DNA from: Pomacea canaliculata
Lineage: Eukaryota > Mollusca > Gastropoda > Architaenioglossa > Ampullariidae
Reading direction: 5' to 3'
Assembly: GCF_003073045.1 (NCBI RefSeq)
Contig: NC_037593.1
Location: 13,276,735 to 13,340,734 of the forward strand
Length of the DNA stretch: 64,000 bases
Shown: positions 1 through 64,000 of the stretch, in pieces
Layout: every line of letters starts with the position of its first letter
How positions within the stretch are numbered: the stretch's first letter is position 1
Position numbers and translations under genes: made by a program
Notes under the pieces: model-generated
Seen by the model: only the letters and a program-made list of their open reading frames with translations
Told to the model about the DNA's origin: nothing
The model's database searches: none

Positions 1-933
1 AATAAAATCCTCAGACAGGCTAACAGTGTAGGTTAACAGTGCAAAGCTTCCTAACCCCTCGGTGCTGCAAATTGTCGGCCAGTAGTTCATCCACTGGGAT
101 ATTACTTCTGTCGTTGGGTTTTACAGACGAGCGGGATGCTGAGCCTCGTTATGAAAATATTTTAGCACAAATACACGCGTCGCTTCCCTTTTGCAGGAAC
201 AGAGCTTTTGTTACAGGGGCTGTCCGAAGGGATAAAAGAAGAAGGTATGTAACAGGGTCAGGAGGGGAGGAGGTTATCGAACCGTTTGTAGATGGGTGTT
301 TATTCCTGGCGTGGGTTGGATGCGATTTCTGGCGCAATGTACCCCGCTGGTAGGTCGTCTCACAGCGCGGACCCACCCGGCTCTTAGCATCGATTGTTCT
401 GGTAACAGAACGCGAGTTTGTTATCTCCCCTGCTGTCTCCCAGCCTCCATGTCGCATCCTGCGAATGTGAAGACATGGATATGTCTGTCTTTTGGCTGAG
501 GATTTATGTTACGTGCTGAACCACAGGCCATTGTTGCCGTCGAGAGCATCGTCGTGATTACGAGATTTGGAACTTTGTAGCTAGAAAATAATAAACCGAA
601 TGGGAGGCTGGGCATACAGCTGTCTGGCCTATGACGTCAGTGTCCAGCTGAGCTCTGTTAGCAGCTGTAGTTCAGATGTCAGCGCCCAGCTGTGTGAGTT
701 CTGATATCAGCATCCTCCTTGACTGGTCTTGTCGCTCGTCCGTTAAACAGGTCTCAGGTACATTTCCACTTTCTCCACTACCCACGCACACGTAACTGTC
801 TCTACATTAAGAAAACGTTTTTATACCACGTGATCCTCACTCACATCAGTCACGTCTTCTATTCCAAGTTCTTTCTTTGACATGCATTTAAAATAGGTGA
901 ACACAGGTCTGCTTTTCATAACTTTTCTACTTT

Positions 934-959
934 GATGATGATGATGATGATGATGATGA
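934..959. repeat. (GAT)n microsatellite
   Basis: About 9 GAT/ATG units. It produces an artificial poly-Met open frame that is not a gene. Confidence 0.95.
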
Positions 960-1401
960 AAGAAGAAGAGTTCTTTCTCCTCTCTTTCAGACGACGATTA
1001 ACTCCGGAAAGGGATTCCAGACGGAAGTGTTGCTGTAAAGACAAGGCGGAGATGCGGAAGGCTGCAAACGAGCTTCTTCAAGAGTCGGAAAAGACTGCGT
1101 GCTTGGTCGCATCTTTTGTGATCGTTGATCAAAGAGAATGGAAGAAAGGCAACGAGAGAAGAAAAGACGTAGATTGCAACCCTTTCATGTCTTGCGCTGG
1201 GGGGAAAGGGTATTTCCGGTGGAATTTGTGTAATGCGTTACTCGTCTTCACCAGCCACAGTAAAATGTTTGAGGAATGAACCAGGTGACATCAAGAGGAA
1301 CCTACTGTCTTCTTCCCTTTATTATCCTCACCCATCTATTATCCTTTTATCCTTTAGCCTTAAAAAACACCCAGCGCACCCTGTACAGCACCTGGGAAAA
1401 A

Positions 1402-1440
<39 letters not shown>
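1402..1440. repeat. (ATG)n microsatellite
   Basis: About 13 uninterrupted units, giving poly-Met or poly-Asp open frames that are artefacts. Confidence 0.95.
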
Positions 1441-1441
<1 letters not shown>

Positions 1442-4287
1442 ATGCAGCATGGGAAAAAGGGAGTAAAATGGACATGATGATATGATTACACATCAGCACA
1501 TTACAAATCACAAGATTACTGTAATCATTCCTTCTTGAAGTAAAAACGTTTCAGTCCAGACCAGCCACATCCACAATCCAGTCGCACCTACCCCACCTTC
1601 GGTTAATTTGTCAGCAACACTGGCGTATCAACAGACTAAAAGTTTTAAAAAATATTTCTTTAATGGTGCCAGGTCTGCTTTCAATTCCTGACTTTCCCTC
1701 CTGTTCATAAACATATTTCAGCAACTTTATTTCAAAATTAAGTTCTTCCATTCACAAGAACCTGTCGAGCTTTCGTCACAGTGGCTGCTCAAGCGAATCA
1801 AAACGAACGTTTGCCAAGATTGCCCGGGGCTGAGGAATTCTTTATAATCCTGGCATTATCTATGTGGAAGTCTAGACCAATGATGGTTCGATGTTGAGTG
1901 TTTGTCTGGATTTACGCTTGTCTGAAAAAAATTACGAACCCGAATTAAGACAAGCCGCGATATGTTCTATTTCTTTTTTTTTTTTTCTTCTTTCTTCTAT
2001 CTTTTTCTAACAAGTTTTAAGATTAATTTTATTCATGAATCCACCCTCGGTCAGAATGTTCTCTGTCTGGGTGTAAAGCTCTCTGTCTGGGTGCCTGGTA
2101 TTATTTTTTATTTCAAAATTAGATTATTTCTCTGTGTTGTCTGTCTGATTCTGTTAATCAATCTTTTATGAGTCTGCCCTGGTGGTGTAGGCAAAGCTAA
2201 GAGATTATATATCTTTAATATCTAATCTATTTTTTACTCCGCTACTGTTTCATTTTCCACAATCGTTTTTATTTCTTTTAAAGTTCGTAAAACCAGCCAT
2301 TATCATCCCTCAGATGGGTATATCATTAAAAAGTATCGTTAAGATGACTCTTGACAAAATGACAATGTCATTCATGGAAATTAGGCTCTAGTGTGCAGGT
2401 GCATATATAAACAAAGAATTAGTTTCTCTCGTGTCAAATAATAAACCCTTTTAGGTCTCACAACCCTTCTACCTTCACTTGTAATGCCCGACACACGTCG
2501 TTTTTGTCGTTATTGTTATCGTCGCGCACAGTCGTCGTGATCGCTGCCATCATCATGTTGTTTGTCCATTTTTTAAACCTCTTGTTTTAGTACTCCTTTT
2601 TCTCTTTTATCCCCGCTCTTCCTTCTCAAGTCTTTTCTTGTATGCTATTTCTTAATTATTTCTTTAATCAAGGAAGTGTCCACTCCAAAAAACGCACGTC
2701 ACACTTCCTTATCTTTCGTCCTCACAGGCTTTTTCTTTTGTTCTTTATTTCTTCTTTTCTTTTTTTGTTCTTCTTTTCCTTAATAATCTTTACCATTTCC
2801 TTCTTCTGCTTCTTTTTTAATCTGGGAAAAGGTTTAGTGATACTGATTTTAGCGGAAGTGACGTACGTGCGACGACTAATCTCCAAGATCTCCTCTCATC
2901 GTCCAACAGTAAATTCCAGCCAGTGATCAATAAGCGGTTATTTTCCACACTTTCCTTCCACACTTTTTCCCCTCCTTTTTCACATTTATGGCTGCGATCC
3001 GAGTTCATAAGATTCTTTAAGCCACTGCTCACTCCTCCATCTTTCTTTCTTGCGAGTAGAGGATGAATAAGCGGCAATGGTACAGCTGCGGCGAATCCGT
3101 CGAAGAAATAATTACTAACTTCCAGTTTATTCTGGTGGAGCACACTCGATGGCCGTCTGACAGAGCTTCAGTTGCCCATCCAACTTTCTTTCCATCCCTC
3201 TCTCATGAAAGATCATATACTTCTGGCACTTCTTGAACCTGTGGCCTGATGGCAATGCTTTTATCCATGTTCAAACATTCCAGTTTAATCTCTTTTTTTT
3301 TCAGGTCTCACTTACAGATGGCTGAGGGAGAATTTTTCATAATTAAACTGATTTATTTCAGTTGTAGTTTTTTTGGGGGGAGGGGATAAAAATCTTCCAC
3401 AATTAAAGTCTAGACTAAAGGAGACCACGCTTCCACAGCCAAAGAGCCCTTAAGTAATTAATTCCCTCTTGTACAAGATTTTGGAGAGCAATTATTTAAA
3501 GTAGAGGGCTTAAGTGACCAGAGAAAGCCAATGGAGACATCAGCGCTCGATGGCGCGGTGTGGTGGTGTTCAGACCAGAGGGTCGCGACTGATGGCTGGG
3601 TAGAGAGAAAACATGGGAGGTCAGTTTACACCTGGTAGGACGGTGAGAGAAAGTCTTTCTACTCTTCCCTGTCACCTGCAAGGTGTTGGTAGAGCTAATC
3701 GTTGGTTTTTCTCCCTGTTCACGTTGAATAATTGATGATTGGTTGCGGGATGCTGGTTGTTTGTCCAGTTGCATGTAACGTCTGTGAATTTATGAAGTTT
3801 AGATAAGAGGAACAAGAACTTTGCAAGGCACCTCTCGGTACCTCGTCAAAGCGAAAGGAGTTGTTGATCTTCTAGGAGTGGTCGACATGTCTTCAGGTTT
3901 CTCTTAATGCCAAGGATTTTCTCTTCGAGACAGAAGATTTTAACCAAGAAGGGAGAACTCGGGAGAAGGGCAGGACGCTTGGGGTAGAAGAGCCAGATGT
4001 AGACAGCTAATCATGGGGTCTGCCGATGTCAAACTCAAAGGACTCCATAACCAGGACTTTGCTACCTGTGAGGGGCAGAAGTTTGACGAGAAGCCCGTTC
4101 TCAAGGGAGAATAGAATGTCAGTATTTGCCTGCACTCCAAAGCATCGCAGTCAGAAGGACCATGTCACATCCGGGTGGTGTTCTTCGCCGGCGAGTACCA
4201 CTGTATGCTATATAAGTGTCGTCGGGTGTATGAGCAGTCGTCGGAGTAGCCACATGACATCTCTGGACTCGGTGTCGATAGGGGAAC

Positions 4288-4446
4288 ACGCGCGCACACA
4301 CACACACCGTAGAGGAAACTGGGGGTACCCAGAAAAAACCACCAATGGTCGGTCCTGTAAACAGATGTCACATCAAGAGAGAGGCGAAACGAAATCCGAA
4401 CCCACCACACCAGAATCTCTCTCGTATCCACTGAGCCACCAAGCGT
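4288..4446 (-). mobile_element. tRNA-derived SINE of a second family
   Basis: On the minus strand: A-box-like TGGCTCAGTGGA (4427-4438), B-box-like GGTTCGGATTTC (4391-4402), a body containing GGGTACCCCCAGTTTCCTC (4312-4332 region) and a GT/GC simple-repeat tail at 4289-4306. A central GGGTAC...GGTTTCCTC block recurs in several animal SINEs. The family name is not asserted. Confidence 0.6.
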
Positions 4447-4564
4447 AGCCTTTGCTTATTCTTCTTATTCATTTTCTTATCGTAAAAAAGTAGACTGAAT
4501 ATTTTACGTTAAAATAAAGTACTTTCCGAACGGAGCGTGCGTGCGCAAATTTGGACAAATTTGG

Positions 4565-4630
4565 TCACGTGATATGCTCATCCTTCACACGCCTTGACGG
4601 TTTGCGCGAGGCCGTGAGCATATCATGTGA
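4565..4630. repeat. Inverted repeat, 16-bp arms, 34-bp loop
   Basis: The arms TCACGTGATATGCTCA and TGAGCATATCATGTGA are complementary at 15 of 16 positions. No target-site duplication was recognised. Confidence 0.85.
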
Positions 4631-6551
4631 AGCCAAAAACAAGCAGACATCATTAATTTAGTTTCATAATGACATCAGGGGGATTTCTGCCTCCTGGAAC
4701 TAGTTTAACTCGTGAAACTTTTTCTCTAATTATGATCCCGTGTTCAAGAAAGGAACGTTACATTTAAATAACATTTTTAACCGCAATTATGACTTTTTAT
4801 CCCTGGCTACATTGTCTGCTAAAATATCTTCCTTAACAATGAAAGTTTTTTTAATCTGCTTTGTTCAGATGGTTTTTCGCTTTTTTTCAGCTGTGCCAAG
4901 TTTAGACTGTTCACGGAATTCTCCAAAGGTCGTCCCGTATTAAAAGGTCGACACAGCATTCTTATAGTTTAGTCGTTCATCAACTGAATGCCTCCATGAA
5001 ACCCGTGAGAAATCTTTTTGGATGCCTTGATAGCCTCCTGCTGGGCAGATTTCCTTGGCTGAGTCCATTGGTGTTAACTTACTGACCTCCAGTAACACAT
5101 CGCCAGAATGACCTGCTTTTTTTCCATGGGATGAGAGGAGGAGGCGAGGCAATCAACTGTGCACTTTCATAAACTCATTTCTTTCTCTACCCTTGGCTGT
5201 GTGCTTAAAGCAGCTTTCTGCTTTACCAAAAGTCATTAACAAAGCGTTTCCGTGGCGTCCTTATTGGCATCCAAGCAATATGCCAAGGCAGGGATTTCAA
5301 TTCATCGAGATTCGCTGATTGCCCACTTGCATAAAGCTCTCGCGGGCTCCAATAACACCCTGAGTCTCAGCTCCTGGCTGGCCTTGTCAAAAGAGATTTG
5401 AAGCTTAGGAAATGGTTTTTTTTTCAAACACAAATACAATTTGTTTTTTACCCAGTTTGCTAAACCCACGCACTCAGAAATACCCAACTCGCTACTGTTG
5501 GTGTAGTAGAATGTAAAACAAATTTCTCCATAATGACTAGAGGACGCTCTGTACAAGACACTAATTATCTAAATCTGAGTAAATTCTTCTATCCCATTTT
5601 CTATTATCAAGATACACGCCTAATAGTACAATCCTCATTAACATATGGTCCAGCTAAAGACTAAAGCCATGACAATGTCCACGTATCCATGTACAGTCTG
5701 TTATCTGGTTTGTTGACCTCTGTTCATGCTGATGTTTGTAAGTTTGTATCTCGTTAACGTAAGCGCTGTTCACCCATCTTTGAGAAAATTGTATCTTGCA
5801 CTGACTTGTCCCCAAAATCATTTGGAAAAAAAGTTGTACTCCATTCCTTTAAAGGTTCTGGATTCTGGCTGGATGGCTAGCGCAAAGTTGTCCACTATGA
5901 TGCTGTTTGTTTTTTACTTTCTTCTTAATGCCAACTCTTTTTTTAATTCCTAATTTTTATGACCCACGAAGATGCATGTTCTACGATTTAGACACACAGT
6001 AAATAGGCAGACAGACAAATCACTACATTTCTCAACGATCAAAATAAACTAGCGGGAAGAATTAAAAAAAATAAAGAAACACACTTTGTATTTTTTAAGC
6101 CGTGTAACTTTACATGAGCAATTTGAGAGATGAAATGGAAAGCTAGCTTGGGTTGATAAATAACCTTTCCACTTCTATTCATCTTTTGAAAAATAGGCAG
6201 CGGAGAGGGAAATGAAGGAAAAATTACAACAAAAACCTTAATAGGGAGAAATCAATTCATTCACCCTCGATTTTTAAGTTTTATTATTTATAGCATTTCT
6301 TTGGCCAAAAGTTTAGAGCTATCATACTTTGAATAATTCATTAGATTTCCTGAGGGAAATCACGTACGAAAGTGCTAATTAATTCCGTTTCAGTGCCCGT
6401 ATCAGTTTTATATTCTTCAGTTTCGTCTGCCGTAGAGCACTTTCTGATGTTGGCGTCCCAGTCGATGGTGGTGCGAAGGAGGGTTCCCCAAAAATGAAAC
6501 GAGTTTCGCGAGACTGCAGCAGGCTATGAAGTGCCGCCGGTCTTTGTTCGC

Positions 6552-6599
6552 AAGCAAACAGGTCAACTATTGCGCCAGTTCCCCTTTGACCTCTGACCT
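6552..6599. promoter_or_regulatory. Forkhead-like and nuclear-receptor DR1-like motifs
   Basis: AAGCAAACA (6552-6560) adjoins AGGTCA (6560-6565); 20 bp on lies TGACCTCTGACCT (6587-6599), two AGGTCA half-sites in DR1 arrangement. This combination is known from HNF4/RXR- and FOX-bound enhancers. Function is inferred only from motifs. Confidence 0.35.
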
Positions 6600-7383
6600 C
6601 ACAGCATTAACACAGTCGGCCAGTGCAGTGACTAAAAGCAGGTCTGGCGGATTGGTCATCCTCGTTCCTCTAACTTGACAGACCTGTTTCTGATAGCCTC
6701 GCCACTAAAGAAAGACGATAAGAAGATTTTTTTTAAAAATAAGAAAGAAAAAAAAGGAAAACAAAATTAATAAAGGTTCGAAAATTTCGATATTTTCCCC
6801 TTATTTGTTCATTTGGTTAAGTGTCTTTGGTTCACTTGGCTCGACTTCCGAGCACAACCTCTTCCTTCTAGTATTATTAGTATCATGAAGTCCTTCTGTA
6901 TCGTTTTTCTCCTGGTTATCACCCTTCCCCGGACTTTAAAGTGCTCTCGTACTTATTTCTGTTTGTTTATTTATTTGTCTTTCTTTTTGTGCAGGATATC
7001 TTTGTGGCTCATTTCCGTTCAACGCGAACGCAACGTGGAAGCACTGGGTATCATCATGCAAAATGTAGAACCTGAGGTTTGCTTTCGTGCCAACCCAACG
7101 TAAATGTTACTTAATTTGAATACCGGCAGCGAACAAAAAAAAACAAAAAACAAACAAAAAAAAAAAAAAAACCGGTATCTTTCATGTTCCTGTTACCAAT
7201 GAAGAAGGACAGCAGTCACAAAATGGCGACAGGGAGTCTCCCTTCTGAGGTCATGAAAAACTCTCTCCTCTCATCCTTGCTTCACACCTAGCGACAGTAA
7301 TGTTTTCTGAGGTGTAAACAAAAGTTGTTTTGCTTTCAGCGGTTCATAAAGTTGTTCCTGACCTCATCACCCCATGACTGTGA

Positions 7384-7446
7384 TGACGTCACCTCTACCG
7401 TTGACCTCCTTCGTACTGACGTCATAACAACGACTGCAGTGACGTG
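7384..7446. promoter_or_regulatory. Cluster of CRE-like sites
   Basis: Two perfect TGACGTCA palindromes (7384-7391, 7417-7424) and a TGACGTG half-site variant (7440-7446) within 63 bp. This is the consensus bound by CREB/ATF factors. No transcript start is identifiable. Confidence 0.4.
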
Positions 7447-10035
7447 TGTATTGTGTTCTTCCTGTTGCACTTAACACCCGCTCCATCCATTTCATGGAAT
7501 CGTTTAGAAAACAAATTATCTCCAGAATAAACAACAACAGCTAGAACTTGTTGCACGTGCTTGCTGTCCCCTCCACCGTACAGGAAACTCTCCAAAGAGT
7601 AACAAACTGTTGCCATCTTGTTGATAAGTTTGTAAATATTCTTTTTGTCTTTGTTATCTTAGTCTGGTTACTCCTGTTGTTGTTTAATGTGATGTGTTTT
7701 CAAAACGTTTTGCCTTTCTTAAAATATGCGGAGTGCATGCCCATTCAACATGGAAATCTTCAAAACTTCCTGTTCTCGACTGTGCGAGATTATAAGTACA
7801 ATAATTTTTTATATGCTGGTATTTATAATTAAGAATTTAGTGTAAGAAATGACAGTATACCAAACTTCAATTTCTTTATAGATATGATTGCTTGACTCGT
7901 CATTTCTGTCCCCAGCAATGTTTCATAATCCTGAACTACAACCACGGAAACTGTCACAAGACATGGAGAAAAGAAAATGAGATGCCAGTGTCTGTAAATT
8001 AATTCTGAATTTCTGGATTTTAAAATACTTCTTGTGATAATGGTGCTGTGCTGCCTTAAGAAACCAGAATTCTGCAGAATCCTTTCTAGTACATTCCTTT
8101 TTTGCGAGCGTGTAAAATGTTTCCCTCCTTTCATCTTAAAAAGATTTAGATCGCAAAAATACCGACACATATTGCGATGTTATCATCATTATTGGCACAT
8201 CCCTGTCAGTTAATAATGCCCGCTCGGAGAAGAAGGGAAGAAGAGTATTAACTTTTTCCTCTCTGCATGAAAGAAAACTCGTGGCATCATTAGTGTCCAG
8301 GGCGTGTGATGTATCTGAGGAGTATTTGTGGATGACAATAAATCTCACTTTTCTCTTGTTTTTATTCAGTCATGAAAGTTGTTTTTAAGGTGTCGCAATT
8401 ATTTATTTCTTTATTTGGAAAAACAACGAGAAAAAAATTTTTTTCTAGTGTTCTCTACCTGTTACGAGCACAGAATTCCTCCCACATGAGATTAGTGAAC
8501 GACAGGTATGGAAAGCTTGCTGTTTCTAAGAGTATACTAAATAAACACTAATTATAATGTTTGTCTCTGTGTGTATTAGAATATGACTTCTTTTGCTTGC
8601 TGTCTCTCTCTCTCTCTCTTTCTTACTCTTACTATACTCTTGACTATATTCAATTTACTAGTAAAAACAACTTACAGCTCACTTACATAGCTTACAGTCC
8701 ATTTCCTGTCTTACCTAAATAAAAAGTCTCGACAAAATTCATGCCAGGGAGAAAATGTTTGCTCGGCAAGAAGCCATGTTTGTCTGAGGTCGACCCACGT
8801 GGTACTAGGTGGGCGTGGTTACTATCGATTAATTTAAAAAGTCTGTGAAGTCTCTCCGAGAGAAAAATTAGGGCATCAAGCGGACACGCAAGGGACGTAA
8901 GCGAGTCCGGACAGGACAAGGGCGATTACTAAGCTGCGTTCTGCTCCGATCGTTAGATAAAGTCTGATGGAACTAATCCTCGCTGCAAGAGCTGAATCAG
9001 CGTGAAGAAGAAATTTCTGACAAAAACATTAATGTGACTTCGTGTCTCTGTTTTTCATCTCATTCCCGACATAACAAATTTATATGCAGATCTTCTTTTT
9101 TATTTCCTCTTCTTTCTGATCCTGCTTCCCTTCCCTCCCCTTCAAAAAAAGCTTGTCATTTGAGATCCGATTTTTGTATTAATTCTAAGAAAAATGTTAA
9201 TGTGAAGAGATTTGCGTTTTTCTTGCGGTTTTTTTTTTCACCTCAACCCAAAATGCACGTGTCCGGAGGTCTAATTTTTAAATTTTTTTTTTTAGTCCCC
9301 TCCCACCTCTGTTCACATAATTTTAATGTAACTTGAGGTCTGTAATTTTCCTCTTATTTCAGATTTTTTTTTTAATTTCACTTTCTGTCTGTGTTACATG
9401 AGATAAGACAAGGCAGACAAGCAGGAATTTTGAAAATGTGTGGGTTGTGGGGGTCTGGGAAATGGCTGTGACTGGGGTGATCGCAACTGTGGTCGGGGAC
9501 ATGACTAACATTAGACAAGATAACAAGACACCACGTGAAAGTTTGGTATGTAGAAGCCTGAAGTAATAAATACATCTGTCCAGGTGGCGCTGTGATGGCT
9601 ACATCTGTCCACCTGGCATTCTTTGTCTGTCCGCAACATACCTCGACACAAAGAAAACAAAGACTCGACAATCTTTCAACTCCACAACTTTAGTATCAAC
9701 TTAAGTTGTTGCTCCAAACGGCGTAAACAAATCAAGTGTTGGGAAAAGTTTTAAAAAGCGGTTCGACTTATTTATGAAAAACATGGATTTTCAAAAATAG
9801 AATCAAGGTTCTTGTCAACAAGAGCAACCAATGGAGAAAAGGTTAACAGGTCACATTGGGTCCCGGATGTGACGTAGTGGTTTGATTCTCAGTCATTGCT
9901 AGACACAGCCTCGTTTAATAATTGCTACTCGCATTGGAGAAAACAGTTTGTTCGCTACAAACAGATTGTCATCTCGCTTGGACAAAAGTGACATTCTGAA
10001 AGGTCTTCATCGTTAGCAGCACAATGGTTAACTTC

Positions 10036-10056
10036 TGCGCATGCGCGTGTCACGTG
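10036..10056. promoter_or_regulatory. NRF1-like palindrome beside an E-box
   Basis: TGCGCATGCGC at 10036-10046 and CACGTG at 10051-10056. NRF1 palindromes usually sit in promoters, but no first exon is recognisable nearby. Confidence 0.3.
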
Positions 10057-12814
10057 AGAAGGTAATGGCCACACAGTAACAGGGCCTCGTGAACAGCTCT
10101 AAGGTTTGAGAAGTTCGTTGGCATTCAAAACGGCGGTGGCGAGACTGAAAAATCCACCTTGGTCATGTGGTGGCTGTCTCGTTGAGACTTTTGTTGAAAC
10201 ACTTCTACAGGGACTGCCTCAACCATGATCACCATTTGCTGTATTTTGTTCCCTGATTTTTCTCGTATCCGATATTTTATTTAATGGTTGGCCCAAGTCC
10301 TCCAGCTGACATGTGCCACCTGAAGTTCAAGAAATTTTGTTAACTTCCCTCATTTTTGAATCTTTGAGTCATGTGCAGCATTTCTTTAATCTTCCTGGTT
10401 TCAACTTATTACCAAAAAAAATCGTAGGTCGATATATATTTCTTTTGGTTCAGAAATGTATGATTTCTTCCTGATTTTAAAGCCTTTTTTCTCTGCTATT
10501 ATTTTGTTTTTGTATTTTTACTTCCTTTCACAAAAGAAATTTCCTTGCTGCACGGTAAACTCTGAATATCCACTTTGAGTTACAAGACTTCAAAAAATAT
10601 AGCTTATTACGAACTCTCCGTGAATAAAAATAAAAAACAGCTTTGCTGGTGAAAAACAGAGAATACCCGAAATTAAATGTGACAGACGCAAACTCAGCCT
10701 TGATTAACAAAGCGGCCATAATTCATAACGCACTTTGAACGCTTCCCATCGTCCCACTGTCCCGGAAGAGCCTTCGCACTTGTAATTCCCAGCAGACCTC
10801 TGTTCCTGTTCTGTGGAGTTGACAAGCGCTTCAGATGACTCCAGACACAGAAGCCACTCGTGCGGTGCTTTCATTACTTCTAGCAGAGACTTGATTGGGC
10901 GTGCATAAACATCTGCCTCGTGCAATTCCTCCCGCAGTGGGAGGGAGGGCAGCCGAGCTTCGCTAACGGAAAGTGTTCTGGCGTTTCACGTGGCTGGATG
11001 AGAGACCGCAGGGTGGAAGGATTTCGTTAGGAAGGTAGACAGCAGATCGAAGAGTGAAAAAAGGGGGAAAGGGAAACAGAAAGCAGGACATTGCTGCTGC
11101 CTTCTGATGTCGGTACAGCGTTCATGGTGTTGGTAAAAAGGTTGTTAGTAAGTGTTCCAGAAAATGTTCCAGCTATTTCTGTCTGCGAGGTCTCTTTAGG
11201 CGCTCGTCCTCCTCCTAGCTGCTTGAAACCTCCTGCTGATCAATGTAGTAGACAGGGCTATCTTATTTTTATAAATGTTTATGAAAAGACCTGGATAAAC
11301 CTACCTAGATATAGGTTTACACAGAGGCTGGAGTGGTCATGCTGGTCATGTGACACTGTTGGCAAGAGGTACCAGGCACTTCCGCTGTCGGTTGCACATG
11401 CGCAGATCTGCCCTAAAATCGGTCAAATATGGACGTGTAAAGGTGGACTGCTGTCTGTCTGCCAAGACCAACGCTTAGCTTGTTGCGAAGTTCTCCGTTG
11501 TTAGTCTCGGCGAGCCTAAACAAAGAATGTGAATAAACCGGAAGCTTTGTCGTCTAATGCCTCGTTTTAGTAGTTTACCGGAAGCAGTCCAGTAATACAA
11601 GTTCGTGGTCAAATTCTAGATGTAAAGTGTATTGTGTTTTCTATAAAATCAAAGATATTTTACTTCACGCACCTTACCCAGTAAATCATCTTCTTGAAAT
11701 GTCAGACGCCTGTCAACCTGTTTACATTCTAGCCACTGAATCGAAACAGGTAGAATTTTTTTAAAGAAAAAGTTGTAAAAGTATTTCCGATTCATTGACT
11801 AACAGACTTTCAATTGGATGAATCCAGTCCCACTCTTTCAAAGACAGACTCAGAGCAGCCAGCCACGGAGGAAATTCCGTTTCTTACACTTCTGTCGGAG
11901 AGTAGCTGTGCCAGACGTATCCAGCAATTTAAACCATTTCCAGAAAGCTACTTCCCCCTCCCAAACATCGCGTCTCAGCTTTCGCATTTGTCTCCCTTTA
12001 TAACGTCATTGCTGCCTGACGCGACGCCAAGTGGCGAGCAGAGGAACGACTTCTAGCAGGAAGCGTCAGTACAAACTCTTGACTCGCGCTGAATCACGGA
12101 TGGAATTTTCCTGTTTCGAGTCCTGCACGATGACTGAAGAAGACGCTGGTCTGAAGATGTCTGGTGGTGACGACACTACAGAATTACGGGCCTTGACTGA
12201 GACCGCAAGATGGCGCACGAACCACTAACAGTGACGATGTAATGATGAAGATGAGCGAGGACCTGATCCAAGCTCCACATCGACGCAAGAAGGTTTGGAA
12301 AAGTGAAAAGAAAGTATTTGGAAAGTATGAAAGTAATAGGGTAACTTCTCAGTCTGAGTGAGTGAGGGAGCGGGGAATGGAGAAGAAAAATCAAAGAATT
12401 AAAAAATGAAACGAGGGCTGATTGCAAGAGGGTTTGCAGAAGACGAAAAAATATTATACACAATGGCTGCTGTTTACAGATAAAATTATATCTGATTCTG
12501 AAATACCCAGAAAGACGGAAAAGCTCGCAGTGCATGTCTGTGGGTGGGTTTGGAGTAATGAGCTGTGTTCATTGCCAACGACATCAACGCCGATTCTGCG
12601 AAAACTGTTTGTACCCCTGTAGCTGAAAGCGGCAGAGGTCCTGGTAATGGCAAAAAGAACTCACTACAGCATCTGTGAGAAGAGGAAAAACTTTTAATGT
12701 ATGTACCTTTCCCAAGTTTGGTGTCAACGAACAGAAAAAGAACATCTCTGTATTTCGGAGATTAAGCAATATGAAGTTTTCTTTTCAAAGTCCGCACCAG
12801 AGGTCCAGGGTGTC

Positions 12815-12863
12815 GGCCATGTCAGGCGGTCCGGGTGTACTATCGGGCCATGTCAGGCGGTCC
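12815..12863. repeat. 18-bp direct repeat, period 31
   Basis: GGCCATGTCAGGCGGTCC occurs perfectly at 12815-12832 and 12846-12863, separated by 13 bp. Confidence 0.9.
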
Positions 12864-13461
12864 CGACAAAGGTACGCCTGAGCAGGCGCAGTCATCTGTC
12901 AGTTTAGCAGCGCCCAGGGGCCAATAATGAGAAGGTTTCCCCCAAAACAGAAAGTCCCCCAGACACCACTCTGACACGGTGAGTCAGCGCGGATAACGCA
13001 GACTGTTGACGGAGGGAAGAAACAGTCAGTCGGCCTTACTAGCAGAAGTAAAAACTGTTACTAAGACTTCCCCTCCCTTTCTCTCTCCTTTCATTATTTT
13101 TATATTTCTTTTACCCTACCTTCTTTCTTTTATTCATCTCTCCCTTCTAACTCTTTTCCATCTCTCCTTCTTTTTTCCTTTATTTCTTTCCTGCTGCGGT
13201 GTCAAGACATATAATACCATTTTTTTTCTTATTTTATCTTTTATTTTTATTGATTCCTTCATCTCTTTTTTCCCTTTCATTCATTAATTATTTTTTCCTT
13301 TATTCCTCTTGTCCCCCAGCTCTGATTAAAGAGCAGATGTCATCTTTTATCTTAAGCTCAAAAAATATTGCAGCCACAGAAATAATTGTCAAGCTGTTAG
13401 TCATTGTTCACAATCTTAAGATGAGGAACATTAAACGCTTAGTGATGATTGATCAAGAGAT

Positions 13462-13580
<119 letters not shown>

Positions 13581-14289
13581 TTTCTTTTTCAACGTCCTTC
13601 TGTAAAATCTTTAACCTATTTTTTTCCTTCATGATTTTATCTCTTATTGTGTCTTCTTTCGCCACCCACTGTTCGAACTGTGTGAACCCGACCAGGTTCC
13701 CAACGATCGGGTTTATCGGTGTTAAATAGCAACCTTGCTGGTTATTGTTCTTTCAAGTAAGAGTTTCTGAAAATCAATGACTTTTTCCAGACGCGTGTTT
13801 TTGTTTCTTTTTGCTTTTAATGCAAAGCCTCTTAAACCGCTTCTTTGAAAATAAAAAAAATGTCTGAGTCTCCACACAGGAACTGTGCAGCGGATCAAAG
13901 ATCCAGTTTATGATTAATTCGCAGGAAAAGTCAATGGCGGACAATATGGCGTCACTATCACGTGGTGTGGTCGGTGGTGTTTTTTTTAAAGGGGAAAGGA
14001 CAATGTTCTGGGCCAGACCACTTCCCATGACAAAGAAAACAGTACTAGAATTGTAAAACCATCAGTCTAATTATTTAAAGTGATGCTCAGTGCTGTGGAA
14101 TTCCTGTAAGAGGTGCCGGTTGTCGTTAGAACTGATAGAAGGACAGTTATAGAGTCACCCGCAACATCGGCATCCTTCAATGGTCCTCTCTTTGCTTTAT
14201 TATTTAACGTTATAGAGAGCAGCATATAGACACAAAGTCTGTGATCACCACACTTCCATTTTTTCTATATTATTTAGACCAATACACAG

Positions 14290-14870
14290 CTCATGCTGTG
14301 CTGATGACAGTGATCAGGCAATAGGCAACTATCGTCTTGCTGCCGGCAATGACCGGGCAACAACAATGAACTGTAGAACATCCTGTCTGAAGATGTTAGC
14401 CACCCGGCACAAATCGGCATGAAGATTGCAGTACTGGCAGCATCACTGACACGACAACACCAATGACAGCTAACCAGTTCTGATGGCGCGAGTTTCTTCA
14501 CAGTCTCCGCCATGATTTACTGGCTCTAGTCATGGCCTCTATTCCACGAATAATCGACTCCAGGACATTCAAGACCAAAATGCCATAGAAATTTGCACCG
14601 AATTTCTGGAACACAAAACCGATGACTATGTATGGAATATTGTCGTCTCCCTGGTCGGCCCCCAAGAACCCGGCAACAGGAAGGCAGCACAAGTTTGTCA
14701 GGTTTGGATACATAACTCTGTGTAAGGTTTTTCTTGGAGGCGCCATTGAGAGAGGTCGACACCGAGGTCTACAGAGGAAGAACTGGCTGGACAACATAAA
14801 GCAGTGGACAGATCACACAATGCCGGACCTACAGTCCTCGGGTTCATCTAGATTCATCTGTGACAACCTC
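14290..14870 (+). mobile_element. Decayed LINE 3' coding fragment
   Basis: In one frame the plus strand reads HKTDDYVWNIVVSLVGPQEP, and in another LCKVFLGGAIERGRHRG, then QRKNWLDNIKQWTDHTMPDL. This order (HKTNEYV, GPQEP, FGHV, GRRRGRQRK, WLDNIKEWT) is the C-terminal part of a reverse-transcriptase polyprotein common in invertebrate LINEs. Frames change and stops occur, so it is not functional. A SINE follows directly. Confidence 0.65.
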
Positions 14871-14887
14871 GTAGCTGCTGTATCCAC

Positions 14888-15061
14888 CCGGATGGCGCAC
14901 CGGCTGACGCCTGTCACCAAACTCAGGATTGGCTGTCTTGGATTCAGTTCTTTTTTTCGTGCAGGCTGTTCCTTCTCTGCGTGTGACATCTATTTTCTTG
15001 GCTGGATGCTTTCCCGTGACATAACCTTAGTTTCTGACTCTTAAAACACCAATTCTCCCCT
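14888..15061 (+). mobile_element. tRNA-derived SINE, copy 1
   Basis: Shares with 25562-25702 and 32618-32734 a head with A-box-like ATGGCGCACCGGCTGACGCC, the block CTGTCACCAA, a decayed B-box-like GGATTCAGTTC, and with copy 2 the 3' end CTTAAAACACCAATTCTCCCC. It lies just downstream of the LINE fragment. Confidence 0.7.
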
Positions 15062-18000
15062 TCCCTGTTGCATCTACCCAACCCACCCAACCCATCCTCC
15101 TGACAGCCGGTCAAAGAGTGGTTCAGCTAGACAAGTGCTCGAACTATCGAACAAGCAGAAATTCTTTGACAAAACCAGATCAGAGTTCACTGCAAATTGT
15201 CTTTATCCGGCAGAAATGCTGACTCAAACCACTTCTAGACCTCCAGTCCATACACTTCATCCACCCAAGACCTGTCGATCAAAGGTGGGTTGAAATACAA
15301 GCACAGGAGATAGCCTTGGCTTCAAAAAAGAAAACCAGAATCACTGCTGTGTTTGTGTTGCACAAATATGTTTTCATGGCCTCTGTTTGTCTCAAAGTCA
15401 CTCCACAGAGGGGATTGATTTTATTTTTTCGATGGGGAATGTCTGCATGTCCGTCCAATCTGTGTGCTTTGAGACTAAAGCAGGTGACAAGCGGGTCAGG
15501 AAATGAAAACAGCGAGGATTCGCAGCTCGGCTTGTGATAACATTGTGTTGTGTGCACACACAGGGCTGCAGGCCTCCTGACATGAAAGTCTGCAGAACCT
15601 GCCAGCAGGGGCCGAGTCAGTAATGATAACTTCACTGGAGACAGAGCACGAGCGGGGCATCCTCCCGGTGTTTGATTTGATGCCGAGGGGAGGGGATGAG
15701 GCAGCGGTCAAAGATCAAACGACTCTTAAGGATGGATGTTGACTTTTAAGGCATTGTGGAGCAAGGGCAACTGGATGAAGGAGGTTTCGAGTGTAATAAA
15801 TACATGATTTTTATCGTTGATGTTTGTTGGCGAGAGACCAAGGAAGAAACGATGGCGAGGTGGTGTATGAGTGTGCGCTGTGTGCATGAGGACGAGTCTT
15901 GTGTTGTACACGTGGGCATGAGATGGACAGGAGAGGGCAGTGGAGACGGGGAAGGAAGTCTGAACTGTTTGAATGGAAGCTTTTGCTAATATATGAGAAT
16001 TGGGTGTGTACTCAAGAGAAAAAGTGAAAGATATGACTGAGTGTTGTGTGAATAAGAGCTTTAAATATTAAGATACAAATATGTGTGTGAAGGAGAGTGA
16101 GTGAGAGATGGAGATGACTGTGCTGTGTGAATAAATGCCTGTCCTGACTGTCCTAAAAGTTTATATCATCGGCAATTCCGGCTTGGAGCCAGGACAGCAA
16201 TGTGAAATGATTTATCCTCCTCTTGCTTTCCTTAGACAGCAGTCTCAGACCCCGGCACGAAGGTTTTGTGTGATTATAAACGACATCAACACAATAGCAG
16301 CAGTTTCTGGAGTGCTCAAACTGATGAACACGAACCCAGTATTTACAAACAAAAATGAGTTCCACGGCTTGTAATGTTGTATAGTAGTGATTGGAGTAGT
16401 GAGGTATGACAGCCATAAACTCATCCTTGGAGGAGATAATACACAAAGGTGGTTTGCCCTCTTCCAGATGAAAGTTGAAGTCTAGAATCATGAAAACCTC
16501 CGGCTTGATCAAAGACTGTACACACCTATTATTTCATTATTTTTTTCCTTGCAATTGCTATTGAATTCTTTTGTTCGCTAAACTTTTTCTTTCTAAAGTT
16601 TTTATATCGGGTAATTGTATTTTTCAATGTATCATCCCAGGAGGTCGGAAAAAGTATTTATCTTACTAAAATTTCTCATAAATGTTATGGCCATTATCTC
16701 CAGAAGTTTCATCTCTTTAATAAGTTTTTGTTGATGATGTCGCTATAGAAATCTCAGGGAAAGCAGACAGCTTGGTGATTAGAGCAACAGTATCAGAATC
16801 CGAAGGTTCGCACGTTAGTCAGTTCGATGAGCTGGACAACTCCCAACTGTTACATCGCCTGGGAGAAATATTTACAGCTTGTTCTTCTGTATTTCCCGAC
16901 ACCACCATCACCACAACAACAGAGATGGAAAGCCTACCGTAGACTCCAAGTGGACTTAGATGATGTTGAAGACGTGGAGCGAGCTGAATTTTTATCGGTG
17001 ATGTGTCCTCGGTTATTTCCGACCAACCGCCAAGAGACCCGCTCTCCTCGCGCCGCCACGACACCCGCCACCCAGCCCCACCCCTGACAGATCATTTCCA
17101 GCTCCTTTGCCGCGATTAAAGGCTTGTGAATGGAATGCCAATAAGAGACTTGCTGTCCCGTTCCATTCCTCTTTGGCAAGACTGTCTGACGGCTCCGGAA
17201 TCTTCGTCGTGATGCTGACGGGGGGAGCGGGGAGGGGCGATAGACGACAGAGCAGTGCTCTCCCTTTAAGACCTGCAGGCGCTCCCTGCTTATCGTCGTC
17301 CAGCAGCAAAGTGATAACAACGATTCGGCGATGATTGAGTGGAAACTATGGCAACGACGGCGATCTGCAGGCCGTAAACAATGTAAGGGAGGCAACTACT
17401 GAAAGTTTTTTTTATTATTTTGCTTTTTTGTGATGTTTTATTTGGCATTTATCGAGGTGGTTAATTGACATCAACTCTTAAAATTGTTCTCCAGCCTTTT
17501 ACATTGATCAGCTTCATTACCCAGCGATGATGGTTTGGGAACATGTAAAATTTTTGAACGAAACAACACAAGATGGCAAGAGTGGAAACAGGACAGTCTG
17601 CTGTTTGTGTCTGCTCCAGTTGTCCAGCCTTAACCCGCTGTTTTCTGGTTGAGAAAGATGTTATCAGAAGCTTGAGTGTCATGCATTATGTCCTCCTGGC
17701 CGCAAGGAAATTTCAGTTGGAGAATGTCAACTTGATCGCCGATAATGGTGGAGGGGATCAACATGTCGCTGTGTCCACGTGGTTATTGTTCACCGAGAAC
17801 ACACTCCATGGACAACATGCGGATCAGCGGTGGCTTGATTCTGGGCAAAAGTAAAAAGAAAAAATATAGAAATGAAGACGAAAGAATTTGCGAGAAAACT
17901 GCGTAGTGTGAATATTAAATGTAAGCTTCATTCGTGTCAAGCTTATTCATGAAGGACGTCAGTGTAGTGGAATAGTGAAGCACGTGCTCTTAGTGCTCCT

Positions 18001-18894
18001 TTCTAAACTTGACAGGTTGGCAGCTCGTGTTCGTGGACGGAAAGAGGTAAATACCAATTGGGATGGTGACATTTACCAAGAATCCCGCTTTCTTTCCCTC
18101 TCCCATGATGTTTTTCTTTCGCTGTAGCTTGGCCACTCTGTCAAATTACGATGTTGTCCAAATTTTCTCGTCACTAGTAGACTTATTAACAAATTTTGTA
18201 GCAGCTTTTTTTAAATGTGGAGGTATTCTTGAACCTGAGAAAGTAAACAACCTCCAACTAAACATGACCGAAGTCCAAACATTAGGAAAATTCTTTACCA
18301 GATGTAATGGGAGGACAAATTATGTAGAGTTTATTAGGTTCGAACCGTTGCCCACCCATCCTGTGTGCAAAATATCGCCACACTCTACAAAGATCAACAG
18401 CAGCCTTTAAAACATTTCGCTATGGTAGCACTGCTAAGGTCTTTTTTTCTTCACCTGCAAGTGTCGTCGAATGTTTGAGCACGTTTGACATGGTTATGAC
18501 AAATGTCACACAGGAAACGATGGGTTCTGGATATTACAACTTTAGTGAACACGGTAAGTCCAAACCTAACAGCCTGTATATTTGACAACACATCGACACT
18601 TTTAGGAACTTTGGAACTTGGCTTCAGAACTTGTTAAGTAAGGCCTTCACCCATCAGCAGAAGTAACAAAGTCAAAGGACCGAACAACAGCTGTGAAATC
18701 AAAACAATCAAAGCATGCAAACAAATAATTTCCTTGCAAGAGTAATGTAATTAAATAATTATAGATGCATTAGCATATTTTTTCATTAAACAACATATAT
18801 AACACATCACGAAGACAGCAAGAGGACAGACTCAATGCAAAGACTGTGATAGGGGTATGTTCATCGTTAGTTAAGATCATGGGCAGGTCCAGTT

Positions 18895-19060
18895 TCTTCA
18901 AAGATGTTGGACACAGGTAACAGGTAACAATCTGGCAAAATGTGTCCTGCCCGAAATTCTCGTGAAGAAAGAAAATGTCTTCAAAGATGCTGGACATAGG
19001 TAACAGACTTAAATCTGTCAAAATATATCCTGCCCGAAATTCCAATGAAGAAAGAAAATG
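18895..19060. repeat. 83-bp tandem duplication
   Basis: Two adjacent 83-bp copies, starting TCTTCAAAGATG at 18895 and 18978 and ending GAAGAAAGAAAATG. They share the TCCTGCCCGAAATTC core and differ at scattered positions. Confidence 0.92.
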
Positions 19061-21963
19061 TCTCCATTGTGCTCGCAGGCCCCATTTTCGCGGAACAGGT
19101 GCCGCCGAGCTGTCAACGGTGAACCACTTTCACTGTCGGCAACAAAGAAGGCAATTGCTGAATCAGCTTCCGGTAAAGTGAGTGACCTTACGGGCTGATC
19201 GATACCAATCGAAGCTTGGGGTTTGACTTGCCGAGCCGGCTTGACGTCGGCGTGTAGCAAACATTGCCACGCGCAATTCAAGGATCACGCCCGTTTGGGG
19301 AAACGGATTTGTTCGGCAACAAAGCTGGGCGGGTTGGCGCCCGCGGGGTTAATTTGAGGCACTTTTAATAAGACCGCCTGAGCTGTTCCCTGGCCCACAA
19401 ACTGTGTTGTGCTGCTTTGGAATGCAAACGCCGGCCAGCCTGTTTGATCAAAGCAAGCTTGTAGATTGAGATTTAATTGCTGTTAAAGAGGACGCTTTTA
19501 GAAATTCTCGCAGCCGAACACTGTAATGACAAGTTATTAGATCAGGTTAGACAGGACGGACAGAAAGACAAGAAGGACAGAGAGGACAAGGAGACCGGAA
19601 AGATGGAGATACGAGCAAACAAAAAAATATTTTTGACACTTTTCGGCAAGTGGGACATCTTTGATTTTGATATCATCAGCGGGGACTGACTGAAAAATTC
19701 ATTTCATTGTCCGCTACAGACTACATCCACACCTATTTCATCATTTGTTATCGTTAAAAGTCATAGGTATATCCTTTTTTGGAAATCTTCTCTACGTCAC
19801 CTATACAGCATTTCTTGGAAATCGTCTTTTACAACTGCTTCTTGTACCATCTCTATCATCACTTCCCCTATAGCTTCTCTAACACACACAGAATTTAAAA
19901 TATATAAAATAGGATAAATACACTTTATTGTGTCGGAAATGGAAGTTATTTCATAATACAATAATTTCACCTAAGTCTTGTAAATAAAAAGACTTCTTTG
20001 AAGTGAATACCAAAATAAAAAACTTTTTTTCAAACAAAAGGCAAAAAAAATCCTATTTGCTCTAGACCGCAAATTGTCTGCAATTCTCAAACAGCTCACG
20101 TTCCTAAACGGTCCAGGCTGAATTCCTTCTTTTGTTGTGATGCCAGCTGGCAAAGGAGCATTTAATCCACCCCAGTCGTCTTGCCTTCAATGGGTATCAG
20201 GCAATCAGGTCGATTGTCTCCACTAATACAGCCTATTGGCAGAGAGCTGAGGATGTTTCTTCACCAAGTGCGAAGACTCTGGACAAAGCAGGCTTTGGCG
20301 GAATCCCACGAGCGAATAAGACAGAACGAATTTTGCCCCAGACGAGCACGTGAGTATTTTCGGGGATAAATCAAGGAGGCAATTAATGCTAAAAGGATTG
20401 AGGAGTTTCCTCCACGGGGGGAGGGACTTAAAACCACAAGTGTCCTGGAGTTTCTCAAGCAAAAACCTCTTTGCCACTATGTCTTCGTGTCTGTCGGAGT
20501 GAAATACACAGCTGAAACGATAGAAAACACTGTGCAGGTAGGGAAAGTACTGTAGGGAACCTTTTTTATTGACAGTATTTTTTTTAAAAGGCGGAAATTC
20601 CAGCTGTGTAGTAGAGAATAAGGTTGGCATGTATACCAACGAAAGCAGTTCGGTTTGGGTGTCAAAGCAAATCTCTTGAAAGATTAATGAGTCGTTAACC
20701 TTTATGCACTTGTAAAGATTGAATGTAAGAAAAGAGTGCTTCTTAATGTGCACCAAGCCACCGTTCGCCATCTGTTGGCAAACAATGGTCACCTTTATGA
20801 GAATATAACGGGAAAATTTAAAGGTTACTCCCGTTCCTGTCTATATGCACCGTAAAACAAAGTTTATTGTTCAACATGTTGCCCTGTTCACACCATGCAG
20901 TCCTATCAAATGTCACATAAACGTCTGTCTTATACACACACACACACAAGTCAGACCTACACATTCATGTCTTATACACACACATCACTCTGTCTTGAGC
21001 TCATGTCACACTGGCATGCATCCATCATCTCTACTACCATAGCTCCTCAAATATATATTGTCTGAAAATTCAAAAATCTGTACACAGTTATACACATGTC
21101 CCACGACAGTCGTACACTTCCACAGAGTACATACGTGTACTGTCTATACAAGGGTTTGTAAGTTAGTTCCTTAGCTACACAACCCCAGCACGATCCAAAC
21201 ATTTGTCATTCTGACAGGCTTTTATGACAATGGTCCCTCGTAGGCAGATGGAGACGAGATTTCCGTTATTTTGTTTCTGTGTTGTGGCGGTGATGGATCT
21301 TCAAGTCCGCATTTTCCTCATCTTTGTGGATTCTTTTCATTTTGCAGATAGATTGGATTTATTCTTCTCCGCTACACAAAAGCACGGATTGATTAAATGT
21401 TTAACGACTTTCGAGCCTCAAGTTTGCCTTTGGCTTCGGTCCTTTGTTTTTTTAAACAGCCATGATCTTCAGTTACAGTGAACTGGTTCCAGCGATGATC
21501 GCTTTTATTTATGATTTATGATATTTTATATTGTTAGTGATCAATATCTCATAATCTCACAAACAACTGGTTTTCTGGAGATATTCCGAAATGTCTTCGA
21601 CTTTCAGTCCTCAATGGTCTCCCTTACCATGTTGTGCAGTCTTTGTCTTTGTTCTTCGTTCATCATGAGCTGTGACTGGGACCACACGGTGGGAACGGAA
21701 GAGCCTTCCGAAAGAAAATTTCGACAAATTAAAGCGAAGGCATTACTAATTAATATTCATTTTACAAATATTAGCATCATACTAATGCTGACATTGTAAT
21801 TTTAGTATTTTATCTCCCGCTAGTCACACCTCCATGCCTCTTTCCTTCCAGTCGATCCGTGTTGAAAGTACAAAGAAAAAAAAAACAGTCTTACGTCACA
21901 CCGGACAATGTGATAAGTGATAACAGCACCACCTATATGCCGACGTCACTCCTGACCTAACAC

Positions 21964-21974
21964 TGCGCATGCGC
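21964..21974. promoter_or_regulatory. NRF1-like palindrome
   Basis: A second perfect TGCGCATGCGC, in a GC-richer stretch that also holds GACGTCACTCCTGACCT just upstream (about 21942-21958). Confidence 0.3.
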
Positions 21975-23783
21975 GGCGGATAGTTTACACGTCGAAAGGT
22001 GAAGCAAACGATAGATCAGCCAGACAGCGCCCCCTAGTCATTCAGGGGAGGCTAACCGAGCGTAAAACGAGCGAAATCTTGTGCCTCGATAAATCGACGC
22101 AGCGGGAAATCGCCAGGCGTGGTACATCGTGTCTAGCCCTCGGAGGACACCCTCTAAAGGCCAAGCTGCATCTATCACAAATTCCTGGAACAGAGAATTG
22201 CAATACGTCCTGTGTTTTTTAAACAACCAAACAAGGAACAGCAGAAAAAAAAGACAACGATTGCCCGTTTAACCTTTGTTTAACTTAGCCCTCAGTCTGT
22301 TCCTCCATTTTTCCCGCTTTCCTGCATGCCTTTATGTCTTCATGCGCTGTTTGCTCTTTCTTCATTTACTAAACAGTCAGACTTTGCTAGTTCTTTAACG
22401 TATTATTCATTGCAGTGGGCGGTGTTGGTATTTTAAGGCTAAATTGTTTTCGTTCATTATTAAGAAAGATAAAGATTAAGGATTCTAATTCCCAAACTGA
22501 ACACAAAATTCTGTTCCTTTAATAAGACACAAGCCTTTGATCATTCCAGTTCCTACCTGTGTTGTTGGCCTTGTTCTGGTGATGTGCATGGTGCTCGTTC
22601 TAGCTGGTATATCCAAGACGAGATATTCACCAAGATTTGGGGAAATATCCCCATCCTGAATAAAAGCCACAGGGACTCGTAGGTCAACCACATTACTTGT
22701 GGACAAATCTCGCAACAATCACGTGACCCACTGTGTACAGCATGCATTCTGCCCCTTCCTCTTGCTATTATTTTGGCAATCAAGATTGACTAAGAAGTTT
22801 ATATATTTCAAAACCTTTTTCTGCCTGCCTAAGACTTCGAGTATGGCAAACCTCATTTTTCCTTTGTATCAAGCAATTATACATCTCAGTTCATCATGTT
22901 AGTCATAATGTCATTTCAAATGCGCAGCTGAAGTTTGCCGACACCGAAGAGGTTAACATCGTTGGCTCGATGAGACTTCCAACGGATGTCAGTGATAAGG
23001 CTAACACACTCGAGTCACCTGACATCTTTTAGCTTCTGGCTTCTGGTCTCCAGAAACTCGAGTCACTGTGTACGCGTGTTTCTTTCTCGTCTCGATTGCT
23101 GCTCATCGTAACTGCTGATTGAATTGAATTTTTCTTAAAACTTTCTTCCAAGAAAGAAAAATATTTGATGCGTTGATGCGTATAAAATTAATACGAACAT
23201 AAACACACGCGTTACCGAGGAAACAAGTGTAACAAAATATCGACAGATGGACAGTTCCTTGACACGATCCACAAAGTATTGGCCAGGAGCCCTATCGCTC
23301 GAGTGAAAGTGTTCTTGTAACCTGATCAGCGGTGTTTTAGGGTCCAGTTACGACCAGGTCAAGCACGCGGTCTCCAAAGCAGGTGCTTGTCAAAAGATCG
23401 CGATTTCTGCGAACACGTGATGAAACTCTGGCTCAAGTGCCCTCCCACCTTTCCCCAAGCAGCTCTCACAGTTCGCCAAGCAAGTTTCTCACACTTCCCT
23501 CCTTTTGCTGGCCAGACAGGGTTCAACGGGTGACCTACACCCTCCTTACGTCTTAACGGTCTCTGAGGGAACGTCTGCCAACGACGTGTTTCTTACGTTA
23601 TTTTCACGCTGTTTTTACGTTGCGTAAAAAAGTCATTACACGGCGCCATGAAAGTGGCAGGACGGAAGATAGAAAAAGCAATGTTATCTATAGCACTTGA
23701 TGACGTTGCACCAATAAAATGAAACATCCCTGCGGTGGCCAGTCTCGGCGCCAGGATTCTTAACATGTTATTTATTACCTACG

Positions 23784-23791
23784 TGACGTCA
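23784..23791. promoter_or_regulatory. CRE-like palindrome
   Basis: A single TGACGTCA, followed immediately by CAGGGTAAGAG, which resembles a splice donor on the plus strand. There is no other support for a transcript. Confidence 0.25.
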
Positions 23792-25561
23792 CAGGGTAAG
23801 AGACAAACCTTAATCAGACTTTGAGAAATGAACGGCCATCGCAGTTAGGATTCGTGTTCACTCGCGGACCCAGCTTCTCTCGTGACGTGTGTCAATGAGT
23901 TTCCTTCTTTCTTTTTTCGAGTCTTTCATAAAGTTTAAAAAACTTGGAGGTTTGTTTCTTCATGGCACCGTGCTCTGTAGCTGTTACAGAAAATCCCATC
24001 TGATTCCCGGGATTTAAATTACGCTAAAGATTTTTACATGGGCTTGGTTATAATGGTGAAACTTTCTTCGTTAAAGTCGTATCTGTCTTGAGAATAGAAC
24101 AAGGTATGTAAAATACACACACACACATATCACAGACACTTGCTGTAATCATTCTTATTATTTTTGGAGTTTTATCTATTTTGAGTGGTCATAAAGGATA
24201 TAAGTCTGTCTTTTACTTAGGATGGAGAAGACACCCTGTCTACTTCCAAACTCTAAATCAGAGTCCGATAGAGAGCTCCGAAATGGCAAAAGTCGCACAT
24301 ACAGACGACAATAGTGTCTGCACACCCAGATAACACCAGATAACACACACAGAGGACAAAGGTCGGCAACAGTTTTTGTCGTTCCAGACAGGAGCGTGCG
24401 GCCGGCCATTCAAATGGATTTTGTCAGCGGGTAGAGAAGGACCTTCTCAATGGCCAGCTTCGGTTTCAGCAAGGCACCGGTTCACTTCGCCCAATCTCGC
24501 TATAAGAACATCAGAGTCATGCAGTGGGGTCCAAAACATTTGTTCATTACAAGATATTGAACAAAATCACTCCGATGGTATTTTAAGCTACACGTGACAT
24601 CCATGCAAGGTCTCTCTTTTTCTTTCTATATGTGTATACCTGTGAATCAGCAGTTCGTTTATTCAGTCTTAGGCCTGTGTAGAGTAGACAAGAAAGATGG
24701 ATAGAGGGATGGGAATGGGAAGGGGTGAACACATCCTCCAAGTCAAAAACACATCTAGAATTTGTTACGACTTTTCCAAAAATGTATGTTTATGGCGTAG
24801 CTATTTATAGTCCTAGCCTTCTAGAAAAGTCAGAATTAACATGTCCAGAAAGTTCTTTTTGTAATCTTTCATATTTTTTATGCTTTCTTCGTTTATTTAT
24901 TTGCAGGCTCTCTGTCCAAGAAGCAGTCCTTCAACTTACCTGTCAGCGTAGTTTTTTTCTGAAAAGTGTTTTCTCTTGCATATTGAGTGTAAGAACCGTG
25001 AAAGGAGCAGGGAGCTGCTGAGTTGATCATAGAGGGCAGACAGGTCCTGGCTATTCCTGTTTGCTGCTGACGTAAGGAACGGTGTGGCAAGGCTTTTATG
25101 TCCTCAGATGGCAGGCTAGGTCTGGAATGTCGGGATCAACCCTTTCTAAGTGCTCTTTCATATCCATACGAGACTGCCGCTTCCTCGTCTCGAAAGGGTT
25201 TTAGCTTGATTACACTAAGACCGACAGGCTGCTGGGTAATGAGTTACAAGTGGCGATACCAGCAAGATATTCAACACATCAGTGCTTTTAAGGTGATTTT
25301 TTTGTAAAATGGATAAGTGAAATGGCAAGTTGGGATTAAATGATTGACAAGGACGTTCTGATTTTTTTCTCCCAAAATTTTATTTGTCAAAATAACAAAC
25401 TACTTATTTGCGCGCTCGTTCTCGTAAGCCATCAGGCAGTACTCTGCCAAAGGAAATTAATCCTAAATAGTTACATTGGAGGGACCATTAGACCAGACAG
25501 GCATCCCCTCGCAAGTCAATCTTCTCCACTTTGCTCTGCTCCTCCTCACTATACTCACCAG

Positions 25562-25702
25562 CTTGTCACCAGTCCAGTGAGGACTGCTTGTCCTGGGTTC
25601 AGTTCTCGTCTCCGGCACGCTGTTTTTTTCTCTGTATGTGGCATCTGTTGACAAGGCTGACTGCCTTAGTTGCTGGCTTGGCATAAAACACCGATCCTCC
25701 CC
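25562..25702 (+). mobile_element. tRNA-derived SINE, copy 2 (5' truncated)
   Basis: Matches copy 1 through CTTGTCACCAGT, the B-box-like GGGTTCAGTTCTCGTCTCC, CTGTATGTGGCATCTGTTG and the tail CTTGGCATAAAACACCGATC. The A-box head is missing or replaced. Confidence 0.7.
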
Positions 25703-26077
25703 TCCTCGCTGTACTTGGGTATGGCAGGATCCTAGATCCCTATTTCTAGCATTTCATTGACCACATGTACAAGACTGAAAGTGAATGTTCACGAAAGAGT
25801 AAGAAGAATGGCAGCCTGTAAGAACATGGCACGCAGCTGTGTTACAGACGATAGTTTTGCGACCTGAAACGTTTGAGTGGAAGCACTTTGGAACATCAGT
25901 CTGTCATTGAAGCTCAACTTGCTGCTTTACTTCACTTTTCCTAAGTTATGAGAGGAAGAGGGAACCCTAGTAGAGTACCGGGGTCTGCTCTACCATCTCT
26001 CACTCTTACATGCCTTCAGCTTTTGACTTCACCTGCGGTAAAGGTTCTTGAGCTTGCCAGACAGGCAGGGACAGGGT

Positions 26078-26131
26078 GCTGTGTAAGCTATGTAAGCAAT
26101 GTAAGCTATATAAGCTATGTAAGCTATATAA
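26078..26131. repeat. 9-bp tandem repeat, six copies
   Basis: Six copies of GCTATGTAA with small variation (GCTGTGTAA, GCAATGTAA, GCTATATAA). Because 9 is divisible by three, it yields an SYV-like peptide repeat in one frame, but nothing else supports coding. Confidence 0.9.
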
Positions 26132-26376
26132 GCCAGCTTCTACTTTACTGGACCGGTAGTGTGGATGGAAGCATTTGCAGCCTCGCTTACAATTCTCAAA
26201 CTGGGAGTAAACAAGGACTGCCTATCTTTCATCCTGCAGCATGGCATTCTATAGACATAACCTTTGCATTCGTGTGGGTGTTATTGTTATTCTGTCCATG
26301 TGTTTATATTTTTTGTCTAACATTTTGAGCTAACCTTTGATAGTAGGATAAAGAGCTCTATAAAGTAAATTCTTTT

Positions 26377-26396
26377 GCTGCTGCTGCTGCTGCTGC

Positions 26397-26469
<73 letters not shown>

Positions 26470-26470
26470 G
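26377..26470. repeat. Compound (GCT)7-(GTT)24 microsatellite
   Basis: About seven GCT units run directly into about 24 GTT units, giving a poly-Leu frame on plus and poly-Asn on minus. The sharp boundary suggests a substitution that spread through the array. Confidence 0.95.
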
Positions 26471-26998
26471 AGCTGTATAACTAAGTTCATTACAACCATC
26501 TCAGTGCACGTGCAAAGTGTGGTCTTTGCAGTGTTTTGCTTCAAGTCACAGAATATTTCGTGACAGTTTTTCACGCAGAAGTATTGACTGGTCCTCTTTT
26601 TTTTTTTTAAGACAAGAAAGGAAAAGTACGGAAAGATACCGGCAGCTGACCCAGAGTGTAGTCATAAAACGAGAGTTCTCTCTCGCTGCACCTTAGAAAC
26701 AAAGAAATTAGCACATTATAATTCAACGGTTGTCCTGGGTAAGTGTTTCTGCCCTGTACAACACCGCACATTTATTATCTCCTCCTGCGCGGCGGCGTGA
26801 TGCGAGAGAGGGCGGCACGGGGGCGCCACGTGGTGCCTACAAGTCACGTGTTAATGAGCATCTTGACAGCACTAAAACGAGCAAGAACGAGTACGCCAGG
26901 AATTAAGTGTCCTCTTGAAATATTTGCGCTAACGAGGAGAGGTGAGTCTGCTCCTGCCATTGCACAGGCCTGGCGGCGTGTCTGGAACCTTCTTTCCG

Positions 26999-27232
26999 TG
27001 TCTTCATCTTTGTCCTGGTGCCGACAGACAGACTCGGGTAGCTGGTGTCTCTATCTTTGTCCTTTGCCTACAGACAGACTCGGGTACCTGGTGTCTCTAT
27101 CTTTGTCCTGGTGCCTACAGACTAACTCGGGTACCTGGTGTCTTTATCTTTGTCCTGGTGCCTACAGACTAACTCGGGTACCTGGTGTCTCTATCTTTGT
27201 CCTGGTGCCTACAGACTAACTCGGGTACCTGG
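26999..27232. repeat. 47-bp minisatellite, five copies
   Basis: Five head-to-tail copies, each with TATCTTTGTCCTGGTGCCTA and ACTCGGGTACCTGG. The third to fifth copies are nearly identical; the first two differ more. The period is not a multiple of three, so the overlapping open frames are by-products. Confidence 0.95.
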
Positions 27233-27330
27233 TGAGCTGGATACAAGAAGCAAATATGACCGCGAAGTTAGAACAAGTCGCTAGGCAACTAAACATCTTG
27301 GCCCTTGGCATTCCATCTGTGTTTTGTTGG

Positions 27331-27384
27331 TTTGTTTGTTTGTTTGTTTGTTTGTTTGTTTGTTTGTTTGTTTGTTTGTTTGTT
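27331..27384. repeat. (TTTG)n microsatellite
   Basis: About 13 TTTG units, just downstream of the 47-bp minisatellite. Confidence 0.95.
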
Positions 27385-30300
27385 GATAGACATGTGTATG
27401 AGAGAGAGAGTGCTTACGTATGTGCGTTATTGTGTAATGGCATGTTAAAAGCGTGTTTGTATTTGTTGAATGTGTTTTTATATGTGTTTCTGAAACATCA
27501 TCCTATTGAAGATCTATACATATGCGTGCGAGAGTAACATACAAGTATATGCAGTGTATCTACTTCTTACTGCTAAGCACCTGTCTCTCCATGAAAGCAT
27601 GCGAACACACACACACATTATTATTATTAGGTGCCGGCAGATCATAACCGTCTGTGAACCCACCAGTCTTTTTTAACATGTCTGCTGAAAGTTTCCCTGC
27701 TTTGTAAAAACTGTAGTTTGTCTGCCGCCGACGAAGACATACCGAACCGTCGCTGGGAATTTATTTCTCGACAAGAACGCCCGAGGGAATGATGCCTGGC
27801 GCTGGATGGTAGAGTCCCACCAAACACCTACCCACTTATCCATTTCTCAAAGGATGAACTGAAACCAGGGGGTGTTTGCGGGTGAAAGGCAGACGGTTAG
27901 TCCGTACATATCTTGTGGAGTGGAGGCAGAATTTCGGAGTGAGTGATGGAGTGCTGGAAAAGAGGGGGAGGGGATGCTACAAGTAAGCAGTCGCCATGTG
28001 AAGGAGGAGTAAGTCCTCAACATCAACTGACGTGTGTATGAGAATAGGAGCTTGAGAGGTGGAAAGGCTGAGTGAAAAAATGGCACGAGCCTCCGAAATA
28101 GTGTTGAGTTTCGTGTGCTGGTGTGTGTGTGCATTTGTGAGTTTATGGATGTGTGTTTTGTGGGATAAGTGGGAGAAATATGTGTCTGAATGCTTGTCAT
28201 TTATGCTCGCGGATATTGGAAGGACTTCGCATGATGTCCTCCCCATCCCGCCACTACATCCCCTTCCTAGCAAATGTCGACAGAAACATAATTCGTTACA
28301 GAAACCACCCTCCACCTCTCCGCCACCTCACGGTTTGATAAGATGCTTCAGAGAGACGCATCACTCCCACCGATCGCCCCAGGGGCCTGACATTAGATGC
28401 ACCCTCTCATCCTGACAATACATCCACCCTTATGTACACCCTGACAACAGCAACGGCGGTTTACAAAGGTTTGCTGGATGTCTCAGTGGCAGCACCTTGA
28501 TGAGGTCGTCCTTTGCCAGCAATGTGAGGGCAACACAAACACACACACACAAGCGAAAAAAAAATATACTTGTCTTTTCCGTTTTTCTGGAAATTTCTTC
28601 TCCATATAGCCGAGGTTGCAGCAGGTGTCTTGGAAAGGCTGCCAAACGCAAAAGAAAAAGAAATGAGTGCAAAAAACTTGACTAAGGGCAGAAACTTGAG
28701 AAGATGAGTAAGAAAAAAGAAGATGCAAACTTCAGGCATTTACTGCAGGTGTTATCAAACGCAGACGACCACCTGTTTTCTGTCTTGTCATCCTCTGTTA
28801 CAGTGAAAGGGGCAGGTGAGCGCAGGAGTAAGGACCAGAGTATGTGGAAGCCATGCTGTCTTTCTACAAATATCTGTAATGCCAGGTGAAAAGAACTTTC
28901 TCCGTACAGCCAGATAATTTTTCTAACTTTTCCTCGGTAAGCGTTTTTTTAAATACTGCATGCCTCAAACAGCAAAATGATCAAGACATTCTTTGTCTTT
29001 TTTTAATGTTTTTATTTAGCTTTTTTTTAAGACTACTTATTTTGTATGTTTCGTTGTTTGTTTCAATTTCAGCTTATACATTGCACTTTAAATAGTAGAG
29101 GCAAAGTGGACACAAAAAGTCTTGACTTATTCGAGAGAAATGTAAGATAACTTGTCCCTACAAGGAACAGGGCAACAGATTATTTCTGTATTTCTGTTTT
29201 CTAATCAAATCTGTCTTGTTGGGGGGTGAGGGTAGCAGTGGAGGCAACATGAAAGTGTTCCTTCAATTGTGTAGATTTTTAATGATGGCTGACACTTGTC
29301 TGACTTAAGAGTTTCTAAAACAGGGAAAATGTGCCCAAAAAAATCCTCTGCTTAACATAAAACAATCTACATTGGGAAGAAAAATTGCAAATGGCATGAG
29401 AAAGACTCTAATGAACACAATAATGTGTAAAAAAATTCCACAAAAAATAGGCGGAGGGAAAGAGAAACTATCACGAGGGAAAACAATACGACAGCGCATC
29501 CCTAGTTCCCCCAAAATACTGAATAAACAAAAATAACTTGTTCTTGAAATAACAGGTAATTCTGTTGTGCAACAAGGAAGAAATACACTGAAAAGGTTTC
29601 AACACGAATATGGATGGAAAATCTGAATTTAAAAAATTCATCTCCTTTTCTCAAGTTAAAGACAAAGTGATAAAAGCCAGAGACAACGCAATTTTTTTAA
29701 TGAATTAGAGGTTAATAAAGCACATCACCTAAAAATTGTGAATATTTTTGGAAAGACGTTTTTTTTTTGCAAAGCTTGTTCAAGCAAAGTTAAAAATGGA
29801 GCAGGAAATGTCACCTGCAACAGGAGTGTCCTGAATAGAAAGATTAATAAAGGAAGAAGTAGTCTTAAAGAATCAGAGAGAGTGGGGAAAGGTCAGCGGA
29901 GACAGATGAAGATGAAAGCATGGAGAATATACAGTATGCGTGTCACACACTTGTGGAAACACAGCTATATTAAATAAAATACCTTTCAGACACTCCTTCA
30001 GACAAGGAAGATAACACTCGACCACTCGACAGGATAGAAATAATTTAACCCTCATTTTAGCCCTAACTAGATAATCTCTCTCTCTTTGTACATACATACA
30101 GTGCGAGAGATAAAATGGTTTTCTCACTTCATTCTGTGTCTGCATCCTCCTCCACCCACCGCTTTTTCTTTTCCTTTCTTTTAAATAAAAAAATCCGGAC
30201 AAAAAAATCTCACTTTAAAGACCTTTTTTCAGATACTGCTGCAGGCACTTTTTAATGTCTTTTCTCAAAATATCCAGTGATTATTTTTAGTTCTCTGTGC

Positions 30301-32617
30301 AAACATCAACCGACTATTTTAACCTTTTTTTCAGATATTTATGTGTAGATTTTCCTGGAGAAAATATGTTTTAAATAAAAATACATCTAAATTTATAAAT
30401 ATAGGTATGTATGTTTACAGTTTTGTGGGGTGTTCCTCATACAAGATAATTGACTAATTTTTCCTTAAGTATCAAGAAAAGAAAATGGATGGAAGAACTG
30501 ATGGATGGAAGTCAAGAAAAAAAGAAAAAAAGATAGAAAATGATAAAACGTTGTGTTTGTCAAGGTTAGAGAGAACCTTATGCTAACCAGACCGTTCTTC
30601 TTGTCGAATTGTGTTTGTTTTGATGGCGGAAATGAAATTGCGGAGTGTGAGAGATGGCTTGGACTGGAAAAGACCTGCAGACAAATGAGAGATGGGCGTG
30701 AAACATTAAGCCTGCGAGTCTTCAGTCTTTAGTTCTGCGATTTTTCAGTGTTTTGCTGCTCTCCGGGGAGTGAACGACTCGCACACAAACCAAACTCCAG
30801 ACAGTGATGGGTAGCCCATGAGGGTCAAAAAATAGTTCATGACTCTGACTAAAAACAAAACTGACGACGAGTAAACTTGTTTTTCACAGCGCAAAATGTC
30901 TCATTATCTTAAGTTTACTCAAGCTACGGTAATTAATTTTGTTCTTCGCGCGAAACAAAATGAAAGGAACACAAAGAATCTAGAACAACAGCGACCACAA
31001 CAACGATGAGGAAGGAAACCCACTAAGACAGATAAATAATCATTAGAGGACAAAAGAAATTAGGCTTAAAAAATCCTGAAAGTGTCATTAAAAAATAAAA
31101 AACAATAACTATAAAGCTATAAAAAGTATGTTTTTTTTTAAATTGTTATTTTTCTCCCTATGAGAAAAGGCCAGGAACTATAATTAGGAAATTATGAAAA
31201 GTAAAAAGACAGAGGAACATGAAGACAGAATATTCAATTTTTTTTCTTTACATGGACAGGAAGTGTGTTCTTATTTTATATAAAAGGTGGAGTTTAAGTT
31301 TGTAGTAGAAACTAATCTTCCAATACACGATGTCTTGTACAGAATTCTGACAAGTCATTCGAAAAATGTTTGCGCGCTAGTAGATCTTTAAGAAAGGAAA
31401 GCAAAACAAAATAAAGTCACAGACGAGTTGGCATGTATGGTGGAAGGAAGGCAACTGCTAAACACCGAGCGCCAAAAGTTTCGTCCAGGAAATACTTAAT
31501 GTTTCCTGATAACAAACAATGCAGCTCTGCAGAATAATGTATTACCGAGGGTAAGGTCTATAAAAGAAGCTGTAAACATGATTACAAGCGTAAACATTGC
31601 GCGGTTTGTTTGGAACGCAGTCTTTATGGAAGCCTCGCGAGTTTTTCAGCAGTTATGGTGGGTTCACACTGTGCAACAAAGCGAAGAAGCTATTGTTTTA
31701 TATATTTTTTAATTTAATTTTGCAATTTATATAAATTTGTCGTTTAACACACGAGTGCCTCCCGTGCATAATGTCTCACCAAATACCTTTTTTTTTTGTC
31801 AGCATAACACGTATTCGGTAAATCAGACTAGCGGTGAATAGGAACTCAATGACAAATGTCAGGACAAATTCAAGTAACGCGTGGTATATATAGTTGAAAT
31901 ATTTTGCTACTAATCGACGGAGTGCTCAAGAAAATCTAATTTAAAGAAAAGATGAAAGAGAGAGACATGCGTTAATAAGGTTAATGAGGATTATTGGGAT
32001 GTGACGAGATAGTGTTCATCAAAAGAAAGAAAGAAAGGTTGATGTGCGTGAAAATTACGTGACAGCAACGTTCAAATTCACTTTGATTCAGCAGAGACAG
32101 TTGAAAAATGGCTCTTGAGTGTGAAAAAGTTCCTTTCGCACTTAAGTTACTTCGCAGAGATTACGCCACAGAAATGGTTGCATGTGGTCCTCCAAATAAA
32201 AATGTCGGTATTCACCTTGCTTTTATTTTTAGAGGAACAACAAATTTTTGTTTCATCTACATCGTGTTTTTTGTTTTTTTGTTTTGTTTGTTTGTTTGTT
32301 TTTTAACGACTTTGGATCTGCTGCAGTTGCTGGAACTGCAAATAATGCCTTTATGATGTCTGGGAGGAGAGGTAATGTTCTGGCTGAGGTACAAAAACTT
32401 ACATACAAACAGTGTGAACAGATATCATCTTATGAAGGTGTTTCTTCTCCGTCTGCCTGCCTGGGCGCATGAACGTTTAAATATCCTTTTTCCTTTCAGG
32501 GTGTTCGTACCGCCGGCCGCTGTTATCTACTCATTCTTTGCATACACCATTCTAGTGAAAGGTTACTCTGTAAACTGTTCTCACCGTTAGACCATTCTCA
32601 GAACTATGCTTGGACAG

Positions 32618-32734
32618 TCTGGTGGCGCAATGGTAGCGCCTGTCACCAATACAGTGAGGATTGGGTGTCCTAGGTTCAGATCTCGTCTCAGGTACACTGT
32701 TCTTTCTCTGCAACTGGCATCTGTCTACATCTAC
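32618..32734 (+). mobile_element. tRNA-derived SINE, copy 3 (3' truncated)
   Basis: The best-kept head of the family: A-box-like TGGCGCAATGG at 32623-32633 and B-box-like GGTTCAGATCTC at 32673-32684, about 40 bases apart as in tRNA promoters, then CTTTCTCTGCAACTGGCATC. The 3' half seen in copies 1 and 2 is absent. Confidence 0.7.
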
Positions 32735-34014
32735 GATGCCGCTTTCAAGTTGAAGGTGATCGATGAGGCCATTGAAAATGTTTCATATAATTGCAGCTTA
32801 TTCGTGAATAGAGAGGGTTTTATTTTTAATTTAATTGTTGCAGCTTTTATACGGGTTACTTAATGGTTGCGGCTTATGTAGGGGTGTACTCAATAGACCG
32901 AAATGTACGGTGCTCTGCATCAAACAGCCCACTACTAAGAAGCTGACTAGGGGTGAGAATCTTGCCCAAAAGAAGCGAAAACACAAAAACTAGTTGAAAT
33001 AATCTGGTTTTTTAAGTAATTATTATTATTGAAGAATAAATGGGTCTGTGTTGTGTGCGTGAGTCGTTATGCAGTAAGAGATGAAGCAGTAAACCAAAAA
33101 ATACAAGTTGCCTGTTAAAACAAATTAGTGCTTTTCAACAATCCCTAAATCAGTTGCTAAAAACTAAATAAAAGGTTTAAATAATAGGCTTAAAAGAAAA
33201 AGTCACTTTATCATCATCAGCTTTGTCTGCAATACAAATGAATATTTTTATAACGAAGCTTTTAAAATGAATTTATTGAGTGTCTTCCATGAAACTCTTT
33301 ATTCAGCTCTTCATTCTCTTAAATTCGATTTATGAGACAGATGAAAATTAGTTTCCTAATAACAAAAGTAAATTTATAAAGGGGAACAACTGTTTAAAAG
33401 TTGCAAATCATATAAGCTACCTCCCTTGATTTTCCCTCGGGTAGGGTGGAGAGGAAGGTAATGAAAGATATTACAATAAGAATAATGCCAACAGGTGTTT
33501 TTGCGGACCTACGTTCCTCGGGGAGTAACAAGGAATAAACAAACAAAAATGCCAACTAACATACACACACAGGCGCACACATACACCCTGACAAAATGAA
33601 ACTTCAACAGAAACATTAATATCAGATTTTTTCATTTCCATGCATAACTCGGGTCTCACATCTATACAACTTATATCTATGTGCATTTCACATGTTATTC
33701 TTTATCATTTTTAACCCTTGAAAAAAATGTATGTAAGCCACATGATAGAAACATTCACTTTAAATAATTTAATATTCATAATTCTTTTGATCTTGCAGCA
33801 AGGTGTTTAATAAAATGATGATCCTTCTGTATCAGTGATGACAGAATGATAAATTTTATTATGACTCTTTCTGATGTATCAAATATGGTCTTGTGTGGAC
33901 ATGCTTTGTCTCTTTTATGCACACTCACACACACACACACATGCAACATTCAGATATGTTTATAAACAAACCATTAAGCAAAAAATAACAAAATGACAAA
34001 ACCATTACTATAGC
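32735..34014. other. Probable 3' flank or UTR of MRPL53
   Basis: AT-rich, no open frame of interest. A minus-strand AATAAA at 33855-33860 would end the MRPL53 transcript about 160 bp after its stop. Confidence 0.4.
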
Positions 34015-37000
34015 TTATTTCTTTCTTGCAGCCTTTGTTTGAGGTAAGGGGGTTTCATCTTTGCTTTTATCTTTTGCATTGCAAAATTCCAATAAACGGT
34101 CCAATATCTCTAGAGTAGATAGGTAGGCCGTCTTTACAATCACCTTGGTACCATCAGCTGCAACATCACAAAAAAAGCAAATGATGATATTACAATATTC
34201 ACAAAACTCTCAAGCAATTGTGAAAAAATAAAATAACACAAAACATGATGAGTAAACATAAACGTTCCACTGTTCATGAGGTATGGCCTGGTAATAAATA
34301 CTTCTTTGGTCAGTATACATTACCACATAGCCCTCCATGATCATCTTTTCCTCTCATATTTATTGTCAGGGCTTCTGCTTACGCAAAAAATTGCGTACAG
34401 TACGCATTAAAAGTTCGGAGGACCCCTTCAATTTTCGTCAATGGAGTCCCCTTCAAATTTGGGCGAAGAACAGGGACCCCTTAAAAATCTGAAGAAGGGG
34501 TCCCTGGGACCCCAAAGAATTAAGCCTTAGCAGAAGCCCTGATTGTATATATGAACATTTGAGTTTCTTTCCAAAATCCTTGAGATAGTAGTTCTCAAGC
34601 AACTATGGTCCTATCTCTGGATATTTGATTGCTCTATCAGTCTGCTTATTTCCATTTTTATAGCACTGATGATATTTTGTCTGCTCTGGATAGAGGTCAC
34701 CTCTCATATCTCACAATGTTACACCTTTTTTGCTGTCTTTGATATTATAGATCACACCACTCTCATTCATTTATAGACTCAGTACTCTTTATGGCATCTT
34801 AGGCTACCAACTCAATTGGTTTCAGTCATATCTCTCAGATAAGACAGTCATTTATATAGGATGGCTGCATGTCTCTATTTACTCAGGAGTGTTAGTATAC
34901 CCCAAGGTTCTATACTTGGTCCTATCTTGTTTATTATGTACACCAAGCCACTTACTACTCTAATTCAATCTCACTCTATATCTGATCAATCTTATGCTGA
35001 TGACACTCAGCTGCATACCAGCTGTTCTCCTTCTCAGACACACACTGCTATCCACAGCATCCAAGATTGCATTTCAGATACAAGACTATGGATGACCCAC
35101 AGTAAGTCAAAACTAGATGATGAGAAAACAAAAGCTCTTAAGGGTGTACCCTTCACTGCCTGTCTGTTCGGATAGGTGATGCTGAGTTTTCATTTACTTC
35201 CTTTACTTAACTTAGGTTACATAACGTCTGCTGATATCTCTTGAAAAGCATGTTTCTCCCATCTGTCGTTCAGCATACTATGAACTGAAGAAGATCAGCT
35301 CCATTCGCCATACTCTGTCAATCTCAACCACCAAAATTCTCATCTCTAAACTATAGACAAGCTTCAAGAAGTCCAGAATTCAGCTGCTCATCTTGTTTTC
35401 TAGACTAACAAATCTGAACATGTCACACCACTTCTTCACTCTCTTCATTGTCTACCGATTAAACCTACAATAGACTACAAGCTTCTCAGTTCTATGCTAT
35501 AGATTCTTTTTGGCTCCTCCCCTCGCTACTCTACTGAAATCTTGTCTGTCCACAACCCTTTGAAACCTTAGCTCCTCATCAGACTCTTCCATTCTACCCC
35601 TTCCTCCCAAAAAGACAGTCACATACGGACAACGGATGTTGACAATTGCCAACGAGAGGCAAAATAAGTAAGAAAATGCTTTTTTCCATTTAGCCCTCAC
35701 CCTTTAGGGGGAAAAAATAAACTAAGTAAAGGAAGTAATTCAGTACTATGAGAATAATTAGTAGTAAACATAAGGAAGGTATCAAATAAGAGTGGAAGGT
35801 GAACATGTACGAAAAATGGTGGAAAAGAAAAACATGTAGTTACAAGGTTTCCTGGAGTTGGGAGGTATCTCTAGAGACCACATCTAGTTTTCTTAAATGT
35901 ATTTAGGTAGATGGCATCGAAAGGAGTTCAGGGTTCAACGTTAATTGCTTAAGATGGAGAGGGAGGCTGTTTGATAGCATGCTCACTATTTCAGACTTGA
36001 TTTAAAAAGGTCTAATCTAGGAATGGGAATATTCAGTTTTGGAGAAGTCTAGTGTAATTGGAAGAAAATAGTAGAGTCTTGGCAATAGTTTACCCGTCAG
36101 TATTTTGTACATGAAAATGCATTTATTAAACTTAAGTCGGTCTTTTAGAGGAAGGACACCAATATAGATGAAGTAATTTGGGTCTATTTTCAGTTTTAGC
36201 AGAATGGCTTTGATTTCTTACCTCTGAACACTTGCTAGAGGTTTCATAGAACTTCCACTAGTGGAATCCCAGAGGATGGGTGCATAGTTAACAATTGTCT
36301 GAATGTGGGTAGTATAGAAGAGTTTTCTTGTGTGAGTGTCTAGGATTTTTGGATCCTTGGAAATGGGGTGGCTAGGTTTTGTCTTTGTTGTCTGGTTGTT
36401 AGAAGCATGACTTCAGTTATCTGGGGGTTGAGTGACATGTGGTTTGAATCAGCCCTGTACTGCTAAGCAGCAGAACTCTCTTCTACATCACATTCTCACT
36501 CTGACTTGAAGGCTACATTAAAACAGCAGAACTCTCACTAAACACATGAAGCAATAAACAGCATAACAATTGCACTGAACAATACTGCTTTTGCATGAAT
36601 GGTCAGCAACTGAAAGTTACATGTTAGTTATAGTTGAGAGTTGGAACCAGGAACTCACAAGCATTAAAGTAAGCTAGTACTGAAGGAAATACTCACCGAA
36701 GGACACTTCCATAACTGGTTCTGACCGATCTGATTTCACATCAACCTTCATTGCGACATTTTGATTGGTACTAGTAATCTTTGGCAGGTGCATATGAAAC
36801 AGTACCTCCCTGGCATGATAGAGACAAAAATAAACGTTGTAGTTATACTGGAAGTGTAAGTCTCAAGATAAACTAAACGAATGATGAACTAAGCAACTTC
36901 TTCGACTGACTCAATCCTGCATCGCTTTATTTTCTTTTAAACAGAACTCGGCTTAGGAGAAAACACAGTCAAGAAGATACAACGAACAATAGCTCTACTC

Positions 37001-37302
37001 ATCATTACAATCATATTTTTCTTCAAAAATTTACTATTAATTTCAAACATACACTGTCTGTAGCTCGGGGTAATGGTAATGAAATTTTATGCCAAAAAAA
37101 AGAATAGTTGGTTCTAGGAAACTGCTATCGCTAACAATGGGAGCAAACTTTTCACAAGTGCTATTCATTTTCTACATATCTACAACGTGACTTACCGTAT
37201 AGATAGTACGTTCCTTGAACATGGATCAAAAGTAAACTTCATGTTCTTTACGGGCCGCAAATGAAATTGTTTTAATATCCTTACAATACGTTGGGCAGAC
37301 AT
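34015..37302 (-). CDS. MRPL53: Mitochondrial large-subunit ribosomal protein mL53, complete, 3 exons
   Basis: Component of the mitochondrial 39S ribosomal subunit, acting in the matrix. Exons are 37196-37302 (ATG at 37302-37300), 36697-36809 and 34015-34157 (TAA at 34015-34017). Introns have GTAAGT and GTGAGT donors and CAG acceptors, and the phases join exactly to give 120 aa; the human protein, from memory, is about 112 aa. Matches to the family include LRPVK near residues 15-19, STNQNV in the middle, SEPVMEV near residues 65-71 (human SEPCVDV), and a DGTKVIV strand followed by the helix LSTLEIL. The C-terminus is a short lysine-rich tail. No separate cleavable presequence is evident; the basic N-terminus starting MSAQRIVRILKQF could serve for import. 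The second intron is about 2.5 kb and holds a MITE and a LINE remnant. A possible AATAAA on the minus strand lies at 33855-33860. Confidence 0.92.
34367..34541. mobile_element. MITE, 175 bp, with 13-bp TIRs and 5-bp target-site duplication
   Basis: The ends are perfect inverted repeats, CAGGGCTTCTGCT at the left and its complement at the right. The element is flanked on both sides by ATTGT (34362-34366 and 34542-34546), a clean 5-bp target-site duplication. The interior has internal GGGGTCC/GGACCCC repeats that can pair. There is no open reading frame. CAGGG-type ends with 5-bp duplications resemble some hAT subgroups, but the superfamily is not certain. It sits in the second intron of MRPL53. 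Confidence 0.8.
34640..35620 (+). mobile_element. Decayed L2/CR1-type LINE reverse-transcriptase fragment
   Basis: Read across broken frames, the plus strand gives DILSALDRGH, then an interrupted DIIDHTTLIH-like block, then IPQGSILGPILFIMY and the RT active-site motif YADDTQLH (about 34905-35030). These are followed by a connection-region-like stretch (CRSAYYELKKISSIRH; SEHVTPLLHSLHWLPI-like in another frame). Several stops and frameshifts show it is dead. Order and motifs fit the L2/CR1 group of LINEs. It lies antisense inside the MRPL53 intron. Confidence 0.8.
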
Positions 37303-38229
37303 GCTTAGAGGACCCAGGAACGATAAGTAGTAGTGAGAGAAAAAAATATGACATTGCAGTGACGTCCCTTTCCTCGTTCTCCCTCGTCCTCTCTCTCTGG
37401 TACTCGCTCACGATGGACGTATACCCCTTCTTCAATCTTTTCATGATTTGGCAGTTGGTCTAAACAGACTAATTTCATCTCTGACTGCCTGCATGTGTCT
37501 TTCTTTCTTTGTTTCTGTGTAGGGATGTCAACGATTTTGACGCTCGTTGCAGATTTTGTGCTACTCACTATCCTGATTTCAAATATATGGACAAAAATTT
37601 TCTCAGAGATAAGCAGAACACATCACCACGAGAAATGTCCTTCAGTCAACATGTTGAACTGCTATGTGTACTTTGAAATGTTTTGTACTTAAAATCATTA
37701 TTTTCTGCTTGATCTAAAGCTTTTTTTATTTCCTAATGGATATTTCTTTGGTGTAGGTGTTTATGGTTTATTGAAGATGTGATATTATACTAGTACCATG
37801 CAAGACAGCTGTGAACACTGGGCACCGCGGTGGGGCAATACATCTGTTAGAGCTTCACATTGGTCGCCCTTTGCAGTGGTTTCTTTCCTCTTTACACTTG
37901 AACGAGCTTCCATTCCGACAGTGCAAATGTTATCAGAAACTGATTCTTTTCTTACAGTTATTCAATATAGAACTTTGAGAAAAGAGGAAATATTTAGTTG
38001 TTTTTTTTCTATTTAAAAAAAAAAAAAGATTTTTGGGGGGCAGAAAAAATCAGGTGTTCTGCTCATTGCAGATTTCTTTGCTATATTTTTTGAACATAGC
38101 TGATTGTAAAAAAACTTCAAATGTGCCTGTTCATCTGTTGCAGTTCATTAGGATGATGCCTCACCCTACTATATAAGCCAACTTTTACGCTTCTCAGACA
38201 TACTTTGTGTGTAGGTTTTCCTGTCTTAT

Positions 38230-38398
38230 GTCTTCTTGATCTGCCTCTTTCCGTTTGTTTGCGGACTGTGTCCTTGTGTTATATGCATTTTGTTTCCGTC
38301 TTACTTTGTGTATTAGCCTCTTTTGTAAAGCGCATTGAGCCCTCTGCTAACTAGGAAAATGCGCTTTTTAAAGTAATGCACAATATTAGTAGTAGTAA
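38230..38398 (+). mobile_element. LINE/SINE 3'-tail fragment
   Basis: Contains TTTTGTAAAGCGCATTGAGC followed by GAAAATGCGCTTTTTAAAGT and a (TAG)n-like end. A paired GCGC motif and a short trinucleotide tail are typical of 3' ends of L2/CR1-type elements in invertebrates. No coding part is attached. Confidence 0.5.
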
Positions 38399-39253
38399 AG
38401 GTTCTGCTGACGATCACATATCTTCAATTATCATTGGCATCGTGTGTGATTGTACTGCGTTTGAAGTCATCAAAGAATTCAAATACACACATGTATGTAT
38501 ATTCATACCATTTTATTAAATCTAGATGTGAAAAAATAGAACAACAAAACACAAACAAATAGATGGTTTTAGAACGATTCCCAGTGACGGACAAGAGCAG
38601 TTTGCATCATATTATATACACCTGCTCAAAACTTATTGGGATGGCTCAATCGAGTGACCTTCAGACTCGATCTGTGCAACAGGTAGACTTTTTTTTCAGT
38701 GGAGCATAGGGCCGCAACCACATCGTACCTGGTTCTGTGCGTCCCTTTCCAGTTGGGACCTGATTCATTATAGAGCGTCTACTCTGGAATAAATACAATT
38801 GTGTCTTATCCTAAACATCTTTCTGAGAAGACGTGTAGTCATCCTCTTTTGCTATCATATCCTGATCATGTGTGTTACCTCCAACCCATTGCAGCGCCTG
38901 TTTAATAAACTGATGAACTGATTAAACTTCACCGTGAATTGACAAACTGGAAAATGCAAGTTGACTATAACTGCAGCTGTCTCCTTGCCATAAGAGAAAG
39001 AAACGGAACTAGCACATTTTTTTACCTGTATGTACACAAGTGAGTATAATAAAAAGTACATTTGAAAAAAAAATATCCTCCTCAATAACTTAGGCTGGTG
39101 GATGTACAAGCTCATCAAGCATAATCCTACGGTCAATCAGTAACTCCCCAATGACTTCCGTTTTCTCATCTCGCTGGTATCTCATGAGCTCATATCCCAT
39201 CTGCCTCATAAAACCGAAGCATTGATTCTGTATTTGTTTCACGTGAGGCCATG

Positions 39254-41935
39254 TTATGGTTCTCTCCATGCATACGCAGACTGAAATAGGTTCTCGAGCG
39301 CATCGTCGTAGTTGAGAGAGGAAAGCTCCGGACTTTCCAGGTCAGTGGTTGCAGTCGCTTCAAGAACGGACGTCGGGTTTAACGATGTGGTGGAACGTTC
39401 CAAGATCGCCAGTTGACACATGTGTCCAGTTTCGTTACTGCAGTTCATCCCCAGATACGAGAACAGAAGTTGCGATGTTTTGACTGGTGCTTTAGCCATG
39501 TTTTCGTACTTCAAGAGCGCGATACGACCTTCGTGTCGTCGACTCAATTCAAGCGCAGACGACAAATTGTCCTCGAGGATGCTGCAAGTGTTGAGCGCCA
39601 GAGTTGAGATGTCATTCGGTTTCGGGGTCGATTTCCATGTGGACCAGATCATGGCCCGCGGGTCGCGCACGAGGTAAAGGACAACCAGGTCACGGTGACG
39701 TAGAAGTAAGGGTTCAAGGTGTATAAGTCGCGACCCTACGACCTTGAGAAGTATTGTCTTGTTGAAGCATTCACTCTCTGCTTGCTCCACACAGGACGAA
39801 AGTTCGGCAAATGATCTGATCATATTGACGCTGTCATTGCCTGAATTCAAAGAACCTTTGGCTTCAGCAGCTGCTTTAACGCATCTAGGGATTAAAAAAA
39901 AAGAGACATACACAAGAAATTAAACATCGTTTCGCTCATTTGCTCCTTCATTCGAGTTAGAGGGGGGTAGAGAAAGAGAGTTTTTAGTCTGCAACATTTC
40001 TAAAAGCATGTCTAGAATTGGAATTGGTTGAAATTACAGCTAGTGCACGCTTTCCCTGCTTCATCTTCGTAAGAAAGCCGTAAGTTGTTGGCTTAAGCTG
40101 TAATGAGCCTTGTTCATTAACGCTAAATCTCAAGGTTATTTGCAGATTTTTGGCTTTAGCACAGAGCAGGGTGATGACAGATGGTTTGAGCGAGCTAACG
40201 TAGTTACCGAGCCAGTGTTGCTGTCTTTGGGTGAAGAGCGAGAGCACTAGCATTCAGGGTGGTCAGATCCATGCGGCTGAACCCACATGTGAGCAGCGCA
40301 TCCAGCAGGGCAATGCTGTCCGAGTACAACTTGTCCGGGAAGCTACCAGTATTTCCTGCCCTGAGAGAAGATATATATTTTTTTTCAATTTTTTTTTCTC
40401 TCTCTCTCTCTCTCTCTGTCCCTTTGGGTCGCTCCCAACTCTTCCATCCTACTCTCCCATCATCACATGATGATTGATGGATGATTGATGGATGATGGAT
40501 GGATGATGATGATGATGATGATGATGAGGAGGAGGAGGAGGAGGAGCGGAGTATTATGGACTATGGGCTGCTGCATTACAATTTTCTTTTTTTTTTTTTT
40601 CTTATTTAAACTACAGAGGATGCGACTTTCTTTGGAAGGGAATGTATCATTTGAGTTAAATAAGGTACAAAGAAATCCAACAAAGACTTGATATATCCAT
40701 GGATCGATCGATTATTACGTAATATCACGCTGTGACCTCCATAACAGAGAGGAAGATGAATATGAAAAGAAGGAGTTGCATTGTTGCCGAGAGACAAGGT
40801 CCAAGGAAATGTTTACTCACCGAGAACGCCAGTCGTACATTTTCACCTCATGGGAAGATAGCCGAGTAAGAGGCTCAAAGATGTAGTATATCCTAGATGA
40901 GAGGTCAAGGATGTCACCGATCAGTGAGGCGCCACAACTCGGCTCGCTGACCAGCAGGACTTTCTTCGCCTGGGTGTAAGAGCTGTTGATGGCTCTGGGG
41001 AAGGTCCTGGTGCTGGCGTTTACTAACAGCGTCCACAACACAGCATCTGAGCAAACAGTGCATGCTCGTCACACCGGTCCGCCAACAATCGTCGTAATCG
41101 TTGCTGCGTCCTCGTTGCTTCAGTTTCAGTCTTTGACTAATCTACCATCAGTATCTGCACGTCTGAATGGGGTTAGAGGCGAGGTGGACACAGAAAGGCT
41201 CACTTCGATGTATAATAATAATTATGACCGGGGCTATGAATGGGTGAAGAACAACGAAACGATTCTTAGTGTAATGAGACTGATTCATTCATCCATTCAT
41301 TCAATTCATTCGTTTATTCAAGACTGCGCATGTTTTTGATAAAAAGATGAAACTAAAAAAAAAAAAAAACAATTTCAAGCTATATATTCAGTCACAAAGA
41401 AAGCTCTTCTTAATCGGGAAGGTGTCCTCGAACGTCTGATCAAGGGTGTGTGTGTGTATGTGATAGATAGAGAGAGAGAGAAGGTCACATAAAACCAAGA
41501 TTTGTGATGCAGCATTCAAACTTTGGTCAGCATCCTAAGTTCAACTTGTTTACCAATACCTTTGCCAATTCAACGGGATTTAGAATGTTTGACATTTTAA
41601 TATGATTTATTGTATTTTTAATAGAAAGAAAACCGGATAACAGGCTGCTTCTTTATGTGAAAAGGGTAATACAATCCATGCTGTCAACTGCAGTACATTA
41701 TATGAACTATTGATCATGATTCAAAGATTTAACGGCTGTGTACGTGCGCGTGAGGAGGTTACCCCGGTTAAAAATGACCTTTAGAGGGAAATTCAGTAGT
41801 CATGTACTAGTTATTCTCACTAGTATTTATTAGTACGTTACCGGCTTGTCATTGAAAACACTCACAGAACAGTAATGCCAGAAGGGAAGTCACCAGAATG
41901 CTTCTTTTCAGTGGGTGACGACAGATCCAGCGCAT
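39254..41935 (-). CDS. Carbohydrate sulfotransferase (CHST1/3-like), Golgi type II membrane protein, 3 coding exons
   Basis: Predicted to transfer sulfate from PAPS to a glycan in the Golgi lumen. Exons: 41866-41935, 40821-41046 and 39254-39884 (TAA at 39254-39256), joined by GTGAGT donors and CAG/TAG acceptors in exact phase to give 308 aa. Residues 12-32 form a hydrophobic signal anchor, split by the first intron, after a basic N-terminus (MRWICRHPLKR). The 5'-phosphosulfate-binding region is at about 52-68 (SEPSCGASLIGDIL), followed by IFEPL at 79-83. The 3'-phosphate-binding motif LVRDPRA is at 170-176. N-glycosylation sequons at N33, N44, N140, N246 and N249 fit a lumenal domain. The protein is short for the family (usually about 390-480 aa), with almost no stem. 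In-frame ATGs lie upstream (41986, 41965), so the N-terminus could be about 10-17 aa longer. Acceptor substrate cannot be assigned. A candidate minus-strand AATAAA lies at 38512-38517. Confidence 0.85.
40469..40546. repeat. Compound GATT/GGAT/GAT/GAG repeat
   Basis: A patchwork of ATTGATGG units, then eight or nine GAT units, then GAG units. It lies in the second intron of the sulfotransferase gene. Confidence 0.9.
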
Positions 41936-43454
41936 GGTGATTGACTTCCGGTTTACGTTGGTCATAGAAGATCTCAAAGACGCCATCACAAACCAAGAGT
42001 TACTCGAGCAGTACTGCGGTGAATTCTTCGAGTGACTACAACAGGACAAACGGTTGGCTGGTGGTTCGAGTTGCTTCACACCGTGCTGCAACGAAGGCGA
42101 AACACGACGAATAACTGTCGCTGGCAGCAATGACAACAATACCAACTTTCGCACAATAGGTGAAACAGATGTCACAACTCAGTTAAGCAATCTGCAGGTT
42201 TCGATTTTTTTCTGTAAGATTTTGGTGAGAAATGTATTACGAGTAGTAGTATTCAAACTCAATAATAGCGACACACATTTATCACGTAGCCAGGTGGTGG
42301 GATCATCGTGTGTCAGAATTTCTCCCACACACTCAAGCAGACGCAGCAAGTCTGGCTGCTTCGAGCTTTGAATCCTAAGATTGTCTTCTTTTTGGTGTTT
42401 AAAGGACAACATTTTGCGTGAAACCATGACCTGTGGTTTTTTTTTTTAATTCTGAACGAATGTAAACACGCCTCATCATACATAGACTGCAACACTACGT
42501 TGAGTAATATAATTTTTAAAAAAAACTAAAATAACTCAACTGCAACATTAACAACATATTCTATTATTAACGTAAGCAAGCATGAAAACATGATCTGAGA
42601 GACAGCATAATTTATGTTATGAATAAACAGCAGGTTCCAGGTTCGTCTATTTGCTCAGAGACCTGCAGATCTCTCTACAGATTACTGACCTGCCCGGCGA
42701 CGTGCACATGCAATTTTCATTTTATTTTTCTTTCTTTTCTTTTCTTTTTCTTTTTTTTTTTTTATCTCGAAGGAGATGACGCTGTTCAGTGTAATACAAC
42801 GACTGGCAGTAGCTTTAAGAAACTGATGATATTGCTACCCAGTAAACAAGAAGTACACTCGACGATGCAAGAATCTAAATGCCTGTGGACTAAAACCTTG
42901 ATTGTGAGCAGCCATGCTGGATGGCAACGGTTGTGTGTTGTTAACTTACTTGTTCTCAGAGTGCAGAGGACTCGTCATAGCCTGGCCTTGCAGATGGCAC
43001 TGTCACTAGAACACGCTTTCTGCCAGATGATATCAATTCCCTCTTATCTCTTTCTCCTGCTCATGTGCTCTCTCTCTCTCACGTCTGCAAGACACGTGAC
43101 CTCTACAACCTATTTTAAACTATTCTAGCTCTGCTTTCCAGACTGTTAGATCAAAGCGTCGTCTTTGTGTCGTCTGTAGCGATCATATTGCTACTAATTA
43201 TTTATTCTGGTAAAAATCATCGAACCAGCTTCTTTACTTCTTTTTTTTTTTGAATTCTACAGCCTGCTGCACTGTATTTTTGTGCATTTGTGCATTGTCC
43301 ATTTCAAGATACTGATAAACTCGTAAACAACTCAAAATCCGCTCACCAGAAATATTTATTCTGGAGGACCTCACTCCCGGAGTAAGAGACGACGGAAATT
43401 TCGACTACTCCTGAAAAAAGCTGTGACCGATATCAGAAAAAGTTTTTCTTCGAG

Positions 43455-43497
43455 ATATTGCGCTACACAAATTAACATTATTATTATTAATAAATTT
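43455..43497 (+). mobile_element. Short LINE/SINE-type 3' tail
   Basis: Reads ATTGCGCTACACAAATTAAC and then ATTATTATTATT, the same kind of terminal GCGCTA...(ATT)n end as at 38.3 kb. The upstream body is not recognisable. Confidence 0.35.
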
Positions 43498-43580
43498 AAC
43501 AACCAGATTTAAGCTAAATAATGAATATTTACCTTTAACATTCATCGGTAATAGAAGGACAGCTTACAGCAGACGACGTT

Positions 43581-43672
43581 TGACGTCATATTTTTATCCG
43601 GTTGACGTCATACTCATTCTACGTCATATTCATTGCCCCGCTGAGAGAAGCGAAATGTTGTGAGAGGTGAGT
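43581..43672. promoter_or_regulatory. CRE triplet with a following splice-donor-like site
   Basis: TGACGTCA at 43581-43588 and 43603-43610 and ACGTCA at 43621-43626, about two helical turns apart. GTGAGT follows at 43667-43672 on the plus strand, as expected after a short untranslated first exon. A promoter firing rightward or towards the sulfotransferase gene is possible. Confidence 0.35.
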
Positions 43673-46600
43673 GGCCGCGTGGGAGAGGCTGCGCATGTGT
43701 GTGTATGTCTATGTTTACTCTGTGCTAGGGTTAAAACTTAATTTGCTAAGAGAGGGGATGTATCAGAGTACCCTATTAGTTGTTGATTTAGGGATGTGTC
43801 TGCCGGGTAGCTCTTTGAACGCGCACCCTTTTTGTTGGTTCAATTTTGGAAGGAGAACTCAACAGGGCTGCCTCAGGTTATAGCTATAGATGGGTATTGG
43901 AGGGGAAAGTTTTTTTGTTTCATGCTGAGGCCACCTAGTGACATCTTTTGTTTCCTCCGCGTACTTTTGACAGGATTTTTTTTTTCCATCTTTATCGTCC
44001 TTGTCATCTTAACATCTTACATTCTTCGTATCCTCATGTGATCTTGTCGACCTTGTCCTATTTTTGTCGTCGCTGCGTTTCTTCAATATCATCGCCTCTT
44101 CTTCTTCTTCATCCTTTCCGTGCCTGCGTGTGCGGAGTCTCAACCGTTCTACTTCTCGTCAATTCTTCGTTTCGTCACCTTCGTCGTGTGGTCCTGTGTC
44201 GTGTGGTCAACGAGGCATCTCGGACTGTGGACCACCAAAGGGTCCCTGTGCACGTCGGACGGACAGTGCAGTTGTGGTCAGAGCGAGAGCGTCGCGTAAG
44301 GCCAGAGAACTGAGGGAGACAATGTCAACAGCACACTGTGCTCTACATCTAACTTCAGGCCTGAATGTCTCAGGGGTAAGAACTTTTGTTAATTTTTTTA
44401 TTATTATTATTTCCCTTACTAACATCTCTCATTACCTTGTCTTTTCTGCGTGGGCTAGTCCCCGGTTTTTTTGCTCGTGCGTGTACGCGTAAGTGTATTT
44501 CTTCATTTTTTTCCCCCTCTCTTTCTCATTGTTATCTACATTTTTATTAAACTTCTTATTTGCACTGTTCATTTCGTCTTTGATGTGGTCTACGTTCATC
44601 AAAGGTGCGATAGGTACGTTGTGTCCCGCCTCTGGCTGACCGAGTAGGTGTGTTCGTGTCGGCTGTGTGAGCGGTTGCGAGCGTGCATCCGGCAACGCTA
44701 GAGGCGGTACGCAACATACATAGTTGCCAAACACCATCTCAGCACGAGCTAATATCCCTAGACTGCTGGCAGACGATTTTTTTCCAGTTAACTGCTAAAC
44801 GAGGCATGAGACAAGACAGCTTCCGGTTTAGTCACATTCTTTGTTACGGCTCGCCGAGACTAACAGCAGAGAACTTTGCAAGAGGCTAAGCGTTGGTCTT
44901 GGCAGACAGACAGCAATCCACCTATACACGTCCATGATCTCAGCATTGTCTCTGATTTCTTGGCGGATTAACCTTCAAAACAAATCCGTCGTATTTAAAT
45001 ATAACACGTGCATTTTAGATGGGGATATCCGAGTCAAGGGGATTTCTGAGCATATGGCAGGTGCCGCTATTTTGCCAGCGCCCAATAACACCACAAAGCC
45101 GTTTGGGTAAGTGTGCGATTTTTTTCCGGAACCAACGGGTCTGCAGCGGTTCTGATCGGCGAGTGTGGTTGTGCAATTGTTTGGGATCAAGCCAGTTTGT
45201 ATTGCCTGCGTTGGGATGTTTCAATCTGTCAGAGTTTTATCTTCCTATGCGTGGGACGCGCATATATTATATATGATCTTCAAGGATCGAAGTTTTGCAC
45301 ACTGTAAGTCACGAATAGTATCATTGTAAGAGTATTTAAGTGAGAACGGACTTGAAGGGGTAGTTTTAATCACGCCCACTGTTAATTTTCTTTTTTATCT
45401 CCTGCTTTCTCCATTTTTCCTTTGCTTCTCGATCTGTGATGGCGGGCTTGCCTCCTGGCTTTTACTGAACTGAGTGTTGATCAGTGGTGCGGACCGGCAG
45501 AGTGTTAACTTTTCCGATGAAGACAACGCCTGCACGTCATGTTGCAGAGTGCACGGAGGGAGCAAGGAGAAAAAGACAACAGTTCCTCACCCACCCTGAT
45601 TGGAGGAATTTTTTATATTATTATTTGGTGCTTGAGTGCGTATATTTTGTGTATTCAAGTACACACGTCTTTGTTATCCGTCTGTAGGACACTATTTTTC
45701 CGTTCTAGCACTTTCTCTAAGTTGTGTTAATACGTCTGCTTTTTTTGCACCGTTTATCTCGTTTGTTTTGGTCTTCGCTCACTAGGCCCAGCGGCGCGTG
45801 ACTGCGGGGTCGTGGAGCATGAATGTGAGGCTGCGACTGTTTCAGGCGACGCCGGGGCGAATATGCGACTCTGTATGATAGGGCAGTTTTATTGTACGTA
45901 CAGACTTGTTCGGCAAAGTCAGCATACAGGATCTTTCATTGAATATTCACAAATGAATGTAACTAATGAATTTAGTAAAATTTTAGATACTCTTGATAAA
46001 AGCGTTTATCACGTGACCAAGTGCAGTGGTGAGACACCCAATAACTTGCTAAACAGGTCAAATACTGGTATTTGGGAACTTTTAGATAGCATGATGTCTC
46101 AAAGAAAGGTGTTAAATCATTGGAATCATTGTAGTTATTTATGTAACCGGTAGTGCCAGACACTAAGGAACTCCTACCACCAGCATGTTTGATCAATTGG
46201 TGGGTAACCTCCCATGAAACATTTATAGAGAAAGCAGTTTGTTTGGCTCTAGACCAAGCTGAAATGCCAACCAAGACAAGCATTATTGTAAAAATATCTG
46301 CAAGCAAAACGAAAACCTGTTTCCAGGATTAACAGGATCCCACAAGTTGAGAAAACGGTGATTTTAAGAAAAAATGATAAAGAGAAATCTCACCTAAAAA
46401 CAACAGCTGCAAATTAAAGAGCAAACAGCGATCTGAAATGGCTCATTCTAGTTCAGCTTATCCAATTTCTGAGTAAGCATCATGATAATGTGTGAAAAAA
46501 GTGACCACACTAGGCAACATTAGGAAATTTACCCTTAAAGTTTGAGGGTCAGATATCGGCCTTTTCATTTCTAGTAAAGCTTAAAGCACTTGTAGCTTTC

Positions 46601-46823
46601 GATCAAGTTTTGTCTGGGCAATACAAGTTACCTTTTCAATTTTAGTCAAGAAAATTTTCCTGTTGGTGTGAGGAATGTATGCCTTCCCCAAAGTCCAAGT
46701 TTTTTTCCTGACCTTACAGCAAAGTAAAAATTTCATGACTCAAAATTCTGCATGACGACCAATGCCTATACTGTATCTACCATCTGCACTGAGAGCAAAA
46801 GGCAGTAAAAATCACTATGTTTC

Positions 46824-46915
46824 ACAATTTGTCAATGTCAGTCACTACTTAAAACTAGTGATTATATCTTTGCCATACATATCAGTATGTTACAATTTGT
46901 CAATGTCAGTCACTA
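46824..46915. repeat. 24-bp direct repeat, period 68
   Basis: ACAATTTGTCAATGTCAGTC plus four further identical bases occurs at 46824-46847 and 46892-46915. It lies downstream of CLK exon A', possibly in its 3' untranslated region. Confidence 0.85.
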
Positions 46916-49706
46916 TTCAAGAAAACAGTATCCTTCACACAAAAAGAAAAATGTGAAGCTGTAAAAACACCCCTCACAGTTGTTCTCGGATGCGCCCGCA
47001 CAAGCAAGCATGCACAAAAAGAGAGGAAAAAATTTCAACTTTGTAATTTCTTCCAGATGTATCTCTGAAGTAAACGACGCAAGAAAGTTTTGGTACAGCA
47101 ACATTGCAGCCTGCAGGCGCAGTGAACACGCACACGCTACATTTCTAACTTTGACACTTGTTAGAGATAATAGTGCATTCATAAATTATCCAACTGGCTA
47201 TGTTATGCCACGTTTTAAAATAATAAAAAAAAACCACTACACCCAAGCTTTTCTGGTGCACCTTTAAAACATACGCTTGGCTCTTGGGTTGCGGAGGACA
47301 AATTAAATAAAACTCTTTTATCTGTTGACAACCATTCCCTGTTCAAACAGGCTCAAACACATCTGAATGGCATTAGTCAAGTAGTTCTGGTAGGGATCTG
47401 ACCATGTTATGATCACGCTCTTTACTAACAACACATTAAAACAAGTGACCTTTACTGTGTGAATGTGACAAACTGCCTATTTCCTCAGCTTCACAGAAAT
47501 GAAGACATCAATCTATGTTCATAACAGTATTGTTTTTCCCAAGATGTTGGAGAAGGAAAAGTAGCATTGCCATGCATTCAAAAGGTGGTAAATCGGGTGT
47601 TGTGTATGGGTGGTAGCAACATAAAATGTAAGGAGCAAGGGACACGCTGAATAGTCCAATAATGCTCGGGTAAGCCAACCGAACAATTAGAAATACATGA
47701 TTGAACACTTATGTACATGTTTTAACTAAAAGAAACACGCAGAACAGATTACTGTGGGGAAATGGTAAGGCAAAGTGTGGAAGCCAAAGCAGGTCATAAA
47801 ACCTGGACAAAAAAAAATTACACTAAAACTCTTTTGATGGACAAAATATCTAAGAAATACACAATTCTGAAACTTAATACAAAAGAAACAAAAATAAAGA
47901 CTTGGTGAGAGACTCAAAAGACATTGCAGTGCTCCATTTTCGGTCATCCTTCAAAGGTAAACATTTCTCCTCTCTCATACTTCACAGCCTTGCTATTCTA
48001 GCATCCCAGACTTTCTAATCACAGTGAGGACACAACCACTTACAGAACCCACTAATCGAGACAATCCTTGGTGTGAATCTGTCAAGCACTCATGGGGGTG
48101 GAAAAACAGGCGTTATGAAATAATGTCACCTAAAAAGAAATAAAGTGCTCCTTCAGCTAAATTTAAAAACCAATCTTCTCTGTGATGGCATTTTATTAGG
48201 GGAAGAAAAGTGCACTAGAAACACCACACATCCTTGGGCCACAACAGTCTCATCCGCAGATCTATTATTAATTTTGTTTTCTAGTTCAATCATCAGCATA
48301 CAACCATGGCCAAAGATGTAGAATGATGGTGTATTTTATTATCATTACTGCCTGCTATACATAATGCCCAGAGTTACCACACACACAGTACATGCACACC
48401 ACAAAGCTCTGCTCTAAGTCCCTTCTGGCAAACAATTATTAGGATGTGCAGCAACATCCCCCACATCTAGTTCTGGGCTGCTTGTTGATCAAATATCATG
48501 AAAATGTAGCTGTGGTATGTGACTTTACAAAATGAGGGTTGAAACAGCAGAAAGGACAAAGACAATGTGGTCAATAACAGTGGTCACAAATATCAGCACA
48601 AACACACCATACACATCATGTTATTAGCATGGCAGTGCACACGTCAAACTTCTTTTTCATATGTCAACCTTTAAACATGCATCATTTGCACACTTTTATA
48701 CATATTTAAGAATCCGTACCCATGTGTGAGCTTCCTGGATGACAAGTTTCCCACACAGTTCATTCAAAGCCTTGGTGCTTGCTAGCTACAAGACTTGTCG
48801 AAGTATCTAAATTCTAGGCAGCAAAATGTTATGCCACCCCACACTCCATGAAATACCCCAGCAGAAAAAAAAAAACAAACAAACCCAAATTCCTTCTTCT
48901 CTACAATCTCCACTAATGTACATCTATAAGGAGCTGAAATATGATGATCATCATAAACATGCTAAATGTCAGATAAGATCCTGAGTTGCTATAGTCCAAG
49001 CACAGATTAACAAATCACTCCTTTCGTAGCAGCAAGAACAAATGCGAGTGCTGGTAGTTTACTGCTCATAATGGTGGTCATGGTGATCAAACCTAGATCA
49101 AGCCAGCACCCAGGGACCACTGCAGTACATTTATATGCACAAAGAAGAATGTCAGTTCACAGAGAACGAACCTTTCTCTAGCATCTTTGATCTGGCGTCC
49201 AGCTGCGACATGGTAGATTGACGCTACTGGATTGGGTGAAAAGGAAGAACTGGGCAAGAAGCTCATGTCTCTGTGGTCACATTGGACAAGACTTGCTGCC
49301 TGTTATAGTTTCTTGCCCATACCTATGTCAGTGGTACATACAACCTTCTAGAACAGTCTTTTCTTTTAATGTTTGTAAAAACAAATTTGTTCAGTTGAAA
49401 GGATGCAACAAGAACATCCTGTTTAATTTTCTCAAGCACAGCTTTTTTCCACAGAATTCTCTGTTTAAAGTTACATGATGCAAATTACTGTGGCACGAAA
49501 AAATTCCTTTCAAAAAACATGACATGAAAGTGTTTTTTTCTTCTTTTTTCAATCATGATTACAAACAACTTTTACGCCTTAAATCAACCTGTCTGAATGC
49601 AAAGATACAACCAAACAAGCTTAAAAGCAGCAGCAGGCAAGAAAAGACCACAGCATGTCCGTCATGACAAGGCAAGGCAAGGCCTGGACGCCAGATCAAG
49701 TCACCA

Positions 49707-49919
49707 TCAGCGGCTTAAGCTGTGTGAGCGCCGGTCAGAGGAAGTGGAGGATCGGGGGCTGTCACGGCGCAACAGGTCCTCTTCGAAAAACTTTCGGAAG
49801 AAAGGATGTCGCATGGCCTGTCTCAAATTGTAGCGTGAACTTGGTTCATATGCTAGCATCTTCTCAATCAGGTCAAAGAGCTGCCGATGATCTTCATTGT
49901 CTGGCTCCTTCATATAGCG
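49707..49919 (-). CDS. CLK2: CLK alternative terminal exon A' (short RS-tailed C-terminus)
   Basis: 213-bp exon after a TTAACAG acceptor, encoding 70 aa and TGA. It begins [14 protein letters not shown], aligning with the RYL...HHQL stretch recalled from vertebrate CLKs, continues [15 protein letters not shown] and ends the kinase fold with AMRHPFF. The last residues are serine/arginine-rich. It is homologous to the start of B' but lies about 3.9 kb beyond the end of B', so choosing A' requires skipping B' and its poly(A) site. Candidate minus-strand poly(A) signals lie at 48335-48340 and 48192-48197. Confidence 0.88.
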   Translation of the reverse strand, partial: RYMKEPDNEDHRQLFDLIEKMLAYEPSSRYNLRQAMRHPFFRKFFEEDLLRRDSPRSSTSSDRRSHSLSR

Positions 49920-52900
49920 CTGTTAAAAAAAAATCATTCACTGACAAGAGGCACCTTTTGATATAAAGGATATAAATATAGTACATGAAAGCACTAACCA
50001 GGGTGTAAGGATTTAAATATCTTCTGCATATATAAAAATCTTGGTTTCTAAACAATGGTTAAGTTGCAGATGTTTATTGGAAAAAAGTGTAAGGATCAAT
50101 CACTTCACAAAGACAGTGCAGTTGGGGGAAAAAAGAGAAATGGGTTTCCACATGTGATTTTATCCTATAAATCAATTTCCTAAAAAACTGAAACATATTC
50201 ATCCACCCATACAGATATGGACAGAAGAGTGACTTGTCAGACCAGCTTCTTTCCAGGCATTAATTACAGCCCATAAAAAACCAGCATGCTTTGATCTATT
50301 CCTAGTAAATATTTAGCAGTGTGATTCTACTCAACATTACTGATTAAAAAAGTGAATCTCGGATACGAGGATCTTTCGCCGAGATCAGTGTCCACTAGCA
50401 ACATCCCATCAGCATTTAGCAGTCTTCTTAGTACCATGTGCAAACCAGGAAAAGGGGCTGAGCATATGTTTGTGGCCTACCTTACAGCATTCTTTCACTG
50501 TGAACATCTTTTAGAAACTACACAAATTCACGTTCATTAAAAAGGAGAAAAAATTATTTGAATCAAAGAGAAGTTCTGAGTCGCTTTCACTGTTGCCTGC
50601 GCTTGCTCAAGTAGTAATTTTACGTAATGGGTAGTAGAAACAAAGCAAAACAATGAAAGAGAAAAGTGATGCTGCCTAATGCATGAAAGTCCTATATTGT
50701 CTACATGGCCCTGGCTCCTCCACCTTTGACTTGTAGCCATTACTGTCGTGAACTTTTCTTCCCAAGTGAGAAAAACTAGACCGAAGTGGCTGAACATTTT
50801 GAGAAAATAAAATTATTTTTTTTTGCTCATTTGAACCAAAAATGCACAGAAACTTATACATAAACAGCATAGTATTAGTCCTTACAGCTATGTCTAATTT
50901 AACAATTATATTTGCTTTTAAAGAATAACAAGTTTATGGCAGAAATTATTATTTGTGAGTTCTTGCACAATATATTTTATGCACTTAAATGATAAGTGGA
51001 CAGACTCTTTTTTTATGACAGGAAAATTATGTTTCCCCTTTTTATTTTGTATTTGTCCCTAAAAACTGCACAAAAGTATTATTTTTTTTAATTTATTGTG
51101 ATTTATATATGTAGAATTTGGCAATCACATTACAGTGAAATTTAAAGGCAGTAGGCAAAACATTTTTCTGCACATTTTCTGTTTCTACTACAATTCATTC
51201 CTTTAATAAAGCAATACTGTGACAGCTTTATGGATATTTATTAATGCATATCTTGCAACAGTGTTATCTTCCCACTTACAAGGTTCCCTTTGCCAGCAGT
51301 TATTTTAGAATCGATGTCTGATGGTGCAACACATCTTTTACACTACTTTTCTCCACACCTGGCAAGGAAGTTTGAGCTTACACTGTAAGCAGTTGTGTTT
51401 CAAGATAACACTCACGTTCTCACTTTTATACTCACGATGTCATATTGGGATTTAACCGATTAAGCGTGGGGCATTTATCATGTTATCTGAAAATCCTGAT
51501 TCAAAATGTCGAATGCATATTTTGAGTTTGCCATCAGCATGAAGTTCTCTCTTTGTATCACAAAGTTTTTTAGGCATTCACCATAAAGAAAGTATATAAT
51601 ACTAACTTTTATCTTGCTTTTTTAAAACATTCACCATTGTGACAGTGATCTTTCTAACCCATCTCGTTATGTTTGTATAATTCATTAAAGACAACAAAAT
51701 GGCTAGCAGACTGACCCCCACTTCTGCTTAAACCATTGACAAGCATAGACTGGGCATGTGTTGAGTAATTGACAAAATAGCCTCATTGTTCATACCTAAC
51801 TACTAAGCCTTATAACTTTGACAGTTGAACTGCTGTTGGCGAAACCAAAATTAAGCCCTACTTAGCACTTAATAGGACAAATACCAATCATTAGTAAAGA
51901 TCAACTTTCATTCAGTTTACACAAAAATTCAACAGCCAAACATGTTAGTGGCACTTTTTAGCCTAAAACTAATCTGACATTCTCTCTCTATAATTCAACT
52001 GAAAAAAGACTGCTGAACAGCAAACTTAATCTCATCCCTGGCACATGAATCAATCAGAAGGCTCATGCATAAGACCACTATTAAAACAGTGTAAAAAATT
52101 TTAAAGCCTCATGGAACAAAAAATCCAACTCAAGCTAAATATTTACAAAAGACTAAAGGGGGTAAGGCTGATAATCAACTGTGACTGCACAACAGTTTCC
52201 AAAGCACAATTCACGTCTTACCACTCGAAAGCTGGCTCCATCAGCAGCGCATACCCTATATGCTCATAAAACCCTCCTGATGTAAACCGATATAAACTTG
52301 AATCAGATTGCACCACAACCACCACCACTAATAATACATGCGTCACTGGCAAATGCACTTAGTGCTGAAGCCACACATAGCTATTAAGGTCAATGGCACA
52401 CCCAATAATTTTTTTCATGACTTAATCCCCTCATTCTAACAGACTTTGTAAGTATTTTTGTTTAAACTGCTTTTTTACTTTACAATGCCAGTCTTTGGAT
52501 TTTTGAGGTGCAATGCAGCTTTGATAGTATACACTTTTGAATATCCAACCACATTTAAGTAACATGACCACTTTGCATGGTATTAATGTCAATGTAAAAT
52601 CCTAGAAACCTTTTTTCTCTCTTGGGAACCCTAGACTTCTCAGGACAGGCAATTCACCTTCCATTGTGTAAATATCTGAGAATTTCTTTAGGAGTAATTG
52701 CTCACTTTTAGTCTATTGGTAGACTAAAAATGGTGAAGCAGGATTTTGGCACTATCACTGGGTGTTTCACTAAACTATAAAACTCACCAAGTATCTTGCA
52801 ATGTACAGTCTAATTATAAAAAGCCCACTGCCTCTGACCTGTGAGTCTCTAGACACAATGAACATCAATATTATCGTCATGCATAGGAAGACACCAAAAG

Positions 52901-55900
52901 GAAATTCAACAACGATGCAGAAAAAATGCGCGCATGAAGCAGATTGAAAGAGAAGGAGAAATTCAGTATGCACATCCTGGTGTTATAGGTGAGAGGACAT
53001 AGTGAGACAACAAAAATTATGACAGGACAAATGTGTTGCACACTTTGTGCTATACTCTGCATACACCTCACCCAGATTATGAAAACAATTCCATGCCAGT
53101 CTAATTTGGCTGCATGGCAGGTAGAAAGAAGAATATATTTTTCAGATTTTTGATGACAGAAGAACTGGAGAACCCTTTCTAAATGATCATCATGCATCAT
53201 TTAGACTCCTCCCACCCTTTAAAAAAAAAAATAATGAAGCATGGCACAGCCACATTGTGCAGGGTGAAAGCATCAACAAACTTTCAAGCATTATGGACAT
53301 GAGCAGATGTCACACACTGGATCACTGTCAATGCATATGCAAAAATCTATAATAAAGGCTTTGATCTTGAAGCTGATATCAGCGTTAGAGAATGGAATGA
53401 TGGGGTAAGTCAGAGAAAAATCTTATAAAATGTCAATGTGTGTGTGCACGATGCAACCACTTAAGTAAAACGGATTTCTATAATACTGGGGTAGAAATTT
53501 TCCCTCGGCTGTTTATAATTTGCATTTCTACGATGATTTACTGAGTAGGAACTTTACTTGCAGCAACTTCAGATGACAATGACAACAATAAGCCAAAACC
53601 ACACTATGGGCTGATTGTGTATTCCTCAAATTCTTAAAGATACTTTTTGTATTATTTCTAATGCAAGTAACATTCACAGGTAGAGGCATAAAACTTAAAA
53701 ATATCTTTTAAAACTGTACAAGTCCTTCTGAAACCGCTTAACATCCAGTGTCATTTTCAGAATGCTTAACTATGTTGAAAGCCAGCCATTAACTTTTGCT
53801 GTCTAATGTTTCCTCTGCTAGCACAAACTCATCTGTGTCCGACACAAGTGAATCTCCTGCATCTAACTTACTAAACTCTTGCTGTTTCTTTTCTCCACTG
53901 GCGCTTCTCCCACCATGCACACCATTCACTCTCTCAGTGTTGCTCCCCATGGCCAAACCCTCCTCTGACTTTTTCTCCCCAGTTAGTAAGTTGCTCCCCT
54001 TGGTCTGTGCTTGAGCCTCACATGCACTCGCACTGTCTACTGGGACTTTTTTTTTACCCTGGTCTCCACCATAAGCTTTATCATCAGGAAGAACTGGGGC
54101 AGTAGTGCTATGTGCAGGTGGGGATGACAAAGGTGTGCCCTCCACAGAACTGCGCTCACCAGGTGCTGCTGGCCTGCGTCTTCTCTCTCGACGACGTCGG
54201 ACGCGTGCCTTTTGGTCCTGTCCAACTTGACCTTGTGTGGTTGCTGGTGCTACAGAAGGCATTACTACAGCCGGTGCAGTCTCAGTAGCAGGCTTTTGCT
54301 CCTGAGTTGTTTCATTTCCTTGCAGAGATGTTGGCGCTACTACTGATGCCTCTGCTGCTGGTGCAGGAACACCGAAAGGCTTGTGCTCTTGGCTAGGCTG
54401 ATTGTTGGATGAGACTGCTGGTACTGGTGCTGATGATGGTAACATAGCTGGTGAAGGACTGTTACCTTGATTTGCAGCATCTGGGACAGCAGCTACTGAT
54501 GGTGCAGCACATGACTGTGATGAACCTATAATGGACACACCTGTACTCTCTTCATAGGGACTTTGCTTCTCAATCCAGGCTTCAAATGCATTAACCGATT
54601 CAGCAACAAGGGCAGGTTCCTGTTGTTTCTGCTGTATTGGCGCTGCTGGTTTTGGAGGCTTGGCAGCTGTGGAAGGTGGATGCACAGGTTGAGTGACTAC
54701 AGATGTAGAGGCAGAAACATCTTTGGATGGGACAGATGGCTTGGTGAAGGGTTGCAGAGACGGCTTGGGAGGAGATGAACACACGCACACTGGGTCAGGT
54801 GGATTAGATATGCACTTTGTTTGCTGCATGCTCCCTACCTGTACTAGGATGGGTGCTGCTGCAACATTTTCTTCTGGAGCTTGGGTTAAAAATATTCCTG
54901 GCCCTTCACTTAAATGAAAGTTTGGTAGTGTGGGAGTTACAGCTATCTCCAATGGCTCTTCCTCAAACACGTTGTCAAGCTTTTCCTCTGGCTGCTCATC
55001 TGTCTCCGTAACACTAGAATCAAAAGACCGAAGGCTGCTGCCAGCAGAGGCCTCTGGGAATTGCCCAGCATCAATGGCAACATCATGAGTAGGGATGGGT
55101 GGGTAGAACTGTGCAGGAGTCTGTGTTCCTTTATCCTGCATTCTAAAGGGAGCATCAGAGAACTCATGTGGGCTGGGGCACATCTCACGATAGAACCTTT
55201 CTGGTGTCTGAGTGCTCTGATTGTAAAAATGGCCCATTCCTAATGCTTCCATGATCTCAGGAGGGTCTAAGTACTGTGGAGATTCTGGAGCCTGTTCTAT
55301 GATTGTTCTTACAAAACTAGGTGGTTTGACTGCAAATGACCATGGCTGTTTCAAAGCTATTACTCTTGGAACAGGTTCAGGCTCTTGTACAACTACAACA
55401 GGCTTCTTCAGATGCGGCACTTGGAGGTTTTGGGACTCAACCCCCTCGTCCCCACTCATAACACTGTCAACTGGACGAGCCTGGTCTGAAGCCAAAGTGA
55501 TAAGCGGAGGTGTCTTTTCTCGCAGTTGCTTGCTTTCTCGTCGACGGCGCCTGGCCTTCACTGGTGCCTCGCCTGTACGCTGTTTTAGCATTTTTGCCTT
55601 TTCAGTTGGTGATGCTGGAGCTGGTTCTTGCAAATCTTCCTGCACATGCCCTTCCAGGGTCCTTTCCACAGCAGCTTCTCTCTCCAGTCGCCTAACTATG
55701 GCTGTTTCTTCTAGCTTGGTACCTCGTGCTCTCTTCAAAGCTGTTGGTGGGGCTGTGACATCAAGATTTTCCAAAACACAACTGCTTGGAGGCAAACCCT
55801 CCCATGTACCTTTTTCCCTTACAATGTTCTCCAGCTTAGGGTTAACAGGCAATTTGTCAGCCAGCTTCAAACCCATGGCCCCTTCTTTAGAGGGTTTGGA

Positions 55901-58900
55901 GGGTGCTTCCACATTAGCAGCTGCACCCTCCAAATCTTCAGTGATTCCCATTTCTTGCTCACCTGACAAAAGAGAAGAAGGGGAGGTAGAAGAGGGTAGA
56001 GAAGGGGGCAACATGTCACTGTTAGTCACAGCAGGCACTTCAGCCACTAGTAAGGAGGAAGCAGATTCAGGAAAGTTATGGTTAGTGGTTGTGGTTTCAG
56101 GTTCATCAAATGAGCTCATGAGCTGCTGGGCACGCATTTCGCGTTTGACAGGAGTGAAAAATGGGTGGCGTAGGGCCTCCCTCAGGGTAATGCGCTGCTC
56201 AGGCACATATTCCAACATTTTCTCTACAAGATCTAGCAAATCCACGTGGGCGGCTTCTTTGTCCACCAAATAGTGCTGCAGACAGGACACAAGAGACAGA
56301 CCAGTCAGTCAACAACCACAATGCATGTTAACATTTCACCTCCTGAACTTTCAAACCCATTCTCAAAAAGACCATTTCTGGTCAACAGCAAGGCTTTTTC
56401 TTTTAAAAATTAATTTTATAAATCTTAAGGGAAGCAAATACATATTTCACAGTGATCTGCAGATTTAAATTTCTCATGTATGAAGTGTGCAAATGTGTCA
56501 AAAGAAGTCACGCAAATATGGGCAAAAGGGCTTTTTGTGCAAAGGCCCTGATTTGCTGCTTTTATTGTTTTTGATTTTTTTTTTGTGTAGGCAACTCTTT
56601 GAAGAAAATGTAAAAAAAAAATAAAAAATAAAAAAAAGGAAAATAAATTAGTATAAAAAAAAAACCAGTTTCTTTCTCTCTATATATATGTATTCTCTTG
56701 CCAATTATTATACCCAAGTCCGACTTTTTGGCTGCATGCACAGAAAGTCCTATGTCTCAACCATGCTATCATGCAGGGCAATGCACTGCAAGTCCCTAAC
56801 ATGCAATCTATTTGGAAATTATCTCCTTCATTTGCAAACTGATCTTTTGAATCTTTTTCACGTCAAATGTCTATTATACTTTTAAAGTAATGTGGGGGAT
56901 GATGATGCAGCTATGGAATACTTGTGAAGGCTAGCAGCAAGATCTGAATCTAAGATTCTGTCAACTGTTTGTGTCATGTTTTTTGTTCAGCCAAACAATA
57001 AGTGAAAACCCCTCAGCTGGTAAGATAAACCAGACATGCCAGCACATGTGCATCTTCATCAATCTCAGTGTTTAAAGATATTTTGCCATGCAACCATTAC
57101 CTACTGTGACCCCATACCAAAATACCGTTACACTAGACAATCAGGTAGCCTAATTAAAATATAACAGCTGATATCCAACATACTGTTACATCATCAAGTA
57201 TACATGTGCACCACTCATTCAAATGTTAGCATCTAATTCACTGTAAATTTGTCTGCCAGTGGCAGCAGCCCACCAAACAAAAAAAAAAAAAAATGCATGC
57301 AGAATAACCACTTATATTTTCCACACACAAAAAAATCCACGATGCAGTCCACAAGACCTGAAGGTCATGATGTGGGAGTGGGAGAGGACCAAAATGATAA
57401 GTGATACCAGTGCATGCACACTCTGTCTACGTGTTCACACTGCACCTATTTGTGTGCACACACGTAAAACAAAAGTCTGCTCACAATTTATTCATGTGCC
57501 AGGGTAAACTGCTAAAACCTCCACCCCTCGCTCTTTGTTTATTATCCCAAGAACAATTGACTGATAAAATAGTTCTAACGCTTGGTATCCTTATAGGTGA
57601 ATGTCTAGATAAGCGCAAAAAGACAAAATCAAAGATAAATATTTGCATAAAGTCAATAACCTGAACATTAATCTTTGACTAGGAAGATGATGTGATCTTA
57701 CCAAACATGAAAATAAAAGAGGCACATTTAGATACTAATCACAGAACTAAAAAGGGTAGTGGAGTTAAGAAAAATAGGAGTAAAAATGTAAACAATAATA
57801 AAACATGTTAAATTTTTTTAGGAAAAGCAAGCCTAATGCTTTTTACAGAAGGAAAAAAAAAGAAGTTAATTTCTAATGTCTTCTCCAAAAACAGAACTTA
57901 AATTTTTCATCCCTACAAAAACCAGTTGTAAGCCTTCAATATTGTTTTTATGTACAAAGTTCAGTGAATTTCAGGTGCTGATGAAGAAAAGGCAAAAACA
58001 AAGAACAAAAACATACATAAACTAAAATAATGACAGTAAGTCCTCTGTACTCTCCCACAAAAAAAAAAACAAAAAAAAAAACAACAACAAAACAAAAAAC
58101 CCACACCCACACCACTTTTCCAACACCCACTTCCCAATCGAAACCACCTTCCTCGGAATACCTACCATAAAAATTTATCTGAACAATGTGCCAACACATC
58201 ACATGCCAAGACAAATCGGATAAAAAGTAAAAGTTTCATCTCTTACCAGCAAAGGTTTACAGTTTTCTCGGACGTATCGTCCAGCTGAGCTCTTCTCATC
58301 CCAGTCTAAGCGACCATGGTAGAAATACTTTTGCTTTCTTTTAATGCAGAAGAAAATGGGAAAAGAAAAGGGGAAGGCACAATCAGCAAACCAGCATGCG
58401 TTGTCCACAAAAAAAAAATAAAAGAAGTCGTTTAAAAGTTAATACACAAGCAAGCTCACTGCAACATCAATATGCACTTACTGTGTGGCTGGCTATTAAG
58501 TGTACACAACGGAAAGGGAGAAAATGACACAGCTAAACAATGGTGCAGGCTTCTAGGAATTACAACAGAATAAAAGAGGTGCAAGTCATGCTTTGCATCA
58601 ACAGCCATTAGTCTGCTATGCTATCCTGATTGGATTTTCAAGAATGAAGCGAAAACAGAATAAAGAAACGATAGTAGCAGATTGGTCTGCCCACTTCACT
58701 CCAGAATGAGCAGGGTGGTACTAAACACCCTACACAACCTTTGTGAATTACTGCTATAGTGTATTCAAAATGATCAACCCAACACAAACTGGGAAGAAAA
58801 AACAACTGATAGCAATATTTTCTACCCTCGTGGATTCATAAAGAGAAAAATGTCTCTTTACAGCAGTTTCTTTACTGGTCAGCTGGTTTTCATGAAGGAC

Positions 58901-61900
58901 TATAAGAAAGACAAAAATTTAAGTTACAGCTTGCAAAACCTCGGAGAATTGTCAGTGAACCAAAAGATAAAAGCAAAGGGCAGGTCACTCCACTGCAAAG
59001 CATTCCAAGCCAAAAGTCGGACATGCATGCCGAACACATCAGCACAATAGACCACCCTGTTCCCTTCCCCAAAACAGGCAAGCACAGCACCAAAATCACT
59101 TCCACTGACAAGAATGGGTGTCCGATGCAGACAACAGGACACACAAGAGATACTCACGTAGAGAGGCTTGCAGTTTTCACGGACATAGCGCCCCGCCGGG
59201 GTGAGAGGATCCCAGTCGAGGCGCCCGTGGTAGAAGTAATTTGTTCTTTGCCAAATTGAAGAGACAGAAAGAGTGATTTTTCAGAGAGGCACAAGTATTA
59301 ACACATTTTCATAGAAAACACTTTTTTTCTGTTTGAAACTGAGCCAACAACCTAAAACCAGAGCCTGTACCTGGTAACAAGAAATAATATAGATAATGAA
59401 AAGATGACATCTCTTAATTGCAGCCAAAGAAATGAGAGCAATTAGCTTGTCTGTTTTGTAAAGCCACTGTGAGTGCATATTGACAACAGAAGCTTTCCTA
59501 GGAAAAAACATATTTGCTGAACTAAAGATTACAGCAAAATACAGATAAATGATGCTAACACCCCATAACAGTGCAAGTAGACAAGATTTTTTAAACATCA
59601 AAATAAAAGTAATGACTGAATAAAAAAACTTACAAAAATGTTCTTTAAACTAGCACTGCACTTGGAAATCTTTATCAAAATGACACTTTATTGCTCCCCA
59701 ATTCTGAAGACTTTTCACAGCATCAAACCAATAATGTGCATGCCCTTCCATTCTGTTTTCACTTTCAAAACTTTTCATATAGTTTCCATCTTGTTTAATT
59801 GTTTAAAAACAAAAAGGGCTTGGGAATGCAAAGTGGAAAAAGGGTAGTCAGAAAATGAAGATGTTGTGCAGAAATAATGCACACTGTAAAACAAATCTGA
59901 GGCTAAGTGCTTACTTGGTTTTCTTGGCCATGCGGTACGGCAAGGAACCCAAAATTCGTTCCATCATTGCTAGATGCTCTTTGTTGTCATGTGTCTGATT
60001 ATAAACAAAGAAGCAAAGTTACAAAAATTAAACAAGCTCAGTGTGCAGGCATTTCAACAGCTTGAAGAAATTTTGAAATTTTAAGAACACTTCAAATGTA
60101 AAGTGTAAGAACATTACCTGAAAGAGTGTGTAACCAGTGTAGAGTTCAAACATAATGCAGCCTACACTCCACACATCGCATGGCTGTGCCCACCCTAATT
60201 CTGGAAAGCATTCACATATACAGTTTTATACTGATTACAGTGAATCATGGCAAGATGTTTTGTTGGATCTACAGCCGTTACATTATTATACTTAAAAAAT
60301 ATTTATGTCAATGAAAATGACGAATCAACTGCAAACAGGCAGAAAAAAGCATCTGAAACTGTAATCACTTTCAGAAAGCTAATTATAAAAAAGTAGTTAT
60401 CTACTTTCATAGCTACCAATACTATTCCATACCCAAGATGACTTCTGGTGCCCTGTAGTGCCTTGTGCTGACAATGGTGCTATGGTGTTCATGGTCAAAA
60501 GTTGCAGAACCAAAGTCTATCAATCGAATGTCTGTTCTTTTGATTCGCCGTTCATCTCGTCTCTTGTTTAAAAAAAAACTCGTTAATGAGAATTTAAATT
60601 CTGTCTTCATACAACAATAAAATTCATCAATAATTAGAAAATTCTTTTCTACTATTTATCTGCACTTAATTTTTAAAGTTGCTGGCTGTGGGCCCAACAT
60701 GTCGTAAATCAACCACTAAAGTGCAAAGAGAAAACACTGTCTGAACGTACTCTTTTTGAATTGTAGACAACCTCAAAATTTGAATCAACAAATAAGATGT
60801 TCTCTGGTTTCAGGTCTGTATGAGTCAGCTGGTTTTCATGGAGGACTAAAAAACAGACAAAAAGTAGGTTCATTTGAACTTTCATTTTAACATATAGTTT
60901 CTTTTTTAAAAATGTGCATGTTGCTTATGAAACATTTCAACTTGTTACTAAAACAAGTTTGCAAAGATGTACTATTACCTTTTTCTGCATATTAAGACAA
61001 AAGATTAATTTCATCCACTCATATCCTATGCCACATCAACTGTTAACAAATCACAAAAAAGTACTTACAGTTTACTGCATAGCAAAGCTGGTATGATATG
61101 TGTCGAACTTGCTCGATGGGATATGCAATGTAGTTGTTTTCTTTCTATTGACAAAAGTGAAATGAGAATTTCATAATCTAGAAAAATGTTTCCTCAGTTT
61201 TATCTTAAGTCTAATATTTTATTAGGCACCACAGAATATGCACTGGAGTACTGACTAGATTTCAATCTGATATTCAATTTTAGAGTTATAATTACAATAC
61301 TGTTTTTTTTTAAGGGTAACATCTACAAAGAAAACAAATAAAAACATGCTCGTTCTTTCTGTAGGAAATGTCATTTTTTATAACTGTCTTCTGTGCCAAC
61401 CTTTATGCTACTGATAATTACCAAAAAGTCAAAAACACTGAGGCCCAGCATATCAAAAGAGATGCAGACATGGCCATGGAAGTCAAACCAATCAAGCATC
61501 TGAACACACATGCTGCAATAAAAAAAAAAAAACCAACTTTGTTATACCATGTGTGTTAGAAAAAATGGTTAAGAGGGTTGGGGAAACATAGACATTCTAT
61601 CTTCAATGCAGCTCTAAGACTAGTTATATAATGAATAAGCCACAGTATTACACTTATGTTTGGGAAGTGGAATAATTAAAAAAGGCATGTCACAAAAATT
61701 ATAAGAAATAATACACATCTAAAGAGTGTTTGAACATCCCCAAAGAAAATAATGCACAGCTTTCATTAATGTAGAAACTCAAAAGTCTCTCTTTGCCTGA
61801 AGTAGGCGATCTAGACAGAAAGGTGATAAAGACTCACTATTTTCCTGCTGGATCTTTCTCCTTCAATTTCTCAAGCACATTAATCTCAAGTTTAGCAGCC

Positions 61901-61954
61901 TCCCGATACTTTTCCACATTCTTGATGACTTTGAGAGCAATTGTTTCTCCATTC
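49707..61954 (-). CDS. CLK2: CDC-like (LAMMER) dual-specificity kinase, 5' partial, isoform ending in exon A'
   Basis: CLK kinases phosphorylate SR splicing factors in the nucleus. Exons read here: 61838-61954, 61422-61512, 61069-61144, 60751-60845, 60433-60562, 60118-60200, 59915-59994, then A (59158-59245) or B (58247-58337), then A' (49707-49919). Every junction keeps phase. In the visible 323 aa (A form): VAIK-type lysine at 8 (IALKVIKN), catalytic loop HTDLKPEN at 103-110, DFGSATF from 142, APEVILELGW, and the family signature [11 protein letters not shown] at 203-213. The tail after the HPFF box is short and RS-like ([20 protein letters not shown]), a possible autophosphorylation segment. 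The glycine-rich loop and N-terminus are not in the window, so the gene continues past position 64000. One donor, after 61422, is a weak GTAATT. The CLK2 symbol is by best recalled resemblance; invertebrates often have a single CLK, so a CLK1/4-type name is possible. Confidence 0.93.
53789..56275 (-). CDS. CLK2: CLK alternative terminal exon B' with kinase C-lobe end and long disordered tail
   Basis: A 2487-bp terminal exon with acceptor CTGCAG, encoding 828 aa and a stop. The first about 45 residues are the end of the kinase domain ([16 protein letters not shown], then [10 protein letters not shown]), homologous to exon A'. The remaining roughly 780 residues are low-complexity, rich in P, A, S, E and Q, with no globular domain that I recognise. 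Visible elements, in exon residues: ARRRRRES near 243-250 and [12 protein letters not shown] near 692-703 (basic clusters, possible nuclear signals or RNA contacts); TQT motifs at 355-357 and 384-386 in QSTQTPE and DKGTQTPA; an acidic C-terminus (SLVSDTDEF). The sustained open frame of this length in AT-rich DNA, starting exactly at a phase-correct acceptor, supports coding. Candidate minus-strand poly(A) signals further down lie at 51237-51242 and 51041-51046. Confidence 0.85.
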   Translation of the reverse strand, partial: HYLVDKEAAHVDLLDLVEKMLEYVPEQRITLREALRHPFFTPVKREMRAQQLMSSFDEPETTTTNHNFPESASSLLVAEVPAVTNSDMLPPSLPSSTSPSSLLSGEQEMGITEDLEGAAANVEAPSKPSKEGAMGLKLADKLPVNPKLENIVREKGTWEGLPPSSCVLENLDVTAPPTALKRARGTKLEETAIVRRLEREAAVERTLEGHVQEDLQEPAPASPTEKAKMLKQRTGEAPVKARRRRRESKQLREKTPPLITLASDQARPVDSVMSGDEGVESQNLQVPHLKKPVVVVQEPEPVPRVIALKQPWSFAVKPPSFVRTIIEQAPESPQYLDPPEIMEALGMGHFYNQSTQTPERFYREMCPSPHEFSDAPFRMQDKGTQTPAQFYPPIPTHDVAIDAGQFPEASAGSSLRSFDSSVTETDEQPEEKLDNVFEEEPLEIAVTPTLPNFHLSEGPGIFLTQAPEENVAAAPILVQVGSMQQTKCISNPPDPVCVCSSPPKPSLQPFTKPSVPSKDVSASTSVVTQPVHPPSTAAKPPKPAAPIQQKQQEPALVAESVNAFEAWIEKQSPYEESTGVSIIGSSQSCAAPSVAAVPDAANQGNSPSPAMLPSSAPVPAVSSNNQPSQEHKPFGVPAPAAEASVVAPTSLQGNETTQEQKPATETAPAVVMPSVAPATTQGQVGQDQKARVRRRRERRRRPAAPGERSSVEGTPLSSPPAHSTTAPVLPDDKAYGGDQGKKKVPVDSASACEAQAQTKGSNLLTGEKKSEEGLAMGSNTERVNGVHGGRSASGEKKQQEFSKLDAGDSLVSDTDEFVLAEETLDSKS
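58247..58337 (-). CDS. CLK2: CLK alternative exon B (tandem homologue of exon A)
   Basis: 91-bp exon with an AAAAG acceptor and GTAAGA donor, entering and leaving in the same phases as exon A. It encodes 30 residues, [17 protein letters not shown], then [13 protein letters not shown]. From YFY onward 22 of 27 residues match exon A. The KQKYFY start is the form I recall for vertebrate CLKs, so B looks like the more ancestral version and A the more derived one. The acceptor choice, one base before the AAG lysine codon, is fixed by the phase of the preceding LAMMER exon, which ends with two bases of a lysine codon. Confidence 0.85.
58877..58922 (-). pseudogene. Relic copy of the CLK catalytic-loop exon 5' end
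   Basis: On the minus strand this reads TATAG, then codons for LHENQLT, the start of the exon at 60751-60845, and then diverges (SKE...). Positions 58878-58917 match 60824-60863 at 36 of 40 bases, including 17 identical bases and continuing across the splice acceptor into the intron. The HTDLKPEN catalytic loop is missing, so it cannot replace the true exon. It is best read as a remnant of a partial internal duplication of the kinase gene. Confidence 0.7.
59158..59245 (-). CDS. CLK2: CLK alternative exon A (MAPK-like insert region)
   Basis: 88-bp exon bounded by a CAAAG acceptor and a strong GTGAGT donor. It starts with one base completing the lysine codon of the LAMMER exon and ends at a codon boundary, encoding 29 residues with the family block [10 protein letters not shown] then [12 protein letters not shown], ending in Y. 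In the CLK fold this stretch follows the LAMMER helix and forms the MAPK-like insertion. Between the two conserved blocks it reads PLTP, where exon B reads EKSS. It lies about 820 bp upstream of B. Alternative use with B is inferred from homology and phase, not from transcripts. Confidence 0.85.
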
Positions 61955-64000
61955 CTGAAAACATAACATTTATGAAATTCTACAAAGTTAAAAAAACAAG
62001 AAGAAAACCCCCCAATATACTAACACTCAAGTCAATAGTCATACTCTTTCAAGAGCACAAGGTCAACATGCCAGCGCACATTTATGTGTGCAAAATTACA
62101 CGTTGGCGGTGTCTTCCCAATATAACAATACCATGACTGTATGCTGGAATCGCTAAAAATAAATGACTAAGTTTGAAACCTTGCCAGCTCCAGCTTAATA
62201 GCTTGCATTCAGTTACATTAAGTTGTGAATCTCATGGGGGACAAACACTTTCATGTCCCATTGACCTGTGTTACATAAGACCTGTTTAATGTTCACACCA
62301 AACGTTTATTTTTTCTTTTTTGTTAAAAAAAAGCAACAATATCAAAAAAGTTATAATTGAATTTTGTCATTTCACCATTCCAATAAGTTTATTTGTATTG
62401 GGCAATATCACAGCCAGACAAGCTCACTGAGCTGAAAAGGATCCACGAAACAGTCACAAAAGATGTAAAACAAAGAGCAACGTGAAGACTCGCTGTGTTC
62501 CGTAAGGGCAATCACTGCAGATTTAACAATAATGTCTCCAGCAAACAAGAATAAGTGACACCAGGAGAAAACTGAGAATATATTGAGAAATTTTGAAAAT
62601 ATTAAGAAAAGTTAGCATATTAAACAGCAAAAAGGTGATCAGCATTTCAGGTTCTAGACTGCATCTCAAGGTCACTGCTGAAGCGAGTGAAGCATGCCAG
62701 AGTGGAATCCAGCCATTAGATCCAATAAGTTCACACTTCAAAAGAATATTACATACACTCCAGCTGCAAAACAAAAGAGAGGAACAGATGCAGCAGAAGC
62801 ACATGTAAACATAAAGAGCCAACACTTACATCGGAATCAACACATGACACAACACAGAAACAAAATCAAGGTAAGTCAATTCTCTCAGCCTGGTAGAAAA
62901 AGGGACACAGCTCTTCTCACAAAATGCAAAGAAATTCTGGCTTCTTCTACACTAAAAAGCATGCACATACTAATTACTCTCCTTATCCCAACCTCTGAAA
63001 ATAAAAGTACCACAGAAGCTAACATCCTAAGCCATAGCCTACTTACCCTACTTCATTTCCCTTTTATTTATTATACTTTTATGGGTTTTGTAAATCTTCC
63101 CAATGCTCTTCTCCAAATCTTGATTTCTCCCCCCTATTTCTCATTTAGCTCACACACTTGGCACAGAGTCAAGTGGAAAAAAAACAACATAAACATGCAA
63201 GACAAAACTACAATTGTTTACAAACTTAATACTTTACAACCCGATTATTTACAGATATACAATGTCTATTTATAGTCACCATGAGAAGAGTAGCTGGTTC
63301 TATATTCAGTGCAAAAAAAAATTCCCCTAAAACCAACAATTGAGGTATTTATCTTGTTGAAATTGCCTATTCCAAACTTGCATTTTCCTTTTTTTTTTTT
63401 TTAAAAACAAATTAACAGCTGTTTGGAAACTATCAGTTCCATCACACCTCAGCACTCCCACCCATACCTTTCCCAATCTAGGGCAATGCAAGCATCAAGC
63501 TATTAGGAAGCAGCCATTTCACTCCCCCTACCCACCCCTGAACCCCAACTCTCTCCTGGTGACCATGACAACAGCACCAAAAATAGATCAGTTCAGGGCG
63601 GACTGCTGTAGAGGTTTTCTTCCCTTGCCTTGCTCTTGTATCTTCTTAGGTGCGGTATTTAAGTGAGGCTATACCCATTTAGATGGCAAGCTTCCAAAAC
63701 TGCTGGTATGGCAGTTCACAAAAACCTGGCAGCCAGAAAGTCCCTCACTCAATGGTTCAGAAGAAAAACTACTGCCCTTCTGGTGTGCATGGGATTAAAC
63801 TGGGTAAATGCTGGACATAGTTTTTGTTTCTTTATTCTATTTAAAGACAAATTACAGTAATTTTTAACTATGGGGGGTGGGAATGGTTAGCAAATTATTT
63901 GGAATGGATCATTGATATTTCAATGCCTTCTTTTAAGAGGGACATCAGGAAAAAATATTTGGCTGAAAGAGAGAAAACCTTATCATTATATGTTAACCCT
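61955..64000. other. CLK intron continuing past the window edge
   Basis: The first visible CLK exon starts at 61954 in the kinase N-lobe, so the exon with the glycine-rich loop should lie upstream on the minus strand. I could not find it before position 64000. The stretch is AT-rich with no other recognisable feature. Confidence 0.6.

Follow-up and report, generated by a model that had tools for sequence, protein, structure and literature searches.

How one CLK gene could encode several kinases is the question raised by a locus of the snail Pomacea canaliculata in which two segments of the kinase are each encoded twice. All coordinates are positions in the window, i.e. the complete 64,000-nt stretch that was analysed (NC_037593.1, 13,276,735-13,340,734). 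A CLK2-like LAMMER kinase gene, described in a sequence-only reading of the same DNA, is present on the minus strand. Its core is encoded by seven shared exons, given here with the supporting evidence in brackets:

61838..61954, minus strand, shared exon x1, N-lobe (splice borders, frame, human CLK2 alignment)
61422..61512, minus strand, shared exon x2 (splice borders, frame, human CLK2 alignment)
61069..61144, minus strand, shared exon x3 (splice borders, frame, human CLK2 alignment)
60751..60845, minus strand, shared exon x4, catalytic loop (splice borders, frame, human CLK2 alignment)
60433..60562, minus strand, shared exon x5, DFG and activation segment (frame, human CLK2 alignment)
60118..60200, minus strand, shared exon x6 (splice borders, frame, human CLK2 alignment)
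59915..59994, minus strand, shared exon x7 with LAMMER motif, ending in phase 2 (splice borders, frame)

The translation of x7 carries the LAMMER kinase signature motif and, in the catalytic loop encoded by x4, HTD replaces HRD, as is the rule for CLK/LAMMER kinases (excerpts of PMC2667211). At the level of sequence, the beta7/8 hairpin region aligns with human CLK2 without gaps, and the MAPK-like insert with alphaH keeps the conserved Trp in both versions of this segment. For the core joined to exons A and A', the top solved-structure match in the PDB is human CLK2 (E 7e-179). Human CLK2 has the LAMMER motif, the HTD loop and the alphaH tryptophan in common with the snail kinase; however, its longest chain matched has 499 residues (the match ends at 485) and no long tail, and it has one version of each segment of which the snail gene has two. 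Open stretches that are RS-rich and contain MPRSRRKRSYSRDSSYD are located upstream of the core on the same strand and represent a candidate N-terminal RS region. An Rfam scan of 49-64 kb gave 0 matches at the gathering score.

Beyond x7, the two segments that occur twice are encoded by the following exons:

59158..59245, minus strand, exon A, 88 nt, phase 2 to 0 (borders, frame, human CLK1/2 alignment)
58247..58337, minus strand, exon B, 91 nt, phase 2 to 0 (borders, frame, human CLK1/2 alignment)
53789..56275, minus strand, exon B', last kinase helices and 788-residue tail with terminal stop (open frame, homology, AG border)
49707..49919, minus strand, exon A', last kinase helices and 29-residue Ser/Arg-rich tail (frame, homology, AG border)

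Exons A and B have AG/GT borders on the minus strand and are adjacent, homologous and identical in their phases, which is the arrangement that characterizes a mutually exclusive exon pair. Their coordinates, their residue identity (22/27 from the start used in the sequence-only reading, 22/29 over all aligned codons) and their different cores (PLTP vs EKSS) were all reproduced. By homology, their products are predicted to correspond to the later portion of the MAPK-like insert together with the CLK helix alphaH, and they differ mainly at the start of this helix; where the segment lies with respect to alphaH and Trp419 was derived from excerpts of PMC2667211 combined with the CLK alignments made here. 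Exons A' and B' have AG at their 3' splice borders and begin in phase 0. As had been proposed, both start with the final helices of the kinase and continue into unlike tails of 29 and 788 residues, respectively. The “RS tail” ascribed to A' is indeed short, but it is Ser/Arg-rich without an RS repeat.

One possibility was that B and B' belong to a separate CLK gene with core exons of its own. In a search of the snail's own genome with the LAMMER core, in which the best candidates were scored, 35 matches were obtained; 10 are at this locus, including one in a redundant copy in the assembly, and the remaining 25 are at most 48% identical. The search is not exhaustive, as it missed a redundant copy of x1 that BLAST shows. 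No second LAMMER core was found among the candidates scored, and B and B' therefore appear to lack core exons specific to them. We consequently rejected the separate gene, and the earlier proposal that B/B' and A/A' share one kinase core is supported. As far as these searches show, this is the only CLK/LAMMER kinase gene of the genome.

The redundancy raises the possibility that the exon pairs themselves are an assembly artefact, originating from two haplotypes or from misjoined contigs. The 5' part of the gene is in fact present twice in the assembly: the duplicated part starts right after a gap of 100 N, with long pieces that are 81-98% identical and shorter ones that are 71-77% identical, and the first kinase exon recurs 44 kb upstream, in a copy that was considered as an alternative exon but proved to be assembly redundancy. 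However, in the stretch compared, the redundancy is limited to window coordinates above 61204, and the differences between A and B (29/87 bases) and between A' and B' (53/120 bases) are far beyond those between alleles. An artefact is, thus, largely refuted and has next to no probability.

The same base differences bear on the age of the pairs. For A/B, pS is 0.79 and pN 0.21, while for A'/B' they are 0.89 and 0.32; the amino-acid identity of either pair was reached in 0 of 2000 trials in which an equal number of base changes was placed at random. Because synonymous sites are saturated while the protein is kept, the two pairs are, judged by their sequences, old duplicates. This protein-level conservation also speaks against B and B' being relics left to decay after part of the gene was duplicated, as does a frame that is open through 91 + 2487 bases until the final stop. 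In favor of relics, a fragment of x4 lies upstream of B, as if a block spanning x4 through A had been duplicated and largely lost:

58878..58917, minus strand, copy of the x4 3' splice site and the first 22 bases of x4 (40 bases, 90% identical, E 5e-9)

Evidence that this copy extends past the first 22 exon bases is weak (an equally good score in 71 of 1000 shuffles), and no convincing traces of x3, x5, x6 or x7 were found in the A-B intron (equally good scores in 76, 150, 48 and 10 of 300 shuffles, respectively), the best x7 alignment overlapping the x4 copy and being out of order. In 15 other exon-intron combinations, this test revealed no striking match, x6 in the x7-A intron being the best (4/100 shuffles). 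Overall, we regard the relic explanation as very improbable.

All four joins of A or B with A' or B' are in frame upon spliced translation. By contrast, inclusion of both A and B causes a frameshift with a stop at codon 329, and omission of both a frameshift with a stop at codon 289 or 300. Both errors give a premature stop, which makes the argument from the frame stronger than stated in the sequence-only reading, and the exchangeable layout that it had described is supported by the homologous exon pairs, the phases and the four open joins. When preceded by the shared x7 stretch, B-B' and A-A' each have human CLK2 as their top match in the PDB (139 and 126 bits, respectively). Judged from these frames, splicing of its own message could provide the gene with up to four kinases. 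The stop upon inclusion of both A and B falls 49 bases before the end of B, which is borderline for nonsense-mediated decay; the frame may, therefore, guard the product and leave the message.

Based on these data, we consider it likely that a frame-enforced exclusive exon pair and alternative last exons together generate short and long-tailed CLKs. Since the frame runs into a stop when A and B are both present or both absent, the LAMMER exon x7 would have to be followed by exactly one of them for a full-length kinase to be made, and the transcript would then end either in the proximal B' or in the distal A'. In a special case of this explanation, to which we give somewhat less than an even chance, the modules are linked, and only A-A' and B-B' are made without four-way mixing, the inner B-B' when the transcript ends early and the outer A-A' when it extends further. 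Linked modules fit the order A, B, B', A', in which the pairs are nested, and also the lengths, with B and B' equal to the corresponding human CLK1/2 segments, A one codon shorter and A' one codon longer. However, free mixing is permitted by the phases, and two one-codon changes that are far apart in the chain need not compensate for each other.

The open frame of B' comprises 839 codons vs a longest frame of 246 codons in 200 shuffles. The tail is probably disordered and contains basic clusters as well as a candidate LC8-like motif, DKGTQTP (p ~0.008 by shuffling, chosen after looking), which has Pro at the +2 position, unlike the Asp/Glu of the published motif (excerpts of PMC3078936). In Pfam, the tail had no relative and the kinase match stayed below threshold; in the PDB, no match extended past residue 74 among the 60 of 225 matches listed. 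Pattern searches for relatives gave 39 matches in prokaryote contigs (genome_contigs) and 6 in viral_contigs, 0 of which were confirmed in either; these collections are of prokaryotes and viruses and say nothing about other snails. In its own genome the tail has no paralogue, the three matches being itself, A' and one at E 3. Each terminal exon has a stop, and hexamers that are candidates for poly(A) signals were found past both in a hexamer scan:

53512..53558, minus strand, weak poly(A)-signal variants past B' (AGTAAA twice and TATAAA)
49365..49427, minus strand, two ATTAAA candidates past the A' stop

The weak candidates are 230-276 bases past the B' stop, and the first AATAAA follows ~2.5 kb past it. 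Because the whole tail lies in a single exon, B', with or without B, might be transcribed from a separate internal promoter to give a tail protein without kinase activity, and a title cited in PMC4849719 attributes the Doa isoforms of flies to alternative promoters. By contrast, protein-level constraint has kept B and the 40 initial codons of B' as kinase sequence, and B and the start of B' match CLK1/2 without gaps, which a tail-only product would not need. An internal promoter is, thus, decidedly improbable.

The helix alphaH is specific to CLKs, covers the groove used for SRPK-type docking and buries the LAMMER helix. Since A and B mainly change the start of this helix, the choice between them would probably tune substrate docking or C-lobe stability, while the choice between A' and B' would most likely set localisation and partners, the A' form being a compact CLK and the B' form a long-tailed one with the basic clusters and the LC8-like motif. 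Exons A and B would be natural variants for probing alphaH function. Vertebrates diversified CLKs by gene duplication. Molluscs have a single CLK gene (excerpts of PMC12795684), and our data suggest that a one-gene lineage gained kinase diversity via exon duplication, at the helix that separates CLK from SRPK docking.

The nearest known design appears to be that of JNK1 and JNK2 (MAPK8/9), in which an exclusive exon pair in the kinase domain and an independent C-terminal exon give four isoforms per gene (excerpts of PMC8746764). The snail gene has the exon layout for both choices and would use it in the same way. However, JNKs are MAPKs and not CLKs, and the snail gene would work like JNK without being a member of that family; moreover, the C-terminal choice distinguishes p54 from p46 in JNK, whereas the ends of the snail CLK differ by ~760 residues, and both of its terminal exons also include the final helices of the kinase. 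LAMMER kinases with several isoforms from a sole gene are Drosophila Doa and C. elegans madd-3; Doa isoforms differ in cellular place, and the 225 kDa form binds microtubules (excerpts of PMC4849719). In MADD-3A, the long part is N-terminal, and the Doa isoforms are credited to promoters, while the snail extension is C-terminal and in a last exon.

The pre-mRNA of human CLK1 is itself alternatively spliced by exon 4 skipping and intron retention, with feedback through SR protein phosphorylation (excerpts of PMC11571805 and PMC10082069). Skipping of exon 4 gives a variant without the catalytic site, whereas each single choice in the snail gene retains the whole kinase domain and alters the late C-lobe and the tail. 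The autoregulation suggested in the sequence-only reading, in which the snail kinase would control its own exon choice, is plausible, and the locus offers a simple system for asking if the isoform of a splicing kinase is selected by the kinase itself. A role in regulating thermosensitive splicing has been proposed for CLKs. In a more speculative and, in our view, unlikely scenario, falling CLK activity would shift the balance between A-A', a compact SR-protein kinase, and B-B', a long-tailed kinase tethered elsewhere, for example through LC8; the copied 3' splice site of the catalytic-loop exon in the A-B intron would be a decoy that sets this balance. If so, the gene might hold a temperature-set isoform switch in a cold-blooded animal. 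When spliced from A or x7, the x4 copy leads to a stop within 7 codons.

With 820 bases and GT-AG borders, the intron between A and B offers no explanation for their predicted exclusivity through crowding or through minor-spliceosome mixing. Exclusivity through intron pairing was not convincing (three pairs, 10 shuffles per pair): pairing of the x7-A with the A-B intron scored -35.9, the best of its 10 shuffles reaching -34.5, and the two other intron pairs were no better than their shuffles. By rough weights, the donors of the seven shared exons span -0.5 to 4.0; that of A (2.5) falls inside this range and that of B (5.0) above it.

Based on the reading frames at the exon borders, we suggest that this CLK gene has two successive exon choices. 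In any full-length kinase, the frame would enforce exclusive use of the homologous exons A (59158-59245) and B (58247-58337), and the choice between the terminal exons B' (53789-56275) and A' (49707-49919) would set a long or a short tail. The last shared core exon, x7, which carries the LAMMER motif, ends in phase 2, matching the entry phase of both A (88 bases) and B (91 bases); these two exit in phase 0, the phase in which A' and B' begin. The frame is open in all four in-silico joins (A-A', A-B', B-A' and B-B'), which bears out the sequence-only reading that A and B could be exchangeable inserts combined with either tail. In transcripts, the two choices may be free or linked as A-A' and B-B'. 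In silico, inclusion of both A and B gives a stop at codon 329, which at 49 bases upstream of the end of B is borderline for decay, and omission of both gives a stop at codon 289 with A' and at codon 300 with B'. As causes of A/B exclusivity, crowding is excluded by an A-B intron of 820 bases and mixed spliceosomes by GT-AG borders; pairing of the introns around A was no more than marginal, and that of two further intron pairs did not exceed shuffles. Because splicing of human CLK1 exon 4 is reported to be under feedback from CLK activity (PMC11571805, PMC10082069), autoregulation of exon choice by the gene's own product is plausible here.

Joined together, two exons in the upstream stretch L009 and the seven core exons of the window (minus strand, 61954 to 59915) encode an uninterrupted CLK kinase domain, and RS-rich open stretches lie farther upstream on the same strand. 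Core exon borders are GT-AG except on the 5' side of the first L009 exon, where the start was set arbitrarily, leaving the first residues of the core uncertain. The product of the core, A and A' matches human CLK2 (E 7e-179, residues 11-362). The window is C4:13276735-13340734 in a genome of 440,159,624 bases and 24 contigs; the published assembly is described as 440 Mb in 14 chromosomes (PMC6129957). Searched against this genome, the kinase core gave 35 matches: 10 at the CLK locus, including one in a redundant copy of the assembly, and 25 others with no more than 48% identity; the C-lobe segment gave 14, five at the locus and nine elsewhere with at most 52% identity. There appears to be one CLK gene in the genome, given a search that scored best candidates only and is not exhaustive, having missed a redundant copy of x1 visible by BLAST. 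A single CLK gene has been reported for molluscs (PMC12795684).

Both copies of each exon pair bear marks of constraint. A and B are identical at 22 of 29 aligned residues (pS 0.79, pN 0.21) and A' and B' at 20 of 40 (pS 0.89, pN 0.32), and in neither pair did an equal number of random base changes keep as many residues (0 of 2000 trials each). The open frame of B' spans 839 codons, compared with at most 246 in 200 shuffles. From this constraint, we infer that all four exons are functional coding sequence, and the saturated synonymous sites mean that the duplications are old. The A-B intron holds one further copy, of the 3' splice site of the catalytic-loop exon, x4:

58878-58917, minus strand: copy of the x4 3' splice site between A and B, 40 bases, 90% identical, E 5e-9

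It comprises the end of the intron before x4 and the first 22 coding bases of x4, beyond which the likeness is weak (71 of 1000 shuffles equally good). Within the window, a 25-base pattern designed to cover both sites at up to three mismatches finds just these two, and it has no match in 100 shuffles. Spliced from A or x7, the copy reaches a stop in no more than 7 codons. It could have remained from a block duplication running from x4 to A, be a later small copy or young duplication, or serve as a decoy 3' splice site; because it is highly identical beside the saturated sites of A and B, a neutral relic of their age is disfavored.

In human CLK1, residues 400 to 432 are described as flanking a large MAPK-insert-like insertion that contains a two-strand sheet (409-418), Trp419 and helix alphaH (424-432). 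AlphaH buries the LAMMER helix and covers the site corresponding to the SRPK1 docking groove (PMC2667211). By ungapped alignment, counted from motif numbering, A and B correspond to about CLK1 residues 407-437, and their differing cores, PLTP and EKSS, to 421-424, a stretch that takes in the beginning of alphaH and the residues directly ahead of it. The tryptophan is kept in both. The Thr-Pro pair is present in A and absent from B, and proline-directed phosphorylation restricted to A is thus possible. Relative to human CLK1/2, B and B' are unchanged in length, A is one codon short and A' one codon longer. Preceded by the shared x7 stretch, B-B' and A-A' score 139 and 126 bits, respectively, against CLK2.

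The A' tail has 29 residues and is Ser/Arg-rich. The B' tail has 788 and abounds in Pro, Ser, Ala and Glu; disorder-promoting residues make up 63% of it, compared with 41% of the core. It contains 15 SP/TP sites, two clusters of basic residues and a pair of TQT motifs, of which one reads DKGTQTP. Two TQTPxxFY stretches lie 29 residues apart in this tail (55103-55213, minus strand), one with the LC8-like DKGTQTP. No relatives of the B' tail were found in Pfam, the PDB matches listed, prokaryote and viral contigs or, as the one mollusc covered, the snail's own genome. In a hexamer scan, the candidate poly(A) signals shortly 3' of the B' stop are weak variants and A' has ATTAAA twice; on this difference, the proximal ending, B', may be the regulated choice.

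JNK1/2 are described with the same two-choice plan (PMC8746764). Doa and madd-3 also have several LAMMER isoforms, for which the source indicates alternative promoters (Doa, by a cited title) and the N-terminal region (MADD-3A) (PMC4849719). Among titles and abstract starts of the open-access papers listed, we found no report of this layout in a CLK; it may be published elsewhere.

The assembly contains the 5' part of the gene in two copies, at window 61205-64000 on to C4:13351131 and at C4:13380626-13395000. Long pieces are 81-98% identical, the second copy begins directly after a 100-N gap, and its x1 carries a number of small deletions. The redundancy resembles an unmerged contig overlap or haplotype and could give rise to false exon copies in annotations. 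Elsewhere in the window, an open frame at 39254-39916 (minus strand) matches Pfam Sulfotransfer_1 (E 8e-7), the sole Pfam match among 10 frames scanned out of 63 listed frames of at least 100 aa.
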